Of a DNA stretch of 64,000 nt, positions 1 to 64,000 are shown in pieces (within the stretch, counting starts at the first letter, position 1; each line of letters opens with the position of its first letter). This stretch comes from Acidobacteriota bacterium (GTDB lineage Bacteria > Acidobacteriota > UBA6911 > RPQK01 > JAJDTT01): NCBI GenBank assembly GCA_028874215.1, contig JAPPLF010000066.1, forward strand, positions 1 through 64,000, in the 5' to 3' direction. The position numbers and the translations under genes are program-made. The notes under the pieces are model-generated. The model saw only the letters and a program-made list of their open reading frames with translations. It had not been told where the DNA came from and did no database searches.

Positions 1-15
1 AAATCAATGATTTGA

Positions 16-393
16 AGCGAAAATATCGGTCAGGCAGGCTGGAAGTTCAGATTAGCCTCTGTTGGATTGTATGGTGTCCTCTCCCACTCGGTCGCCCGAC
101 GAACCCGCGAAATAGCGGTTCGCTTGGCAATGGGGGCTGAACGCGACCACACGGTATGGCTGATCCTCAGCCAGGCCCTCGTTCTGGTCACCATCGGTCT
201 CGCAATTGGTATCGCCACTGCGTTGGCGGGGATTCGTACGTTGCGGAATTTCGTCGCAGAATTGGGACCGGCCGATCCCATGATTTTCCTGATTCCCGCC
301 TTCGTGATTGTTGTGGCCTCTCTGTTCGCCTGCGCGGTACCCGCCTACCGAATCACCAGGCTGGAACCCATGGACGCGTTGCGCCATGAATAG
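16..393 (+). pseudogene. C-terminal remnant of a MacB/FtsX-type ABC permease
   Basis: The readable frame gives about 125 residues ending RLEPMDALRHE. It contains the SVGLYGVLSHSVARRTREI stretch and three membrane segments typical of the C-terminal FtsX domain of large (~800-residue) ABC permeases common in Acidobacteriota. An in-frame TGA at 13-15 closes the frame just upstream. The residues before RLASVGLYG do not look like the preceding helix, and neither other forward frame continues the domain. I read it as a truncated or frameshifted gene rather than one merely cut by the window edge, though the upstream part is out of view. The regulator at 421 is the usual neighbour of such permeases. 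Confidence 0.6.
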
Positions 394-420
394 TTCCCCG
401 CAGATCTGACAACGAAGTCG

Positions 421-1791
421 ATGTTTGGTACCCGTTCTCAAAAGCCCCGTGTCCTGATCGCCGATGATCAGGAAGACGTGCTCCATTCTCTTCGGCTACT
501 GCTGAAGAGCGAGGATTACGAGGTTACGACGGCCGACACTCCCGCCCGCGTCCTGGAGTTCGCTCGGCGGCTCGACCTGGACGTCGTCCTGATGGACATG
601 AACTATGCCCGGGACACCACCTCGGGCCGGGAGGGACTGGATCTGCTCACCCAACTGCAGGTCCTGGACGGCTCGCTGCGGGTCGTGGTCATGACCGCCT
701 GGGGCTCCATCGACCTGGCCGTGGAGGCCATGCGGCGCGGCGCCCGGGACTTCATACAAAAACCCTGGGAGAACGAGCGCCTCCTCACCGTCTTGAAGAG
801 CCAGATCGAACTCCGGCGGGCGTTACGCCAGGGCCGCCGGTTGGAGGAGGAGAACCGGGTCCTCCGCTCCCGGCAACACACCCGCTTGATCACCCAGTCG
901 CCGGTCATGCAACCGATTCTGGACCTGATCGCCCGGGTGGGCCCGTCCGACGCCCACGTCCTGATCACCGGCGAGCACGGCACCGGAAAGGAAGTGGTGG
1001 CGAGGACGTTGCACTCGGTCTCCGCACGCTCCTCCAAACCATTGGTGGCCGTCAACCTCGGAGGACTCTCCGAAGGCGTCTTCGTCAGCGAGATGTTCGG
1101 TCACGTCAAGGGCGCCTTCACCGACGCCCGCACGGACCGGATCGGCCGCTTCGAACTGGCCGACGGGGGGACGCTGCTGCTAGACGAGATCACCAGCATT
1201 CCGGTGAGCCAACAGGCCAACCTGCTCCGCGTCCTGGAGAGTGGAGAGATGCAACGTGTCGGATCCTCCCGAACAAGGCACGTCGACGTGCGGGTGCTGT
1301 CGGCCACCAACGCCGACCTGAAGCGGGAGGTGGAGCGCGGCCGTTTCCGGGAGGATCTCCTGTTTCGTCTCAACACGGTGGAGATTCATCTGCCGCCGCT
1401 CCGGGACCGGGACGATGACATCCTTCTGTTGGCCAACCACTTTCTGGGCCGATACAACCAGAAATACCGGAAACGGCTGGACGGATTCACCGAACCGGCA
1501 CTGGCCTCCCTGGCTTACTACTCCTGGCCGGGAAACGTCCGGGAACTCAAACACGTGGTGGAACGCGCCACCCTGCTCGCCCAGGATTCCTCCATTTCGG
1601 TCCAGGACCTGAGTCTCCCGGCGGACTCCCCATTCTCCAATCCGCTGGAGATGATGACCCTGGAGGAAGCCGAAGGCGTCCTGATCGGCAAGGCCCTGGC
1701 CCGCGCCGGCGGCAACGTGAGCCACGCGGCTCGAAGCCTGGGGCTGAGCCGGACCGCCCTCTACCGGCGCATGGAAAAACTCGGGCTATGA
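421..1791 (+). CDS. NtrC-family sigma-54-dependent response regulator
   Basis: The 456-residue protein has a receiver domain (about 10-125) with acidic pair D15/D16 and phospho-acceptor D59 in VVLMDMNY. An AAA+ sigma-54 activator domain follows, with Walker A GEHGTGKE near 184-191. The sigma-54 contact loop reads GAFTDA near 231 instead of the usual GAFTGA. A Fis-type helix-turn-helix lies at about 425-456. When phosphorylated it should activate sigma-54 promoters by ATP hydrolysis. The next gene, a histidine kinase, starts inside its stop codon, so the two are almost certainly cognate. The Asp in the GAFTGA loop may weaken sigma-54 contact, and regulators with altered loops can act on sigma-70 promoters. 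Start ATG 421 has only a weak ribosome-binding site. Confidence 0.93.
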
Positions 1792-3101
1792 ACCGGTTCG
1801 GATTCCAGGCGCGGATCGTCCTGATCTCCCTTGCCGCCGGTCTCCCCGCCTGCGCCGCGCTGCTGGTCCTGCTCTGGACCGGCGATCATGAGCCCCGGGT
1901 GCGCTACGGCCTCTCGCTGCTGGCTGTGGGAACCCTGTCGGGCGGCCTGATCCTGCTTTACCGGAAGTTGACGTTTCAGTTTCGGACCCTCGCCAACGTG
2001 GTCTCGGCGATTCGTGAAGGGGATTTCTCCATCCGGGCCCGAGGTGGACCCGACAAGGGACTGGGCGAGTTCGCGGCGGAGCTGAACGTTCTGGGCGAGG
2101 TCCTGCGCCGGCAACGCCTGGGAGCGGTCGAGGCGGCCGCCCTGCTGCAGAAGGTGATCAAGGAGATCGATGTAGCAGTCTTCGCTTTCGACGACGGATG
2201 GCGCTTGCGCCTCATCAACCAAGCCGGGCAGAGGCTCCTGGGGATTCCGGGGGAAGAAGCGTTGGAGAAGACAGCCGCGGACTTGGACCTGAAGGAATGC
2301 CTGGAGGGAGAGCCGGTCCGGACGCTCCGAATCCGGTTGCCCGGGGGAAGCGGCCGCTGGGGAATGCGCCGGACCGTGTTTCGCGAGGAGGGACGGCCCC
2401 ATCATCTGGTGGTCCTGGCGGACCTGAACCAGACCCTGAGAGAGGAGGAGCGGCAGGCTTGGCGGCGGCTGATCCGCGTGTTGGGACATGAATTGAACAA
2501 CTCCCTGACCCCCATCAAGTCCATCGCCGGGAGTCTGGAATCCCTCTTGGAGCAAGATCTTTCGAATACGGATCGCGAGCAGGACCTGCGGGAAGGTCTC
2601 AGCGTCATCTCCTCGCGGGCCCAAGCGCTGAGCCGGTTCATGGGCGCCTATTCCCGGCTCGCCCGGCTGCCGGCCCCGAAAAAACGCCCGATCTCCATCG
2701 AAGACTCGGTTCACAAGGTGGTGAGCCTGGAGACCCGGATGCCGGTGACGATTCGAGACGGCCAGCCGGTTCGGTTTCGGGCCGACCCGGATCAATTGGA
2801 GCAGTTGCTGATCAATTTGGTCCGGAACGCAGTCGACGCCACGGCGGAGACCGGAGGGGGCGCCAGCATCGGCTGGAGGCGGGTCGGCGACCAGTTGGAA
2901 GTCTCGGTGGAGGACGAGGGAAAGGGACTGGCCGACACCGCCAACCTGTTCGTTCCCTTCTTCACCACCAAGCCCCAGGGAAGCGGCATCGGCTTGGTGC
3001 TGGCGAGGCAAATCGCCGAAGCCCACGGCGGCTTCCTCAGCCTGACCAATCGAAGGCAGACGCCGGGCTGCAGGGCCTTACTGGTGTTGCCCATGGCATA
3101 G
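1788..3101 (+). CDS. NtrY-like membrane sensor histidine kinase
   Basis: The 437-residue protein has two hydrophobic segments near the N-terminus (about 8-30 and 40-60) with almost no periplasmic loop. A HAMP-like stretch, a PAS-like region (about 120-215) and the phospho-acceptor motif HELNNSLTPIK (His about 235) follow. The ATPase domain shows an N box (NLVRNAVDAT, about 343), DEGKGL and GSGIGLVLAR. Asn after His-Glu-Leu and the LTPI stretch are typical of NtrY-type kinases. It overlaps the response regulator by four bases (ATGA), so the two are translationally coupled. With so little external loop, the signal is probably sensed in the membrane or through the PAS domain; the ligand is unknown. 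Confidence 0.93.
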   Translation: MNRFGFQARIVLISLAAGLPACAALLVLLWTGDHEPRVRYGLSLLAVGTLSGGLILLYRKLTFQFRTLANVVSAIREGDFSIRARGGPDKGLGEFAAELNVLGEVLRRQRLGAVEAAALLQKVIKEIDVAVFAFDDGWRLRLINQAGQRLLGIPGEEALEKTAADLDLKECLEGEPVRTLRIRLPGGSGRWGMRRTVFREEGRPHHLVVLADLNQTLREEERQAWRRLIRVLGHELNNSLTPIKSIAGSLESLLEQDLSNTDREQDLREGLSVISSRAQALSRFMGAYSRLARLPAPKKRPISIEDSVHKVVSLETRMPVTIRDGQPVRFRADPDQLEQLLINLVRNAVDATAETGGGASIGWRRVGDQLEVSVEDEGKGLADTANLFVPFFTTKPQGSGIGLVLARQIAEAHGGFLSLTNRRQTPGCRALLVLPMA

Positions 3102-3191
3102 TCGGCAAGATTCCAGCCCGGAGTCCTCAACGGTCACGGATTGACGTCAGTGCTACCCAAGGTTACCGTGGCGCCAAGAGGACACCCTTTG

Positions 3192-3470
3192 ATGGTCAAG
3201 CACTCGATTACTCTCACTGACGAGCAGCACGCCTTTGCCAAGACGTTGGTGGATACCGGACGGTACGCCAGTGTCAGTGCGGTCATTCAACAGGGCATTG
3301 AAGACCTGAGACAGCGTTTGGCAGTCGCTGACTTGGATCGTATGGCGCTCTGCGAAATCCTGTCCCGCCGCCGGGCCGGCGAGTTTGTCGGGGCGGACGA
3401 AATGAACGAGCGGTTGAGAAGGATGCTTGCCGGCAAGCGTCCGGCTATCGTCTCCGATCCTACCTCTTGA
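3192..3470 (+). CDS. ParD-like ribbon-helix-helix antitoxin, apparently orphan
   Basis: About 92 residues starting MVKHSITLTDEQHAF. The pattern (beta strand, then FAKTLVDTGRYASVSAVIQQGI and a charged C-terminal tail) matches ParD/CopG-family antitoxins, where the N-terminal ribbon-helix-helix binds operator DNA and the tail wraps the ParE toxin. I chose ATG 3192 over the in-frame upstream start because it begins at the conserved strand. No ParE-like gene follows; the next gene runs convergently and overlaps its end by 11 bases. It is therefore an orphan antitoxin, or a regulator that lost its partner. Confidence 0.7.
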   Translation: MVKHSITLTDEQHAFAKTLVDTGRYASVSAVIQQGIEDLRQRLAVADLDRMALCEILSRRRAGEFVGADEMNERLRRMLAGKRPAIVSDPTS

Positions 3471-4041
3471 CAGCAATCACCAGCCCCGTAGACCAGGACA
3501 GGCGTAACGACGTCAACGCCGGGTGATTCTGTATTCGTTCCAGTAGCGCGTCCACTTTCGGGGGGTGATCGGGAGGCCACGCTGGAGCCGGCAGCAGGTC
3601 GTCGATGACGTAGATTCCTCCGTCGTTCAAAAGATCCACAGCCTTCTGGAAGTCCCAGAATTTTCCAGCCCAGGCGTCGGCGAAGATCAGGTCGAACCGC
3701 GACCCCCGCAGGGAATCCATGACGTCTGCACTATCTCCTTGGCGGAAAACTACACGGGCGTCCGTTCCCAGATAGCGTTTCGCCACCTCCAGGCAGGCCG
3801 GGTCAAGGTCGACCGTGATCAACCGTGAGTCCCGATCCATCCCGTCGAGGATCCAGGCCGTCGCCAGTCCCGTCCCGGTCCCCAACTCCAGGAGCCGGCC
3901 ACCCGGTTTGGTGGCCGCCAGAGTCCGGAGCAGGACCCCGGTCTGGTAATCGGAACCCATGTTGAACTCCAGCCGGCGGGTGTCCTCTTCGATCTCCGGG
4001 AGAATCTTCGGTGGCTCGATATTCGTGCTGTCGTCCATCAT
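3460..4041 (-). CDS. SAM-dependent O-methyltransferase-like protein
   Basis: About 193 residues with a class I methyltransferase fold. Motif I is LLELGTGTGLAT, followed by the acidic strand end TVDLDPACLEVA and FDLIFADAWAGK, which resembles the metal-binding region of catechol/caffeoyl-CoA O-methyltransferases. The C-terminus reads GIYVIDDLLPAPAWP. Starts at 4041 or 4038 both follow a GGAG; the longer upstream extension is low-complexity and unlikely. It sits alone in a lower-GC patch with no biosynthetic partners, so the substrate is unknown. It overlaps the convergent ParD-like gene by 11 bases. Confidence 0.75.
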   Translation of the reverse strand: MMDDSTNIEPPKILPEIEEDTRRLEFNMGSDYQTGVLLRTLAATKPGGRLLELGTGTGLATAWILDGMDRDSRLITVDLDPACLEVAKRYLGTDARVVFRQGDSADVMDSLRGSRFDLIFADAWAGKFWDFQKAVDLLNDGGIYVIDDLLPAPAWPPDHPPKVDALLERIQNHPALTSLRLSWSTGLVIAVKR

Positions 4042-4605
4042 TTTTCTCCAGTCCCGTCCGTCAGAAAAGAAAAGAAATGGGGGGAACAGTGCCATTCCTC
4101 CGACAAATGGCGCCGACAACCTTCCAAGCCTAATGCAATTCCCAGTAGTTGCGTCAATGAAAACGTGAGTCGGCACAATCACCCAAAAATGACCCGCCTA
4201 TCGACATTAGTTTCCGCTGAGTCTCCAGAGATTCTCCCCATTCCCAGTTCGCATTCCGGCCACGGATGATCGAACCGTGTCACGATATGGGGCTCGGACA
4301 GCGAGTGTTAGGCACCGGCTCAGTTGTTGCAAATGGACTACTGGCCCGCGAATTCTACAAGGTGGCAAGTCGATCCGAACATCTCAATCTTCCATCGAGC
4401 GCCCGAACCGAGTGGACAGCGTAGCCGAACGAAGCCGGGTGACATGATTATCCGCCGAAGCTGGATACCGGATTCCCTGATGGTCCGTCTGACCATACCG
4501 GCTCTGTTCACAGGAACTCGTGTTGATGAACCGATCCTCGCGGTCGAGTATGCGTTCGGTGTATGTGAGAGAATTCGTTGTTTCCCGGAGACTTTCCCGT
4601 TTGCG
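4042..4605. other. 564-bp region without a convincing gene
   Basis: No open frame here has a recognisable domain, plausible codon use and a ribosome-binding site together. The longest frames (for example 4324-4617 on +) give protein with no hydrophobic core or motif. By eye the G+C is lower than in the flanking genes. I see no tRNA, tandem repeat or clear inverted repeat. It may hold the promoter of the methyltransferase near 4050-4150 and possibly decayed coding DNA. Confidence 0.4.
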
Positions 4606-4980
4606 TCACAGACTTAGGGAACGGATGATTTCATGTGCCCATTTCTCGCCGTCCCTCAAATCCATCTTGGTGATTGCAGGAAGGTCGCGAAACACGATTT
4701 GGGACACACGCCTCTTGGTCCCCGCCACGGTGCGCTCATAACCGATCACCCAGCGAAAAAGGCTCCCTGGGCGCATCTTGGCGAAATCTTCGCCTGAGAG
4801 TTCGGCCAGAGGAATAACCGCCTCTTCCTCTTCTTGTTCTAGGCCCGCTGTCGAGTCAACCAATCGAGCTACGAAATCTGTTTCTCCGATCTCAAGGACG
4901 AATCCCTCCCACTCTTGTAGCGCACTGACTCCACTAATCTCTGGAACTATCCGCAGATGACCCATCCTTCCCTTGAGCAT
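4606..4980 (-). CDS. Conserved-looking hypothetical protein, ~124 aa
   Basis: I do not recognise a named family. The protein is soluble and acidic, with a beta-rich N-terminal part (WEGFVLEIGETDFVARLVD), a Glu-rich loop (EQEEEEAVIPLAEL) and a C-terminal part FRWVIGYERTVAGTKRRVS ending in an amphipathic helix. The order resembles a small beta-barrel found in many environmental genomes, but I cannot assign a role. ATG 4980 follows GAGG at short spacing; ATG 4965 is an alternative start. It lies alone in the lower-GC patch with no partner downstream. Confidence 0.6.
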   Translation of the reverse strand: MLKGRMGHLRIVPEISGVSALQEWEGFVLEIGETDFVARLVDSTAGLEQEEEEAVIPLAELSGEDFAKMRPGSLFRWVIGYERTVAGTKRRVSQIVFRDLPAITKMDLRDGEKWAHEIIRSLSL

Positions 4981-5111
4981 CAACCTCGAACGCGGTTATG
5001 TTGCCACTCTCCAACTTTATTTGCTACCTTCATTCTACCTCGACTCCATCCGGACCGATCTCTGGCCGGAGAAGGCCCCAACTGGTATAGTCTCGGCTCC
5101 CGAGAGAGCCC

Positions 5112-5600
5112 ATGGGAATCTCCCCGGATCTTTTTCGCAAAGTTGCCGGCTGTTTCGCCACCGGCGTGACGGTGGTCACGACCCAGGACCGGGAGGGTAT
5201 TCCCTACGGCCTCACCGTCAATTCGTTCACGTCGGTTTCCCTGGATCCCCCTCTGGTTCTGGTCTGTCTGGACTACGGTCTCACCGGATTGGACATCTTT
5301 TTGGAGAGCCGCCGCTTCGCCGTGAACATCCTGACCAAAGACCAGCAGGATGTATCGAACCATTTCGCCAGCCGGGGAACCGACCGGTCTCAGGGGCCCT
5401 ATGCCCCGGGTGAAACCGGCGTTCCCGTGGTGACCGGCTCCATGGCCTGGTTCGAGTGCGAGACTGTCCACGAGTACGCCGGAGGAGATCACGTCATCCT
5501 GGTGGGGGAGGTCAAGGCCGCCCGGCTTGGTGACGCCGAGACCGATCCCCTCCTCTTCTTTCGGGGCCGCTACCGGGACATTTCCTCGGCAGACGCCTGA
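5112..5600 (+). CDS. Flavin reductase-like FMN-binding protein
   Basis: The 162-residue protein matches the flavin reductase-like (DIM6/NTAB) domain: FRKVAGCFATGVTVVTTQD, then the FMN-phosphate-binding region GLTVNSFTSVSLDPPLVLVCL, then FAVNILTKDQQDVSNHFAS. Members reduce free flavin with NAD(P)H for a partner monooxygenase or act as small flavoenzymes. No oxygenase gene is adjacent, so the role is open. A -10-like TATAGT lies at 5086-5091 and GAGAGA precedes ATG 5112. Its 3' end overlaps the convergent ABC ATPase gene by 31 bases. Confidence 0.88.
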   Translation: MGISPDLFRKVAGCFATGVTVVTTQDREGIPYGLTVNSFTSVSLDPPLVLVCLDYGLTGLDIFLESRRFAVNILTKDQQDVSNHFASRGTDRSQGPYAPGETGVPVVTGSMAWFECETVHEYAGGDHVILVGEVKAARLGDAETDPLLFFRGRYRDISSADA

Positions 5601-6565
5601 AACTCCCGGCCCGTCTCCCGGATGAAGACGTCTTCCAGGGTCGGCTTGCCCAAGGAGACCGACTGGATCTCACCCGAGAACTCTTCCATCAGGTCCCGGA
5701 TCAACTCGTGGCCACGGCGTTGCTCCATGCGGACCGCCCCATTCACCACCGACGCGGGCCCCGGAAATCGCGCCTGAATTCGCGCCTTCAGACCTTTGGG
5801 GTTGCGGGCATGCACGACGATCACGTCGCCGCCGATCCGGTCCTTGAGTTCGACCGGGCTCCCCTCGGTCACGACCCGGCCCTGGTCCAGGATGACGAGG
5901 CGATCGCAGACTTCCGCCTCTTCCATCAGATGGGTCGTGAAGAGGATGGTGATCCCGGCCGAATCGCGAAGGTCGGTCAGATGTTCCCAGAATTCCTGGC
6001 GGATGTGAGGATCCAAGCCCGCCGTGGGTTCATCCAACAGCAGGATCTGCGGACGATGCAGCAGGCCCTTGGCCAGTTCGGTCCGGCGCCGCATCCCGCC
6101 GGAGAGAGTCCGGACCCTGGAGTTGCGCCTCCCGCCGAGATCGAAACGCTCCAACAATTCTTCGATCCTGGTCTTGAGACGAGCCCCGCGCAACCCATGG
6201 AGACGGCCCTGGCAGACCAGATTCTCGGCCACCGTCAATTCCTGGTCCAGGCTGTTGGTCTGGAAGACGATCCCCATCAGCCGGCGGACCCCGGCCGGGT
6301 CCGTTGCCGGATCCAGACCCGCCAACCGGACCTTTCCGCCGTGGGGCTGAAACAAGGTGCAGAGAATCCGGAACAGGGTGGTCTTGCCGGAACCGTTGGG
6401 ACCCAACAGCCCCAGGATCCGGCGGCGGTCCAGGGAGAAGCTGATCCCGTCCAGGGCCTTGCGGTCACCGTAACGGAAGGCGAGATCCCGGACGTCGACG
6501 AAGGAGGCCGACGCGGCGTCGAGGTTTGATTCGGACCCTGTGGACCGGGAGGCTGGCGTTCGCAC
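5570..6565 (-). CDS. ABC-2 type transporter ATP-binding protein without a permease
   Basis: The 331-residue protein is a complete ABC ATPase: Walker A GPNGSGKTT, a Q-loop (FQTNSLDQELT), signature RTLSGGMRRR, Walker B LLLDEPTAGLD and a switch His in FTTHL. The C-terminal extension resembles the DrrA/NodI subfamily that pairs with ABC-2 permeases. GTG 6565 is preceded by GAGGAAGG at seven-base spacing, 13 bases after ctaB, so it is the last gene of the haem A operon. The usual permease is absent: the next gene downstream is on the opposite strand. It may work with a permease elsewhere or be left from a larger ctaAB-ABC operon. Confidence 0.92.
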   Translation of the reverse strand: MRTPASRSTGSESNLDAASASFVDVRDLAFRYGDRKALDGISFSLDRRRILGLLGPNGSGKTTLFRILCTLFQPHGGKVRLAGLDPATDPAGVRRLMGIVFQTNSLDQELTVAENLVCQGRLHGLRGARLKTRIEELLERFDLGGRRNSRVRTLSGGMRRRTELAKGLLHRPQILLLDEPTAGLDPHIRQEFWEHLTDLRDSAGITILFTTHLMEEAEVCDRLVILDQGRVVTEGSPVELKDRIGGDVIVVHARNPKGLKARIQARFPGPASVVNGAVRMEQRRGHELIRDLMEEFSGEIQSVSLGKPTLEDVFIRETGREFQASAEEMSR

Positions 6566-6578
6566 TGGCGTACCTTCC

Positions 6579-7421
6579 TCAGAGTCGATCCAGCGCCATC
6601 AGGACCATGAGAAGGGGGAGGTAGACCACGGAGGTCTTCAGCAGCGTGTGAGCCGCGGCGCGGGAACGGGTCCGGTTCACACGGAGGCCCGACCAGAGGA
6701 GACCGCCGCCCAGGATGACGGCGCCCGCCGCATAGAGAGTACTGCTGATCCCCACCTGGGTCGGAAGCAGGCTGACGGGCACCAACAGCAGGATGAAGAT
6801 CAGGATCTGGCGCGCCGTCTTTCTTCCCCCGGGGTCCATCTGGGGCAACATCCGGAATCCCCCTCGCCGATAGTCGTCTCTATAGACCCACGCAATCGCC
6901 AGAAAGTGAGGGTACTGCCAGAGGAAGAGCACGGCGAAGAGGACCCACGCCCCCGGATCCAACGTCCCTCTGGCGCCCGCCCAGCCCAGGAGCACGGGAG
7001 TGGCGCCCGGGAAGGCGCCGATGGTGGTGCAGAGGGGCGACTTTTTCTTGAACGGGGTATAGCCGAAAAGGTAGAGGGCGGCCGACGCCAGCCCCAGACC
7101 TCCAGTGAGCCAATTCGCCGCCGCTCCCAGATAGAGCCCACCGCCCAAGGTGAGCACCACTCCGAATACCAGCGCCTTTGCCGGCGTGATCCGGCCCGAA
7201 GGGAGCGGCCGGCTTCGGGTCCGCTGCATCCGCGCATCCACCTCTCGCTCCAGGTACTGGTTCGAGACCGCGCAACCGGCGGCCAGCAGGGTCGTCCCCA
7301 AGATGGTGTGGACCAGAAGAACGAAATCGATGTCGGTGGAAGCCAGGTAGAAGCTGACCAACGCCGTCAGGGCCACCATCAACGTGACCCGGGGCTTCGT
7401 CAACTCCAGATAAGCCAACAT
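6579..7421 (-). CDS. ctaB: Protohaem IX farnesyltransferase (haem O synthase)
   Basis: This UbiA-family membrane prenyltransferase is about 280 residues with multiple membrane helices. It carries both Asp-rich motifs: NQYLEREVDARMQRT with SRPLPSG in the first loop, and YRDDYRRGGFRMLP in the second. It adds a farnesyl group to haem B to make haem O, which CtaA then oxidises to haem A for the aa3 oxidase encoded upstream. ATG 7421 has GGAG at nine-base spacing and gives the family-typical start MLAYLELTKPRVT; a TTG lies nine bases upstream. Confidence 0.95.
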   Translation of the reverse strand: MLAYLELTKPRVTLMVALTALVSFYLASTDIDFVLLVHTILGTTLLAAGCAVSNQYLEREVDARMQRTRSRPLPSGRITPAKALVFGVVLTLGGGLYLGAAANWLTGGLGLASAALYLFGYTPFKKKSPLCTTIGAFPGATPVLLGWAGARGTLDPGAWVLFAVLFLWQYPHFLAIAWVYRDDYRRGGFRMLPQMDPGGRKTARQILIFILLLVPVSLLPTQVGISSTLYAAGAVILGGGLLWSGLRVNRTRSRAAAHTLLKTSVVYLPLLMVLMALDRL

Positions 7422-7473
7422 GCGATCCAACTCCGGGGACGAACACCGTCACCGTGAAGAGTGGCGGCCCCTT

Positions 7474-8478
7474 TCAACCGGCCGCTACGGAGCGACCACT
7501 CGCAGCCGGCTCGCCGGCACTCGAAAAAGAGAGCTGCAAGGTGAGCACCAGGGCCGTCACCAGGAGAATTGCCCCCAGCGCCAGGTGCGAGGTGGTCAGG
7601 AAGACCCCCAACGGGAACGGTTGTGTTGCCCCCATTCTCACGACGCGGGCCCATAGTGCACCAACACCCAATACCAACTGAAGCAACACCAGAATGACGA
7701 GGGCGTAGGCTCCACCCGTGAATGCTCCGAGCCTCGGGTTCTTGAACACCTTGACGGCGGCCATGATGAGAAGGCCGCCGGCCAGCACGGCGCCGGCCAT
7801 GTGGGTGAGGAGCGCGTGGGTCACCAGAGTGACCCCCTTGCTGCCCTCGCTGGTCCCCGTGTGCCGCACCAGAGCACCCAGAATCAACTGGAGATAGACG
7901 GAGCCCGTGGCCACCGCGCAGAAAATGGCGTTGCGCCGGTTCTCCCCGGGACAGAAGGCGGAAAGGCTGCGCCCCCGCCAATTCGAGGACGTGACCAGTG
8001 CGATCACCACCACGGCGCAGAAGAACAACTGCGCGAGACAGGCATGGAGGACCGAAATGGCGACGGGCAGGAAAAACAATACGGTGAGGCCGCCCAGCAG
8101 GGCCTGGGCCAGGACCATCGCCACCGCGATCCAGGCCAGACGCCGGACTCGGGGACGCTTCTCCACCCGGCCCAACCAAATGGCCAGAATCAAGGTCAGA
8201 ATCGCCACCGTCGCAGCGATCAGGCGGTGGGAATGCTCATAGAACACCCCTCCCACCATCTCGGGCATGAGACTGCCGTGGGAGAGGGGCCAATCCGGGA
8301 CCGAAAGGCCGGCGTCGTTGCTGGTGACCAGGGCCCCCGCCACCAGAAGGAGGAAGGTGGCCGCGGCGGTCACCACCGCGAACCTGTGGACTGTATGAAG
8401 ACTCTGGGGCCCCACGCTGGAACTGCCTTGTGAGATTCGGCCTGTCGGGAGGGGGAGAACATTCTTGTCTCCCCCCAC
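7474..8478 (-). CDS. ctaA: Haem A synthase, COX15/CtaA family
   Basis: The 334-residue protein has about eight membrane helices in two similar halves. The haem-ligand histidines are visible in EHSHRLIA, VLHACLAQ, HALLTHMAGA and TTSHLALGA, the expected pairs in each half. SNDAGLSVPDWPLSHG is typical of the family's first loop. It oxidises the methyl group of haem O. It is followed by ctaB and preceded by the copper-site lipoprotein and the bc-type complex, in line with oxidase maturation. The predicted start is GTG 8478 and the first 25 residues are polar, so the true start could be slightly downstream. Confidence 0.93.
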   Translation of the reverse strand: MGGDKNVLPLPTGRISQGSSSVGPQSLHTVHRFAVVTAAATFLLLVAGALVTSNDAGLSVPDWPLSHGSLMPEMVGGVFYEHSHRLIAATVAILTLILAIWLGRVEKRPRVRRLAWIAVAMVLAQALLGGLTVLFFLPVAISVLHACLAQLFFCAVVVIALVTSSNWRGRSLSAFCPGENRRNAIFCAVATGSVYLQLILGALVRHTGTSEGSKGVTLVTHALLTHMAGAVLAGGLLIMAAVKVFKNPRLGAFTGGAYALVILVLLQLVLGVGALWARVVRMGATQPFPLGVFLTTSHLALGAILLVTALVLTLQLSFSSAGEPAASGRSVAAG

Positions 8479-8561
8479 TCTTTTTCTCCCGGTCCCGCGT
8501 CACGTGACCGTGACTTGGGCGTGCGGCGGCAACAATGCCGCCGCTCCTCGCTGAATGCGGA

Positions 8562-9344
8562 TCAGCCGGAGAACTCGAAGCTGACTTCCTTGGCCTCGCT
8601 GGCCTGGACCGTCACCTGCTGCTCCTGGACCCCGAACTTCTCGTGCCAGGCCTCGATGACGTAGTCGCCGGGCGGAAGGTTCTCGATCGAGAAGGCTCCG
8701 TCGGTTCCGGTGACGGCATAGTAGGGATGAGGCACGACGCCGATGTAGGCCTTCATCCAGGGATGCACGTTGCACTTGACCGGAATCATGACCTCGGCCC
8801 GGGGAAACGACCGGACCAGCGGCTTGCCCTTGGCCCGCTGCGACTGGTTCCACTCCCGGTTGTTCCTGGGAAGGGGATGAACGTTGTGGGTGGTCCCGTC
8901 GCTGTTGAGAACGTGGAGCTTCTGCCGGGTCTGGATTCCCAGGACATGGGGGGTGTAGATACACCCCTTCTGGTCCAGCGTGACCGGGTCGGAGGGGGTG
9001 TCGAAGCCGTACTGCTCGAGTCCGCTCTTGACCCAGACGAAGGTGTTGATCAGAGCGCCGCCATCGCCGATCAGGACATCCTGACTGCGGACAATGCCCG
9101 AATGCTCCTTGACGCAGACCGGATCGGCATCCATGCGAAGGCGGGCGTTTTTCGGCGTGTCGCCACCGAAGCTGACCATGCCAGACACCGAACCGGCCTG
9201 GGACAGGTCGGGGGCCGGCTTCGCGTCTGCCGCCGGCGCCGGCGCCTCGTCGGCTGCGGGCTCCGCGCCGCCGCCGCCGCCGCCGCATGACGCCGCCAGC
9301 AGTCCAGCCATCACCAAAACGAAAATAAACTGTGCTCTCTCCAT
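8562..9344 (-). CDS. Periplasmic lipoprotein with cupredoxin-like copper site and Ig-like tail
   Basis: The 260-residue protein has a lipobox, LLAAS before Cys20, followed by a Gly/Ala/Pro-rich linker, so it is an outward-facing lipoprotein. The core has HNVHPL and later KCNVHPWMKAYIGVV. A His plus Cys-x2-His-x2-Met is the ligand set of a type 1 copper centre, although the spacing is not the textbook plastocyanin one. The last 70 residues (TGTDGAFSIENLPPGDYVIEAWHEKFG) resemble a carboxypeptidase regulatory-like fold. ATG 9344 follows GGGAGAGAAG. Between the octahaem cytochrome and ctaA, it may carry electrons or supply copper to the oxidase; that role is inference. Confidence 0.75.
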   Translation of the reverse strand: MERAQFIFVLVMAGLLAASCGGGGGGAEPAADEAPAPAADAKPAPDLSQAGSVSGMVSFGGDTPKNARLRMDADPVCVKEHSGIVRSQDVLIGDGGALINTFVWVKSGLEQYGFDTPSDPVTLDQKGCIYTPHVLGIQTRQKLHVLNSDGTTHNVHPLPRNNREWNQSQRAKGKPLVRSFPRAEVMIPVKCNVHPWMKAYIGVVPHPYYAVTGTDGAFSIENLPPGDYVIEAWHEKFGVQEQQVTVQASEAKEVSFEFSG

Positions 9345-9432
9345 GTTCTTCTCTCCCGGAAGATTGTCTATCCCGAACGGGCGGTCTGTGCATTGCGGCC
9401 CGTGACGCCTCATGTCACGGGCCCGTCGTAGA

Positions 9433-12400
9433 TCATCGACCTCTGAGCCGACGCTGTTCCTGTCGCGTGAACTGGAACATGTATCGTAGCACAAGGTCGG
9501 CGTGGTCCTTCTCGTAGTCCTTCATGATGGGGAGATCCGCCAAGGCGAAGATCCAGCGGTTCTCTTCACGCTCGAACAGTCCCGACGGCATGGAGGTCCC
9601 CGGCTGTATGATCTCCGGATGGACCATCCAGCGCCGGGTCCAGTCCGGCTGCAGGCGTTCACTCACCAGCTCGAAGCTGGGCGCCGTCGCATTGCGGTCG
9701 TGCTGCGGGTCGCCGGTGGCATGACAGCGCAGGCAGGGCGCCGCCGGGTGCGTGAAGAGCTGGCGGGCCATGGTCAGCTCCCGCTGCGATAGCGGCTCCA
9801 GAGCCTTGGGCAGATAGGGCAACGGCTGCTGCGCCAGCGCCCCGAAGAAACGGACCAGCTTCTCCACTTCTCCGTCAGAAAGAGTGAAGGTGGGCATCCG
9901 GATCTGGAGGTAGGGCCGAACTCCGTTACGGTTGGTCCGCTCCTCGTCCAGAGCCGGATTCTTCAGGAAACGGGTCAACCAGTTGGGATCGACTCTTGCT
10001 CCCTCGCCGACCAACGGCGGAGGCACTTGCTCGCGCCAGTCATCCTGCTGGTACAGCGGCAGACTCTTGACGATGGGCTGCTGACCCGGCGCCACCTGGT
10101 GGCACCCCATGCAGTTGTACTTGAGGATAATTTCCCAGCCCTCTTGGATGTGACTCCTCTGGTCCCGCGGCTGGTAGTGATAACGCTCCGGAACCCGGTC
10201 CTCAGGCGTCACGCTCCCCAACAGGTAGGTGGTGAGCTGGGTGATCTCCTCCGGTTCCAGATGGAAATTGGGCATCCGGAGGCGCTCCAGCGGCTCCTTG
10301 AGCTTGCCCTGATCGTAGACGGCCGGATTCTCCAGCTTCCGCTCGAAGAATCCCTTGTGGTTGTACCAACCCTCCCGCTTGGCGGTCTGGGTGAGCAACG
10401 CAAAATCGAGGCGCTCCAGCGGTTTGCTGCCCTCCTCCGTGAGATCGGTCCCGATCTTTCCTTCATCCTCCAGGGTCGCGATCTCGTGGCAGCCGGCACA
10501 GCCGAAGTGGCGAACCATGGCCCGTCCCTTGGGCGCCAGTTCCGAATCCTCAAGCCACGCCGCGGCAGCGTATTCGGCGCCGGGCGCCTGGCTCTTCAGG
10601 TAGGTTGCAATGTCGCGGCTCTCTTGCACGGTCAGACGCAGGTTCGGCATGACCGTGGGATTCTGCACCTGGAGAGTTCCGCCGCAGAGCGGACATTCAT
10701 TGTTTTGAAGGTCGAAACGGAACGGTTTCCCGGCGGCCGCATAGTCCTCGGGAGTGAGGTCCCGCTTGAGCGTCGGACAGTAGGGGAGCGTCCGTTTTCG
10801 CGGATTGCGAATCCAGCGCACCAGGTAGTCATAGTTCACCTTGTCGCCCACACGGCTCAGATTGGCCGCAAAGGTCCCTCCGACCGCCTCGTCCCCTTCG
10901 CCAATGGCGTGACAGGCCATGCACCCTCGAGTCTCGAACAGCACCTTGCCCTGTTCCGCATCGCCTTGGGCATGATTCTCCAGCTCTCCATTGACGCCGG
11001 ACTGCCAGACGAATGCCGCAATCGCCCGGGCCTGATCCTCTTCCAGGCGAAAACGCGGCATCTTGGTGGTGGGCCGGAAATTGTGGGGATTCTCGATCCA
11101 GCCAGGCAACCAGTCGCGGCGCAGCTTGACCCGGACCTCCTTGAGATTCGGCCCGGGTGTCTTGACCTCTTGGAGAAGCTGCCGGCCCCGGTCCCGCTCC
11201 CGGTCGACCCGGGTGTCGAGGTCGGCGACCCGCAGTGTGAGACGATCCGCCTCAGCGTAGAGGCGATTCGCCTCCTCGTTGGTTTCGGCTTCGTCGGCCT
11301 GGCCCACCGTCCGCTCGATCAGGAGCCGGACGGCCTCTTTTTCGCCTTCCAGGGTCGTCACGTCTTTTTGGTTGACCAGCAACGCAAGCCGTTCCTGGTC
11401 GAAGCCCTGCCGGGGATGGCAGCCCCAACAGCCGCGCCACCGGAACTGCTCGCGGCCCGCGCTCAACACCGGGGCCATGTCCAGCCGGGCGGCGTCGCCG
11501 TGGCACCGCAGGCAGCCGGCTTCCATGTTCTCAGGCGGATAGAGGGGCCAGAGCCAATGCTTGTATCGTCCGTGGCCGGTATCAGTACTTACGGTGCCGA
11601 TTCCGTTCCCGTTGTGGCAGGGGGAGCAACCGTACACCTCCGGGTCGTGAACATCCAACAACTCCGACCTGGGATGGCTGGCGAAGAGTTCCATTCCGCC
11701 CATATCGGCGGCGCGGATCGTTACCGGCTCGGTGATCCCCAGGTGACACGTCTCGCACCGGTCCACCAGGCCCATGTCTCCATTGTGGATCTGGTGGATC
11801 CCGTACTCAAAGTCGTCCAGTCCATTGATCAGGCCCTGAATCTGGCTGGCCGTGAGCCCTTCCATGCGATTCGCCACGTAGGTCTGCATCTCTCGCCGGA
11901 TCTGGCTCGGCCGTTGCAGCACCGCCGCCTTCCGGGCCCGAACCCGTCCCTGCTGGTCTTTCAGGGAATTGAACATGACCTCCAACTCGACGTAGCTCAA
12001 CTCCTGAGGGGCGTCTTCCCCGGGAAGCAGAATCTCGTAGCGTCTCTGCTCCAACTCCTCGCGGTCTTCTTCGTAATCCTTTCTGGCTGAGCCGGACGTG
12101 GTCTCAATCAGGTAGATGGTGGCCTGGATCTCGCTCCGGGCCGTGGCGAAGGTCTTTTCGATGGCGCCGAGCTTGGCTTCGACGGATCCTTCCTCGGCCG
12201 TGATCTCCGCCAGCCGGGGAGTGACGTCGGCTTCCGCTTCCTGTTGCTGCTGCTGCAACGCCAGATATCCGTCGGAAGCCCTGATCTCCTCCTCCTGGCT
12301 CCCCTGCTGCGGCTTCAGGCCTCTCAGAAACGTGGAGTAGCGCTCAACGAACTCGGCCTGGTGCGCCCTCCACGGCCTGAGGCCCCAGCCTTCATCGTAG

Positions 12401-12570
12401 AACGCCCAGATGAGCGTCACCATCAGCAGCAGGGAACTCACCGCCATGGGAACGGCCAGCGAGGAATTGACGATGGGATCTTCTTCCGGCACCGGCCGTT
12501 CCCAGAAGGGCTTACGCGACCCTCGCCGGGAAAACGGCCGCCGGAGCAGCGCGATCAAACGTTGAACCAT
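9433..12570 (-). CDS. Membrane-anchored octahaem cytochrome c of the bc-type complex
   Basis: The 1045-residue protein has one N-terminal membrane segment (about 35-57), a long charged coiled-coil-like region (about 85-235) and eight CxxCH haem sites: 272-276, 315-319, 353-357, 381-385, 550-554, 691-695, 820-824 and 946-950. The first four are clustered without nearby Met ligands, like a tetrahaem module. The last four are separate mono-haem domains, each followed by a Met-Pro motif (KMPRF, RMPNF, RMPTF, SMPSG) that can supply the sixth ligand. A CPLCGG near 626 lacks the His and is not a haem site. Its ATG overlaps the subunit-IV-like gene by 16 bases. It probably replaces cytochrome c1 and passes electrons to the oxidase. 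Confidence 0.9.
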   Translation of the reverse strand: MVQRLIALLRRPFSRRGSRKPFWERPVPEEDPIVNSSLAVPMAVSSLLLMVTLIWAFYDEGWGLRPWRAHQAEFVERYSTFLRGLKPQQGSQEEEIRASDGYLALQQQQQEAEADVTPRLAEITAEEGSVEAKLGAIEKTFATARSEIQATIYLIETTSGSARKDYEEDREELEQRRYEILLPGEDAPQELSYVELEVMFNSLKDQQGRVRARKAAVLQRPSQIRREMQTYVANRMEGLTASQIQGLINGLDDFEYGIHQIHNGDMGLVDRCETCHLGITEPVTIRAADMGGMELFASHPRSELLDVHDPEVYGCSPCHNGNGIGTVSTDTGHGRYKHWLWPLYPPENMEAGCLRCHGDAARLDMAPVLSAGREQFRWRGCWGCHPRQGFDQERLALLVNQKDVTTLEGEKEAVRLLIERTVGQADEAETNEEANRLYAEADRLTLRVADLDTRVDRERDRGRQLLQEVKTPGPNLKEVRVKLRRDWLPGWIENPHNFRPTTKMPRFRLEEDQARAIAAFVWQSGVNGELENHAQGDAEQGKVLFETRGCMACHAIGEGDEAVGGTFAANLSRVGDKVNYDYLVRWIRNPRKRTLPYCPTLKRDLTPEDYAAAGKPFRFDLQNNECPLCGGTLQVQNPTVMPNLRLTVQESRDIATYLKSQAPGAEYAAAAWLEDSELAPKGRAMVRHFGCAGCHEIATLEDEGKIGTDLTEEGSKPLERLDFALLTQTAKREGWYNHKGFFERKLENPAVYDQGKLKEPLERLRMPNFHLEPEEITQLTTYLLGSVTPEDRVPERYHYQPRDQRSHIQEGWEIILKYNCMGCHQVAPGQQPIVKSLPLYQQDDWREQVPPPLVGEGARVDPNWLTRFLKNPALDEERTNRNGVRPYLQIRMPTFTLSDGEVEKLVRFFGALAQQPLPYLPKALEPLSQRELTMARQLFTHPAAPCLRCHATGDPQHDRNATAPSFELVSERLQPDWTRRWMVHPEIIQPGTSMPSGLFEREENRWIFALADLPIMKDYEKDHADLVLRYMFQFTRQEQRRLRGR

Positions 12571-13490
12571 GGGGTCACCCAGATATTTTTTATGCGGAAT
12601 ACCAGCCGCAGAATGATCTTGACCGGCAACGCCACCATGATCAGGAGCAGGGACTGGAGAAGGACGTACTGGATCAGGGTCATCCTGGCGTAGATCTTCC
12701 GATTGAACTCGGTGGACAGGATCAACTTGTGGAGGAGGAAACCGAAGACCACCAGGTAGACGCCGATGGCGACGGCGCCCACGACGGCAACGTATGGCTG
12801 CTGGGTGATGCCCAGCAACTCATGCAGATCCCGGTTGGTCTCGAAGACCAGGCGGTGGTGGTCCCAGGTGGCCCCGGGCCAGAACCACATCCACCCCGGC
12901 CCCCGGATGAAGGTCCCGATGACGATCATGACGCTCCACAGAACCAGAAAACCGAAACAGAAGGCCAGGATGGCGAATTTCCTCTGCCGGAACGTGTAGT
13001 AGCCATTCCCCAGAGGATTCTTGTCGATGTAGGGGATGGCCATCAGCCCGATGATGATGAGGGTCGGCATCAGGACCCCGGCGATCCATGGGTCGAAATA
13101 GACCAACATCTCCTGCAGGCCCAGGAAATACCACGGCGCCTTGGACGGGTTCATGGTGAGGTTGGGATTGGCCGGCGCCTCCAACGGGGCGTTGAGGGTG
13201 ATGGACCAGACCATCAGGATCACGGTGACGATCACGGTGGCCAACAATTCCACCCGCAGCAGGTAGGGCCAGACATGGAGCTTCTGCTGCCAACCTTTCC
13301 GAAACGGCTCGATCTTGCGGTAGTGGCCGCGGGCCGCCTTGGGGTCGGCCTCCAACTGCACGATCAACCGGTCGGTCGCAAACGCTTGCCGGAACGCGTA
13401 CCAGGTGAAGAAGGGGACCAGCACGATCATGGCCACGATGGGAATGTTGTCGGGCAGGGAGACGATCTCCCAGAGTTGGTACCAATCCAT
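12555..13490 (-). CDS. Cytochrome b C-terminal / subunit IV-like quinol-site protein
   Basis: The 311-residue protein corresponds to the C-terminal helices of cytochrome b, encoded separately as in split b/b6 complexes. The quinol-oxidation loop reads NPSKAPWYFLGLQEM: the canonical Pro-Glu-Trp-Tyr becomes Ala-Pro-Trp-Tyr, so the Glu thought to accept a quinol proton is missing. Further helices follow, including a C-terminal pair beyond the usual subunit IV length. It lies 59 bases after cytochrome b and overlaps the multihaem cytochrome gene. Confidence 0.88.
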   Translation of the reverse strand: MDWYQLWEIVSLPDNIPIVAMIVLVPFFTWYAFRQAFATDRLIVQLEADPKAARGHYRKIEPFRKGWQQKLHVWPYLLRVELLATVIVTVILMVWSITLNAPLEAPANPNLTMNPSKAPWYFLGLQEMLVYFDPWIAGVLMPTLIIIGLMAIPYIDKNPLGNGYYTFRQRKFAILAFCFGFLVLWSVMIVIGTFIRGPGWMWFWPGATWDHHRLVFETNRDLHELLGITQQPYVAVVGAVAIGVYLVVFGFLLHKLILSTEFNRKIYARMTLIQYVLLQSLLLIMVALPVKIILRLVFRIKNIWVTPWFNV

Positions 13491-13549
13491 GTCAATGTCC
13501 TCGCATCACCCGGCCGGCAGCCCGCAACAGGGTCTGCCCGCAGGAGAGC

Positions 13550-14479
13550 TCACCTCCTCCTGACGCGCTTGATCTCCGATTCCAGCATGACCGGGGCCGG
13601 GCCGGAGATGCTTCCGTCCTTTCGCACCCGCCAGAAATGGACGGCCAAAAATGCCACCAGCAAGAAGGGGATGGCGATGCAATGCCAGATATAGGCCCGC
13701 AAGAGGGCGTTGGCGTCCACGATGGACCCACCCAGCAAGGCAAACCTCACGTCGTTGTAGGCGGTAATCCCCAACTCGGGGCCGAAGGGGCCTTCGTGCC
13801 CCAGCAGTGGCGTGGCGCGGGCCATGTTGGTCCCCACCGTGACCGCCCAGAAACCCAACTGGTCGTCCGGCAACAGGTAGCCGGTGAAGGAGAGGAGCAG
13901 GGTCAATACCAGGCAGATCACGCCGACGGTCCAGTTGAACTCCCGCGGCGACTTGTACGAGCCGGTCAAAAATACCCGAAACATGTGGAGCCACACCGTC
14001 AGGATCATCAAGTGGGCGGCCCAGCGATGCATGTTCCGCAGCAAGCCGCCGAAGGGGACGTCGTTGTGCAGGAACATGATGTCCGCGTATGCCTGGCCCT
14101 TGGTGGGATGGTAGTAGAACATGAGGAAGATGCCGGTGATGGTCAGGACCAGGAAGAGGTAGAAAGAGAGTCCGCCCATGCCCCAGGTGAACCGGAAGCG
14201 GACGGCGTCCCGGTTGATCTTGGCAGGATGCAGGTGCAGAAAAACGTTGGTCAGAACCGCCAGCGAACGGTTGCGGGGGGTGTCGTCCAGCTTGTGACGA
14301 AAGACCGACTTCCAGAGCTGACTCCCCTTGTACTGCCGGATTGCCTTGACATCATCCTTCCCTTTGTCGACGAAAGTTCCAATGTAGGGATCCAGGACGG
14401 TCTGGACTTTGTTGAGGAGCGACTTGAGCTTTCCCGGAGGGGGGGGCGGCTCCACATCTCCCCGCTTTTTCTGGACCAT
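13550..14479 (-). CDS. Cytochrome b, N-terminal haem-binding half
   Basis: The 309-residue protein carries four haem-binding helices. The bis-His ligand positions are seen in MHRWAAHLMILTVWLHMFR and IWHCIAIPFL...VHFWRV, with the spacing of two b haems stacked across the membrane. The quinol-site helix region SFTGYLLPDDQLGFWAVTVG is conserved. A cytosolic N-terminal extension of about 85 polar residues precedes the first helix, longer than usual. The Rieske protein is 50 bases upstream and the subunit-IV-like half 59 bases downstream, in the order expected for a quinol:cytochrome c oxidoreductase. Confidence 0.93.
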   Translation of the reverse strand: MVQKKRGDVEPPPPPGKLKSLLNKVQTVLDPYIGTFVDKGKDDVKAIRQYKGSQLWKSVFRHKLDDTPRNRSLAVLTNVFLHLHPAKINRDAVRFRFTWGMGGLSFYLFLVLTITGIFLMFYYHPTKGQAYADIMFLHNDVPFGGLLRNMHRWAAHLMILTVWLHMFRVFLTGSYKSPREFNWTVGVICLVLTLLLSFTGYLLPDDQLGFWAVTVGTNMARATPLLGHEGPFGPELGITAYNDVRFALLGGSIVDANALLRAYIWHCIAIPFLLVAFLAVHFWRVRKDGSISGPAPVMLESEIKRVRRR

Positions 14480-14529
14480 GGTCTTCCTCGCTCAGATCTC
14501 CAACGGCTCGACTGACTCTGAAACCGGGA

Positions 14530-15057
14530 TCAGACCGGCAGATACGACCCGTCTTCCCGGAACTCGCACGGCGCTCCCGGCGGACACTTGTAGATCCGGC
14601 TCACGTCCACCAGGATCTGTCCATCCGGGGCCAATTCCACGTGTGCCCGGTCCATGGGGCGCGGGGCCGGACCTTCGAAGTTCCTGCCTTCGCTGTCATA
14701 ACCACTGCCGTGACAGGGGCATTTGAATTTCTGCTCGCTCTCGACCCAGTCCGGAGTACAGCCCAGATGAGTGCAGATAGCGGAAATGACGAAGATGCCC
14801 TCGGCGTTGCGCACCACCCAGATGCGGTATTTCTGCTGAAACCGCGTGTCCACGCCGAAGCCGAAATCGGTGGGATAGCCCACCTTGAAGGAGGTCTTCG
14901 GCTCAAACAGGGTGCGCGGAAAGAAGAAGCGCAAAGTCATGAAGAAGTTGGCGGTCAAAAAGGCGAATATGCTGGCAAAGGCGAACTTGCGCCGCCGGAT
15001 CAGGCGCCTCTCGCTCTTTTCATCCGTATTCGCCCGACTCACTTTTCGTACAGGCAT
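14530..15057 (-). CDS. Rieske [2Fe-2S] iron-sulfur protein of the bc-type complex
   Basis: About 175 residues with one N-terminal membrane anchor (about 25-48) and a soluble Rieske domain. The cluster ligands are in CTHLGC and CPCHGSGY, two Cys and two His plus the disulfide-forming pair. RNFEGPAPRPM is the Pro loop next to the cluster. It takes the first electron from quinol and delivers it to the cytochrome c. ATG 15057 fits the family start better than the upstream TTG. An 18-bp palindrome lies 62 bases upstream. Confidence 0.94.
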   Translation of the reverse strand: MPVRKVSRANTDEKSERRLIRRRKFAFASIFAFLTANFFMTLRFFFPRTLFEPKTSFKVGYPTDFGFGVDTRFQQKYRIWVVRNAEGIFVISAICTHLGCTPDWVESEQKFKCPCHGSGYDSEGRNFEGPAPRPMDRAHVELAPDGQILVDVSRIYKCPPGAPCEFREDGSYLPV

Positions 15058-15118
15058 TCTCAATAAAACCCGCAGTTTTCAGAACAATGATTCGACCCTG
15101 TTCGGGGCCACTCTCCTG

Positions 15119-15136
15119 AACAGTTCCCGAACTGTT
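15119..15136. promoter_or_regulatory. Perfect 18-bp palindrome upstream of the Rieske gene
   Basis: The arms AACAGTTC and GAACTGTT are exact inverted complements with a CC spacer. The site sits in the 168-bp gap before the bc-type gene block, where a promoter for qcr-like genes would be expected. The size and symmetry suit a dimeric repressor or activator. I do not recognise the regulator. Confidence 0.55.
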
Positions 15137-15225
15137 AAAACACCTTCCGCCGGACCTTGTCAAGGGCGCCGCGGCGCGGTCTCAGCCAAGCGCCCATGCC
15201 TGTCGGCGGGAGCGTTTGGCGGGCG

Positions 15226-15468
15226 TCAGGGCCGTTGACGAAAGGCCAGGTAAAGAAACAGGGCCAGGATCATCACGGGCGGCACTCCGAGCACCAGGAT
15301 CCCGGCATTCAACGTCGAGAACTGACCCAGCACCTGGGCCGAACTCTTGCACATGGCGCAACCTTGGGCCATCAGCCCCGTCCCCGTCCCGCCAAACAGT
15401 TGGAGGCCCACCAAGCTCACCGCCGCTCGGCCCAAGAACCGGACTGTTCCCTCCCGGCGTCCGTTCAC
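15226..15468 (-). CDS. Small membrane protein with N-terminal CxxC, oxidase-associated
   Basis: The 80-residue protein has an N-terminal hydrophobic segment that could be a signal peptide, then QGCAMCKSSA and a second membrane helix (about 50-75). Such short CAMC proteins occur beside oxidase genes in several phyla, but no function is established to my knowledge. The paired cysteines could bind copper or a haem edge, or form a disulfide. Its GTG start overlaps the stop of the subunit IV gene (TAGTG), so it is translationally coupled to the oxidase operon. Confidence 0.7.
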   Translation of the reverse strand: MNGRREGTVRFLGRAAVSLVGLQLFGGTGTGLMAQGCAMCKSSAQVLGQFSTLNAGILVLGVPPVMILALFLYLAFRQRP

Positions 15469-15764
15469 TACGGCTTCAACTCCAGTACCCGGGGGGCGTC
15501 CGGAAGCGGAAACCCGAACATCAGAATGACGCAGATCAGCAACATGGGGATCAAGGTCACGAAGAGGCTGAACCGCTCGAAACGCAGGTGCATGAAGTAG
15601 GCCACGATGAGACCCGCCTTGAAGAAGGAAAGGATCACCAGCGTAGACAACATGAGCATGACCGAGAGGTTGACGTACGCCAGCACCACCTCCACGACGG
15701 TCACCACCAGGAGCACCACCCAGACCGTCAGATAGAGCCGATTGTGGGAATGTTCGTCACTCAT
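15468..15764 (-). CDS. Cytochrome c oxidase subunit IV (prokaryotic COX4 type)
   Basis: The 98-residue protein has three membrane helices and the motif FFKAGLIVAYFMHLRFE, characteristic of the small prokaryotic subunit IV. It is thought to stabilise the oxidase and does not bind a redox centre. The start ATG is preceded by AAGGTGA. It lies 21 bases after the second subunit III and overlaps the small CxxC protein gene. Confidence 0.9.
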   Translation of the reverse strand: MSDEHSHNRLYLTVWVVLLVVTVVEVVLAYVNLSVMLMLSTLVILSFFKAGLIVAYFMHLRFERFSLFVTLIPMLLICVILMFGFPLPDAPRVLELKP

Positions 15765-15785
15765 GGACTCACCTTTCTCCGGATC

Positions 15786-16409
15786 TCAGATTACGTTGGA
15801 CAACAGGTAGACCAAGGGGAATATGAACATCCACACCAAGTCCACGAAATGCCAGTAGAGCCCGCTCACCTCCACGTCCTCGGAGTCGAAACGGCCACCC
15901 TTGAAACCCCATGCCACGATCCCCAGATAGATGACGCCGGCGGTCACGTGTGTCATGTGGAGCCCGGTCAACGTGAAGAAGGTGGCGCCGAACAGCGGAA
16001 CACCCCATGGGTTGTTGAACGGAGTGACGCCATGTTCGATCAACTGCATCCATTCGTAGCCATGGAGCACGATAAAGGCCAGCCCTCCCGCAATGGTGGC
16101 CCAGATCCATTTCGCCGCAGTCGACCGGTCGCCCCGATGAGCGGCGGCGACGGCCAGGACCATGGTCAGCGAACTGGAGAGCAGGCAGAAGGTCATGACC
16201 GAAGCCAGCGCGATGCTGGATGTATCGAAGGGCCGGGGCCAGCCTTCGTTCGCGACTCGGACGTAAGTGTAGGCCACCAGCAACGCCGTGAAGGTCAAGG
16301 TGTCGGAGAGGATGAAAAGCCACATCCCCAGCTTCTTGGAGCCGATGGCGAAGGGAGATTTTCCTCCCGCCCAATCGGAAATGCTCGCGTCGTGTGCCTG
16401 CTGAGCCAT
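15786..16409 (-). CDS. Cytochrome c oxidase subunit III, second copy
   Basis: The 207-residue protein has five predicted membrane helices and ends in ASGLYWHFVDLVWMFIFPL-type family sequence (here VSGLYWHFVDLVWMFI), the conserved C-terminal helix of subunit III. The loop HGVTPFNNPWGVPLFGATFF and the helix GLHMTHVTAGV also fit. Its ATG comes three bases after the stop of the first subunit III, with GGAGG at six-base spacing. Tandem subunit III genes may give the two proteins of one complex or alternative forms. Confidence 0.92.
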   Translation of the reverse strand: MAQQAHDASISDWAGGKSPFAIGSKKLGMWLFILSDTLTFTALLVAYTYVRVANEGWPRPFDTSSIALASVMTFCLLSSSLTMVLAVAAAHRGDRSTAAKWIWATIAGGLAFIVLHGYEWMQLIEHGVTPFNNPWGVPLFGATFFTLTGLHMTHVTAGVIYLGIVAWGFKGGRFDSEDVEVSGLYWHFVDLVWMFIFPLVYLLSNVI

Positions 16410-16412
16410 CCA

Positions 16413-17081
16413 TTACCTCCAGAACAAAATGAACAACAGAAGATAGACCCAGAGCCCATCCAGAAAATGCCAGTAGATGGCCGTGACGTTGAGAACCGTG
16501 CGGGTCGGCGGGCGATCCTGCAATAGTCTCCGGGACCAATGGACCAACGCCGCCACACCGCCCAGAAGATGGACGCCGTGGGCGCCGGTCAAGATGTAGA
16601 AGAAGGCGCTGCTGGGATTGGTTCGCAGATAGATGCCGGCACCCGCCAGTTGCTGCCAGACCACGAGCTGCCCCAGCAAAAAGACAACGCCGAGGCTTGT
16701 GGTCGCCAGCCACCATCGGGCCACGGCGGCCGTGTCGCCGTAGACTCGCCGGGCCCTTTCCAGCGTGAGGCTGCTGGCCAGCAGCAGAGCCGTGTTCACC
16801 CAGACCAGGGCGGGAATGGCGGTTGGAAGCCAATCGTCCGAGATTCCCTTGCGCACGATGTAGGCGCTGGTGAAGGCGGCGAACAGCATGGTCACGCCCG
16901 CCATGAGCACCAGCATCCCGGTGTAGTAGCGACGCTCGGGGACTCCCGGACGTTCTCCCCAGGAATCGCCCCAGCCGCCGGGTCCCGTGGGCAAGGCCGG
17001 CGCTCCGGGCAGAACCGGACCCTCGGAGCCCAACTCGCGGCCGCCGGTCTTGGAAGTGGGAGGTGGTGCGACGATTGCCAT
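16413..17081 (-). CDS. Cytochrome c oxidase subunit III, first copy
   Basis: The 222-residue protein begins with a Pro/Gly-rich cytosolic stretch of about 50 residues before five membrane helices. GAHGVHLLGG and the terminal YWHFLDGLWVYLLLFI are subunit III signatures. It is distinct from the copy downstream (longer N-terminus, different loops), so the pair is an old duplication and not a recent one. It starts three bases after the subunit I stop and is probably coupled to it. Confidence 0.92.
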   Translation of the reverse strand: MAIVAPPPTSKTGGRELGSEGPVLPGAPALPTGPGGWGDSWGERPGVPERRYYTGMLVLMAGVTMLFAAFTSAYIVRKGISDDWLPTAIPALVWVNTALLLASSLTLERARRVYGDTAAVARWWLATTSLGVVFLLGQLVVWQQLAGAGIYLRTNPSSAFFYILTGAHGVHLLGGVAALVHWSRRLLQDRPPTRTVLNVTAIYWHFLDGLWVYLLLFILFWR

Positions 17082-17084
17082 CTT

Positions 17085-18863
17085 TTAGCCGGTGGACCCG
17101 CGCGCGTCGGGTGCGGTTTGTGGGACGAAGTCTTCCTCGGCGCCCGGGACGCTGTACTCGTAGGGGCCGCGATGCACTACCGGAAACTTGCCGGCGAAGT
17201 TGTCATGGGGCGGAGGAGACGGAACTTCCCACTCGATGGTGGTTGCCCGCCAGGGGTTCATTTCCGCTACCCGGCCCTTGAAAAGGCTGTAGAGGAAATT
17301 GGCCACGAAGATGATCTGGGCGGCAGCCGTGATGAAGGCGGCCACCGAGATGAACTGCTGCAACGAAACCAGTGGCTGTAGAAAGTCGAAGGCGGTCAGT
17401 TCGGCGTATCTGCGTGGTTGCCCCCCGATCCCCAGGTTGTGCATGGGCATGAAGATGCAGTAGACCCCGACGAAGGTGATCCAGAAGTGGACCTTGCCCC
17501 AGAACTCGTTGAGGTGGCGCCCGAACATCTTGGAGAACCAGTAGTAGGTGGCGGCGAAGATGCCGAAGATGGCGGCCACTCCCATGATCATGTGGAAATG
17601 ACCCACCACGAAGTAGGTGTCGTGGAGATAGACGTCCACCGCGGGCTGGTTCAGGAAGAGACCGGTCACGCCTCCGCTCACGAACAGGGAAACGAAACCC
17701 AGGGCATAGAGCATGGCGGTCGTCAATTGGATCCGCCCTCCCCAGAGGGTGCCCAGCCAATTGAACGTCTTGATGGCCGAGGGCACGGCCACAGCCGTGG
17801 TGGTCAGCGAGAAGACGATGGCGGTGTAGGGGCTCATCCCGCTCAGGAACATGTGGTGGCCCCAGACGATGAAGCTGACCGCGCCGATGCCGATGATGGC
17901 GAAGGCCATGGCCTTGTAGCCGAACACCGGTTTGCGGGCGAAAGTGGCCAGGATGTGCGAGACGGCGCCCATTCCCGGAAGGATGGCGATGTAGACTTCC
18001 GGATGTCCGAAGAACCAGAACAGATGCTGCCAGAGCAGCGGCGACCCGCCCGTGTGATCGATGGCCTGGTCACTTACCACCAGTCCGCCGGGAATGAAGA
18101 AACTGGTCCCGGCCCAACGGTCCAGGAGCAGGAGAACCCCTGCGGCCAGCAGGACGCCAAAGGCCAGCAAACCCAGGATGGCGGTGACGAACCAGCCCCA
18201 GACCGTCAACGGCAGACGCATCATGGTCATGCCCTTGGCCCGCATGTCGATGGTGGTGGTGATGAAGTTCAGTGCGCCCAGCAGCGAGGCCACGCAGAAC
18301 AGGGCGATGCTCACCACCCACAGGCTCTGTCCCGTTCCCAGCCCCGGTCCGGCAATCTCCCCCAGCGCGCTCAGCGGAGGATAGGCCGTCCATCCCGAGA
18401 TGGGGGCCCCTCCCTCCACAAAGAAAGCAGCCATGAGAACGGCCAGGGCCAGGAAAGTGACCCAGAACGAGAGCATGTTCAATACGGGAAAGGCCATGTC
18501 GTCGGCACCGATCTGGATGGGCAGGAAATAGTTCCCGAATCCCCCCTGAGGCGCCGTGGTCAGAACGAAGAAGACCATGATGGTCCCATGCATGGTGAGC
18601 ATGGCCAAGTAGAACTCCGGCGTCATGATTCCGCCCGGCGCCCCCTCCGGAAAGAGGGTGCCCAGAATGGAAATCTCGGTGCCCGGCCACGCCAGATTCA
18701 AGCGAATCAGCACCGACAGGCCCACTCCCACCAGAACCGAGAACAGAGCCAGCAGGTAGTACTGGATCCCGATCACCTTGTGGTCGATGCTGAAGACATA
18801 CTTTCGAACCCAGCCTGACGGCGCTTCGTGATGAGCGGCGTGCGTCTGAACCTCTTCTGCCAT
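17085..18863 (-). CDS. coxA: Cytochrome c oxidase subunit I, aa3 type (A1)
   Basis: The haem-copper catalytic subunit has about twelve helices. Visible ligands are the low-spin haem His in LTMHGTIMVFF, the CuB His with the cross-linked Tyr in FGHPEVYIA, the His pair in VWGHHMF, and the high-spin and low-spin haem ligands in VGHFHMIM. Glu in HPEVY marks the A1 family with a D proton channel. A C-terminal tail of about 50 polar residues ends the protein. ATG 18863 is preferred to the GTG nine bases upstream because GGGAG lies at a workable ten-base spacing. It is followed directly by two subunit III genes. Confidence 0.96.
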   Translation of the reverse strand: MAEEVQTHAAHHEAPSGWVRKYVFSIDHKVIGIQYYLLALFSVLVGVGLSVLIRLNLAWPGTEISILGTLFPEGAPGGIMTPEFYLAMLTMHGTIMVFFVLTTAPQGGFGNYFLPIQIGADDMAFPVLNMLSFWVTFLALAVLMAAFFVEGGAPISGWTAYPPLSALGEIAGPGLGTGQSLWVVSIALFCVASLLGALNFITTTIDMRAKGMTMMRLPLTVWGWFVTAILGLLAFGVLLAAGVLLLLDRWAGTSFFIPGGLVVSDQAIDHTGGSPLLWQHLFWFFGHPEVYIAILPGMGAVSHILATFARKPVFGYKAMAFAIIGIGAVSFIVWGHHMFLSGMSPYTAIVFSLTTTAVAVPSAIKTFNWLGTLWGGRIQLTTAMLYALGFVSLFVSGGVTGLFLNQPAVDVYLHDTYFVVGHFHMIMGVAAIFGIFAATYYWFSKMFGRHLNEFWGKVHFWITFVGVYCIFMPMHNLGIGGQPRRYAELTAFDFLQPLVSLQQFISVAAFITAAAQIIFVANFLYSLFKGRVAEMNPWRATTIEWEVPSPPPHDNFAGKFPVVHRGPYEYSVPGAEEDFVPQTAPDARGSTG

Positions 18864-18894
18864 ATCGGTCACACTCCCTGCGTTTCCGAAAACC

Positions 18895-19680
18895 CTATTC
18901 TTCAGCCTGATCCTTCAGCCACTGGGCGAAGTCCTCCTCCGGAAGCACCTCCAGAAAACTCCGCATGTTGTAATGCTGCAGCCCGCACAGCTCGGCGCAG
19001 GCGATCTCCCATCGGCCGGTCCGGGTGGCCGTGAACTGGACGGGGATGAGCAGTCCCGGGACCAGGTCCTGCTTGACCCGCAACTCCCGCACCGAAAAGG
19101 CGTGAGTCACGTCCTTGGAGCGCAGGAGCAGCTCGATCGGCTTGCCCAGCGGGACCGCCATGATGGGAACCACCAGGTCGTCCTGGGCGGCCGTATCGGA
19201 CAGGTCCAATCCCAGCGGATTGCCCCCTTCGTCATCGATGAGGTCCGGAGCCACCCTCCCGAACTCACCGTCGGGGCCGGGATATCGTATGTTCCAGGCA
19301 AACTGTTGCCCGGTCACCTCGATGCGGACGGCGTCCTCGGGGGCTTCGGAGAGATAGAGGTCGGCCCAGATGCTCTGGCCCGGAATCACCATGGCGAAAA
19401 AGACCACGGTGGTGGCCACGACCCAGATCACCTCGAGCTTTTCGTTCCCGTGGGTGTAGTTGGCGACCCTTCCCGCCCCGTCCCGATAGCGCGCAATGGC
19501 GTAGCCGAGCCCCACTTGGGCCAGGATGAAGACGACTCCGGTCACCACCAGAGTCACCATGAACTGCCGGTCCAGGTCGCCGCCATGCGCCGACGCCACT
19601 TCGGGGAACCACCAGTACTTGCCGACCATCAGCACCGTGGAAACTATCGTGATGAGCCAGATTGTCACCGCCAATATCAT
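18895..19680 (-). CDS. coxB: Cytochrome c oxidase subunit II with CuA site
   Basis: The 261-residue protein has two N-terminal membrane helices (about 1-20 and 40-60), then a periplasmic cupredoxin domain. The binuclear CuA motif ACAELCGLQHYNM has all ligands (Cys, Cys, His, Met, backbone Glu). There is no fused cytochrome c domain, so the enzyme is aa3 and not caa3 and needs an external cytochrome, for which the octahaem protein in the same cluster is the obvious candidate. GGAGG eight bases before ATG 19680 supports the start. It is the first gene of the long minus-strand cluster. Confidence 0.95.
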   Translation of the reverse strand: MILAVTIWLITIVSTVLMVGKYWWFPEVASAHGGDLDRQFMVTLVVTGVVFILAQVGLGYAIARYRDGAGRVANYTHGNEKLEVIWVVATTVVFFAMVIPGQSIWADLYLSEAPEDAVRIEVTGQQFAWNIRYPGPDGEFGRVAPDLIDDEGGNPLGLDLSDTAAQDDLVVPIMAVPLGKPIELLLRSKDVTHAFSVRELRVKQDLVPGLLIPVQFTATRTGRWEIACAELCGLQHYNMRSFLEVLPEEDFAQWLKDQAEE

Positions 19681-19744
19681 GCGTCACGCCTCCAAAAATC
19701 GTCGCCATTGTACCAACTGCCTAAGCAGATTCAAGACGTGAATC

Positions 19745-20200
19745 GTGGAAAGGGAATCCGGGAGCCGGAGAAGCTCTCAATGCCTTCCCGGAAGCTGGAC
19801 GGGTCACTACACTGGCGGGGTGGACCCAAGAGACACCGGTTCCCTCGGCTTCAGGCTGGAAGAGACCTGGTACACGCTGACATTTCCCCGGAACGGCTGG
19901 CTGGCAGTGGATCTGCTCCGCTACCTGGACGACGTCCTGGAAGCTTCCGATCCGGCCACGGCGGTCTTGAAGTTGCTGGGCTATACGTTACAGATCGGCG
20001 CCGGCCCGCCCCGGCGCCGGGCAACCCACTGGGTGGAAGTCGACTTGGCCGCACGGCGGCTCACCACCAACTCCGGTCTGGTGCGAAGAGCCGTAGATCA
20101 AGCGCCGGCTCCGGCGGACCCGCTCCGGACGTTGGAAAAGGTCCATGGAGTTCTGGACCGCTTCGATTTCACCGTGGTGCTTTATCCCGGCAGGAGCTGA
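19745..20200 (+). CDS. Hypothetical protein, ~151 aa
   Basis: I do not recognise a family. The third codon position is strongly G/C, and the frame encodes a plausible globular protein (TWYTLTFPRNGWLAVDLLRYLDDVL, then VEVDLAARRLTTNSGLV). The end, DRFDFTVVLYPG, is beta-strand-like. No signal peptide or membrane segment is seen. The start is GTG at about 19745; no clear ribosome-binding site or Met codon helps, so the N-terminus is uncertain. It runs divergently from coxB with about 64 bases between them, and a structured stretch follows its stop. Confidence 0.6.
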   Translation: MERESGSRRSSQCLPGSWTGHYTGGVDPRDTGSLGFRLEETWYTLTFPRNGWLAVDLLRYLDDVLEASDPATAVLKLLGYTLQIGAGPPRRRATHWVEVDLAARRLTTNSGLVRRAVDQAPAPADPLRTLEKVHGVLDRFDFTVVLYPGRS

Positions 20201-20265
20201 GAAGGGCGCTGCCGAGTTGATTGGAGAGAGGCTGATGAATCTCGGTGGGACAAGGGACGCCCTTC
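20201..20265 (+). terminator. Large imperfect stem-loop after the hypothetical gene
   Basis: Immediately after the stop, GAAGGGCG (20201-20208) pairs with CGCCCTTC (20258-20265), and inside it CCGAG (20212-20216) pairs with CTCGG (20241-20245). No T-run follows, so it is not a classic intrinsic terminator. It could protect a 3' end or be part of a structured RNA. Confidence 0.35.
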
Positions 20266-20457
20266 TCGGGAACGGATTGTAACTGGTCACCCCTGACATT
20301 CGTTTCCGGCGGCCGACCCGGCGAAGGATCGTCAACAAGCCCGCGTGTACGGCTGGAAGAGAGGATGACGCCCGACGGCATGAAACTGCCCTTTCAGATG
20401 AAAAAATAGGATAAAATGATTCCTTGATCCCTTACCTTCGCCACAGGAGGTCGCCCG

Positions 20458-20682
20458 ATGCTGGCCAAACTGACATCCAAGAACCAACTTACGTTGCCCA
20501 AGGCGGTGATCGCCGACTTCCAAGGCTCCGAGTATTTCGATGTGACCAATGAAAACGGCCGCATCGTGCTCACGCCCGTCCGTCTGACTCGCGCCGGCGC
20601 CGTGCGCGCCAAACTGGCTGAACTCAACATCTCAAAGGCAGATGTCGCCGACGCGGTGGCGTGGGCTCGGCGCGGCAAATGA
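20458..20682 (+). CDS. AbrB/SpoVT-type antitoxin of a PIN toxin pair
   Basis: The 74-residue protein begins MLAKLTSKNQLTLPKAV, the swapped-hairpin DNA-binding fold of AbrB/MazE-type antitoxins. A strand VTNENGRIVLTPV and a C-terminal helix DVADAVAWARRG would contact the toxin. AGGAGG seven bases upstream is a strong ribosome-binding site. Its stop overlaps the start of the PIN-domain gene (ATGA), typical of a type II module in which the antitoxin comes first and represses its own promoter. Confidence 0.85.
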   Translation: MLAKLTSKNQLTLPKAVIADFQGSEYFDVTNENGRIVLTPVRLTRAGAVRAKLAELNISKADVADAVAWARRGK

Positions 20683-21122
20683 TTGTTCCGCGGCTGGTGC
20701 TCGACACCAACGTCCTGGTCTCCGTTCTGTTGTTTCCCGCCGGATCGGTCTCCTGGATGCGTCGCGCGTGGCATTCGGGAGGCATCCTCCCGCTCGCCAG
20801 TCGAGAGACGACTATGGAACTGATCCGCGTGCTTTCCTATCCGAAGTTCCAACTGAACGCCGACGAGAAAGCAGACCTGCTGGCCGATTACCTTCCCTGG
20901 TGCGAATCGGTGATCGTTTCGCACTCATCCGCCGTGCCGAAATGCCGCGACCCGTTTGACCGCCCTTTCCTCGATCTGGCGCTGCAGGGACATGCCGACG
21001 CCTTGGTCACCGGTGACGGAGACCTGCTGGCCTTAGCGTCAGTGTTCCCCATTCCGATCCTCACCCCAAACGCCGCCAGAAGCCGTTGGGACCAAGGGTC
21101 GACGAATCGCAAGGTGGGTTGA
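20679..21122 (+). CDS. PIN-domain toxin (COG1569-like ribonuclease)
   Basis: The 147-residue protein shows the PIN pattern: LVLDTNVLVSVLLFP (first Asp), RETTMELIRVLSYPKF with the conserved Glu, DPFDRPFLDLAL (Asp) and ALVTGDGDLLAL with the C-terminal Asp pair. These acidic residues bind metal for RNA cleavage. Start ATG 20679 overlaps the antitoxin stop by four bases. The family is the 'putative toxin-antitoxin system toxin component, PIN family' rather than classic VapC. All acidic catalytic positions look intact. Confidence 0.85.
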   Translation: MIVPRLVLDTNVLVSVLLFPAGSVSWMRRAWHSGGILPLASRETTMELIRVLSYPKFQLNADEKADLLADYLPWCESVIVSHSSAVPKCRDPFDRPFLDLALQGHADALVTGDGDLLALASVFPIPILTPNAARSRWDQGSTNRKVG

Positions 21123-21204
21123 GGCACGAAGAACATCCCCAGATGTTGGCATCCGACGAATTCCTCTGGAAACGGGAAGTGCAAGATTGAGAAACGGCGG
21201 CAAG

Positions 21205-21289
21205 CGGGCACGGCTTTTCAGCCGCCAAACTCCCATGTCGCATGGGAAGTGGAGGCATGGATGATCGATAGTCGCCCTCCAAACCGGTC
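21205..21289. repeat. Hairpin repeat cassette, copy 1
   Basis: A perfect hairpin CGGCT-TTTC-AGCCG (21211-21224) is followed by GCCGCCAAACTCCC, a CATG-type dyad and a second partly symmetrical segment ending CGCCCTCC. The order and several stretches match the spacer at 24962-25037. It lies between the PIN toxin gene and the acyl-CoA synthetase fusion. Confidence 0.45.
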
Positions 21290-21317
21290 CATGCTACGAT
21301 AACCCGTCCGCAAGCTC

Positions 21318-23993
21318 ATGGATCTCCACTTCTTTCGCCAGCTAGAGCGCCACCTGGAAGCCATCCCCGACCAGATGGCCCTGCAGGGCATCAATGACGA
21401 CGGGCGGGAAGTCTTCACCTACCGCCGGATCGGGCGGGAAGTTTCCTCCATCGCCCTTTTCCTGCAAGACCACGGCGTCCGGGAGGGGGACACGGTGGCC
21501 ATCCTCATGGAGAACCATCCCCGGTGGGGAATCGCTTTCCTGGCGGCACAGAGCACCGGCGCAGTGATGGCGCCCTTCGACGTCCTGCACACGGACGAGA
21601 CCCTGGCCTATCTCCTGGAGCACGCCGGTTGCCAGTTCGTGATCTGCTCGGAACGCTTCCATCCGCGGCTCGAGTCGATCTGGAAACACCTGGGGTGCAC
21701 GCTTCCCGTCCTGGCGGTAGGCGACGTCCCCGAGGCGGAGAATCAGTGGGACCAGGTGTTGGAAGAATTCGACGGGAACGCTTCCATGCCTCTGGTCGAA
21801 CGGGGGACGGACGAGCCTTTCCTGATCCTCTACACGAGCGGCACCACCGGCAATCCCAAGGGGGTGGTCCTGAGCCGCCGGAACGTGTACCGGAACATGG
21901 GCGAGCTCCTGAAGATGATCCAGGTCTCCTCTCAGGATCATATCCTTTCGGTTCTCCCGCTCTACCACGTGCTGGCGCTCATGGCCAATTTCATCATTCC
22001 TCTCTACGCGGGGGCGAGAGTGACCTATCTGGACACCCTGGAAGCCCAGCGGGTGCTGCGTGCATTTCGCGAGGAGTTGGTCACCATCTTCGTCTGCGTT
22101 CCCCAGTTCTACTACCTGCTCCACCGGCGCATCCTCCAGGAGATCGAGAAACAACCGCTGGTGCGCAGACTCGTTTTCCGTTGCCTCCTGGCCTTTTCCC
22201 GACTCTGCAATCGACAGCTCGGGTTCAATCCGGGACGCACCCTGTTTCGGCCACTGCACAGCAAGTTCGGCCTCCAGTTCCGCTATTTCGGCGTCGGGGG
22301 GGCCCGGTTCGACGAGAAGGTGGCCCTGTCGTTGCGGGATCTGGGATTCACCATCATCCAGGCCTACGGGATGACCGAGACGGCGGCCCTCGCCACGCTG
22401 AACCCGCCTTCGACGCGGGAGCTGGGCTCGGTGGGAATGCCTCTGCCTCATGTCCGGATCCGTATTCAGGACCCCGACTCGGACGGGATCGGACGCGTCC
22501 TGATGCGGGGCGAGAACATCATGCAGGGGTACTGGAAAAACCCCGAAGAGACGGAGAAGACCTTTCGGGACGGCTGGCTCGACAGCGGCGACCTGGGCTA
22601 CGTGTCCGAATCCGGGAGCCTCTATATCACCGGGCGGGACAAGGAGATGATCGTTTTGCCATCGGGAAAGAACGTCTTCCCCGAAGAGGTGGAGCATCAC
22701 TATCAGAGCCACTGTCCCTACATCAAGGAGATGTGCGTGCTGGGCGTCCAGACGCCCGACGGAGAGGTTCAGGAACGGCTCCACGCCGTCATCGTTCCCG
22801 ATTTCGACGTGCTGCGCAGCAACCAGGTGGTCAATTCGCAGGAGATGATCCACTACCTGCTGGAGGGCATCTCCCAGGAGTTGCCCGCCTACAAGCGGGT
22901 CCACAGTTTCGCCATTCGGACCGAGCCGCTTCCCCGCACCACGACCCGCAAGATCAAGCGCTTCGTTCTTCAACAGGAGGTGGAGGCCAGCGCTGCGGAC
23001 GAGCCTCCCGCCCGTTTCGAAGCTGCCAGCGCGCCCGCGAGTCCTACCGAAGAACGAATCTTCGAGCTGCTTCGCCGGACCCGCAAGGCGCCGATCATCC
23101 ACCGGGAGATGAACCTGGAGCTGGACCTCCGTTTCGATTCGCTGGAACGGGTGGAGTTCGTTTCGAGCCTGCAGGACACTTTCGGGGTCCGAATCTCCGA
23201 CGAGGCGGCGGCCGAAATTCTCACCGTCGACGATCTGGTCCGGGCCGTGGAAGGAGCCGAATCGCCCGCCACCGAATCGGAAGGGAGTTCCTGGCTCTCC
23301 TGGGGAGAGATCCTGGCGAACCCCCTGGAAGGACAGGATGCGGTCCTCATGCGCAAGACGCTGGGCCAAGGGCGTCTGTCGGACCTGGCCTTCTACGCCA
23401 CGGCCAAGACGGTCCATACGCTGGCGCGGGTCCTCTTCCGCGTCAAGACCCGCGGCACCGAGAACCTGCCCCGCGAGTATCCGTTCATGCTCTGTCCCAA
23501 CCACCTCAGCTACCTGGACGCGTTTCTGGTGGCGGCAGTCCTTCCCTACCGTCTGACCCGGCGCCTCTTCTTTCTGGGGTACAGCGACTATTTCGTCGGC
23601 CGGTTCACGTCGTTGGTGGGCCGGTTCCTCAAGGTGGTTCCGGTGGACTCGGACCGCTATCTCCGCCAGGCCCTGCGCCTGGGAGCCGAGGGGCTCAAGA
23701 AGGGGAAGGTCCTGTGTGTCTTCCCCGAGGGCACCCGCTCCATCGACGGCCGGCTGAAGCCGTTCCGGAAAGGACCCGCCATCCTTTCCACGGAACTCAA
23801 GGTGCCCGTCGTCCCGGTGGGAATCGCGGGGACTTACGAAGCCTGGCGCCGCGGCTCGAACCGGATCCGCCTCCACCCGGTGGAGATCACGTTCGGCAAG
23901 CCCTTCCTGCCGGAGCCGGCGGACTACCAGGAGGCGACCCAACGCATCTTCCGTTCCGTGGAGCAGTTGATCCCGACCCGGAAGCCGGCGTAA
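21318..23993 (+). CDS. Acyl-CoA/ACP synthetase - acyl carrier - PlsC acyltransferase fusion
   Basis: The 891-residue protein has three domains in order. An AMP-forming acyl ligase (about 1-550) has [12 protein letters not shown] near 171-182, YGMTE and the hinge GWLDSGDLGYV. A carrier domain (about 575-650) has RFDSLERVEF, whose Ser (near 607) is the phosphopantetheine site. A PlsC acyltransferase (about 690-885) has NHLSYLD near 727 and FPEGTRS near 801. It could activate a free fatty acid, hold it on the built-in carrier and transfer it to a lyso- or glycerophosphate acceptor. E. coli Aas has the two catalytic domains in the opposite order and no carrier. A weak -10 (TACGAT, 21295-21300) precedes it. 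Confidence 0.92.
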   Translation: MDLHFFRQLERHLEAIPDQMALQGINDDGREVFTYRRIGREVSSIALFLQDHGVREGDTVAILMENHPRWGIAFLAAQSTGAVMAPFDVLHTDETLAYLLEHAGCQFVICSERFHPRLESIWKHLGCTLPVLAVGDVPEAENQWDQVLEEFDGNASMPLVERGTDEPFLILYTSGTTGNPKGVVLSRRNVYRNMGELLKMIQVSSQDHILSVLPLYHVLALMANFIIPLYAGARVTYLDTLEAQRVLRAFREELVTIFVCVPQFYYLLHRRILQEIEKQPLVRRLVFRCLLAFSRLCNRQLGFNPGRTLFRPLHSKFGLQFRYFGVGGARFDEKVALSLRDLGFTIIQAYGMTETAALATLNPPSTRELGSVGMPLPHVRIRIQDPDSDGIGRVLMRGENIMQGYWKNPEETEKTFRDGWLDSGDLGYVSESGSLYITGRDKEMIVLPSGKNVFPEEVEHHYQSHCPYIKEMCVLGVQTPDGEVQERLHAVIVPDFDVLRSNQVVNSQEMIHYLLEGISQELPAYKRVHSFAIRTEPLPRTTTRKIKRFVLQQEVEASAADEPPARFEAASAPASPTEERIFELLRRTRKAPIIHREMNLELDLRFDSLERVEFVSSLQDTFGVRISDEAAAEILTVDDLVRAVEGAESPATESEGSSWLSWGEILANPLEGQDAVLMRKTLGQGRLSDLAFYATAKTVHTLARVLFRVKTRGTENLPREYPFMLCPNHLSYLDAFLVAAVLPYRLTRRLFFLGYSDYFVGRFTSLVGRFLKVVPVDSDRYLRQALRLGAEGLKKGKVLCVFPEGTRSIDGRLKPFRKGPAILSTELKVPVVPVGIAGTYEAWRRGSNRIRLHPVEITFGKPFLPEPADYQEATQRIFRSVEQLIPTRKPA

Positions 23994-24060
23994 CGGTCCC
24001 GCTGGAACGCCTGCCGGAAGCCTCAAGCCCGGCCGCCTTCCGCGACGACTCCCTTCACGG

Positions 24061-24083
24061 GCTGTTAACAAAAGCTGTTAACA
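24061..24083 (+). promoter_or_regulatory. 10-bp direct repeat overlapping the radical SAM start codon
   Basis: GCTGTTAACA occurs at 24061-24070 and again at 24074-24083, three bases apart. Each contains the palindrome GTTAAC. The second copy supplies the A of the start ATG, so a bound protein or paired RNA here would block translation initiation. No strong ribosome-binding site is seen before ATG 24083. Confidence 0.5.
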
Positions 24084-24961
24084 TGAGAAACATGGAGGAG
24101 GCGCCCCCCTCACTGCCGCTGCGGCACCTGGACACGCTCTGGTTCCAGGTCGCGGGGACGCTCTGCAACCTGCGCTGCAGCCACTGCTTCATCAGTTGTT
24201 CCCCGGACAACCACACGCTGGAGTTGATGGAAGCTCCCCGCATCTTCCGCTACCTGGACGACGCGCGGAGAATGGGGGTGAAGGAGGTCTACTTCACCGG
24301 CGGCGAGCCCTTCATTCACCGGTCCTTCCTGGCCATACTCGAATCGGCACTCCAGGATTTCCCGGTCTCCGTGCTGACCAACGGCGTCCTTATTGACGAG
24401 GCGAAAGCGGACCGCCTGCGCCGGATCGCCGACGGCTCCCGTTTCTCCCTCGAGATCCGCATCAGCATCGACGACTACGAAGAGACGCGAAACGACGCCA
24501 TTCGCGGCAAGGGGACGTTTCGCAAGGCTCTGGAAGCGTACAAGCTGCTTTATGACCGCCAATTCCTCCCCATCCTCACGGTCACCGAGATGAGGGACTA
24601 CCTGAGCCCGCAGGGGGAAGAGCGAGACCTTCACGGCCGCTACGTGAAGCTGCTCCGGTCCGTCGGCGTCGACCGGCCCCGGATCAAGGTCATCCCCATC
24701 TTCGAAATGGGAATGCTGCCGGCGCCCGCCGAGCAACGCCCCGTGACGCCGGAGATGCTTCGCGAACTGGACCCGGACACACTGCAATGCTCCTCTTCGC
24801 GAATCGTGGCTCACGACGGAGTCTATGCCTGCCCCATCCTGGTGGGCGAGCCGGAGGCCCGATTGGCGGATGACCTGGAGGGAGGCCTCCGGGACTGTTC
24901 CCTTTATCATTCTTCCTGCCAAACGTGCTACGTCACCGGCATGACCTGCAAGAACTTCTGA
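24083..24961 (+). CDS. Radical SAM protein with C-terminal Cys-rich (SPASM/twitch-like) region
   Basis: The 292-residue protein has the radical SAM cluster motif CNLRCSHC near residue 30, then GVKEVYFTGGEPFIH and a SAM-binding barrel. The C-terminus has several cysteines (CSSSR, ACPIL, CSLYHSSCQTCY, GMTC), suggesting one auxiliary iron-sulfur cluster. Such proteins modify peptides or other large substrates, or make cofactors; I cannot name the reaction. It does not look like QueE despite the queuosine genes nearby. A metallophosphoesterase gene follows 76 bases later on the same strand. ATG 24083 is chosen over ATG 24092. Confidence 0.85.
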   Translation: MRNMEEAPPSLPLRHLDTLWFQVAGTLCNLRCSHCFISCSPDNHTLELMEAPRIFRYLDDARRMGVKEVYFTGGEPFIHRSFLAILESALQDFPVSVLTNGVLIDEAKADRLRRIADGSRFSLEIRISIDDYEETRNDAIRGKGTFRKALEAYKLLYDRQFLPILTVTEMRDYLSPQGEERDLHGRYVKLLRSVGVDRPRIKVIPIFEMGMLPAPAEQRPVTPEMLRELDPDTLQCSSSRIVAHDGVYACPILVGEPEARLADDLEGGLRDCSLYHSSCQTCYVTGMTCKNF

Positions 24962-25037
24962 TGAGGCGGTTTCTAACCGCCGAACTCCCGCGGCGCAAAG
25001 CGGCGGCGGAAGAATGGGCGATTGGAAATCGCTCCTT
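24962..25037. repeat. Hairpin repeat cassette, copy 2
   Basis: Directly after the radical SAM stop are GGCGGT-TTCTA-ACCGCC (24965-24981), then GAACTCCC with a GC-rich dyad, then GCGATT-GGA-AATCGC (25018-25032). It shares GCCGCC(A/G)AACTCCC and the general layout with 21205-21289. The first hairpin could end or protect the radical SAM transcript. The ATG at 25014 falls inside the cassette, which is why I start the next gene at 25038. Confidence 0.5.
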
Positions 25038-25832
25038 ATGAACAAGAACTATCGTAGGGTCGCCCTCTTCGGAGGCGTCTACAACAACTACCTGGCGCTC
25101 GGCGAACTGATGCGGGAATGCCGCGCGTCCCGCGTCGACGCCATCTTCTGCCTGGGCGACATGGGGGCCTTCGGACCCCATCCGGACCGGTCCTTTCCGC
25201 TTCTGCGGTCCGGCGGGATCCAGAGCATCGCGGGAAACTACGACGTGTCGCTGGCGCAGGGCAATGAGGACTGCGGCTGCGGCTACACCGACCCCTCCGA
25301 CAACCATTTCGCCCGCATCAGCTACGACTACACTTTCCGGAACACCTCCCGGGAGAACAAGAAGTGGCTGGGAACGCTCCCGTCCAGCCTCTCCTTCGGA
25401 CTGGGCCCGCTGAAGGTCCGCCTCTGCCACGGATCGCCCCGCCAGATCAACGAGTTCCTGTGGGACAGCACGTCGCCCGACCATCTGCTCTCCGGTTTTC
25501 TGGACAGCGCCGGAGCGGATGTCCTCTGCTGCACCCATACGGGATTGAAGTGGCACCGGGAGTTGCCCGGCCGCAAGCATTTCTTCAACGTCGGGGTCAT
25601 CGGCCGCCCCGAGAACGACGGACGCACCAACGTCTGGTACACCGTCCTGGAATTCGACGGCCACGGTTTTCGGCACGAATTCCGGCCGCTCCGATACGAT
25701 CACCGGCGGCTGGCCCGGGAGATGCGCGACGAAGGGCTGCCGGAGGAATTCGTGGAGACCGCCCGGACGGGATGGTGGACCACCTGCCTGGAAATCATGC
25801 CCTCCAGGGAACGGCGAAGCGGAAGATTCTAG
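25038..25832 (+). CDS. Calcineurin-like metallophosphoesterase
   Basis: About 264 residues. Metal-binding motifs are FCLGDMGAFGPHP, GNYD (the usual GNHD with Tyr for His), LCHGSPRQ and CCTHTGLKWHRE. A GNYD variant alters the catalytic His position, so activity could be limited or the substrate unusual. CGCGYTDPSD adds a small Cys cluster absent from most family members. The likely start MNKNYRRVALFGGVYNN is at 25038; ATG 25014 would begin inside a repeat cassette. The pairing with the radical SAM gene suggests a shared pathway. Confidence 0.8.
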   Translation: MNKNYRRVALFGGVYNNYLALGELMRECRASRVDAIFCLGDMGAFGPHPDRSFPLLRSGGIQSIAGNYDVSLAQGNEDCGCGYTDPSDNHFARISYDYTFRNTSRENKKWLGTLPSSLSFGLGPLKVRLCHGSPRQINEFLWDSTSPDHLLSGFLDSAGADVLCCTHTGLKWHRELPGRKHFFNVGVIGRPENDGRTNVWYTVLEFDGHGFRHEFRPLRYDHRRLAREMRDEGLPEEFVETARTGWWTTCLEIMPSRERRSGRF

Positions 25833-25866
25833 CGGGAGAAGCGCGGGTCGTTACGGGCGGCTGAAT

Positions 25867-25887
25867 CCGCCGGTTTCAAGCCGGCGG
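25867..25887. terminator. GC-rich hairpin between convergent genes
   Basis: CCGCCGG (25867-25873) and CCGGCGG (25881-25887) form a perfect seven-pair stem with a seven-base loop. It covers the 3' end of queC, whose last codons (Pro-Pro-Pro-Ala) are read from it, and lies 34 bases past the metallophosphoesterase stop. It may end both transcripts. It also resembles the hairpins of the nearby repeat cassettes. Confidence 0.45.
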
Positions 25888-26541
25888 GGGAGCGGCGTAG
25901 GCCGTAGGATCGGGCACCCCTGATTCGGCAAAGGCGTCGATGCGTTCCTTGCACTTCCCGCAGACGCCGCAGTGCACTCCGCCCCGCGACTCGGCGCAAC
26001 TGAGAGTCAACTCCAGCGGCAGATCCCGGCCCAACCGGATCACTTCGGCTTTGGACATGCCCGCGAGGGGCCGCAGGAGACGCAGCGGAAAATCCAGGCC
26101 GCGGCTCAGCGTGCGTTCCAGGCCCTCGAAGAACTCGGGTGTGGCGTCGGAGAAGGGATTGGTGCCCAGAATACCCAGAGCAATCCTGCCCACGGAGTTG
26201 AGGCGGCACCACACCGCCGCCTTGACCAGGAGAACCAGGTTCCTCCCCGGAATCTCCCACCGCTCGTCCGGCTCATGGTAGCCGGGAATCCCGGCGCCGG
26301 AGCTGTGCCACAACCCGCCGTAGACGTCGCTCATGGGCAGATCCAGAACCTGAACCGGGTCGATTCGAGGATGAGCCACGGCTTGCAGGAAAGCGTCCAG
26401 ACGCGCCAGCTCCTCGCTTTCCCAGACCAGGCCGCATTTGACGTAGACGGGACTGACCCATTGAGCCGGCCGGGTCAGCATGACCAGCATCACGCAACTG
26501 TCCAGTCCGCCGCTCACCAGGACAGCGGTTCGATCAGTCAT
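25876..26541 (-). CDS. queC: 7-cyano-7-deazaguanine synthase
   Basis: The 221-residue protein has the PP-loop ATP motif VSGGLDSC at its N-terminus, GRNLVLLVKAA in the middle, and the zinc-binding cluster SCAESRGGVHCGVCGKC near the C-terminus. QueC converts 7-carboxy-7-deazaguanine to preQ0 using ATP and ammonia. ATG 26541 overlaps the queD stop by eight bases, so it is coupled to queD. The last residues are Pro/Ala-rich and encoded by a hairpin. queE is not seen in the window, so that step must be encoded elsewhere. Confidence 0.92.
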   Translation of the reverse strand: MTDRTAVLVSGGLDSCVMLVMLTRPAQWVSPVYVKCGLVWESEELARLDAFLQAVAHPRIDPVQVLDLPMSDVYGGLWHSSGAGIPGYHEPDERWEIPGRNLVLLVKAAVWCRLNSVGRIALGILGTNPFSDATPEFFEGLERTLSRGLDFPLRLLRPLAGMSKAEVIRLGRDLPLELTLSCAESRGGVHCGVCGKCKERIDAFAESGVPDPTAYAAPPPA

Positions 26542-26974
26542 CCCCGCGATACTCGGCGTAGGCGTCATGCGTTTCCCAGAGCCGAACCGCCTTCACCGGC
26601 AGGCGGCTCGCCCGGGCTTCGTGGAAAATGAGCTTGGCGATGTTCTCGGCGGTGGGATTCGCCTTCATCACGAAGGGGCTCTCCCCCACCTTGCGCAACG
26701 CTTCGATGAGGGGATCGTCCTCCCGCAGAAGCATCCGATGATCCAACTGCCCGTCGATGAAGCGCGCGACTTCTTTCTTCACGTCTCCGAAGTCGTAGAC
26801 CATGCCCCGATGGTCCAACTCGCGGCTGGAGAGCTCGATTTCCAGGACTCCATTGTGTCCATGGGCGTGGGCGCACTTGCCGTCGTAATCCAACAGCCGG
26901 TGTCCGTAGCAAAAGTGCAGCCGCTTGACGATGGTGTGCCGGCCCGCAGCCATCTTCTCGCCACTCCGGCTCAT
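26534..26974 (-). CDS. queD: 6-carboxy-5,6,7,8-tetrahydropterin synthase
   Basis: The 146-residue protein has zinc ligands in HFCYGHRL and AHAHGHN and the catalytic Cys in KCAHAHGH. FVMKANPTAENIAKLIF and the terminal VRLWETHDAYAEY are QueD/PTPS signatures, with the acidic residue near the C-terminus completing the active site. It makes CPH4 for the preQ0 pathway. ATG 26974 overlaps the lutC stop by four bases and has GGAGG at seven-base spacing, so the two queuosine genes are transcribed and translated behind the lactate genes. Confidence 0.92.
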   Translation of the reverse strand: MSRSGEKMAAGRHTIVKRLHFCYGHRLLDYDGKCAHAHGHNGVLEIELSSRELDHRGMVYDFGDVKKEVARFIDGQLDHRMLLREDDPLIEALRKVGESPFVMKANPTAENIAKLIFHEARASRLPVKAVRLWETHDAYAEYRGDD

Positions 26975-27666
26975 CCGCCACCCTCCGTCAGGATCACGAA
27001 CCACCTTCGGGGACCGTGCATCCCCTTGACCAGCACTTTTCCGATGTCCGCGGTCCGGCTCGGCCCCGTGACCAGGGTGAGCGCGCTTCCCTTCTCTCCG
27101 GGCCGAATCCTTTCGAAGAGCTGATCCATGTTGGAGAGAAGGTCCCCATGCGCCAGAAACACGATGTGGGTCTCTGGAAGAACGTTGAGCAGCCGTCCGC
27201 GGCCAGGCCCGACCGTCTGCACGACGGTTCCGGTCTCGGCGATGCCGAATGCGGCACTGGAGGCGGAGACGGGAATCGCGGCCAACCGGTCCAGCTCGAT
27301 GGAGTGGGCCGCCAGCGTGATGGGGAGCCGGACCCGTCCCTGGTAGTGGTAGCTGAAGACCAGGTTGGGGGTGGAGAATGACTCAGGCAGGCGCAGCCTG
27401 TAGGGCAAGCCGTGCTTGATGAAGATCTTCTCTTCTTCCCAGAAGACCTCGGTATGCCCCGTCTGCTCCAGGACCTGGGAGAGCACCTCCGCCGGGCTCC
27501 GGTTCCGGGCATCCAGAAACACGCCTCCGACCGCCTCCAATTCCCGGCGGAAGACCTCCACCGGATCCTGGAACCTGGGGGCCTCGGGATATCCGGCCGG
27601 CAACGGAACCGGCGCGCCGGCGCCGCAGGCCGAACGAACCTTCTGCAGGATCCGCGGGCGGCTCAC
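26971..27666 (-). CDS. lutC: LutC/YkgG-type LUD-domain protein
   Basis: The 231-residue protein has the LUD domain in its second half: GIAETGTVVQTVGPGRGRLLNVLPETHIVF and LTLVTGPSRTADIGKVLVKGMHGP, where the Gly-rich GPSRTADI loop is the family signature. With LutA and LutB it forms the cytoplasmic complex that oxidises L-lactate to pyruvate. GTG 27666 overlaps the lutB stop (GTGA). It runs about as long as B. subtilis LutC. Confidence 0.9.
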   Translation of the reverse strand: MSRPRILQKVRSACGAGAPVPLPAGYPEAPRFQDPVEVFRRELEAVGGVFLDARNRSPAEVLSQVLEQTGHTEVFWEEEKIFIKHGLPYRLRLPESFSTPNLVFSYHYQGRVRLPITLAAHSIELDRLAAIPVSASSAAFGIAETGTVVQTVGPGRGRLLNVLPETHIVFLAHGDLLSNMDQLFERIRPGEKGSALTLVTGPSRTADIGKVLVKGMHGPRRWFVILTEGGG

Positions 27667-29081
27667 TTCTCCTCCTTGTCGAGCGCATGGAACTGCTCCC
27701 GGAAACTCTTTTCAGGAAGCGGCGGCAGATCCCGGTACCGGTCCCACCCGCTGAAAGGGGGCATCGGCACCCGCATTCGCCCCTCGCGCACGAAGTAGGG
27801 CTGCACCCGGCGCACCAGCTTGCCCAGGAATCCATACCGGCCGGGAGAGCTCATGGCCCAGGCCCAGAACTGCATGGCCCAGGCCTCCAGCGGCAGATGC
27901 CGGGCCAGGCGCTGCCGGCTCCGCTGGACCCGTTCCCGCAGCTTCAGCAGGATGTGCGGAATCTCGATCTTGACCGGACAGGTCTCGTAGCAGGCGCCGC
28001 AGAGCGAGGATGCGAAGGGATGTTCGGGCGCCTCCTCCGCCGAGGTCAGTTGGGGAGTCAAAATGGCGCCGATCGGCCCCTGATACGTGGACCCGTAAGC
28101 GTGTCCGCCGATCCGCTGGTACACGGGGCAGACGTTAAGGCAGGCGCCGCAACGGATGCAGGCCAGCGTCTGCCTCAATTCCGGGTCGGCCAGAATCCGG
28201 CTCCGGCCGTTGTCCACCAGCACCAGGTAGAATTCCCGCGGGCCGTCCCACTCTCCCTCCCGGCGGGGGCCGTTGATGAAATTGACGTAGCTGGTGCTCT
28301 TTTGCCCGGTGGCGCTCCGGGAGAGGAGCTTCAGGAACACCGCCAGGTCGCGGGCCCGGGGAATCACCTTCTCGATCCCCATGATGGCGATGTGCACCTC
28401 CGGCAGGGAGGCGCAGAGGCGAACGTTCCCTTCGTTTTCCACCACCACCAGCGTTCCGGTTTCGGCGACGCCGAAATTCACGCCGGTGATCCCTGCGCCG
28501 GCCGTCAGGAAATGGCGTCTCAGGACGGCTCTCGCCGTGGCTGTGATCGCCTCCACGTCGTCGGTGGGAGGCATTTCCAACTCGCGGCCGAAGAGCTCGA
28601 CCACTTCCTCCTTCGACTTGTGCAGGGCCGGAGTCACGATGTGAAAGGGCGTCTCCCGGGAGAGCTGGATGATGTACTCGCCCAGGTCCGTCTCCACCGG
28701 GTCGAACTGGGCCTTCTCCAACTCTTCGTTGAGATGGATCTCCTCTCCCAGCATGGTCTTGCTCTTGGCCACCTTCTTGATCTCGCGCTCCTGGAGCAGA
28801 CCCACGATGAACTCCAGCGCCTCGGCTCCGGTGTCGGCCCAGACCACCTTGCCGCCCTGAGCCATGACCTTCCGCTCCAGCTCCTGCAGATAGTGGTCGA
28901 GGCGGGAGAGGGTATGAGCCTTGACGTCGTGGGCATGCTGACGGAGCTCCTCCCAGTTGGAGACCTCCGCGACGGCGCGGTCCCGGGACAGGAGCGACTT
29001 TTCCAGTGCCGGTTTCAGGTTGGCCTGGAGGGTGGCGTCGGACAACACCGCCGAGGTGTTGGGCCGGATCCTGAGCTGCAT
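27663..29081 (-). CDS. lutB: LutB-type iron-sulfur LUD protein of lactate utilization
   Basis: The 472-residue protein has an N-terminal LUD region (FGVAETGTLVVVENEGNVRL, INGPRREGEWDGPREF) followed by two 4Fe-4S sites. These are CIRCGACLNVCPVYQ (about 316) and CGACYETCPVKI (about 365). A C-terminal helical region follows. It is expected to pass electrons from lactate oxidation through LutA to the quinone pool. The start is four bases after the lutA stop, with GAGGA inside the lutA end. Confidence 0.93.
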   Translation of the reverse strand: MQLRIRPNTSAVLSDATLQANLKPALEKSLLSRDRAVAEVSNWEELRQHAHDVKAHTLSRLDHYLQELERKVMAQGGKVVWADTGAEALEFIVGLLQEREIKKVAKSKTMLGEEIHLNEELEKAQFDPVETDLGEYIIQLSRETPFHIVTPALHKSKEEVVELFGRELEMPPTDDVEAITATARAVLRRHFLTAGAGITGVNFGVAETGTLVVVENEGNVRLCASLPEVHIAIMGIEKVIPRARDLAVFLKLLSRSATGQKSTSYVNFINGPRREGEWDGPREFYLVLVDNGRSRILADPELRQTLACIRCGACLNVCPVYQRIGGHAYGSTYQGPIGAILTPQLTSAEEAPEHPFASSLCGACYETCPVKIEIPHILLKLRERVQRSRQRLARHLPLEAWAMQFWAWAMSSPGRYGFLGKLVRRVQPYFVREGRMRVPMPPFSGWDRYRDLPPLPEKSFREQFHALDKEEK

Positions 29082-29085
29082 CCAA

Positions 29086-29811
29086 CTATTCCTCGAACTT
29101 GGCCAACAGCTCGGCCAGGTGCAGGGTCCGGACCTGGGACCCCCGGCGCTGGAGCAGTCCGCCGATGTGCATCAGGCAACTGACGTCGTTGGCCACCACG
29201 TAGCGGGCCCCCGACTGGTGAATCGTCTCCACCTTGTCCTCTCCGATGGCCGCGGAAACGTCGGCGAACTTGACCGAGAAGGTCCCGCCGAACCCGCAAC
29301 ACCGGGCGGCGTTGGGCATTTCCAGGAAGCGGACTCCTTCGACGCCCTGGATCAGGAGCCGCGGCTGCCGGCCGATCCCCAATTCCCGAAGCTGGTGACA
29401 GGAGTCGTGGTAGGTGACGGCCTCCGGGAAGCGGGCGCCGGTCCGGGTCACCCCCAGCACCGAGACCAGGAAGTCGGACAGTTCGTAGGTTCTCCCGGCG
29501 ATCTCCCTGGCCAGCCGGCCGTCCTTCGAGTCGGGAGGGAAAAGAGTCGGCACGAACACCTTGAGCATGGTGGCGCACGATCCGGACGGCACCACGACGG
29601 GGCCGCTGCCGGCGTAAGCTTCCAGGAATCCGCGGGCCACGGTGCGGGCCTCGTCGGAATGACCACTGTTGAACGCCGGTTGGCCGCAACACGCCTGACG
29701 CTCGTCGAAATCGACTTTGACCCCCAGCCGATTCAGGATCCTGATGGTGCTGAGTCCCACCTGGGGAAAGACCTGATCCACCAGGCAAGTCACGAACAGC
29801 GAAACTTTCAT
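29086..29811 (-). CDS. lutA: LutA-type CCG-domain iron-sulfur protein
   Basis: The 241-residue protein contains two copies of the Cys-Cys-Gly motif: ACCGQPAFNSGH (about 41) and ARCCGFGGTFSVKF (about 173), plus single Cys residues in PSGSCATML and DSCHQLREL. This is the arrangement of LutA/GlpC-type proteins that bind a 4Fe-4S cluster. It is the first gene of the lutABC-queDC unit, and its start ATG 29811 faces away from the thioredoxin gene at 29928 with 116 bases between. A shared regulatory region probably lies there. No LutR or LutP gene is nearby. Confidence 0.92.
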   Translation of the reverse strand: MKVSLFVTCLVDQVFPQVGLSTIRILNRLGVKVDFDERQACCGQPAFNSGHSDEARTVARGFLEAYAGSGPVVVPSGSCATMLKVFVPTLFPPDSKDGRLAREIAGRTYELSDFLVSVLGVTRTGARFPEAVTYHDSCHQLRELGIGRQPRLLIQGVEGVRFLEMPNAARCCGFGGTFSVKFADVSAAIGEDKVETIHQSGARYVVANDVSCLMHIGGLLQRRGSQVRTLHLAELLAKFEE

Positions 29812-29911
29812 GGCGACGCCCGCGCAGTCGTCCGGGACTGGACCGATTTCATGACCCGGTTCCCGCGGTTCGCACAGTCTACTACGGGCGCCTCCTCCCC
29901 TGCCGGGCTGC

Positions 29912-29917
29912 TATAGT
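29912..29917 (+). promoter_or_regulatory. -10-like box TATAGT of the thioredoxin gene
   Basis: The box is preceded by TGC (GCTGCTATAGT), an extended -10. Transcription would start near 29924, about four bases before ATG 29928, so the mRNA would be nearly leaderless. No good -35 is seen. Confidence 0.45.
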
Positions 29918-29927
29918 GTTAGTGGGA

Positions 29928-30503
29928 ATGGGCAGGCGGACGGGTAGAAGAATCGGGATTTACGGGGGCGCCGTCCTCCTGATGGCGGCGGCGGTTCCGG
30001 CAATGCTTCCGGTCTGTGGCTTGGAGGCCGCCGGTTCGCAAGGCTTTCTCGACCGGTCATGGATTCCTGCCGGCGAGCGGCCGTCCCTGGATCTTTCCGG
30101 ATCGCTGGCGACTCTCGACGGAGAGCGGGTCCCCTTGCAACAACTGAAGGGCAAAGCCCTGTTGATCAACGCCTGGGCCACGTGGTGCGGACCCTGCCGT
30201 CTCGAGATGCCCTACCTGGCCGACCTGCACCGGCGGCTTTCCAGGGAAGGCCTGGCGATTGCCGCCGTCAGTTGGGAGGACCCCGAAGCTGTCCGAACGT
30301 TTCTCGAAGAAACGGGCGCCGACTATCCCTTCCTGCTGCTGGCGGATCCTGACCGGATCCTGCAGGGACGTTTTCAGGTCATCGGGCTGCCCACGACACT
30401 GATCGTCGACGCTCGTGGAAGGCTGGCGTTGCACCATGTGGGAATGTACGTCTGGAACTCTCCTGAAGTCGTGAGCCGAATCCGTCACCTTTTGGCCGAA
30501 TGA
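29928..30503 (+). CDS. TlpA-like periplasmic thioredoxin
   Basis: About 191 residues with a cleavable or anchoring N-terminal signal (positively charged MGRRTGRR then a hydrophobic run) and a thioredoxin fold with ATWCGPCRLE. GLPTTLIVD supplies the cis-Pro loop. It probably reduces periplasmic disulfides, for example in apocytochromes, which matters for the octahaem cytochrome in this window. The GTG at 29916 is an alternative start. Its stop overlaps the thrC ATG (ATGA), an odd pairing of a secreted oxidoreductase with an amino acid enzyme. Confidence 0.88.
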   Translation: MGRRTGRRIGIYGGAVLLMAAAVPAMLPVCGLEAAGSQGFLDRSWIPAGERPSLDLSGSLATLDGERVPLQQLKGKALLINAWATWCGPCRLEMPYLADLHRRLSREGLAIAAVSWEDPEAVRTFLEETGADYPFLLLADPDRILQGRFQVIGLPTTLIVDARGRLALHHVGMYVWNSPEVVSRIRHLLAE

Positions 30504-31861
30504 GCGAGTGGTTTCACTTCCGCTGCATCAACGACTCCTGCGTCCGGGAGTTTTCCATCCGGGAAAAGCTCTACCAGTGCCCCCGTTGCCGGGACCTGTT
30601 GGACATCGTCTATGACTTCAGCCGCTTCGAGGTGAATTCCCTCAGGGAGCGCTTCTTGCGGAGGCGCCTCTCGAATCGCCCCCTCGACGTGAGCGGAGTG
30701 TGGCGATATCGAGAACTGCTCCCCTTCGAAGCCGGCGACCTGGACCGGGTGGTGACCATGGGGGAGGGAAACAACCCCGTCCTGGACGCCCCCCGGTGTG
30801 CCGAATACGTGGGCCTGGATCGGCTGCGGGTGAAAAACCTGGGCTGGAATCCCAGCGGATCGTTCAAGGACTACGGCATGACCGCGGCCGTCTCCCAGGC
30901 GATCCGGCTGGGCGCCGAGGTCGTCGGCTGCGCTTCAACCGGCAACACGTCGGCCTCCATGGCCGCCTATTGCGCCCGGGCGGGTCTGCGGTCCGTCGTC
31001 TTCCTTCCCGAGGGCCAGATCGCATTCGGCAAGCTGGCCCAGGCCCTGGACTACGGCGCCTTGACGCTGCAGATCCAAGGCAACTTCGACATCGCCATGA
31101 AGCTGGTTCAGGAACTGGCCGCCGAAACCGACCTCTACCTGATGAACTCCATCAACCCCTTCCGCCTGGAAGGCCAGAAGACGGTGATCCTGGAACTGCT
31201 GGATCAACTGGAATGGCAGAGTCCGGACCGGATCGTGGTGCCCGGCGGCAATCTGGGAAACAGCTCCTCCTACGGCAAGGTCCTGATGGAGCTGAAAGAG
31301 TTGGGAATGATCGACAGAATTCCCAGAATCACCATCATCCAGGCCGAGGGAGCCGACCCTCTCTATCGGACTCTGGTGACCAGTTCGCAGGAACTGGTCC
31401 CGGTCAACGATGCCTGGACCCTGGCCAGCGCCATCAAGATCGGTCAGCCCATCAGTTGGAAGAAGGCGGTCCGGGCCCTCCAGTTCTCCGACGGCTGGTG
31501 CGACGAGGTGACGGAGCAGGAGATCGCAGACGCCAAGGCGATTCTGGGGCGGGACGGGATCGGGTGCGAACCCGCTTCGGCCACCACGGTGGCGGGCCTC
31601 AAGCGCTTGCTGGATGCCGGCAGCGAGGAGCGTCCCGAGGTGACCATCGACCCTGGCGAGAACGTCGTGGCCATCCTGACGGGGCATCAGCTCAAGGACC
31701 CCGACTACACGGTCAACTACCACTTGGACAGCCTCTACGAGCACGCTGCCTACAAGAACCGGATCGTCGACAAACACGGGAAGATCCGATCCACCTATGC
31801 CAACGCCCCGGTCCAGGTGCCCCCCGACAAGGAGCAGATCGCCCGGCTCCTGGGTCTCTAG
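30500..31861 (+). CDS. thrC: Threonine synthase
   Basis: The 453-residue PLP enzyme converts O-phosphohomoserine to threonine. An N-terminal Cys-rich stretch (CINDSCVREF, CPRCRDLLD) looks like a zinc ribbon. The PLP lysine is in PSGSFKDYGMT, and VVPGGNLGNSSSYG is the phosphate-binding Gly loop. The C-terminal half has DEVTEQEIADAKAIL and GIGCEPASATTVAGL. Threonine synthases with an N-terminal zinc ribbon occur in several phyla. It overlaps the upstream thioredoxin gene by four bases and is followed by the sigma factor gene. Confidence 0.93.
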   Translation: MSEWFHFRCINDSCVREFSIREKLYQCPRCRDLLDIVYDFSRFEVNSLRERFLRRRLSNRPLDVSGVWRYRELLPFEAGDLDRVVTMGEGNNPVLDAPRCAEYVGLDRLRVKNLGWNPSGSFKDYGMTAAVSQAIRLGAEVVGCASTGNTSASMAAYCARAGLRSVVFLPEGQIAFGKLAQALDYGALTLQIQGNFDIAMKLVQELAAETDLYLMNSINPFRLEGQKTVILELLDQLEWQSPDRIVVPGGNLGNSSSYGKVLMELKELGMIDRIPRITIIQAEGADPLYRTLVTSSQELVPVNDAWTLASAIKIGQPISWKKAVRALQFSDGWCDEVTEQEIADAKAILGRDGIGCEPASATTVAGLKRLLDAGSEERPEVTIDPGENVVAILTGHQLKDPDYTVNYHLDSLYEHAAYKNRIVDKHGKIRSTYANAPVQVPPDKEQIARLLGL

Positions 31862-31875
31862 ATCTGCTGGTCTGC

Positions 31876-31881
31876 TAAGAT
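31876..31881 (+). promoter_or_regulatory. -10-like box TAAGAT of the sigma factor gene
   Basis: TCTGCTAAGAT includes the extended TGC. The predicted start of transcription falls at about 31888, which is the A of the start ATG, so this mRNA would be fully leaderless. The -35 region (GGTCTC) is poor. Confidence 0.45.
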
Positions 31882-31887
31882 TCGCCC

Positions 31888-32856
31888 ATGGTTTCCCAGC
31901 CTCCGGGGCCGTCCGGCTCCGCTCCCGAGTCCGAACGCCTCGAGGCCTTCCTGGGGGAGAAGACCAGCCGGCTGCCCTCCCGGGAAGAAGCCAAGCTGGC
32001 CAGCCTGGACCCGCTCCGGCGCTACCTTCTGGAGATCAGCCAGTTCGAACCGCTGACGGCGGAAGAAGAACAGGTGCTGATCCGCCGCTACCAGCAGGAA
32101 GGCGATCAGGAGGCGGCCTATCGCCTGGTCACCTCCAACCTGAACCTGGTGGTCAAGATCGCCTTCATCTACCGTCGTGTCTACAACAACGTCATGGACC
32201 TGATCCAGGAAGGAAACATCGGCCTGATCCAGGCTCTGGGCCGATTCGATCCCGACAGGGGGACCCGGCTGCCCACCTACGCCTCCTGGTGGATCAAGGC
32301 CTACATCATCAAGTTCATCATGGACAATTTCCGGATCGTCCGGATCGGAACCACCAACCAGCGGCGCAAGCTTCTCTTCAACCTCCGCAAAGAGAAGGAG
32401 AAGTTACGGCTTCAGGGAATCGAGCCGACGTCGTCGCTGATCGCCAAGAAACTCGACGTGCCGGTCAAGGAGGTCCGGGCGGTGCAGCACGCCATCGAGT
32501 CCTCCGATCTGAGCCTGGACAACTATATCGATCCCAACCGGACCATCCGGCATGCGGACACGCTTGAGGCCACCGGAGAACTGGTGGAGGAGACGCTGGC
32601 CCGGGGCGAGTTGAAACGGCTGTTCGCCCACAAGTTTCGAGAGTTCGCCGAAACCCTGACCGAAAGGGAACGGGCCATCCTGAACGAGCGCCTCATCGCC
32701 GAGGAGCCCAAGACGCTGCAACAGTTGGCGACGCGCTTCGGTGTGAGCCGGGAAGCGATCCGCCTCAACCAGATCACGTTGACCAAGAAGATCAAGGCCT
32801 ACATGCAAGAGGCCCTGAAGAACGTCACCGACGTGGAGTTCGCCCTCATTTCCTAG
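31888..32856 (+). CDS. rpoH: RpoH-like alternative sigma factor (sigma-32 type)
   Basis: The 322-residue sigma-70-family protein has region 2 (NLNLVVKIAFIYRR, DLIQEGNIGLIQAL, YASWWIKAYIIKFI), region 3 (TSSLIAKKLDVPVKEV) and region 4 (LTERERAILNERLIAEEPK, then an HTH with FGVSREAIRLNQ). RRKLLFNLRKEK is the RpoH box, the region bound by DnaK and FtsH in sigma-32. It likely directs heat-shock or stress transcription. The N-terminal 45 residues are polar and variable. It has its own extended -10. Confidence 0.88.
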   Translation: MVSQPPGPSGSAPESERLEAFLGEKTSRLPSREEAKLASLDPLRRYLLEISQFEPLTAEEEQVLIRRYQQEGDQEAAYRLVTSNLNLVVKIAFIYRRVYNNVMDLIQEGNIGLIQALGRFDPDRGTRLPTYASWWIKAYIIKFIMDNFRIVRIGTTNQRRKLLFNLRKEKEKLRLQGIEPTSSLIAKKLDVPVKEVRAVQHAIESSDLSLDNYIDPNRTIRHADTLEATGELVEETLARGELKRLFAHKFREFAETLTERERAILNERLIAEEPKTLQQLATRFGVSREAIRLNQITLTKKIKAYMQEALKNVTDVEFALIS

Positions 32857-32861
32857 CCGGT

Positions 32862-32882
32862 GCGCCCCCTTTGCATGGGCGC
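32862..32882. terminator. Candidate bidirectional terminator between rpoH and queA
   Basis: GCGCCC (32862-32867) and GGGCGC (32877-32882) form a six-pair stem with a nine-base loop, just after the rpoH stop and 22 bases beyond the queA 3' end. A pyrimidine-rich stretch with several T residues follows on the plus strand. It is a short, GC-rich stem without a clean T-run. Confidence 0.4.
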
Positions 32883-32904
32883 CCTCCTGTCTTCTCGCCC
32901 CCCC

Positions 32905-33930
32905 TCAGACAATGAGCATGGCGTCACCGTAGCTGTAGAAGCGGTAGCCGCGGTGGACGGCCTCCCGGTAGCTTTCTTTCAGCAGGCGGTTTCCGGCAAA
33001 CGCCGATACCAGGAGCAGCAGTGATGTCCGGGGGAGGTGGAAGTTGGTGATGAGACCGTCGATGCCTTGGAATTCGAAACCCGGCTTGACGAAGAGGTCG
33101 GTCCATCCCCGGTCCTCCACCACGTCGCCGTGGCGCAGCCAGACCTGCTCCAAGACCCGTGTCGACGTGGTCCCCACCGCGATGACGCGTCCCCCTGCCT
33201 TGCGGTGGCGCCGAATCCTCCGCGCCGATTCCGCCGACACCTCGTAGTACTCCGAGTGCATACGGTGGTCCTCGACCCGAGCCGCCACGACGGGTTGGAA
33301 CGTGCCGTAACCCACGTGCAACGTGATCTTGCAGTGGTTCAGGCGGGAGAGGAGCGCCTCGGTGAAGTGGAGTCCCGCCGTCGGGGCCGCCGCCGAACCC
33401 GGCCGGGCGGCGTACACCGTCTGATAGGCTTCGCGGTCCCGGGAATCGACTTCCCGCCGAATGTAGGGCGGGAGGGGCGGGCGCCCCACTTGCTCCAGGA
33501 CCTCCTGCAGATCCCCGGCGGGTTTGAGGCGGACCTGGCGGACGGCGGGACCGGGATCGTCCAACACACGAATCGACAGCAATTCGGGATGTACGATGAG
33601 CAGGTCGCCGGCGCGGGCCCGACGGCCCGGCTTGAGCAGGGACCGCCAGACATGACCCTGGAGTGCATCCAGCAACAACACCTCGACTCGCCCCCCCGTC
33701 TCCTTGACGGCCGCCAGCCGGGCGGGCAGCACTCGGGAGTCGTTCAACACCAGGAGGTCCCGCTCCGACACGAGACCGGGGAGATCGGAGAACCGGGCGT
33801 GTTCCCGGGTGGCGGTCTTCCGGCGGAGCACCATCAACCTCGAACCGTCTCGGGGAGACTGGGGACGTTGGGCGATGAGGCGCGGCGGCAGTTCGTAGTC
33901 GAATTCGTCCAGCTTCAAATCGCGTTTCAT
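32905..33930 (-). CDS. queA: tRNA preQ1(34) S-adenosylmethionine ribosyltransferase-isomerase
   Basis: About 341 residues beginning MKRDLKLDEFDYELPPRLIAQ, the family N-terminus. ARPGSAAAPTAGLHFTEALL and LHVGYGTFQPV carry the conserved His/Gly residues, and LITNFHLPRTSLLLLVSAF the C-terminal signature. It transfers the ribosyl group of SAM to preQ1 in tRNA. ATG 33930 is preferred over upstream in-frame codons because the added residues are low-complexity. With queC and queD 6 kb away, three queuosine steps lie in this window but not in one operon. Confidence 0.95.
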   Translation of the reverse strand: MKRDLKLDEFDYELPPRLIAQRPQSPRDGSRLMVLRRKTATREHARFSDLPGLVSERDLLVLNDSRVLPARLAAVKETGGRVEVLLLDALQGHVWRSLLKPGRRARAGDLLIVHPELLSIRVLDDPGPAVRQVRLKPAGDLQEVLEQVGRPPLPPYIRREVDSRDREAYQTVYAARPGSAAAPTAGLHFTEALLSRLNHCKITLHVGYGTFQPVVAARVEDHRMHSEYYEVSAESARRIRRHRKAGGRVIAVGTTSTRVLEQVWLRHGDVVEDRGWTDLFVKPGFEFQGIDGLITNFHLPRTSLLLLVSAFAGNRLLKESYREAVHRGYRFYSYGDAMLIV

Positions 33931-34012
33931 TTTAATCCAGCGCGCCGCGCCGAAAAGGGCTCCAGGAGGAGCGGCCCTGCGCCGCGGCGGATTGTGCGAG
34001 AATAGCGCGTCC

Positions 34013-35194
34013 ATGTCGTTCAGAGTCCCGAGGCCGGTGGTTTCAATGTCCGGCGGTCACTTCTTCATCGACTGCTACGCCAGCATGTTCGGGGCGTTCC
34101 TGCCCTTCCTCCACCAGCAACTGGACCTGTCGCTGGCCGAAGCCGGGATACTGGGAGGCGTCCTGAGTTTTTCCAGCGCATTCATGCAGCCCGTCTACGG
34201 CTACCTGGCGGACCGGCTGCGGAACCGCGTCTTCACCGCGCTGGGACCCGGACTGGCGGGGATCTTCATCTCCGGCCTGGGCCTGGCTCCCAATTTCTGG
34301 GCGCTGTTGGTGATGGTCATCCTGGGCGGCGCCGGGATCTCGGCGTTTCACCCCCAGGCGGCGTCCATGGTCTCGGAGTCCTCCGGCCGCAGAAAGGGCC
34401 TCCACATGTCGGTCTTCGTCACCACCGGCATGCTCGGCTACGCCCTGGGCCCGGTCTATATCACCACCGTGATTGCCCTCGTGGGCCTGGGATCCAGCCT
34501 CTGGGCCGGCGTGCCGGGGGTCGCCATGAGCCTGTATCTCATCCTTTACGGTCCATCCCCGTCCCAGACGGCCGCACTCCACCACAGGACTCTTCTTTCG
34601 CGGCTTCTGGAGCAGCGAAAGCCGCTTCTGATCCTCTATCTGCTGGTGGTCATCCGAGGAACCATCCAGATCATCTTCGTCGCGTTTCTTCCCTTTTATC
34701 TGACTCTGAACGGATACGACGAGTCGCGGGCTGCCCTGGTTCTGAGTCTGTTTCTGCTGGCCGGCGGCAGTGCGGGTTTCCTGGGGGGCCTCCTGAGCGA
34801 CCGCTTCGGCGGGAAGAGCGTCCTGGCTCTCTCCATGTTCGGCGGCCTGCCGTTGCTCTTGGCGTTTCTCTGGTCTCAGGGACCGATTTCCGTCGTACTG
34901 TGCATTTTGGGAGGCGCCGTCCTGCTCTCCACTTCTCCCGTCAACGTGGTGATGGCCCAACAGATCGTTCCGGAGGCCACTTCCACGATTTCCGCGCTGC
35001 TCATGGGGTTCGCCTGGGGCGTGGGTGGATTGCTGCTGCCTTTGTTTGGATGGGCCAGTCAGACGGTCGGCCTTCAATTGTCCATGACGGTCATCGTTCT
35101 CCTCACCGTGCCGGGGTTCGTTCTGGCCTTGAAGCTTCCGCCGGGACTGGGACGAGGCGGCCTGAAGGCAACGCCACGGTTGGCGCATGAATGA
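34013..35194 (+). CDS. Major facilitator superfamily exporter, fosmidomycin-resistance type
   Basis: The 393-residue protein has about twelve membrane helices and starts near SGGHFFIDCYASMFGAFLPFL, typical of the Fsr/fosmidomycin resistance family. The second half has LLSDRFGGKSVLAL, the loop motif of MFS transporters. Fsr in E. coli exports fosmidomycin; the natural substrate here is unknown. It runs divergently from queA with 82 bases between starts, and no regulator gene is next to it. Confidence 0.82.
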   Translation: MSFRVPRPVVSMSGGHFFIDCYASMFGAFLPFLHQQLDLSLAEAGILGGVLSFSSAFMQPVYGYLADRLRNRVFTALGPGLAGIFISGLGLAPNFWALLVMVILGGAGISAFHPQAASMVSESSGRRKGLHMSVFVTTGMLGYALGPVYITTVIALVGLGSSLWAGVPGVAMSLYLILYGPSPSQTAALHHRTLLSRLLEQRKPLLILYLLVVIRGTIQIIFVAFLPFYLTLNGYDESRAALVLSLFLLAGGSAGFLGGLLSDRFGGKSVLALSMFGGLPLLLAFLWSQGPISVVLCILGGAVLLSTSPVNVVMAQQIVPEATSTISALLMGFAWGVGGLLLPLFGWASQTVGLQLSMTVIVLLTVPGFVLALKLPPGLGRGGLKATPRLAHE

Positions 35195-35234
35195 AATGCG
35201 GACGAGCGCCACCCACAAAACTGCGGCGAGGCTA

Positions 35235-35264
35235 TTTACACGATTTCGAGGGTTGGTTTACAAT
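35235..35264 (+). promoter_or_regulatory. Sigma-70-type promoter with -35 TTTACA and -10 TACAAT
   Basis: TTTACA (35235-35240) and TACAAT (35259-35264) are separated by 18 bases and each differs by one base from consensus. It is the best promoter seen in the window. Transcription would begin near 35271, five bases before ATG 35276, and no ribosome-binding site is present, so the mRNA is probably close to leaderless. Confidence 0.65.
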
Positions 35265-35275
35265 CTTCGGGCCGC

Positions 35276-35884
35276 ATGTTGACCACCGCTAACGCCAAGA
35301 CGATTGAGCTCGCTGCCGACAAGATCCTCGGCAACATCATCGACAGTTGGTACGACAACGTCGCCAGCTTCTACATCACCAGCGAGCAGGTGGCGAACCT
35401 TCCCGGCCAGCAGGGCACCGAGGAGCTCAAGCGCTTCCACGACGACAAGGGCCACCGGATCAAGTTCAACAAGGGCGATCTGGACTTCACGTACGGATTG
35501 CGTTCTGCCTGGCTCGACGACGCGTTCATTCTCGAAGTGAGCGTCAACAACAAGGTGGAATCATTCGACTACGACGATTTTCTGCGTCGGCTCGTGACCC
35601 ACTACCGGCACCTGGGCGCCGAAATCGTGCCCGCGCCATTTGAGCTGAAGGAAAAGAAACTCCGCTACAACCAGATCTTCCTCCTGGAACCCAGTGTGCA
35701 GGCTGCTTTCGCCGTGGAGAAGAGAGGCGAAGGCGCCGACATCATGCGGCTCTCCTTCAGAGTGGGCACTCCCTACCTGGAGCACTGCTTTCGGCCCCAG
35801 GTCGGCAAGCAGATCATCGAGAACTACTGCGTCTCTCCCTTGCGGACCGTGTTCGCCGCCGTCTATCGCCGCCGCTCCAATTGA
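35276..35884 (+). CDS. Hypothetical protein, ~202 aa, no family recognised
   Basis: The 202-residue protein is soluble, with about equal acidic and basic residues and no membrane segment or signal. It begins MLTTANAKTIELAADKILG. The middle has a beta-strand-like run (LDFTYGLRSAWLDDAFILEVSV), and the end reads FRVGTPYLEHCFRPQVGK. Single Cys residues are scattered and not paired. Its own strong promoter and near-leaderless start suggest steady expression. It converges on the ClpX-like gene with 15 bases between, so it does not share its transcript. Confidence 0.75.
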   Translation: MLTTANAKTIELAADKILGNIIDSWYDNVASFYITSEQVANLPGQQGTEELKRFHDDKGHRIKFNKGDLDFTYGLRSAWLDDAFILEVSVNNKVESFDYDDFLRRLVTHYRHLGAEIVPAPFELKEKKLRYNQIFLLEPSVQAAFAVEKRGEGADIMRLSFRVGTPYLEHCFRPQVGKQIIENYCVSPLRTVFAAVYRRRSN

Positions 35885-35899
35885 GCTGGCGCCGACTCT

Positions 35900-37435
35900 T
35901 CACTTGTAAGTCTCGCGGATCCACTTCTCCAGCGAACCCGCAGGATCCTCGATGACCTGAGGACCCACGGACAACGGCTTGGAGGCCTGTCCGCGCGCCA
36001 GCAGTTTCATTCCGTGCTCGTACTCCCGAAACAGGTCCCTGCAGTACTGCAGAACGTCGGCATTCGGGCCTCTCACCCGCTCGGAGATGAGTGCAACGGC
36101 TTCCGGCGTAAAGCTGATCTCCACTCCGTATCGCTTGTAGAACTCCGCCTCGAATCGTTTGAGTTGAAACTGCAGGATGGCCTCGTGATGCAGGTCCGGC
36201 GTGGCCAGGAGCTCCTTGAGCGCCGCTTTCGGATCCTCGACCAGCTTGCGGTCCGCTACCAATTCCGTCACTTCATGATCCGGAAGTTGGTACTTGAAGT
36301 CGCGGAAGACCCTCTCGCACACGGTCATCAGTCCGCGCGCGCCCGTCTCCTCCCGCTCCGCCAGCGCGGCCAGCGCGCGCATCGCCCCATCCTTGAAATA
36401 GGCGTCGATGCCGTAAGCCAGAAAGTCCTTCTTGTACTGCTTGAGGAGAGACCCCTCCGACCTCTTCAGGATCTGAAAGAGGTCGTCGACGCTGAGGCGG
36501 CGGCAGTGGGTCACGACCGGAAGGCGCCCGATGAACTCCGATTCGAAACCATATTCCACGAAGTCCGTGGAACGGACCTGCTGCAGCAACAGCTCCTCTT
36601 TCCGGTCGGCCTCCTGCTCTCCGCCCATGAAGCCGATCTTTCTTGAGCCCAGACGCTTCCCGACGATCTCGGTCAGTCCGTTGAAGGCGCCGCTGACGAT
36701 GAAGAGGATGTGCTTGGTGTTGATCGTCTTCTTTTCCGGCTTGCGGCCGGATTGAATCTCCATCAGGGACTGCATCTGGCTGGCGATGTCCGTGGGGGAC
36801 CGCAACGGGACCTCCGTCTCTTCCATGAGCTTCAAAAGGCCTCTTTGCACGCCGTGGCCGCTCACGTCCCGCCCGATGACGCCCGTGGGTCCGGCGATTT
36901 TGTCGATCTCGTCAAGGTAGACGATTCCATACTCCGCCAGGCCAACGTCGTCGTTCGCCTGCTGGACCAGTTCCCGGACCAGATCCTCCACGTCGCCACC
37001 CACGTACCCGGTTTCGCTGTACCTCGTGGCGTCGGCCTTGCAGAACGGAACGCCGATCAACCGGGCAATGTTCTGGATCAGATAGGTCTTTCCCACCCCC
37101 GTGGGACCGATGATGATGATGTTCTGCTTCTTGTACTCCCGGCACTCGTCCGAGTCGCTGCAGTTCTGGATGTGGTGATAGTGGTCGCAGATCGCGGTTG
37201 ACAGAACCTTCTTGGCTTGGTCCTGCTGAATGACGAAACGGTCCAGGTACTCCTTGATCTGGCTCGGACGGTAGTCGAACGTGAGATCGCGATGATCCGC
37301 CGGCTCCCGGGCCGGCTCTTCTCCCGTCCCCTCCCGTTCCGCCTTGGGGAACACTTCGACCCGCACTCCGGTCCCGTATTTGTTCTGGAGCAACTGCTTC
37401 AGTTCGTCAGGATTGAATCGCTTGTCGGCTGGCAT
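35900..37435 (-). CDS. ClpX-like AAA+ ATPase without the zinc-binding domain
   Basis: The 511-residue protein has Walker A GPTGVGKTY, Walker B IVYLDEIDKIAG, the pore loop GYVGGD and the arginine-finger region EFIGRLPVV. These match the ClpX core closely. IGF in RKIGFMGGE corresponds to the loop that docks on ClpP. It lacks the N-terminal Cys4 zinc domain of true ClpX and has about 80 different residues instead, plus an extra C-terminal segment (about 430-511). It may unfold proteins for ClpP or another partner. GGGAGGGAG precedes ATG 37435. It lies 63 bases downstream of the Nramp-like gene, same strand. Confidence 0.88.
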   Translation of the reverse strand: MPADKRFNPDELKQLLQNKYGTGVRVEVFPKAEREGTGEEPAREPADHRDLTFDYRPSQIKEYLDRFVIQQDQAKKVLSTAICDHYHHIQNCSDSDECREYKKQNIIIIGPTGVGKTYLIQNIARLIGVPFCKADATRYSETGYVGGDVEDLVRELVQQANDDVGLAEYGIVYLDEIDKIAGPTGVIGRDVSGHGVQRGLLKLMEETEVPLRSPTDIASQMQSLMEIQSGRKPEKKTINTKHILFIVSGAFNGLTEIVGKRLGSRKIGFMGGEQEADRKEELLLQQVRSTDFVEYGFESEFIGRLPVVTHCRRLSVDDLFQILKRSEGSLLKQYKKDFLAYGIDAYFKDGAMRALAALAEREETGARGLMTVCERVFRDFKYQLPDHEVTELVADRKLVEDPKAALKELLATPDLHHEAILQFQLKRFEAEFYKRYGVEISFTPEAVALISERVRGPNADVLQYCRDLFREYEHGMKLLARGQASKPLSVGPQVIEDPAGSLEKWIRETYK

Positions 37436-37498
37436 GGACTCCCTCCCACATGCAGGTTCGGCCTTTCTTGAACCAAGCAGCCGAACCGGGTATTCGCG

Positions 37499-38818
37499 TC
37501 AAAAGTACCGCAACAACACTTCCCGTGCGGAAATCAGCGCCATGACGTTGGTGACGGCCGCTCCGGCCACGGCGGCTCCCGAGAGCCAGGGAGAGACCCG
37601 TTTGGCGGCAGGAAGTTGCCGATTCAACCAGATGGCGGCGATGCAAACGAGGCCCACGCCCACGTTGGTGCTGAAGAGCGCCACCATGTCCACCATGATG
37701 ATGGGGGTCGTCCCGCTCCAGATAAAGAATCCGGAAAGGAACAGGATGGAGATCCCGTAAATGTTTCTCACCCTGGCGAGCGACCAATTCCGGCCCGCGG
37801 GCACGAGCTGACGAAGAAAACTGTGAGCGCCCCTGCCGTAGATATCGGGCAGCGCGTTCAACGTCCCCCAGAGCGCGGCGAGAATCGTGACGTAATAGAG
37901 CGGAATCATGAAGGATGAGATTTCGGCGAAGATATGGGCCTGCTCCGTCAGCAGATCGTATCCCTGCGGGATCCTTTGCATGGGATTCAGAATGGCTGCG
38001 CCGGCCACCATGAAAGCCACCGTCACCAGAAACACGACGACCGCGTTGGCCCCCACATCGAACTTCAGGGGCCCCAGCGCGCGCTTTCTTGCGGCACGTC
38101 CCGAGGCTTCCTTCAGCCTCCAGCCTTTCATCAGGATCCAGTTGGAGTAGACCACGTAGTTCATGGCGATGCTGCCGGCGTAACCGAAGACCGCGGCCAC
38201 CTCCAGGAGCCGGCTTCTTCCCTTGATTTCAGCGGGGATCCAGTCCGGATAGGGAGGGACCGTACCCAAGCTGAACATTCCCTTGAAAATCCCAGCGAAG
38301 TCGGGGCGGGCCAGGACGGTGGCGGTCACGGTTCCCGCCAGAAGCACCAGGCAGACCACACCCTGCGATTTCTCCAGAGTGTCGTACCGTTGGACCAAGC
38401 CCACCAGGACGGCCAGGCTCAGAAAGGCCAGAGCCAACCACTTGTAGGAGACGTTCACTCCTCCACCGGCCAGAACCTGGCTCATCAAGCGCCCGCACGG
38501 GACCGCGATCACCACGAAGACGAAGGGAGCCACCAGGGACTCCAGCACCAGGACGGTCCAGAGAAACCACCCCCGGGGACCGGGCAGCTCCACCAGCTTT
38601 TCCGCTACGGTGCGACCGGTGGCGACCGTATAGTGGCCCAGGAGATACAGAGTCAGGAACGACTTGGCCAGGATGGCCAGAAGGATCAGCCAGAGGAGGT
38701 CGTAACCGCCCCAGGCGCCGGCCCGGACGGCCAGAACCGTCTCGCCGGCTCCCACGGTGGCGGACGCCACGATGGCGCCCGGGCCGATCCGCGACAGCCA
38801 CTTGCCCGGTTTGACCAT
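37499..38818 (-). CDS. Nramp-related membrane transporter lacking the DPGN metal motif
   Basis: The 439-residue protein has about 11 hydrophobic segments and starts WLSRIGPGAIVASATVGAGE, aligned with the first helix of Nramp proteins. Canonical family members have Asp-Pro-Gly-Asn here as metal ligands; this protein has Thr-Val-Gly-Ala-Gly-Glu. Helix six, around VAAVFGYAGSIAMNY, also lacks the usual Met-Pro-His. It may move a different ion or solute. It is divergent from pyrE, starting 37 bases away. The ClpX-like gene follows on the same strand. Confidence 0.75.
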   Translation of the reverse strand: MVKPGKWLSRIGPGAIVASATVGAGETVLAVRAGAWGGYDLLWLILLAILAKSFLTLYLLGHYTVATGRTVAEKLVELPGPRGWFLWTVLVLESLVAPFVFVVIAVPCGRLMSQVLAGGGVNVSYKWLALAFLSLAVLVGLVQRYDTLEKSQGVVCLVLLAGTVTATVLARPDFAGIFKGMFSLGTVPPYPDWIPAEIKGRSRLLEVAAVFGYAGSIAMNYVVYSNWILMKGWRLKEASGRAARKRALGPLKFDVGANAVVVFLVTVAFMVAGAAILNPMQRIPQGYDLLTEQAHIFAEISSFMIPLYYVTILAALWGTLNALPDIYGRGAHSFLRQLVPAGRNWSLARVRNIYGISILFLSGFFIWSGTTPIIMVDMVALFSTNVGVGLVCIAAIWLNRQLPAAKRVSPWLSGAAVAGAAVTNVMALISAREVLLRYF

Positions 38819-38840
38819 GAGCGCGTCATAGTACCAGATG

Positions 38841-38846
38841 TATACT
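38841..38846 (+). promoter_or_regulatory. -10-like box TATACT of pyrE
   Basis: TATACT is a one-base variant of the -10 consensus. The expected transcription start (about 38853) lies three bases before ATG 38856, leaving no room for a ribosome-binding site. A TTGACC at 38811 is too far away (24 bases) to serve as -35. Confidence 0.45.
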
Positions 38847-38855
38847 CGCCTCCCC

Positions 38856-39455
38856 ATGGACAGCCGAGAGCGCCTGAAGCAGATCCTGTTGAGGCGTTGC
38901 CTGAAGGTGGGCCGTTTCCGGCTCGCATCGGGACGCCGGAGCCACTACTACCTGGACCTGAAGCAGGCCACCCTGGAGGCTGAGGGAGCCTACCTCTCCG
39001 CGCTGCTGATCCTGGAGGAGCTTCAGCGGCGGCAGGTCTCGGCGGCCGCCATCGGCGGTCTGAGCCTGGGCGCCGATCCCATCGTCGCCGCCGTGGCGAC
39101 GGTGAGTTTCGTCCACCGTTCCAGGTTCGACCCGATTGACGCGTTCATCGTCCGCAAGCGACCCAAGAGCCACGGGACCCGGCACTACCTGGAAGGCTAC
39201 CAGGGGCCGGAAGGGTCTCCGGTGGTGGTGGTCGACGACGTCTGCACGACGGGAGGGTCGGCCCAAAAGGCCATCGTCCAGGCCGAGGCCGAAGGCTACC
39301 GCGTGGCCGCCGTCATCTCCATCGTCGACCGGGAGGAGGGCGCCGCCGGGAATCTGGCTTCCTACCACTATTTTTCGCTGTTCCGCGCCTCCGAACTCCT
39401 GGCCGACCCCGGCGTCCAGCGCCGGATCGACGCCCTCTCCAACCCATCCTGCTGA
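38856..39455 (+). CDS. pyrE: Orotate phosphoribosyltransferase
   Basis: The 199-residue protein has the PRPP-binding motif VVVVDDVCTTGGSAQKA and the N-terminal family stretch FRLASGRRSHYYLDLKQATL. It forms OMP from orotate and PRPP in pyrimidine synthesis. ATG 38856 is the family-typical start; the longer frame adds only six residues. It is divergent from the Nramp-like gene and no other pyr gene is adjacent. Confidence 0.93.
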   Translation: MDSRERLKQILLRRCLKVGRFRLASGRRSHYYLDLKQATLEAEGAYLSALLILEELQRRQVSAAAIGGLSLGADPIVAAVATVSFVHRSRFDPIDAFIVRKRPKSHGTRHYLEGYQGPEGSPVVVVDDVCTTGGSAQKAIVQAEAEGYRVAAVISIVDREEGAAGNLASYHYFSLFRASELLADPGVQRRIDALSNPSC

Positions 39456-39509
39456 CCTCCGGCGCCCGTGGGAACAGTCCTGCGGGATTCATATTAGAAT
39501 GAAGGGATC

Positions 39510-39788
39510 ATGCCCCGATTCAAGGTGGAATGCCCCGATTGCGGGTGCCGGCTCCTCGTCGACTCCAAGACGGGCCTCGTGATTCGAAGTGAGAGCAGGA
39601 AACCGGACTACTCATTCGAGTCGGCCTTGGAAAAGATCGAAGAACGAAAGTCAAAGGCGGACCAGATCTTCAGCCAGGCAATGGACGACGAGAAGCGCCG
39701 CCACGCCAGTCTGGAGGACAAATTCCAGGAAGCCCTGCGGTCCAAGGACGAGCTGGAGGATCCGAAGCGCCTCTGGGATCTGGATTGA
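39510..39788 (+). CDS. Small zinc-ribbon-like hypothetical protein with charged helix
   Basis: The 92-residue protein has one Cys cluster near the start, VECPDCGCRLLVD, which could hold half of a zinc ribbon, then a long charged helix (about 35-90, rich in Lys/Glu/Asp, EDKFQEALRSKDELEDP). Only three cysteines are present, so a full zinc site would need a dimer or another residue. A TAGAAT box ends ten bases before the ATG. I cannot assign a role. Confidence 0.6.
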   Translation: MPRFKVECPDCGCRLLVDSKTGLVIRSESRKPDYSFESALEKIEERKSKADQIFSQAMDDEKRRHASLEDKFQEALRSKDELEDPKRLWDLD

Positions 39789-39828
39789 CGAATCCGGAGC
39801 TCTGAACCGGCCCCAAGGAGGACCTTTC

Positions 39829-40344
39829 ATGGCACGAAGAAGATTGATTGCCTGCGCGGCACTGTTGGCGCTTTTCCTGCCCGGGTCCGCGTTGGCCGGC
39901 GATGACGTGATGTCGAAGCTGACTGCGCTGGAAGGCGAGTGGATCCTGCTGGATGACAACGGAGGGGAGACCGGCGTCGTCGGCGCCAGCTTCCGGCTCA
40001 CTTCCGCCGGGTCGGCAGTGATGGAGCGGATGTTTCCCGACAGTCCCGACGGACATGAAATGGTCAACATGTACCACGCGGACGGAGAACGCGTCCTGAT
40101 GACCCACTACTGTGCGGCGGGAAACCAGCCGCGGTTGGAAGTGAGGGCCACAGACGACGAAAACCGCCTGGAGTTGCGATTCGACAGCATTACCAATCTT
40201 TCTTCGCCCACGGACCATTACATGCACCACGCCGAGTACATCGTGAGCGGGAAGGACCGCCTCACGACGCGCTGGTACAGCATGAAGGACGGGCAGATCA
40301 CCGAGGAATCCCCGAAGGTGTTCGAACTGAAGCGCCGCAGATAG
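39829..40344 (+). CDS. Secreted protein of ~171 aa, DUF1579-like fold possible
   Basis: The protein starts MARRRLIACAALLALFLPGSALA, a clear signal peptide with cleavage near residue 23. The mature part begins with a helix and WILLDDNGGETG, and has strands and loops such as MYHADGERVLMTHYCA and GKDRLTTRWYSMKDG. The pattern recalls the small beta-barrels of the lipocalin-like DUF1579 group, but I cannot confirm it. AAGGAGG seven bases upstream of ATG 39829 supports this start. It sits upstream of the decarboxylase gene with 93 bases between. Confidence 0.75.
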   Translation: MARRRLIACAALLALFLPGSALAGDDVMSKLTALEGEWILLDDNGGETGVVGASFRLTSAGSAVMERMFPDSPDGHEMVNMYHADGERVLMTHYCAAGNQPRLEVRATDDENRLELRFDSITNLSSPTDHYMHHAEYIVSGKDRLTTRWYSMKDGQITEESPKVFELKRRR

Positions 40345-40437
40345 CCCGGGTCCGGATTCCGGCGGAGGGTGCGCGCCCGCCGCGCCGGGCGGCGGCGAAA
40401 GGGGGCAACCGAGGACCGATCGGGAGCTGAAACGGCC

Positions 40438-42075
40438 ATGAGCAGCCCTTATCGCCACATTCTTAAAGAAGTCCGGCTCGCATTTCCCCAACCCGTATCC
40501 GATCCGATCCACGACTCGTACTTCGTACACTCCATCATGCGCGCCCTGGACCAGGTCGACGCGCTGAAAACGCGGTTGCCGATTCTCGGATCCGTTGTCC
40601 CCGGCGATTTCGAGGCGGCGCGGAAGGCCGAATTGCGCGCCCGAACGGCCTCGGTCGAGGCGGTCACATCCGATCTCGTCGGCTATCTGCGAGGCATGAC
40701 CATCTTCGGCCATCCCCGCACCCAACAAAACGTGGTTCCGCCACCGACGATACCGAGCCTGATCGGCGTCCTGCTCTCCGCGCTGCACAACCCGAACGTC
40801 TCCTGGGACGAATACAGCCGCCTGGTGGCGTTGGCCGAAGTCGAGGCCACGGCCATCACTGCCCGCTTGGTCGGCTACGACCCGGCACTGGCCGGCGGCG
40901 TGTTCACCTTCGGCGGCACCGGAACAACCCTCTACGGGGTGAAGCTCGGTCTGGAAAAAGCCTGCCCTCAGACCATGCGCAAAGGCGTGCCGGAAGACGC
41001 CGTCGTCTTCGTCTCCGAGGCCGGCCACTACTGCGCCATGAACATTGCGGGGTGGCTCGGAATCGGGACCGACAATTTGATCGCGATTCCGGCTACCGAC
41101 GAAAACGAAATCGATCTTGCCCAGCTCGAACGAGCCGCGCGGGCGGCATTGTCGAGCGGAAAAAAGATCGCCGCCATCATCGCGACTTTGGGGACCACCG
41201 ATGCCTTCGGGTTGGACGACCTGCGGGGGATCGTGAAACTGCGGGACGCCTTGGCCGAGGAATATCAACTCGCCTATCGGCCGCACGTTCACGCCGACGC
41301 CGTCATCGGCTGGGCCTGGTCGGTGTTCAACCAGTACGATTTCAAGAGCAACCCCCTGGGGTTCCGGCGACGCACAATTCGCGCCCTGGCAGGTGCGTGC
41401 CGCCGAATCCGCCATTTGCCGGAAGCCGACTCCGTCGGCGTGGACTTTCACAAGACCGGTTTCGCGCCTTACATCTCCAGCCTCGTGCTGGTCAAAAACT
41501 CGGAGGACTTGCGGCTGGTGACGCGCTCGGCCGAACAGATGCCCTATCTCTATCACTTCGGCGATCATCGGCCCGGCATGTACACCCTCGAAACCTCCAG
41601 GGCGGGAACGGGTCCTCTCGCGGCCCTCGCCAATTTTCGCCTGTTCGGCGAGCAGGGTCTTCAGGTCGTCATCGGGCATATCGTCGAGATGGCTCAACTG
41701 CTGAGGGAGCACCTGGAAGGGCATGAAGGCACGACCGTCCTCAACCGGGACAACTTCGGCACCGTGACCCTGTTCCGCGCCTATCCGCCGGGCGTCGACA
41801 CCTTTGCCATCAAACGGCAGGAATTCGACGACCCGGCCTACCGGGAAACCCTGTTGGCCCACAACGAATACAACCGAAACATCTTCCGATACGTGCACTC
41901 CGAGGCCATGGCGGGCCGCGGCGTCGTCGTTTCTTCGACCGAGTGCTATCGCCGCACCCGCTACCAGGAACCCATCTTTGCCCTGAAATCGTATATCCAG
42001 TCGCCGTTTGTCGATGAATCGGACGTCGAAGTCGTGGTTGCGAAGGTCTTGGAAGCCCGGGAAAAAGTCGCTTAA
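40438..42075 (+). CDS. Group II pyridoxal-phosphate-dependent decarboxylase
   Basis: The 545-residue protein has the PLP lysine in SVGVDFHKTGFAPYISS and the Asp pairing with the ring nitrogen in HVHADAVIGWAW. TFGGTGTTLYGVKLG is a phosphate-binding loop. The family decarboxylates glutamate, aromatic amino acids, histidine or related compounds; the substrate is not clear from sequence. Its codon use is a little less GC-rich than its neighbours. PutA, which makes glutamate, follows 111 bases downstream on the same strand. ATG 40438 has GGGAG eleven bases upstream. Confidence 0.87.
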   Translation: MSSPYRHILKEVRLAFPQPVSDPIHDSYFVHSIMRALDQVDALKTRLPILGSVVPGDFEAARKAELRARTASVEAVTSDLVGYLRGMTIFGHPRTQQNVVPPPTIPSLIGVLLSALHNPNVSWDEYSRLVALAEVEATAITARLVGYDPALAGGVFTFGGTGTTLYGVKLGLEKACPQTMRKGVPEDAVVFVSEAGHYCAMNIAGWLGIGTDNLIAIPATDENEIDLAQLERAARAALSSGKKIAAIIATLGTTDAFGLDDLRGIVKLRDALAEEYQLAYRPHVHADAVIGWAWSVFNQYDFKSNPLGFRRRTIRALAGACRRIRHLPEADSVGVDFHKTGFAPYISSLVLVKNSEDLRLVTRSAEQMPYLYHFGDHRPGMYTLETSRAGTGPLAALANFRLFGEQGLQVVIGHIVEMAQLLREHLEGHEGTTVLNRDNFGTVTLFRAYPPGVDTFAIKRQEFDDPAYRETLLAHNEYNRNIFRYVHSEAMAGRGVVVSSTECYRRTRYQEPIFALKSYIQSPFVDESDVEVVVAKVLEAREKVA

Positions 42076-42186
42076 CCGGCCAGGGCCTCCGCGGGGCAAT
42101 GCCCGTTTCCCGTCCTCCTCCGGCCCGCGGGCCTATCCGGAGCCGGGCCGGGCCGGGGTCCTTGGGTTTCATTCCGGCGGATCACA

Positions 42187-45100
42187 TTGAAGAAGGCCTT
42201 GGACGCACTACTCGCATCGCTTGCCCCGGACTCCGGGTCACCCTCCACGGAGCGGGCGCGGAAAGCCGTCTTCCTGGCCCGGCAGCTTCAGGAAACGGCG
42301 GCGGCGCTTCAAACCCCCGTGGAAGCGAGGCAGCAGGCCGAACTGGAGCGGATGGTGCAGAGTCCCCACGACAAGGCGACGCTCACCCAACTCACCGACC
42401 AGGCCTTCCGCTCCAACAGTCCGCATCGCGCCGTCGACCAGATCCTGCACATCCTGGACGTGCAGGGAATCCCTCGTTTCTTCAGCGGGCTGGACCGGAC
42501 CCTGCTCAGGGGCTTTCGCTCCTTCGGCTCCTACCTCCCCGGGGTGGCGGCTCCCCTGGTGAAGGAAAGGATGCGGGAAGAGACCGCCAATGTCGTTCTC
42601 CCCGCCGAAGAGGCTCTGCTGGGCCGGCACCTGGAGGCGCGTCGTCAGGGCGGCGTGCGGATGAACGTCAATTTCCTGGGCGAGGCCCTCCTGGGAGAAT
42701 CCGAGGCGCAGAGGCGCCTGGAGTCGTATCTCCGCGCTCTTCAGCTCCCGGAGCTGGAGGTCATTTCGGTCAAGATCTCCACAATCTACTCGCAAATCTC
42801 GTCGCTGGCCTTCGAGCAGACCGTCTCCGTGCTCTGCGATCGAATGGAACTACTGTATCGCGCGGCGGCCAGGGAGCGCTTTCGCCGCCGGGACGGCACC
42901 GAAGCGCCCAAGTTCGTCTACCTCGACATGGAGGAGTACCGTGACCTGGCGGTCACCACCGAGGTCTTTCTCCGCACTCTCGCTCGCAAGGGTCTCGAGC
43001 ACGCCGGCGCTGGGATCGCTCTTCAGGCCTACCTCCCCGACTCCTACCTGGCCCAAAAGAGAATCAACGCCTGGGCCAGAGAACGCGTGAATCGGGGAGG
43101 AGCGCCTGTGACCATCCGGCTGGTGAAGGGCGCCAACCTGGAGATGGAACGTGTGGAGGCTTCGCTACGGGGTTGGAAGCAGGCTCCTTTCAGGTCGAAG
43201 CTGGAGACCGACGCCAACTTCAAGCGCATGCTGCACGAAGCCCTGACGCCGGAGAACATCGCCGCCGTGCGCCTGGGGGTGGCCTCGCACAATCTCTTCG
43301 ACGTCTCGTACGCTCTGCTGTTGGCAGCGGAAGCCGGCGCCCTGGACCGGGTGCAGTTCGAGATGCTGGAAGGGATGGCCAACGCCCAGCGCCGCGCCCT
43401 GTTCGAGCTGACGCAAAACGTCCTCCTCTATGCGCCGGCGACCCGGAAGGAGGACTTCATCAACGCCATCGGATACCTGTTTCGCCGGTTGGACGAGAAC
43501 ACGGGACCCGACAATTTCCTCCGGCACGCCTTCCGGCTGGTCCCGGACAGCCCGGAGTGGAAACGGCTGGAAGAGGGGTTCCTCGAATCCTCCCGCCGCC
43601 GCGAGTCCGTTTCGGAAAAACCCCGGCGTGTCCAGAACCGCCTTGCCGAAACCGGCGTGTCGCCACGCCCGGGTTCGTGGAGCCGATTCGTCAACGAGCC
43701 AGACACCGACTTCTCATTGCCGGCCAACCGCGAGTGGGCCCAAGGCATCATCGAGCGCTGGAAACCCCGGCACGGCGAACACAGGGTGGAGGTTCCCCTG
43801 GTGGTGGACGGGAGGGAGATCTTCCGGGATCGGGAGTTGCAAGACTGTCTCGATCCATCCCGGCCGGGCCTGATCGTGGGCCGCTACCGGCAGGCCAACG
43901 AGGAGGACGTGGAGCGGGCCGTGGCCTGCGCTCGAAACGATCCGGACGGCTGGCGCCGGAAGCCGGTGAAAGAGCGTTCCCAGGTCCTGGCGGCTGTGGC
44001 CCGGGAGCTGCGTCGCAGCCGGGGAGACCTCATGGGCGCCGCCCTGGCGGACGGCGGGAAAACCTTGTCCGAGTCGGACCCGGAGGTTTCCGAGGTCGTG
44101 GACTTCGTCGTTTTCTACGACCTGGCCGCCCGCTACTTCCAGGACCTCCCCGGTTCGAGGGCCGAACCGAAGGGCGTCGTGGTGGTCGTCTCCCCCTGGA
44201 ACTTCCCCATCGCCATTCCCGGAGGCGGTATCGCCGCCGCACTGGCCGCGGGGAACACCGTCATCCTCAAACCCTCTCCCGACACCGTGCTGGTGGCCCA
44301 TGAGCTGTGCCGGTGTTTCTGGAGGGCCGGGGTTTCGCGGCGGACTCTGCAGATGGCGCCGTGCGCCGTCGCGACAGGCGGGTCCCGATTGGTCTCTCAC
44401 CCGGCGGTGGACGCCGTCATTCTGACCGGCGGCACGGAAACCGCCCTGCGGATGCTCCGCCTCAAGCCGGACATGAATCTCCTGGCGGAAACCGGGGGCA
44501 AGAACGCGGCCACCCTGACTGCCCTGGGAGATCGGGAACTGGCCATCAGTCACGTGATTCACTCCGCGTTCAGCCACAGCGGACAGAAATGCTCCGCCAC
44601 GTCCCTGCTCCTCGTCGAGGAGGAGACCTGCCGGGACCCCAAGTTCAAGGAGACACTCTGCGACGCGGTGCGGAGCCTGGAGGTCGGGTCGGCCTGGGAT
44701 CGGAGGAATCGCATGGGGCCCCTGATTCGCCCCCCGTCCGGCGCCCTGGAAAGGGGCCTCAAGGAACTGGAACCCGGCGAGTCATGGGCGGTCATGCCCA
44801 GGCGGATGGAGGACAATCCCTGCCTCTACTCGCCGGGGGTCAAATGGGACGTCCGACCGGGAAGCTTCACCCACCTGACCGAGCTCTTCGGTCCCGTGCT
44901 GGGGGTGATGCGGGTGAAGAACCTGGACGAGGCGCTGGGCCTCATCCGTCAGACCGGCTACGGATTGACCGCTGGGTTGGAGAGCCTCGACGATCGCGAG
45001 CAGGCGTACTGGTGCGACCGCGTCGACGCGGGAAACCTCTACGTCAACCGGGGAACCACCGGCGCTGTCGTGCTTCGTCAACCCTTCGGGGGCATGGCCA

Positions 45101-45816
45101 AGTCCGCCTTTGGTCCCGGCATCAAGGCGGGAGGCCCCAACTACGTGTCCCAACTCATGAACTTCAGCGACACCGAGCCTCCAAATGGTCCCACCCCGGT
45201 CGCCGACCCCCATCTCGCCGCCCTCCGGTCGCGCCTGAAACAACCGCTTCCTGCCGCCGTCACGGCGAATGGGGACGAACTGCCCCGCGTCGTGGCGGCT
45301 CTGGAAAGCTACTGGGCCAGCAGGCGGGACGAATTCGGACGCACCCATGACCATTTCCGCCTCGTGGGCCAGGACAACCTGCGGCGTTATCTCCCCGTCC
45401 GCCGGCTCTGCATCCGCGTGGACCCCTCCGATTCCCTGTTCGAGATCTTCGCCCGCGCCTGCGCGGCCAAGGCCGCCGGCTGCCGCGCGGCCATGAGCCT
45501 GCCCAGGGGATGGTCGTCTCCGGCCGTCGATTGGCTGAGGGAGCTGACCGGGTCGTGGGAGGAATCCATCGAATTTATCCGCGAGACCGACCATGAACTG
45601 GCGGACCGGGTCCGCTTTGCGATGCCGGAGCGGGTACCGGGAATTGTGTTCCGGGCGGCGGCCGCGTCCGGAGTCTACCTGGCGCGGACCCCGGTGCTGG
45701 CCCAGGGCCGGGTAGAGTTGCTCTGGTACCTCCGCGAACAGAGCATCAGCATCGATTACCATCGCTACGGCAACCTGGGCATCCGGGAAGGGGACGAGAG
45801 GATGGGGGTCTCGTAG
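42187..45816 (+). CDS. putA: Bifunctional proline dehydrogenase / P5C dehydrogenase
   Basis: The 1209-residue protein has an N-terminal proline dehydrogenase barrel (about 85-480; VRMNVNFLGEALLGE, PVTIRLVKGANLEME). A P5C dehydrogenase follows (about 510-990), with Glu in LAETGGKNAATLTA and catalytic Cys in HSGQKCSATS. A C-terminal 200-residue region (about 1000-1209) is an extra domain seen in larger PutA forms and needed for channelling. There is no N-terminal ribbon-helix-helix, so it is not its own repressor. The start is TTG 42187. It oxidises proline to glutamate. Confidence 0.94.
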   Translation: MKKALDALLASLAPDSGSPSTERARKAVFLARQLQETAAALQTPVEARQQAELERMVQSPHDKATLTQLTDQAFRSNSPHRAVDQILHILDVQGIPRFFSGLDRTLLRGFRSFGSYLPGVAAPLVKERMREETANVVLPAEEALLGRHLEARRQGGVRMNVNFLGEALLGESEAQRRLESYLRALQLPELEVISVKISTIYSQISSLAFEQTVSVLCDRMELLYRAAARERFRRRDGTEAPKFVYLDMEEYRDLAVTTEVFLRTLARKGLEHAGAGIALQAYLPDSYLAQKRINAWARERVNRGGAPVTIRLVKGANLEMERVEASLRGWKQAPFRSKLETDANFKRMLHEALTPENIAAVRLGVASHNLFDVSYALLLAAEAGALDRVQFEMLEGMANAQRRALFELTQNVLLYAPATRKEDFINAIGYLFRRLDENTGPDNFLRHAFRLVPDSPEWKRLEEGFLESSRRRESVSEKPRRVQNRLAETGVSPRPGSWSRFVNEPDTDFSLPANREWAQGIIERWKPRHGEHRVEVPLVVDGREIFRDRELQDCLDPSRPGLIVGRYRQANEEDVERAVACARNDPDGWRRKPVKERSQVLAAVARELRRSRGDLMGAALADGGKTLSESDPEVSEVVDFVVFYDLAARYFQDLPGSRAEPKGVVVVVSPWNFPIAIPGGGIAAALAAGNTVILKPSPDTVLVAHELCRCFWRAGVSRRTLQMAPCAVATGGSRLVSHPAVDAVILTGGTETALRMLRLKPDMNLLAETGGKNAATLTALGDRELAISHVIHSAFSHSGQKCSATSLLLVEEETCRDPKFKETLCDAVRSLEVGSAWDRRNRMGPLIRPPSGALERGLKELEPGESWAVMPRRMEDNPCLYSPGVKWDVRPGSFTHLTELFGPVLGVMRVKNLDEALGLIRQTGYGLTAGLESLDDREQAYWCDRVDAGNLYVNRGTTGAVVLRQPFGGMAKSAFGPGIKAGGPNYVSQLMNFSDTEPPNGPTPVADPHLAALRSRLKQPLPAAVTANGDELPRVVAALESYWASRRDEFGRTHDHFRLVGQDNLRRYLPVRRLCIRVDPSDSLFEIFARACAAKAAGCRAAMSLPRGWSSPAVDWLRELTGSWEESIEFIRETDHELADRVRFAMPERVPGIVFRAAAASGVYLARTPVLAQGRVELLWYLREQSISIDYHRYGNLGIREGDERMGVS

Positions 45817-45843
45817 GCCGGGTCGACCGATAATCGGCCATCC

Positions 45844-46293
45844 TTACTGCCGGCAGTTCGTCCAGAGCATCTTAACCGGCATCGCGAAGAGCCTGGAACC
45901 GGCCTTTTGAACGCGGTCGCCGTCATGGAGGATGATGCCGCACGCGAAACGATCGCCGACGGCCTCTCGCAGGCGTTTCAAGCCCTTGAAGTCCCTGGGG
46001 CGGACCGTTGCGCCGGCTTTGACTTCGATCCCGACGACTGCGCCGGGGGATCGCTCCAGCACGAAATCGACTTCGACCTGGTCCTTGTCGCGATAATGAC
46101 TAATGGCCAGTTCGTCGCCGGAAAGATTGGCCGTCTTGGCGATCTCGGCGTAAACGAAGCTTTCCAGATGAGGCCCCAGCTTCTGCCGGTCCCTGGCCAC
46201 TGTCGCCGCCGATACCCGCTGAAGCGCCGCCAGCAGGCCGGAATCCAGAAAGTGCAGTTTCGGCGCCTTGACGAGCCTCTTCAGTCCACACAA
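45844..46293 (-). pseudogene. C-terminal fragment of a DUF4143 AAA+ ATPase
   Basis: About 149 residues match the end of COG1373-type ATPases: KRLVKAPKLHFLDSGLLAAL, GPHLESFVYAEI, and DQVEVDFVLERSPG...GIEVKAG, a nuclease-like DUF4143 tail. These proteins are normally about 380-450 residues with an N-terminal P-loop domain. No AAA+ domain is found upstream; the reading is cut off where tandem repeats and tRNA-Ser begin. I see it as a remnant. Confidence 0.75.
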
Positions 46294-46310
46294 ATTCCCC
46301 GAGGTTTATC

Positions 46311-46376
46311 GTCCGATCCGGCATCAGCTATCGTCCAATTCGGAATGCAGGCCCGTCCGATTCGGAATGCAGGCCG
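46311..46376. repeat. Three tandem 22-bp repeats beside tRNA-Ser
   Basis: Units start at 46311, 46333 and 46355, each reading GTCC(G/A)AT(T/C)CGG followed by a less conserved half. The second and third differ by only two or three bases; the first is more divergent. They lie between the DUF4143 fragment and the tRNA 3' end, upstream of the fragment on its strand. They could be operators for its lost promoter or an integration-related scar. Confidence 0.7.
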
Positions 46377-46454
46377 GAATCGAAGCGATCGCCATCTCAA
46401 AACCCGGCCGCACCACGGGGGAGGTTGGACTTTCCGGGAGGCCTCTGGAGGAGC

Positions 46455-46544
46455 TGGCGGAGGAGGTAGGATTCGAACCCACGGTGCCCTTTCGGACACA
46501 GCGGTTTTCAAGACCGCCGCCTTAAACCACTCGGCCACTCCTCC
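46455..46544 (-). tRNA. tRNA-Ser (anticodon UGA), CCA encoded
   Basis: Read on the minus strand, the acceptor 5' side GGAGGAG pairs with CTCCTCC at 46459-46465. The anticodon stem GCGGT/ACCGC encloses loop CTTGAAA with anticodon TGA. A long variable arm (GTGTCC-GAAA-GGGCAC) marks a class II serine tRNA. The T arm GTGGG-TTCGAAT-CCTAC, discriminator G and an encoded CCA (46455-46457) complete it. The serS gene lies 2.3 kb away on the same strand. Confidence 0.96.
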
Positions 46545-46595
46545 GGCTGGAACGCGCCCTCCATTCTCTCACAGCCGGAGCCGGGCGCGCGGAAT

Positions 46596-47657
46596 TCAGC
46601 CAAGCTCCACCTGGTCCTGGATCCGCTGCATGTGGGCCATCTTGGCCTCGTGGGGCAGGAAGGAGCACCGAACCGCCTGCAACGCGATTCGCTGAAGGTC
46701 CTGGGCCGTCAGCCCGAAGATGCGCGAGGCCTTCAGATACTCCTGGGTCAAGCTGGTCTGGAACAGGCCGGGATCGTCCGTGTTCAAGGTCACCGGAACG
46801 CCGCGGCGGTAGAGGAGGGGAAAGGGGTGCTGAGACAGCGGAGCCCACGCCCGGGTCCTGAGGTTGCTGGTCAGGCAGACGTCCAGCCCGACGGCATGCT
46901 CCCGCAGATACTCGATCAGGCGCGGGTCCCGCGCCGCCTGGACGCCGTGGCCGATCCGGTTGGCGCCCAGGTCTTTGAGGGCGCTCCAGACCTGGTCCGG
47001 CTCGCCGATCTCACCGGCGTGGACATGAATGTAGATCTCATGGGCCTTGGCCCAGAGAAAGACATCACGATACTCGGTCAGGGGGAGGGACAACTCGTCA
47101 CCTCCCATACCCAACGCCACGACGCCCCGGCTCCGGTGCTCCGCCGCCAACCGGGCCGTCCTCCACGCCGCTTCCACGCCGAACTGGCGCACGCAGTCCA
47201 GCACCCAGCGGATGATCAGGCCCTTCTCCTCGAACCGGGCTCCTGTTTTCAACAGATGCCGCAGTATTGCCCGGCCGTCCCTGCCCCAGATCCAGGGAAT
47301 GGACGGTGAATAGATGATCTCCGCATAGAAGACGCCCTGCCGGAGAAGGCTCTCGGCCAAGTCCTCCAGGATGTCGCCGTAGTCCTCCTTGCCGCGCACG
47401 TGTTGGCAGACCACCTTGAAGGCGCCCAGGAATTCGTGGAGGCTCCCGTACCGGTAGAGGTTCTCCGTCAACGCGGCGGCGCTGAGGGACGCATATTCCG
47501 TGCCGTATTTTCGGGCGAGGGCAAGGAGCCGCTCGGGCCCCACGCTCCCCTCGAGATGAAGATGCAATTCGGCCTTGGGGAGACTCCGAACATATGACTC
47601 GGAGACGGCTGTCCTGGAAGCGTTTCGCCGCGTTTCGCGGCCTTCCCGGCCGATCAT
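46596..47657 (-). CDS. add: Adenosine deaminase
   Basis: The 353-residue protein has the zinc-binding start KAELHLHLEGSV, the catalytic HAGE, the His in RIGHGVQAARD, and the C-terminal zinc Asp in LNTDDPGLF. VCLTSNLRTRAW is the matching family stretch (Asn-Leu-Arg in place of the usual Asn-Val-Gln/Arg). It deaminates adenosine to inosine, or acts on a related adenine compound. It ends close to tRNA-Ser. A 201-bp gap upstream separates it from the GntR-type gene on the same strand, so it probably has its own promoter. Confidence 0.92.
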   Translation of the reverse strand: MIGREGRETRRNASRTAVSESYVRSLPKAELHLHLEGSVGPERLLALARKYGTEYASLSAAALTENLYRYGSLHEFLGAFKVVCQHVRGKEDYGDILEDLAESLLRQGVFYAEIIYSPSIPWIWGRDGRAILRHLLKTGARFEEKGLIIRWVLDCVRQFGVEAAWRTARLAAEHRSRGVVALGMGGDELSLPLTEYRDVFLWAKAHEIYIHVHAGEIGEPDQVWSALKDLGANRIGHGVQAARDPRLIEYLREHAVGLDVCLTSNLRTRAWAPLSQHPFPLLYRRGVPVTLNTDDPGLFQTSLTQEYLKASRIFGLTAQDLQRIALQAVRCSFLPHEAKMAHMQRIQDQVELG

Positions 47658-47858
47658 TCCTCACCTGCTGCGGGAGCCGCCGAGCGTTCCCGGCTCCTAG
47701 GAGCCTGCGCCGCAGAAATCAATCTACTGCGAAAGCGGTGAATCGGTCCATATTTCCCCGATTTCTCGACGAATAGAACAACTATGCACCTCGAAATCGT
47801 GAAAATCTGTCCTCGATTCCCCACTTTCTCGCTACGATCATTTCTACGGCGCAGACTC

Positions 47859-48809
47859 CTACCCCAAGAGCTGGAGCGCACGGAGCTGGTCGATGGTCTC
47901 CTGGGAAATGAACTTGTCGTACGTCTTCAACGTCTTCGTGGGCGGCGTCCGCTTTCGCATCTCGTCCCAGCACATGGGAGAAACGAAAATCAGGTCCGCA
48001 TCACGGACGATCTTCTCGATGAGGTCCTGCCTGGAAATGGGGGCGATCCAGAACTTCATCTCGGTCGACGGGTGGTAGATGTTCATGAAGACGTCCCAGG
48101 AAGCGTGCAGGGTGTCTTCATCCCGGACCACGATGGCCACGTTCTCGTCGCGGGCCGCACTCAACACCTCACGATAGATCTCGTGACTGGGCTTGATCTC
48201 CACCAGCTTCTTGCCGAAACGGCGTGACAGTTCCCTGACCTCCTCCAGGTGATAGCTGGTGGTCAGAAGGAACTCGCTGCCGCTGAGAAGCGCCCGGGCG
48301 GTATCGCTCTCGACGTCGCCCAGGGACACGCTCCGGGCCTGCACCCCCGGCATGCGAAGCTCCAGCTCCCGGGAGAACACATAGGCTTCCTCCTCGTGGT
48401 CGACGACAGCCAGACGCAACTGCCTCAGATCGGTCCCGTTCCAGTAGGCGTCCAACAGGCCCCTGAACTTGTCCGGCGAGAGGCCCAGGCTCCTGGCCTT
48501 GGCGGACACCTCGCCCAGCAGCTTGAAGACTGCATGCCGCCGCATCTGCCCATAGGAGCCCTTGCCGCTCCTTTCCTTCAGGAAGGCCCCGCTGCCCTTC
48601 ACGATCTCCAGGTAGTTCTCCTCGGCCAACCTCAGATAAATCTTGCGCGTCGTCTTGTAGTTGATCCCCAGGTGATCGGACACCTCACGGATGGACGGCA
48701 GGCGGTCCCCGGCCCGAATCTTGCCGCAATAGATGGCCGAGAGGAGCTGCCCCTTGATCTGCTCGTAGAAGCTGAGCCGAACCGACTTGTCCAGATTGAA
48801 TCCGATCAT
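47859..48809 (-). CDS. GntR-type transcriptional regulator with unusual C-terminal domain
   Basis: The 316-residue protein has an N-terminal winged helix of the GntR family (SFYEQIKGQLLSAIYCGKI, GDRLPSIREVSDHLGINYKTTRKIYLRL). Its C-terminal 200 residues (SGSEFLLTTSYHLEEVRELSRRFGKKL, IVVRDEDTLHASWDVF, DADLIFVSPMCWDEM) do not match the FCD, UTRA or aminotransferase domains. They look like a two-lobe alpha/beta fold. The ligand is unknown. ATG 48809 follows the serS stop by four bases, so it is transcribed with serS. Confidence 0.85.
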   Translation of the reverse strand: MIGFNLDKSVRLSFYEQIKGQLLSAIYCGKIRAGDRLPSIREVSDHLGINYKTTRKIYLRLAEENYLEIVKGSGAFLKERSGKGSYGQMRRHAVFKLLGEVSAKARSLGLSPDKFRGLLDAYWNGTDLRQLRLAVVDHEEEAYVFSRELELRMPGVQARSVSLGDVESDTARALLSGSEFLLTTSYHLEEVRELSRRFGKKLVEIKPSHEIYREVLSAARDENVAIVVRDEDTLHASWDVFMNIYHPSTEMKFWIAPISRQDLIEKIVRDADLIFVSPMCWDEMRKRTPPTKTLKTYDKFISQETIDQLRALQLLG

Positions 48810-48813
48810 CTGT

Positions 48814-50100
48814 TCAGGAACACTCCCCGGGCGTCAAACGCTCCAGGCCATGCATGTAGGAGCGGAGCGCCTCCGGAATCCGGACGCTGCCGTCCTCCTG
48901 CTGGAAATTCTCCACCAGCGCCACCCAGGTCCGTCCGATCGCCAATCCGGACCCGTTCAAAGTGTGGACCAGCCGATTTCCGGAGCCCTGCGCCGGACGG
49001 TATCGAATCCTGCAGCGCCGAGCCTGAAAGTCGGTGAAGTTGCTGCATGAGGAAATCTCCCGATAAGTATTCTGGCTGGGCACCCACACCTCCAGATCGT
49101 ACGTCTTGGCGGCGCTGAATCCCATGTCGCCGGTGGAGAGAACCACGACCCGATAGGGGATTTCCAGCGCCTTGAGCACCGCTTCGGCGTGGCCGGTCAA
49201 CTGCTCCAATTGACGGGCGGAGTCTTCCGGCCGTGTGAACTTGACCAGCTCGACCTTGTTGAACTGGTGGAGGCGGATCAGCCCCCGGGTGTCCTTGCCG
49301 TAAGACCCGGCCTCGCTCCGGAAGCAGGGCGTGTATGCGGTGAGGTTGATGGGAAGATCTTCCTCTTCCAGGATCTCGCCGGCGAAGACATTGGTCAGCG
49401 GGACCTCGGCGGTGGGGACGAGGAAGTAGTCGGAACCGGCCACCCGGAAGAGGTCTTCCTCGAACTTGGGGAGGTTTCCGGTGCCGAAAAAACTGCGGCG
49501 ATTGGCCAGGAAGGGAGGGATCACTTCCCGGTATCCGTGGCGGCGGGTGTGGAGATCCAGCATCATGTTGATGAGCGCCCGCTCCAGCAGGGCGCCGGCG
49601 CCGGAATAGAGGCTGAAACGGGCGCCGGCGATCTTGCTGGCCCGTTCCAGGTCCAGGATGCCCAGGCGGGCCCCCAACTCGACATGGTCCCGGACGGGAA
49701 AGGAGAATTCGGGAGGTCTTCCCACGATGCGGACGACTTCGTTGGCGGCGCTGTCCTTTCCCGAGGGCACCCCCTCGGCCGCCAGATTCGGGATCCAGGA
49801 AAGGAACGAGTCCATCCGGGTCCGGAGGCCGGTCAGGTTCTCCTCCAGCTCCTTGATCCGGGCAGAGACCCGCTTCATCTCCCGGATCTGGGCACTGGCA
49901 TCGCCGCCCCGCTTGCGGCGCCTCGCGATCTCGGTGCTGGTGCGGTTGCGGACGGCCCTCAGCTCCTCCGACTCGATCCGGGCCGCCCGCTCGCGAGCGT
50001 CCAGAGCCAGGAACTCCCCGGCGTCCAAGGAAAAGCCCCGCTCCTTCAATCCGGTCTCGACCTGTTCCAGATTGCCCCTGATGAAAGCCCGATCCAACAT
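48814..50100 (-). CDS. serS: Seryl-tRNA synthetase
   Basis: The 428-residue class II synthetase has an N-terminal coiled-coil arm (about 25-110) that grips the long arm of tRNA-Ser. The core has motif 2 PCFRSEAGSYGKDTRGLIRLHQF, and motif 3 near LVHTLNGSGLAIGRTW. Expected family length. ATG 50100 (MLDRAFIRGNLEQV) is the family start. The GntR-type gene follows four bases after the stop. Confidence 0.95.
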   Translation of the reverse strand: MLDRAFIRGNLEQVETGLKERGFSLDAGEFLALDARERAARIESEELRAVRNRTSTEIARRRKRGGDASAQIREMKRVSARIKELEENLTGLRTRMDSFLSWIPNLAAEGVPSGKDSAANEVVRIVGRPPEFSFPVRDHVELGARLGILDLERASKIAGARFSLYSGAGALLERALINMMLDLHTRRHGYREVIPPFLANRRSFFGTGNLPKFEEDLFRVAGSDYFLVPTAEVPLTNVFAGEILEEEDLPINLTAYTPCFRSEAGSYGKDTRGLIRLHQFNKVELVKFTRPEDSARQLEQLTGHAEAVLKALEIPYRVVVLSTGDMGFSAAKTYDLEVWVPSQNTYREISSCSNFTDFQARRCRIRYRPAQGSGNRLVHTLNGSGLAIGRTWVALVENFQQEDGSVRIPEALRSYMHGLERLTPGECS

Positions 50101-50214
50101 CGCCGGCCAGTATCTCAAAGAGGAGCGGAAAGAGGAATGAGGCGGGACGGGTGAACGGGGAGGCCGGCTGAGGCGGTCCGGCCGCGGATCGTGGCAAAAG
50201 GGGGAAAGGGTTGC

Positions 50215-50220
50215 TATATT
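50215..50220 (+). promoter_or_regulatory. Extended -10 box TATATT upstream of the FmdB-like gene
   Basis: GTTGCTATATT includes the extended TGC. Transcription would begin near 50227, giving a 30-base leader that contains GGAGGGG before ATG 50257. Unlike several genes in the window this one has a normal leader. Confidence 0.45.
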
Positions 50221-50256
50221 CTACGGTTTTTGGAGGGGTTGCTTGCGGGTGCCGCG

Positions 50257-50538
50257 ATGCCGCTTTACGAATACGCTTGCGACAGTTGCGGAGAGACCAT
50301 CGAAGTGCTTCAGCGGTTCTCGGACCCGCCCCTGGAGACGTGCAATACTTGCGGCGGAACGCTGGAGAAGCTGATCTCGGCGCCGAGTATCCAGTTCAAG
50401 GGGTCAGGCTGGTACGTCACCGACTACGCCCGCAAGGACACCGGATCGGAGACCAAAACGGAAACCGCCAAGAAGGAACCGTCCAAAGCCGCCGCCGACA
50501 GTGCGGCTCCCAAAACTGAATCCAAGAAGGAAAGCTGA
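50257..50538 (+). CDS. FmdB-family zinc-ribbon protein
   Basis: The 93-residue protein begins MPLYEYACDSCGETIEVLQ and has the second Cys pair CNTCGG, a four-Cys zinc ribbon of the FmdB/CxxC regulatory family. KLISAPSIQFKGSGWYVTDYA is the conserved tail. The last 35 residues are Lys/Ala/Ser-rich and disordered. The exact role of this family is unclear. It is followed by purD 38 bases downstream on the same strand. Confidence 0.88.
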   Translation: MPLYEYACDSCGETIEVLQRFSDPPLETCNTCGGTLEKLISAPSIQFKGSGWYVTDYARKDTGSETKTETAKKEPSKAAADSAAPKTESKKES

Positions 50539-50576
50539 CCCAGGCAGGATTCGAGCCTGGCCGTCGCGAAACAACA

Positions 50577-51872
50577 GTGAAGATACTCGTCGTCGGCTCT
50601 GGCGGAAGAGAACACGCGCTGGTCTGGAAGCTGGGCTTGAGCGACGAGGTCCGGGAGATTTACTGCTCCCCGGGAAACGCCGGAATCGCGGCCGCCGCCA
50701 AGACCCGAATTCTCCCCAAGCTCTCTCTCCGTCAACTGTTGGATCTCGCCGTCGATCAAGACGTGAATCTGGCCGTGGTCGGACCGGAAGCCAGCCTGGT
50801 GGACGGCATCGGAGACCTTTTTCGCCGGTCCGGCGTGCCGCTCGTGGGTCCTTCGGCGGAGGCGGCCCGGCTGGAGGGGAGCAAGGCCTTCGCCAAGGAT
50901 TTCATGAGCCGCCACCAGATCCCGACGGCAGCCTATCGGGTTTTCGACGATCCTTCCGCCGCGGAGCGAGCGCTTCGGAGCGGCTTCTTCGAGTTTCCCG
51001 TGGTGCTCAAGGCCGACGGCCTGGCGGCCGGCAAGGGAGTCCTGATCTGCGCCGACCTGCAGGAGGCCGTCGCGGCCCTCGACCGGATCATGATCGCAAG
51101 GCAATTCGGAACCGCCGGCGACCGGCTGGTGATCGAGGAGTTTCTCCAGGGAGAGGAAGCTTCGTTCATGGTCCTGGCCGACGGCGCCGGCAACGTGGTC
51201 CCCATGGTCCCCTCCCAGGATCACAAGCAGATCTTCGAAGGAGGCCGCGGGCCCAACACGGGTGGAATGGGCGCCTATTCCATGGACGGCCTCCTGTCTC
51301 CCGATCTGCGGCGGCGGATCCTCGACCAGGTCATTCTCCCCACCGTGGACGGCATGAAACGGGAGGGCCGGCCTTTCGCCGGAATCCTCTACGCCGGATT
51401 GATGCTCACTGAGGACGGCCCCCGGGTCCTGGAATACAACGTGCGTTTCGGAGACCCGGAGGCGCAGGTGATCCTTCCCCGGCTCCGGAGCGATCTCGCC
51501 ACACTTCTGCTCCAAGCCGCCCGCGGGGACCTGGCCTCCACCCAAGCCGAGTGGACTTCACAAGCCGCGGTCTGTGTGGTCGCCGCGGCCAAGGGGTACC
51601 CGGGGTCCTATCCCAAGGGACTGGAGATCTCGGGACTGGCGAAGACGGACCGGATGGAGAACCTGGTGGTGTTCCATGCCGGAACTTCCCAGTCCGGCGG
51701 CCGGTTCGTGACCAGCGGCGGAAGGGTGCTGGGCGTCACGGCGTTGGCTCCCTCTCTCGACGAGGCGGTGCGGCGCGCCTATTCGGGGTTGAAGGAGATC
51801 CACTTCGACGGCATCTACTATCGGCGAGACATTGCATACAGACGGCTTTCCCAAACAGAAAGGAATTCGTAA
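50577..51872 (+). CDS. purD: Phosphoribosylamine-glycine ligase
   Basis: The 431-residue ATP-grasp enzyme starts MKILVVGSGGREHAL, the GARS N-terminal motif. The ATP-grasp part has FPVVLKADGLAAGKGV, HKQIFEGGRGPNTGGMGAY and GPRVLEYNVRFGDPEAQ. It catalyses step two of purine synthesis. The start codon is GTG with no clear ribosome-binding site. purE follows with no gap. Confidence 0.95.
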   Translation: MKILVVGSGGREHALVWKLGLSDEVREIYCSPGNAGIAAAAKTRILPKLSLRQLLDLAVDQDVNLAVVGPEASLVDGIGDLFRRSGVPLVGPSAEAARLEGSKAFAKDFMSRHQIPTAAYRVFDDPSAAERALRSGFFEFPVVLKADGLAAGKGVLICADLQEAVAALDRIMIARQFGTAGDRLVIEEFLQGEEASFMVLADGAGNVVPMVPSQDHKQIFEGGRGPNTGGMGAYSMDGLLSPDLRRRILDQVILPTVDGMKREGRPFAGILYAGLMLTEDGPRVLEYNVRFGDPEAQVILPRLRSDLATLLLQAARGDLASTQAEWTSQAAVCVVAAAKGYPGSYPKGLEISGLAKTDRMENLVVFHAGTSQSGGRFVTSGGRVLGVTALAPSLDEAVRRAYSGLKEIHFDGIYYRRDIAYRRLSQTERNS

Positions 51873-52355
51873 ATGAGCGCACCGAAAGTCGGCATCCTCA
51901 TGGGAAGCGTTTCCGATCTCGGGGTGATGCAGGAAGCGAGCAAGATCCTGGATGACTTCGAAGTTCCCTACGACATCCGTGTTCTCTCGGCGCACCGGTC
52001 GCCTTCCCTGACCACGGACTTTGCCCGCGATGCGGAGGGACGTGGGATCCAGGTCCTGATCGCAGGAGCCGGCGCCGCGGCCCATCTGGCCGGCGTCCTG
52101 GCGGCTCACACGATTTTGCCGGTGATCGGCGTCCCCATCGACTCATCGCCGCTGAAAGGATTGGACGCCCTGCTCGCCACGGTGCAGATGCCGGGCGGCG
52201 TGCCCGTGTCCAGCATGGCCATCGGCAAGGCCGGCGCCCGCAACGCGGGCCTGGTGGCGGTCCAGATCCTGAGCCGCAGCGATACGGGACTTCAGGAAAA
52301 GCTGCGCGCCTACAAGGCGGCGCAACAGAAGAAAATCGAGAGCATTCAACTCTGA
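51873..52355 (+). CDS. purE: N5-carboxyaminoimidazole ribonucleotide mutase
   Basis: The 160-residue class I PurE has GILMGSVSDLGVMQEA, the active-site SAHRSP loop, and AGAAAHLAGVLAAHT. It moves the carboxyl group on N5-CAIR to form CAIR. The ATG begins at the base after the purD stop (TAAATG), so the two are coupled. purK, its usual partner, is not in the window. Its length is normal. Confidence 0.95.
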   Translation: MSAPKVGILMGSVSDLGVMQEASKILDDFEVPYDIRVLSAHRSPSLTTDFARDAEGRGIQVLIAGAGAAAHLAGVLAAHTILPVIGVPIDSSPLKGLDALLATVQMPGGVPVSSMAIGKAGARNAGLVAVQILSRSDTGLQEKLRAYKAAQQKKIESIQL

Positions 52356-52406
52356 CGCCGAGTCCCGCCCCGCCTTCCTGTTCGGCCGAAGGAGGATGGC
52401 GGAGTC

Positions 52407-53198
52407 CTACGCCCGGGTTTTGAGGTCTTCCGTCGAATCGGGGCGGAATCCGGCCACGGTCCACATCCTCCGCTCCGTCTTCTCCCGCCGGTAGGAATAG
52501 AACCGGTCGTTGCGGCAGGAGGTGCAGAGGCCTGAGTCCAGAATTCGCCTGACGCCCAATCGCTCCAGTTGGAGCCGGTTGGCCCCGATCAGGTCGAGAT
52601 GACTCCCCTGGAAGATCCTCTCCGTTTCCTGCCCCCGCTCCCGGAAGGCAACCCGGACCTCCTCGCCGACCTCGTAGCAACAACTCCTGATGCAGGGGCC
52701 GAATGCGGCGCAGAGGTCTCCCGGATCCGCGCCCGTCAGCCGGAGAAGGCGGGCCGCCGCCTTGGCGGTCACGCCCCTGCAGGTTCCCCGCCAGCCGGCG
52801 TGCGCCAATCCCAGGACCCGGCGCCGCGGGTCCACCATCACCACGGAGAGGCAATCCGCCGTCCGGATCGCCCCGTACCAGCCGGGGGACGTCAGAATCA
52901 CGGCATCCGCCCGGGGATGACCGGAGCCGCAAGCCGGCTTTTCTGTTTCCACGGCCAGGACCGCGTCCGCATGCTCCTGTTCCAACAGGATCAGCTTTCT
53001 GGCCGGTATCCCGAGGGCAGTCAGAAACGCCTCATCCGGCGCCGCTGGGCGGGTGGCCGAAGGAGCCGCGCCGGATCCGTCGGTTGCGCGGGTCGTGACG
53101 GCGTGTACGAAGCCCGGGATCGCCGTCAGGCCCCCGAAGGCAAGGAAGGGGAAGTGTCCGGCCGTCCTCTCCACCATCACGGGCTGCCAGGGTACCAT
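52407..53198 (-). CDS. pgeF: PgeF/YfiH laccase-domain protein (purine nucleoside phosphorylase-like)
   Basis: The 263-residue protein shows the family's metal ligands: IRTADCLSVVMVDP, LAHAGWRGTCRG and GPCIRSCCYEVGEE. Members were first called polyphenol oxidases but act as purine nucleoside phosphorylase/adenosine deaminase-type enzymes or peptidoglycan editing factor. The purine genes beside it fit a salvage role, though they run on the other strand. ATG 53198 or 53177 could be the start. Confidence 0.9.
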   Translation of the reverse strand: MVPWQPVMVERTAGHFPFLAFGGLTAIPGFVHAVTTRATDGSGAAPSATRPAAPDEAFLTALGIPARKLILLEQEHADAVLAVETEKPACGSGHPRADAVILTSPGWYGAIRTADCLSVVMVDPRRRVLGLAHAGWRGTCRGVTAKAAARLLRLTGADPGDLCAAFGPCIRSCCYEVGEEVRVAFRERGQETERIFQGSHLDLIGANRLQLERLGVRRILDSGLCTSCRNDRFYSYRREKTERRMWTVAGFRPDSTEDLKTRA

Positions 53199-53221
53199 GG
53201 CCTGGAACTGACAACCCTCCT

Positions 53222-53235
53222 CACAGTAAACTGTG
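53222..53235. promoter_or_regulatory. 14-bp palindrome overlapping the acpS -10 region
   Basis: CACAGT-AA-ACTGTG is a perfect dyad that contains the -10-like TAAACT at 53227-53232, 26 bases before acpS. A protein bound here would block the polymerase. It also lies just upstream of pgeF, which runs the other way, so it could control both. Confidence 0.4.
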
Positions 53236-53257
53236 CGCCGTTCACAGAGGGCTCCCC

Positions 53258-53632
53258 ATGGTCGTCGGAATCGGACTGGACATCGTGGAGGTCGACCGCA
53301 TCGCCAAGGCCTTGCGCGGCAGCAAATCCATCACCGAGCGGGTCTTCACCCCTGAGGAAATACGGTACTGCTCCCAGCGCAAGAACAAGTACCAGCATTT
53401 CGCCGGACGGTTCGCGGCCAAGGAGGCGGCCCTGAAGGCGCTGGGGACCGGTTGGCAGGCCGGGATCCGGTGGCGCGACGTCGAGACCACGGCCGGACCC
53501 ATGGGCGAACCCCAGTTGACCCTTTACGGAAAAGCGGCCGCCATCTTCAAGGAATCGAAGGCTCGAAAGAGCCTCCTCACCATCACCCACGCCACCGACT
53601 ACGCAGTGGCCTGCGTCGTCATCGACGGTTGA
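53258..53632 (+). CDS. acpS: Holo-[acyl-carrier-protein] synthase
   Basis: The 124-residue protein has VGIGLDIVEVDRI and FAGRFAAKEAALKALGTG, the two Mg/CoA-binding motifs of AcpS. It transfers 4'-phosphopantetheine to carrier proteins, which could include the carrier domain of the synthetase fusion at 21.3 kb. Its 3' end overlaps the convergent mtaB gene by 34 bases. Confidence 0.94.
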   Translation: MVVGIGLDIVEVDRIAKALRGSKSITERVFTPEEIRYCSQRKNKYQHFAGRFAAKEAALKALGTGWQAGIRWRDVETTAGPMGEPQLTLYGKAAAIFKESKARKSLLTITHATDYAVACVVIDG

Positions 53633-54951
53633 GGCGCTGAGCCGGGATTCGCCGCCAGCCCATCTTCAGTCTCCCCGGCGGCCTCAACCCGGACCACTCT
53701 GTTGGGCGCCACGGGGCCCGGAAAACGAACCTTGATGTAGTTCGCGGAGATCCCCTCCCACCTCCCGGCGGCAGACTCTCCCAGGGTCAGGACCGAAAGC
53801 TTCCTGCCGATGAACCGCCGCCGGAAGGCGCGGTTCTTCGCCGCCGAAATCTGCCTCAACTCCCAACACCGCCGGCGCTGGAGCCGCGGGTCGACCTTGG
53901 ACCGCATGGCCGAAGCGCGGGTCCCGGGCCGGTCGCTGTAGGGGAACACGTGGAAATAGGTGAAAGGCATGGCCTGGACGAATCGGACGGTTTCCAGGTG
54001 GTCCCGCGCGTTCTCCCCCGGAAATCCAACCACCAGGTCCGTTCCGATGGATGCCTGGGGCAACCGGGTCCGGATCTCCTGCACGATCTCACCAAACCTG
54101 GACGTGTCGTACGGGCGCCACATCCTCCTCAGGATCCGGTTGCTTCCGCTCTGGAGGCAGATGTGGAAATGAGGACAGATCTTGTCGTTCCCGGCCGCCA
54201 ACTCGATGACCCGCCGCGACAGCTCCATGGGCTCGATGGAGCTCAGCCGCACCCGGACCAGCCCGGGAGTCCCGGCCACGTCCGCCAGGAGGCGGTCCAG
54301 CGGATAGCGCGGTTTCAAATGCATCCCGTAGGTTCCAATGTGGATCCCGGTCAGAACCACCTCCTGGAACCCCTTTCGCGCCAACTCGCGCACCTGGGCC
54401 AGAACCTGCTCCGGCGGCAGGCTCCGACCGGGTCCGCGAACCAGCGGGATGATGCAGTACGTGCACTTGGCGTCACAGCCGTCCTGGACCTTGACGAAGG
54501 GCCGGACTCGCAGCCCCGGGGAGCCGGCGGCGGCGCCCTCCATGGTGCGGACCTTGACGAATTCCTGCCGGTACACGTCCGCCAGCTCGTCCGAGGTCAG
54601 AGCGGATTCCGCAGGCTTGTCCACGATTCCCACAAGGTCACTCTTGTGAGTGTTTCCGACGACGGCTTCGACGCCCGGTATTCGGGACAGGCTCTCCGGC
54701 TCTCGCTGAGCGTAGCAACCGGTCACGACGATCCGGGCGGCCCCGTTTTCGCGGTGAAACCGGCGAACCAACTGCCGCACCTGCTGATCGGCTCGATGCG
54801 TGACGGTACAGGAGTTGACGACTATGATGCCCGCCTTCCGCCAGTCCCATGCCTCGCGGTAGCCGCGGCCCAGGAAGTCCTGCCGGATGGCGGCGCTGTC
54901 GGACTGGTTGGTGCGGCAGCCGAAGCTGAAAATGTGGAAACTGGGAGTCAT
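53599..54951 (-). CDS. mtaB: tRNA t6A37 methylthiotransferase MtaB
   Basis: The 450-residue protein has an N-terminal UPF0004 domain with Cys in FSFGCRTNQSD, VVNSCTVTHRAD and VVTGCYAQREP for the second cluster. The radical SAM motif CDAKCTYC is near 160. A TRAM-like region lies at the end (KLSVLTLGESAAGRWEGIS). The GCRTN form and tRNA context fit MtaB (ms2t6A) more than MiaB or RimO. It overlaps acpS tail to tail. Confidence 0.88.
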   Translation of the reverse strand: MTPSFHIFSFGCRTNQSDSAAIRQDFLGRGYREAWDWRKAGIIVVNSCTVTHRADQQVRQLVRRFHRENGAARIVVTGCYAQREPESLSRIPGVEAVVGNTHKSDLVGIVDKPAESALTSDELADVYRQEFVKVRTMEGAAAGSPGLRVRPFVKVQDGCDAKCTYCIIPLVRGPGRSLPPEQVLAQVRELARKGFQEVVLTGIHIGTYGMHLKPRYPLDRLLADVAGTPGLVRVRLSSIEPMELSRRVIELAAGNDKICPHFHICLQSGSNRILRRMWRPYDTSRFGEIVQEIRTRLPQASIGTDLVVGFPGENARDHLETVRFVQAMPFTYFHVFPYSDRPGTRASAMRSKVDPRLQRRRCWELRQISAAKNRAFRRRFIGRKLSVLTLGESAAGRWEGISANYIKVRFPGPVAPNRVVRVEAAGETEDGLAANPGSAPQPSMTTQATA

Positions 54952-55095
54952 CTGATTTCGCCTTGTCTCCTGACCCGGTGGCCAGCCGTCCCTTTCACAC
55001 CAGGCTGGTAGATTCTAACAGGCGGCACAAAACGCCATCACGGCACTCGATCGGCGTTTCGCACGGCCATGGCTGCGAAGCGTCGGGACTCCAGC

Positions 55096-55875
55096 ATGAA
55101 AATCTGCGTTCTGGGAAGTGGCAGCGCTGGAAACTGCACGTACATCGCGACGGCGAAGGCCCGGATTCTGGTCGATCTCGGCTTCGGCCGGCGGAGCCTT
55201 GGCCGGCGCCTCCAGCAGGTGGGACTGTCGCTGGATGGGCTGGACGCTCTCCTTCTGACGCACGAACACACCGATCACGTCAGCGGCGTCCCGGCCCTGG
55301 TCCGGGATCTGGAAGTCCCTGCATTCATGACCGGGGGGACCTTGAGGGAAAGCCCCGCACTCCAGGAAGTGGACCGGACGATGATCGTCCCGGTGGGAGT
55401 TCCGTTTCAGATCGGCGACCTGGAGGTCGAAGCCCTCCCGGTGTCCCACGACGCGGCCCAACCGGTCGGCTTCCGGTTTGCCGCCGATGGGATTCAAGGC
55501 CTTCTTGCCACCGATCTGGGTGAACCCACCCCGGAAATCACGGAACCTCTGGCCGACTGCGACTGGTTGATCCTGGAATCCAACCACGATGAGGAGATGG
55601 TGCTGGCCGGCCCCTACCCCTGGCTCCTCAAGCAACGGCTGATGGGGCCGAAGGGCCATCTTTCCAACCATGCGCTGGGCCGGTGCCTCCAGACGCACCT
55701 GGGCGACAGGACCAGACACATATTCCTGGCCCATATGAGCCGCACCAACAACCATCCCCAACTGGCCCTGGAACAGATCTCGGCGGCTCTTTCCGGCGCC
55801 TCCGGAAGCGGCGAATCGGGCCCCCGGGTTCACTTGACTCACCAGAACCGACCCTCCATAGTCTTGAGCCTATGA
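55096..55875 (+). CDS. Metallo-beta-lactamase-fold hydrolase, YycJ/WalJ type
   Basis: The 259-residue protein begins MKICVLGSGSAGNCTYI. It has the metal-binding LTHEHTDH, VSHDAAQ, ESNHDEEM and FLAHMSRTNN. The Ser-Gly-Ser-Ala-Gly-Asn start is typical of WalJ, linked to DNA repair and cell-wall control in Firmicutes. ATG 55096 is preferred over 55069 for this reason. Its stop overlaps the purB start by four bases. Confidence 0.88.
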   Translation: MKICVLGSGSAGNCTYIATAKARILVDLGFGRRSLGRRLQQVGLSLDGLDALLLTHEHTDHVSGVPALVRDLEVPAFMTGGTLRESPALQEVDRTMIVPVGVPFQIGDLEVEALPVSHDAAQPVGFRFAADGIQGLLATDLGEPTPEITEPLADCDWLILESNHDEEMVLAGPYPWLLKQRLMGPKGHLSNHALGRCLQTHLGDRTRHIFLAHMSRTNNHPQLALEQISAALSGASGSGESGPRVHLTHQNRPSIVLSL

Positions 55876-57170
55876 TTCCCCGGTACAGCCGGCCCGAAAT
55901 GGCCCGGATCTGGTCTGAAGAAAACAAGTTCCGGAAGTGGCTCGAGGTGGAGGTGGCGGTCTGCCAGGTGCTGAGCGATGCCGGGCGCATCCCCCCGGCG
56001 GCCATGTCGGAAATCCGTGAAAAGGCAGGGTTTTCCGTCGAGCGGATCCACGAGATCGAGGCCGTCACGCGTCACGATGTCGTGGCCTTCATCCGTGCCG
56101 TGTCGGAAGTGGTCGGACCCTCCTCCCGGTTCATTCACATGGGTTTGACCTCCACCGACGTGGTGGACACGGCGCAGGCGCTCCAGGTCAAGGAAGCCTC
56201 CGAGCTGATCGAATCCGCCCTCGTGAACTTTCTGGAGGTGCTGCGCCGCAAGGCCCGCCGCCACAAGGACACGCCGATGATGGGGCGGACCCACGGGATC
56301 CATGCCGAGCCCACCACGTTCGGCCTCAAAGTGACCGTCTGGTATTCGGAAATGGAGCGCAACCTGGAACGCTTCCGGAAGGCCCGCAAGACCTTGGAAG
56401 TCGGCAAGATCAGCGGCCCGGTGGGCACCTTTTCCCACCTGCCCCCCGAGGTCGAGGAGAAGGTCTGCCACGCACTCGGTATCGGCTATGCGGCCGCCTC
56501 CACGCAGACCCTGCAACGGGACCGCCACGCCGAATACCTGTGCACCCTGGCCATCCTGGGTTCGACCTACGACAAGATCGCCACCGAAATTCGCCATCTG
56601 CAGCGCACCGAAGTGGGCGAAGCCAGCGAGGCCTTTCGAACCGGCCAGACCGGCAGCTCCGCCATGCCCCACAAGAAGAACCCCATCAGCTCCGAGAACG
56701 TGAGCGGACTTTCCCGGGTGCTTCGCGCCAACGCGCTGGCGGCGCTGGAGAACATCCCCCTCTGGCACGAGCGGGACATCTCTCACTCGTCGGTGGAACG
56801 GGTCATCCTGCCCGACAGCACGACGCTGGCCCACTACCTCACGTTGCGCCTGGGCCGGGTGGTGGACAACCTGGTGGTGAACCGGGAGAGGATGCTGGCC
56901 AACCTGGAGTTGACCGGAGGCCTGATGTACTCGGGCACCCTGTTGCTGAAACTGGTCATGGCGGGCGTCCTCCGCAGCCAGGCCTACGAATGGGTCCAGC
57001 GCAACGCCCTCCGGGTCTGGAACGAAAAGGCCGACTTCAAGACGCTGATCCTCGCCGATTCCGACATTCGATCCCAACTCTCTCCGGCCCAGATCGAATC
57101 CGCCTTCGATCTTCGGAAGACACTTGAGCACGTCGACACGGTCTTCGCCCGCGTGTTTCCCGAAGCATGA
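55872..57170 (+). CDS. purB: Adenylosuccinate lyase
   Basis: The 432-residue protein has the fumarase/aspartase family signature GSSAMPHKKNPI. The catalytic His is in MMGRTHGIHAEPT and the flexible loop is nearby. TSTDVVDTAQAL is the conserved first region. It acts in two steps of purine synthesis. ATG 55872 overlaps the MBL gene stop, and its own stop overlaps the next ATG, so MBL-purB-pncB is one coupled unit. Confidence 0.95.
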   Translation: MIPRYSRPEMARIWSEENKFRKWLEVEVAVCQVLSDAGRIPPAAMSEIREKAGFSVERIHEIEAVTRHDVVAFIRAVSEVVGPSSRFIHMGLTSTDVVDTAQALQVKEASELIESALVNFLEVLRRKARRHKDTPMMGRTHGIHAEPTTFGLKVTVWYSEMERNLERFRKARKTLEVGKISGPVGTFSHLPPEVEEKVCHALGIGYAAASTQTLQRDRHAEYLCTLAILGSTYDKIATEIRHLQRTEVGEASEAFRTGQTGSSAMPHKKNPISSENVSGLSRVLRANALAALENIPLWHERDISHSSVERVILPDSTTLAHYLTLRLGRVVDNLVVNRERMLANLELTGGLMYSGTLLLKLVMAGVLRSQAYEWVQRNALRVWNEKADFKTLILADSDIRSQLSPAQIESAFDLRKTLEHVDTVFARVFPEA

Positions 57171-58540
57171 AATTGCGTCCCCTGTTTCCCTCCCAGGAAA
57201 CCCTGGGCATCCACACCGACCTTTACGAATTGACCATGCTCGCCGCCTACTTCGAGGCCGGGTTCGCCGAGGAGCGCGCCACCTTCGAACTCTTTGCCCG
57301 GCGACTGCCGGCACGGAGGAGTTTTCTGGTTGCCGCCGGATTGGAGCAGGCGCTGCACCAGGTTCTGAACCTGCGCTTTCCGGAAGACGTCCTGGCCTGG
57401 CTGCGGACCCTGGAGGTCTTCCGCGGGGTCTCCCCGGGGTTCTTCGACTACCTCAGTGATTTCCGGTTCAGCGGGGATCTCTGGGCCTTGCCCGAGGGGA
57501 CTCCCTTCTTTCCCCACGAACCGGTTCTCCAGGTCAGGGCCCCCGTCATGGAGGCGCAACTTCTGGAGACCTACCTGATCGCGTCGATCAGCTACCAGAC
57601 GACGGTGGCCACCAAGGCGAGCCTGCTCTGCCGCGCCGCCCGGGGCCGGCCGGTGATCGACTTCGGCAGCCGCCGCGCACAGGGGCCCCAGGCCGGCCTC
57701 CTTGCGGCCCGCGCATCGTTCATCGGCGGCTGCGACGGCACCAGCAACGTTCTGGCCGGGTATCGACTCGGCATTCCCCTCTACGGCACCATGGCCCACT
57801 CCTTCATTCAATTCTTCGACGACGAGAAACGCGCCTTCGAGACCTTCCAGCGGTCTTTTCCCCGGCACTCGATTCTGCTCGTGGACACTTATGACACGCT
57901 CCGCGGCGTCAGGAACGCGCTCAGGCTCGCCTCGCCGGCGCAGGGGGTGCGGGTGGACAGCGGCGATTTGGACCGAACGGCGAGGGCGGCCCGCAAGCTC
58001 CTGGACCAGAGCGGACACCATGAGACACGGGTCCTGGTCAGCGGGGATCTGAATCCGGAGAGGGTGAAGGCGCTGACGGAGGCGGAGGCGCCCATCGACG
58101 GCTACGGCGTGGGAACCGACCTGGTGGTCTGCCCGGAAGCCCCGACCTGCGATCTGGTCTACAAACTGGTGGAGAGGCTCCACGAGGGCCGGGCCCTGCC
58201 CCGAATGAAGATCAGCGGGGAAAAGGGGTCGTTCCCTCTCCGAAAGGAACTCTATCGCCACCGCGAGGGCAGGGAATTCGTTGGGGACCTCCTGGCGGCG
58301 GAAGGAGAAGCCGCACCAGACGGATATTCGTCGTTGCTTGTCAAATACGTGGAGGGCGGCGAAACCAATGTCGATCTTCCCACCGTCCGCCAGGTGAGGG
58401 ACGACGCGCGGACCCAGTTGGATGGCTTGCCGGAACGCCTGTGGCGGCCGGAGGGCGAGGCGTATCCGGTCCGGCACAGCCCACGGTTGAGGGAGGCCGA
58501 GCGCTCACTTCGAAGGTCGCATCTCGGAGACCGCCGGTAG
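57167..58540 (+). CDS. pncB: Nicotinate phosphoribosyltransferase
   Basis: The 457-residue protein has TDLYELTMLAAYF at the start, FGSRRAQGPQAGL and FIGGCDGTSNVLAGY. The catalytic His is in GTMAHSFIQFF, and VRVDSGDL and GVGTDLV bind phosphate. It makes nicotinate mononucleotide for NAD salvage. It overlaps purB by four bases, and its 3' end overlaps the convergent kinase-deaminase gene by 36. Confidence 0.92.
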   Translation: MKLRPLFPSQETLGIHTDLYELTMLAAYFEAGFAEERATFELFARRLPARRSFLVAAGLEQALHQVLNLRFPEDVLAWLRTLEVFRGVSPGFFDYLSDFRFSGDLWALPEGTPFFPHEPVLQVRAPVMEAQLLETYLIASISYQTTVATKASLLCRAARGRPVIDFGSRRAQGPQAGLLAARASFIGGCDGTSNVLAGYRLGIPLYGTMAHSFIQFFDDEKRAFETFQRSFPRHSILLVDTYDTLRGVRNALRLASPAQGVRVDSGDLDRTARAARKLLDQSGHHETRVLVSGDLNPERVKALTEAEAPIDGYGVGTDLVVCPEAPTCDLVYKLVERLHEGRALPRMKISGEKGSFPLRKELYRHREGREFVGDLLAAEGEAAPDGYSSLLVKYVEGGETNVDLPTVRQVRDDARTQLDGLPERLWRPEGEAYPVRHSPRLREAERSLRRSHLGDRR

Positions 58541-59551
58541 CGCCGCAGATTCTCCCACGGTCAACCGGCGACACACGACCGACGCCTCCCGGAGGAGGCG
58601 AAACGATCTCCCGGAAAGGGGATACTCCAGGTTGTAGACCACCTCGACGACCCCCGAGTTGATGATCATCTTGCTGCAGGTCAGGCAGGGCGAATACGTC
58701 GTATACAGAACGCCCCCGTTCACGCTGACCCCATGGTAAGCCGCCTGGGTGATGGCATTCTCCTCGGCATGGGAACAGAGGCAGTCATCCAATTGGGTGC
58801 CGCTGTCCGCCGGCCCTGCACACCGGGGGCATCCCCCCTCGAAACAGTTTCGAGTGCCGCGGGGAGTGCCGTTGTAGCCCGTCGATATGACCCGGAGGTC
58901 GCGCACGATGATGGCGCCCACCTTGCGCTTGATGCAGTTGCTCCTGAGCGCGACCACTTGAGCCAGTTTCATGAAATAGGGGTCCCAGCCGGGCCGGGTC
59001 ATCTTGGGAGCCGTTCGCTTCAACCACTCGGCGACCTTGCTCCAGAGGTCCTGCTTGGTGCCGTTGTTGGCGAAGCTGACGTTGGCCAACCGGCCAGTGG
59101 CCAGGAGCTGTTGGCCCTGCGTGTCCGGACTGGACAGCTCCTGCCGTTCCAACTCGAGAAACCGCCCGAACGAGACGGGATCGCTCTCGCGGCCCCGGGC
59201 GCAGACGCGCTGATGACGAACTTCAGCCTCCGCCTCGATCGCCACGAGGTAGAAATCGGGCTGCCGTGAAAACGCCCGGACCTCCGCCGGGTGACGGAAG
59301 GAGTCCACGACATAGTTCCGGTCCGCTTCCAACTTCGCCAGGATCTCCTGCGCCAGGTGGTCGCTGCCGTACTTGGCCCGAAGATCCCTCCCGACATGGA
59401 TGAGACGCGGCCGCGTCACTTCTTCCCCTCGCCGGACGACTTCGTCGCGGATGACGTCCGAGAGGGACCAGAATCCGAAGCCCTTGCTCTGCAGGTAGTC
59501 GGCCACGACGCCCTTACCGGAGCCGTTGCGACCCGTGAGCCCAATGATCAC
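58505..59551 (-). CDS. P-loop kinase / dCMP deaminase-type fusion protein
   Basis: The 348-residue protein has a kinase-like half (about 1-185) with Walker A GRNGSGKG at 7-14, similar to dephospho-CoA or nucleotide kinases. The deaminase half (about 195-348) has the zinc motifs SHAEENAI and SPCLTC, and a Cys cluster CFEGGCPRC for structure. Start GTG 59551 (MIIGLTG) follows AAGAG. A kinase fused to a dCMP-type deaminase recalls the AvcD/DcdV phage-defence enzymes that deplete dC nucleotides, but those are longer. The alternative is a housekeeping dCMP deaminase with a vestigial kinase. Confidence 0.85.
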   Translation of the reverse strand: MIIGLTGRNGSGKGVVADYLQSKGFGFWSLSDVIRDEVVRRGEEVTRPRLIHVGRDLRAKYGSDHLAQEILAKLEADRNYVVDSFRHPAEVRAFSRQPDFYLVAIEAEAEVRHQRVCARGRESDPVSFGRFLELERQELSSPDTQGQQLLATGRLANVSFANNGTKQDLWSKVAEWLKRTAPKMTRPGWDPYFMKLAQVVALRSNCIKRKVGAIIVRDLRVISTGYNGTPRGTRNCFEGGCPRCAGPADSGTQLDDCLCSHAEENAITQAAYHGVSVNGGVLYTTYSPCLTCSKMIINSGVVEVVYNLEYPLSGRSFRLLREASVVCRRLTVGESAALPAVSEMRPSK

Positions 59552-59698
59552 GAAACTCTTATAGCACACGGGGGAGAGGGAAATCGGGCGTGCTCCGGAA
59601 GTCTCCAGCCTGCCTCTTGCGCAGGAGGCGCACCCACCCCGGCGGCGGCCGGGCTTGCGGGGCGACAGCGGCCGGGGGCTGCGAGCAGTCCGTCGGGA

Positions 59699-59741
59699 TG
59701 CAGGGACGGTCGAATGCCGTGATGACTTTCGCCACGGGCTG
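59699..59741 (+). repeat. 43-bp direct repeat, copy A, before the acyl-CoA dehydrogenase
   Basis: This copy matches 61041-61083 in 40 of 43 bases. It contains ACGG/CCGT and CCGTG/CACGG arms that cannot pair at the same time, so two alternative hairpins are possible. It sits immediately upstream of a -10-like box (59743-59748), so it is in the promoter rather than in the transcript from that box. Confidence 0.75.
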
Positions 59742-59742
59742 C

Positions 59743-59748
59743 TATATT
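59743..59748 (+). promoter_or_regulatory. Extended -10 box TATATT of the acyl-CoA dehydrogenase gene
   Basis: GCTGCTATATT includes the extended TGC. Transcription would start about one base before GTG 59756, so the mRNA is expected to be leaderless. The -35 position falls inside repeat copy A and is poor (TGATGA). Confidence 0.45.
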
Positions 59749-59755
59749 CGTCGCC

Positions 59756-60922
59756 GTGGCGGAAAACCTGGATTTCATGCGTCTTGACGACCTGCTGACG
59801 CAGGAGGAAAGGCTGATTCGAGACAGCGTCCGTTCGTTCGTCGAAGAACGGGTCCTGCCCGTCATCGAAGACCATTTCCAGGCCGGCACGTTCCCCCTGC
59901 AACTGGTGGATCCCATGGCGCGCCTCGGCTACCTCGGGGCCAGCTTGACCGGTTACAACTGCGCCGGCCTGAAACCGGTGGGCTACGGCCTCATCATGCA
60001 GGAGCTGGAGCGGGGCGACAGCGGGCTGCGCAGCTTCGTCTCGGTCCAGAACGCCCTGGTCATGTATCCCATCCACCGTTTCGGCAGCGAGGAGCAACGC
60101 GCCGACTGGCTGCCCCGGCTCCAGGCCGGGAGGTCCATCGGCTGCTTCGGCCTCACCGAACCGGACTTCGGATCGAATCCGGCCGGGATGCGGACGCGGG
60201 CGAGGCGGACCGGCGGCGGGTTCGTGCTGAACGGAAACAAGGCGTGGATCACCAACGGCAGCATCGCCGACGTCGCCATCGTCTGGGCGCGCCTGGAAGG
60301 AGAGGGTATCCGCGGCTTTCTGGTGGAACGCTCCGACGGCGGATTCACCACCAGGGACTACCGCCACAAGCATTCGCTGCGGGCCTCGGTCACCTCCGAG
60401 CTGGTCCTGGACGACTGCCGGATCCCCGAAGACCGTCTCCTGGCCGGGACGACCGGCCTGAAGAGCGCCCTCATGTGCTTGAACAAGGCCCGGTACGGCA
60501 TCGCCTGGGGGGCTCTGGGGGCGGCCATGGCCTGCTACGAGACCGCCCGGCGTTGGACTCTGGAAAGATGCCAGTTCGGCGGCCGCCCCATTGCGAGCCA
60601 CCAGCTGGTCCAGCGGAAACTGGTCTACATGTTGACCGAGATCACCAAGGGCCAGCTTCTCACCTACCGGCTGGGACAACTCATGGATCAGGGCAAGTGC
60701 CGGCACGACCAGATTTCGCTGGCGAAGCGCAACAACGTCGCCGTCGCCCTCCGGATCGCGCGTCTGGCCCGGGATCTGTTGGGCGCCAACGGCATCTTGT
60801 CCGAGTATCCGGTCTTTCGCCACATGTCGAACCTGGAAACGGTTTCGACCTACGAGGGAACGCACGACATTCACACCCTGATCCTGGGCCAGTCCATCAC
60901 CGGAATCCCGGCGTTCGATTAA
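59756..60922 (+). CDS. Acyl-CoA dehydrogenase, glutaryl-CoA dehydrogenase-like
   Basis: The 388-residue flavoenzyme has GCFGLTEPDFGSNPAGM (FAD/substrate loop), FVLNGNKAWITNG, and the catalytic Glu in STYEGTHDIHTLILG. RSFVSVQNALVM resembles the Arg/Ser substrate pocket of glutaryl-CoA dehydrogenases, which oxidise and decarboxylate glutaryl-CoA in lysine and tryptophan breakdown. The start GTG 59756 has no ribosome-binding site, matching the leaderless promoter. The gene is bracketed by the two copies of the 43-bp repeat and stands alone otherwise. Confidence 0.9.
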   Translation: MAENLDFMRLDDLLTQEERLIRDSVRSFVEERVLPVIEDHFQAGTFPLQLVDPMARLGYLGASLTGYNCAGLKPVGYGLIMQELERGDSGLRSFVSVQNALVMYPIHRFGSEEQRADWLPRLQAGRSIGCFGLTEPDFGSNPAGMRTRARRTGGGFVLNGNKAWITNGSIADVAIVWARLEGEGIRGFLVERSDGGFTTRDYRHKHSLRASVTSELVLDDCRIPEDRLLAGTTGLKSALMCLNKARYGIAWGALGAAMACYETARRWTLERCQFGGRPIASHQLVQRKLVYMLTEITKGQLLTYRLGQLMDQGKCRHDQISLAKRNNVAVALRIARLARDLLGANGILSEYPVFRHMSNLETVSTYEGTHDIHTLILGQSITGIPAFD

Positions 60923-61040
60923 CAGTCCGTGGTGAAAGTCCCGCGAGCGCCGAGACCGTTCCTGCGCCCGCCGGACAAGGCGCGATTCGGCGCGCCTACC
61001 GGGAGTGTATGCGCCCGAATCGCAACGACGTCCGCGCCTG

Positions 61041-61083
61041 TGCAGGGACGGTCGAATGCCGTGACGACTGTTGCCACGGGCTG
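61041..61083 (+). repeat. 43-bp direct repeat, copy B, after the acyl-CoA dehydrogenase
   Basis: This copy has the same 43 bases as 59699-59741 with three changes (T to C, T to G, C to T). It lies 88 bases before the bacilliredoxin gene. It is followed by a possible -10 (TAGAAT, 61114-61119). The changes mostly fall in the loop between the second pair of arms. Confidence 0.75.
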
Positions 61084-61170
61084 TTCACCTGGAATTGGGT
61101 CCCGCTTCCGAATTAGAATGGTGGGCGCGCTCGACGCGCAAAATCGGCAAAATCGAAGGAGGAGGAATTC

Positions 61171-61611
61171 ATGCCATATCCTGAACAGTGGGTGACCCCG
61201 ATGAGGCAGGAACTGACCCGCATCGGCGTCGATGAACTGCGCACTGCGGAAGACGTGGACCAGGCGATTACCGGAGAGAAGGGCACCGTTCTGGTGGTCG
61301 TCAACTCCATCTGCGGCTGCGCCGCGGCGCGAGCCCGTCCGGCCATCGCGGATGCGCTCAGCTCCGATCCCAAACCGGATCGCCTGACCACCGTATTCGC
61401 CGGCCAGGACCTCGAGGCGACGGCCCGGGCCAGGGAATACTTTTTCCCGTATCCGCCATCTTCTCCCAGCATCGCGCTGCTGAGCGGCGGCAAGCTGGTC
61501 TACATGATGGAGCGCCACCTGATCGAGAGCCGGGAAGCCTACGAAATCTCCCGGGACCTGCGGGAAGCCTTCGGCCGGCATTGCGCCAAGGCAGAAACCG
61601 CGGCTTCCTGA
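61171..61611 (+). CDS. Bacilliredoxin-like protein (BrxA/BrxB, YphP/YqiW)
   Basis: The 146-residue thioredoxin-fold protein has the redox motif Cys-Gly-Cys in VNSICGCAAARARPA and FFPYPPSSPSIALL further on. Family members remove bacillithiol from proteins. Acidobacteria with bacillithiol genes exist, but none of the synthesis genes (bshA-C) are seen here. GGAGGAGG at good spacing precedes ATG 61171. It converges on acs. Confidence 0.9.
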   Translation: MPYPEQWVTPMRQELTRIGVDELRTAEDVDQAITGEKGTVLVVVNSICGCAAARARPAIADALSSDPKPDRLTTVFAGQDLEATARAREYFFPYPPSSPSIALLSGGKLVYMMERHLIESREAYEISRDLREAFGRHCAKAETAAS

Positions 61612-61625
61612 ATAGCTCTCCCACG

Positions 61626-61631
<6 letters not shown>
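61610..61631. terminator. Short hairpin shared by the convergent brx and acs ends
   Basis: GAATAG (61610-61615) and CTATTC (61626-61631) are a perfect six-pair stem with a ten-base loop and overlap both stop codons. A few T residues follow on the plus side. It is a weak candidate terminator for both genes. Confidence 0.35.
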
Positions 61632-63584
<1,953 letters not shown>

Positions 63585-63630
63585 CTCAGGTTCTCCTCAC
63601 TCGCAGGCCCTGCTCCAGGCCTGGAAGATC

Positions 63631-64000
63631 TCACGGTTCGCTTGTGGCGGTGTGCTCCGAATGCGCGATGGACGGCTCCTCTTTCGGACTCCGGAGGGCC
63701 GCGATATACGGCAGGTTGCGATACATCTGATTGTAGTCCAGGCCATAGCCGACAACGAACCGGTCGGGAACATCGAAGCCGACGTAGTCGGGGCGGGCGG
63801 GAAACTCCCGGCGGCTCGGCTTGGACAAGAGTGCGCAAAGCCTCAAGGAAGCCGGTTTTCGCTTCGGCAGCCAGTGGAACAAAAAGGAGGCGGTCCGGCC
63901 CGTGTCGACGATATCCTCAACCAGGACGACGTCCTTGCCCTTGATGTCATCCTCCAGGTCCTTGTCCAGCTTCAACGGGCCCACGGATTCCGTGGCGGCG
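63631..64000 (-). CDS. hpt: Hypoxanthine phosphoribosyltransferase, 5' end beyond the window
   Basis: The frame is open to the window edge. The visible 122 residues begin within the family and contain the PRPP motif VVLVEDIVDTGRTASFL and VPDRFVVGYGLDYNQMYRNLPYI, the C-terminal substrate region. About 60 N-terminal residues should lie beyond position 64000. It salvages hypoxanthine or guanine. The last 15 residues are polar and variable. Confidence 0.92.
   Translation of the reverse strand, partial: AATESVGPLKLDKDLEDDIKGKDVVLVEDIVDTGRTASFLFHWLPKRKPASLRLCALLSKPSRREFPARPDYVGFDVPDRFVVGYGLDYNQMYRNLPYIAALRSPKEEPSIAHSEHTATSEP

Follow-up and report, generated by a model that had tools for sequence, protein, structure and literature searches.

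The 348-residue protein studied here, a P-loop kinase fused to a dCMP deaminase, is likely to be a housekeeping bifunctional enzyme of the dCMP branch point, in which the kinase, with (d)CMP as its predicted substrate, replaces a missing Cmk. Its gene lies in the window, the whole stretch of 64 000 nucleotides of DNA that was analysed. We observe the domain anatomy, the conserved catalytic residues, the linkage of this kinase to dCMP deaminases and its mutual exclusion with Cmk. The original prediction, which was made from this DNA alone, had offered two readings, a possible nucleotide-depleting defence gene and a dCMP deaminase of the ordinary kind to which a kinase had been added. The second comes close to our best reading, in that the protein appears to be a housekeeping one, with the difference that the kinase is now proposed as a Cmk substitute. 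In the part of the literature covered by our search, we found no account of the fusion or of such a Cmk replacement.

Gene and domain anatomy

The ORF is a real gene in an Acidobacteriota genome (Table 1). Its coordinates and strand (58505–59551, minus) had been predicted correctly, as had its size of about 350 residues. The GTG at 59551 is assigned as the start codon on the basis of the ATG or GTG that relatives have in this position and of the extended −10 element 7 nt upstream. Pfam matches AAA_17/AAA_18 to residues 3–124 of the fusion protein and PF00383 to residues 189–306 (E = 4e-24). Twenty-eight fusion proteins can be aligned from end to end; the Walker A, SLSD and DSxR segments, the LID-type arginines, HAE/HGE and PCxxC are conserved among them, which bears out the prediction that both catalytic sets are intact. 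Within the kinase family of the fusion, Lys13, Arg47, Arg58, Arg112, Arg115 and Arg119 are kept in all 117 aligned sequences and the canonical GxxxxGK spacing is found in 116 of the 118 full-length ones.

Table 1. Features of the fusion gene and of its promoter (positions refer to the window).
Feature	Position	Strand	Remarks
Kinase–deaminase fusion CDS	58505..59551	-	348 aa; P-loop kinase and dCMP deaminase; GTG start
N-terminal kinase domain, residues 1–180	59012..59551	-	Pfam AAA_17/18; alignment with standalone homologues; fold match to 3lw7, TMt 0.85
Walker A GLTGRNGSGKG, residues 4–14	59510..59542	-	Lys13 invariant in 117 kinases
DSFRHPAE motif, residues 83–90	59282..59305	-	Segment also well conserved in AvcD
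LID-type arginines Arg112, Arg115, Arg119, Arg121	59189..59218	-	Arg112, Arg115 and Arg119 invariant in 117 kinases
C-terminal dCMP deaminase domain, residues 184–332	58556..59002	-	PF00383, E = 4e-24; fold match to S. mutans and T4 dCMP deaminases
Catalytic His-Ala-Glu, residues 261–263	58763..58771	-	His and Glu invariant
PCLTC zinc motif, residues 288–292	58676..58690	-	Both Cys invariant
Extended −10 element TGCTATAA	59559..59566	-	7 nt upstream of the fusion start codon; leaderless-type promoter

The AlphaFold model of the fusion is confident (pLDDT 89.2, pTM 0.78). Its kinase half matches the fold of the AMP-bound adenylate-kinase-related protein 3lw7, and its deaminase half that of the dCMP deaminases 2hvw, 5c2o and 1vq2; with its H[AG]E and PCxxC active site and this fold, the C-terminal domain has the characteristics of a zinc dCMP deaminase. 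The nearest solved structures for the kinase belong to the uncharacterized archaeal kinase-like proteins UPF0200/PRK08356 (3h0k and 3lw7; profile match 1.4e-25, fold TMt 0.85), but the fusion scores only 59 bits against the NF006226 cut-off of 189 bits. The deaminase half shares its domain, zinc motifs and fold (TMt 0.74–0.88) with ComEB, T4 Cd and DCTD. Unlike these separate proteins, the fusion has a GGCPRC segment in its deaminase, which clades with those of other fusions, and it reaches 104 bits with the ComEB model TIGR02571, below the curated cut-off of 219 bits.

Linkage of the kinase to dCMP deaminases

The genome collection (84 980 species) was scanned with the kinase alone and the best 80 loci were analysed. 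In 69 of these 80 a dCMP deaminase accompanies the kinase, fused to it in 41 and lying in the flank in 28, and 11 are without one. According to their record titles, the 80 loci come from Acidobacteriota, Omnitrophota, Deltaproteobacteria/Myxococcota, Aminicenantes, KSB1 and Margulisbacteria and, among the archaea, from Micrarchaeota, Woesearchaeota, Diapherotrites, Aenigmarchaeota and marine Euryarchaeota. Six Acidobacteriota genomes (G089, G115, G325, G234, G402 and G307) have the kinase and the deaminase as separate genes adjacent in tandem; in four others (G039, G040, G054 and G055) the two genes are far apart or on different contigs. The partner deaminases, bacterial and archaeal, are spread over several deaminase lineages in the tree, and PF00383 is present in all seven neighbouring deaminases checked. 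The AU test on a Woesearchaeota fusion (L174) gave a p value of 0.046, and this fusion is probably independent of the main fusion event. In genome G008 the kinase, which is nested in the fused clade, has been kept and the deaminase lost, and no Cmk is present.

Loss of a stop codon can create a fusion by chance, without a functional unit and without bearing on the chemistry of either half, and the four genomes with distant genes are what such an origin would allow. We find this explanation scarcely credible, since the linkage recurs across several lineages of deaminase, in different orientations and in more than one domain of life, and fusion has probably happened more than once.

Two loci stand somewhat apart. 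A MAG titled Klebsiella pneumoniae (L134, CAMDBH010000099.1) contains a kinase and a deaminase that resemble their counterparts in Myxococcota and marine archaea, and is probably a mislabelled MAG or contig. On a viral-classed contig (L194, IMGVR_UViG_3300020195_000962, positions 456–1313, plus strand), a deaminase 60% identical to that of the window follows what is left of a kinase, shortened, degraded and without Walker A, a possible parallel to decay of the AvcD type.

Mutual exclusion with Cmk

In a first census of 45 genomes, Cmk was above the cut-off solely where the kinase was missing. A count over 396 Acidobacteriota genomes gave 114 with the kinase only and 265 with Cmk (PF02224) only; the two never occurred together, and 17 genomes had neither, in some cases probably because of assembly gaps. 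Presence and absence in these counts were read from MAGs, and phylogeny was allowed for up to family level only; at that level the kinase occurs in 36 families and Cmk in 48, with none shared. Five weak or partial matches to the kinase profile (<75 bits), taken to be paralogues or fragments, were not counted; each of these genomes has Cmk, and scoring the matches as positive would give five overlaps. Within the window's own class, genome G022 (f11) has Cmk and lacks the kinase. The window protein itself has no significant match to PF02224, and no Cmk was found in G000. A set of 50 named genomes with the kinase, almost all of them from outside the Acidobacteriota, includes 40 without Cmk above the cut-off; the control genomes have it in 13 of 14 cases. 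Two Omnitrophota (L108 and L131) combine the kinase with a strong Cmk and eight other named kinase genomes, mostly of DPANN archaea, show weaker Cmk-type matches, so that the exclusion is not universal.

The simplest reading of this distribution is that the kinase provides the CMP/dCMP kinase reaction, which we therefore predict for it. It would resemble Cmk in the proposed reaction, in belonging to the P-loop NMP kinase fold class and in its complementary distribution over genomes; it differs in being a CoaE/UPF0200-like protein and in its linkage or fusion to a dCMP deaminase. A standalone homologue matches the archaeal (d)CMP kinase model weakly (22.9 bits). Against the CMP-kinase reading, none of the families nearest to the kinase (UPF0200, PRK08356, CoaE and AK1) is known as a CMP kinase. 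Nor is Cmk strictly indispensable to all bacteria, as E. coli cmk mutants live, and its absence is thus no proof of replacement.

A housekeeping dCMP deaminase might instead be joined to a kinase of another substrate or to a regulatory P-loop domain that senses nucleotides (candidate ligands include dUMP, UMP, dephospho-CoA and a modified dNMP), with the exclusion of Cmk arising indirectly. The position of the kinase nearest to UPF0200, with weaker similarity to CoaE and AK1, would agree with this, as would the DPANN archaea and the two Omnitrophota that carry both the kinase and Cmk-type proteins. We nevertheless judge it unlikely, although still a serious alternative: no overlap with Cmk in 114 kinase-bearing Acidobacteriota genomes is hard to explain indirectly, the invariant kinase and LID residues argue for more than a sensor, and in G008 the kinase has outlived the deaminase. 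Tmk is separately present in 50 of 52 genomes, which also speaks against this alternative and rules out the kinase as a Tmk replacement. Cytidylate_kin2 (PF13189) is too patchy to be a CMP kinase common to all these genomes and was rejected in that role, with five or six matches per genome in some Acidobacteriota (G039, G054 and G044) and none in others, including G000.

Proposed function at the dCMP branch point

Two routes start from dCMP: phosphorylation leads to dCDP and dCTP, and deamination leads to dUMP and dTTP. In the fusion, a single polypeptide would carry out both reactions. We infer the substrate, the activity, the direction and any channelling of the fusion as follows. The N-terminal domain would be an ATP-dependent NMP kinase that fills the role of Cmk, with CMP and dCMP as its likeliest substrates, and the C-terminal zinc domain would convert dCMP to dUMP, feeding thymidylate synthesis. 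NMP kinases work in both directions, so the kinase could also run backwards, in which case the fusion would drain dCDP via dCMP to dUMP; alternatively, it may set the division of dCMP between dCTP and dTTP. Most fusion genomes have a DCD-family dCTP deaminase (for example, G000:C49:23495-23953) and mostly lack a true dUTPase, which is present in the separate-gene genomes G039, G040, G054 and G055. As a consequence of the DCD-family enzyme, dUMP may have two sources in most fusion genomes, and the fusion as sole source of dUMP was ruled out.

Promoter and gene neighbourhood

Of the 22 fusion genes scanned, 20 have an extended −10 element at 7–9 nt before the start codon. The 204 nt upstream of the fusion in the window show no excess structure, their folding being equal to that of shuffles (z = 0.01), and gave no match in Rfam, a database that may not include AvcI. 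The leaderless-type −10 together with the lack of excess structure upstream makes a leader RNA of the AvcI type very unlikely. The small RNA like AvcI that the original prediction had suggested looking for upstream was thus rejected as a candidate; the −10 element, 7 nt from the start codon, leaves no room for it.

The fusion is flanked by a convergent nicotinate phosphoribosyltransferase gene on one side and by a divergent acyl-CoA dehydrogenase gene on the other. The neighbours are housekeeping genes with no defence system found among them, in agreement with the earlier remark that no defence island is adjacent. That remark had been accompanied by signs that would point to an ordinary deaminase, among them thymidylate genes as neighbours and conservation of the fusion in relatives. 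Thymidylate genes are absent next to the fusion; the fusion itself is conserved, being single-copy and vertically kept in nearly all members of the window's class.

A second leaderless-type extended −10 (approximately 59741–59758, plus strand) stands directly before the start codon of the divergent acyl-CoA dehydrogenase gene and, with such elements before both divergent genes, leaderless mRNAs may be common in this lineage. A tRNA-Ser (TGA) at 46455–46544 on the minus strand is the sole tRNA and the sole Rfam match in the window.

Relation to AvcD/DcdV

Kinship with AvcD/DcdV had been part of the original prediction, and two parts of it hold, the pairing of the domains and a remote homology. 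In both proteins a P-loop domain at the N terminus precedes a dCMP-type deaminase with HAE and PCxxC motifs. The fusion aligns colinearly with the anti-phage deaminase model NF041025 (E = 5e-40) and with the PADLOC dCTPase model (E = 1e-53). Its NF041025 score of 137.7 bits is below the 400-bit cut-off, whereas six AvcD references score 400–488 bits. In hhalign the kinases match the AvcD P-loop domains with 99.5% over 173 columns (E = 8e-23), and one and the same solved structure is nearest to both. From this profile–profile match and the shared structure, the AvcD P-loop domain is, at the level of sequence comparison, a full-length homologue of the kinase in which the kinase residues are degraded. 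The six aligned AvcD P-loop domains keep the scaffold residues Ser31, Arg58, Asp83, Glu90, Gln147 and Asn162; Arg35, Arg47 and Arg119 are lost and Arg115 is mostly lost. None of 14 AvcDs, read from printed sequences, has the canonical GxxxxGK spacing. The inactive AvcID mutant combines S49K with E376A (PMC10511110).

The fusion is compact (348 aa versus 468–627 aa in AvcD), has an intact canonical Walker A and intact LID arginines where those of AvcD are degraded, lacks any sign of an RNA antitoxin, and is a vertically inherited, single-copy housekeeping gene across its class, not sporadic, mobile or tied to defence genes as would be expected of AvcD/DcdV. Judged by these features it is not an AvcD/DcdV member. 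The deaminase tree places AvcD apart from the fusion deaminases and favours grouping the latter with housekeeping dCMP deaminases, the outcome that the original prediction had named as telling against a defence role, but the AU test does not reject a joint clade (p = 0.64), and a claim that the AvcD deaminase is clearly separate was dropped.

Such a possible joint clade, together with the shared domain order, the colinear model matches and the homologous P-loop domains, would speak for a compact AvcD/DcdV-type anti-phage gene depleting dC nucleotides during infection. We regard such a gene as very improbable here, and the predicted defence role is not upheld: besides the low NF041025 score, the kinase is intact, the gene is vertical, single-copy and nearly universal in the class, its neighbours are housekeeping genes, its promoter is of the leaderless type, the upstream region shows no excess structure, and the same kinase also exists as a separate gene.

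With the fusion read as a housekeeping enzyme, we suggest tentatively, and with somewhat less than even confidence, that its kinase represents an unrecognized (d)CMP kinase family with no relation to Cmk at family level, present in Acidobacteriota, Omnitrophota, Myxococcota, marine group II/III and DPANN archaea and fused to or in an operon with dCMP deaminase, and that the AvcD P-loop domain is a degraded relative, the defence enzyme having arisen from a housekeeping enzyme of the dCMP branch point. The family would supply a candidate gene for the missing CMP/dCMP kinase step in much of the Acidobacteriota and several other phyla, and a likely origin is thereby proposed for the P-loop domain of AvcD. 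The PADLOC dCTPase model PDLC02373 matches the compact fusions with E values of 1e-53 to 1e-61 and also picks up a standalone kinase with 7e-22, so defence counts in kinase-bearing lineages may be inflated by false calls unless a strict score cut-off is applied.

AvcD genes themselves were encountered on two alphaproteobacterial plasmids (L067, positions 1–6952, and L068, positions 4527–9398), near multiubiquitin and ThiF genes, and each is followed by a small hypothetical ORF.
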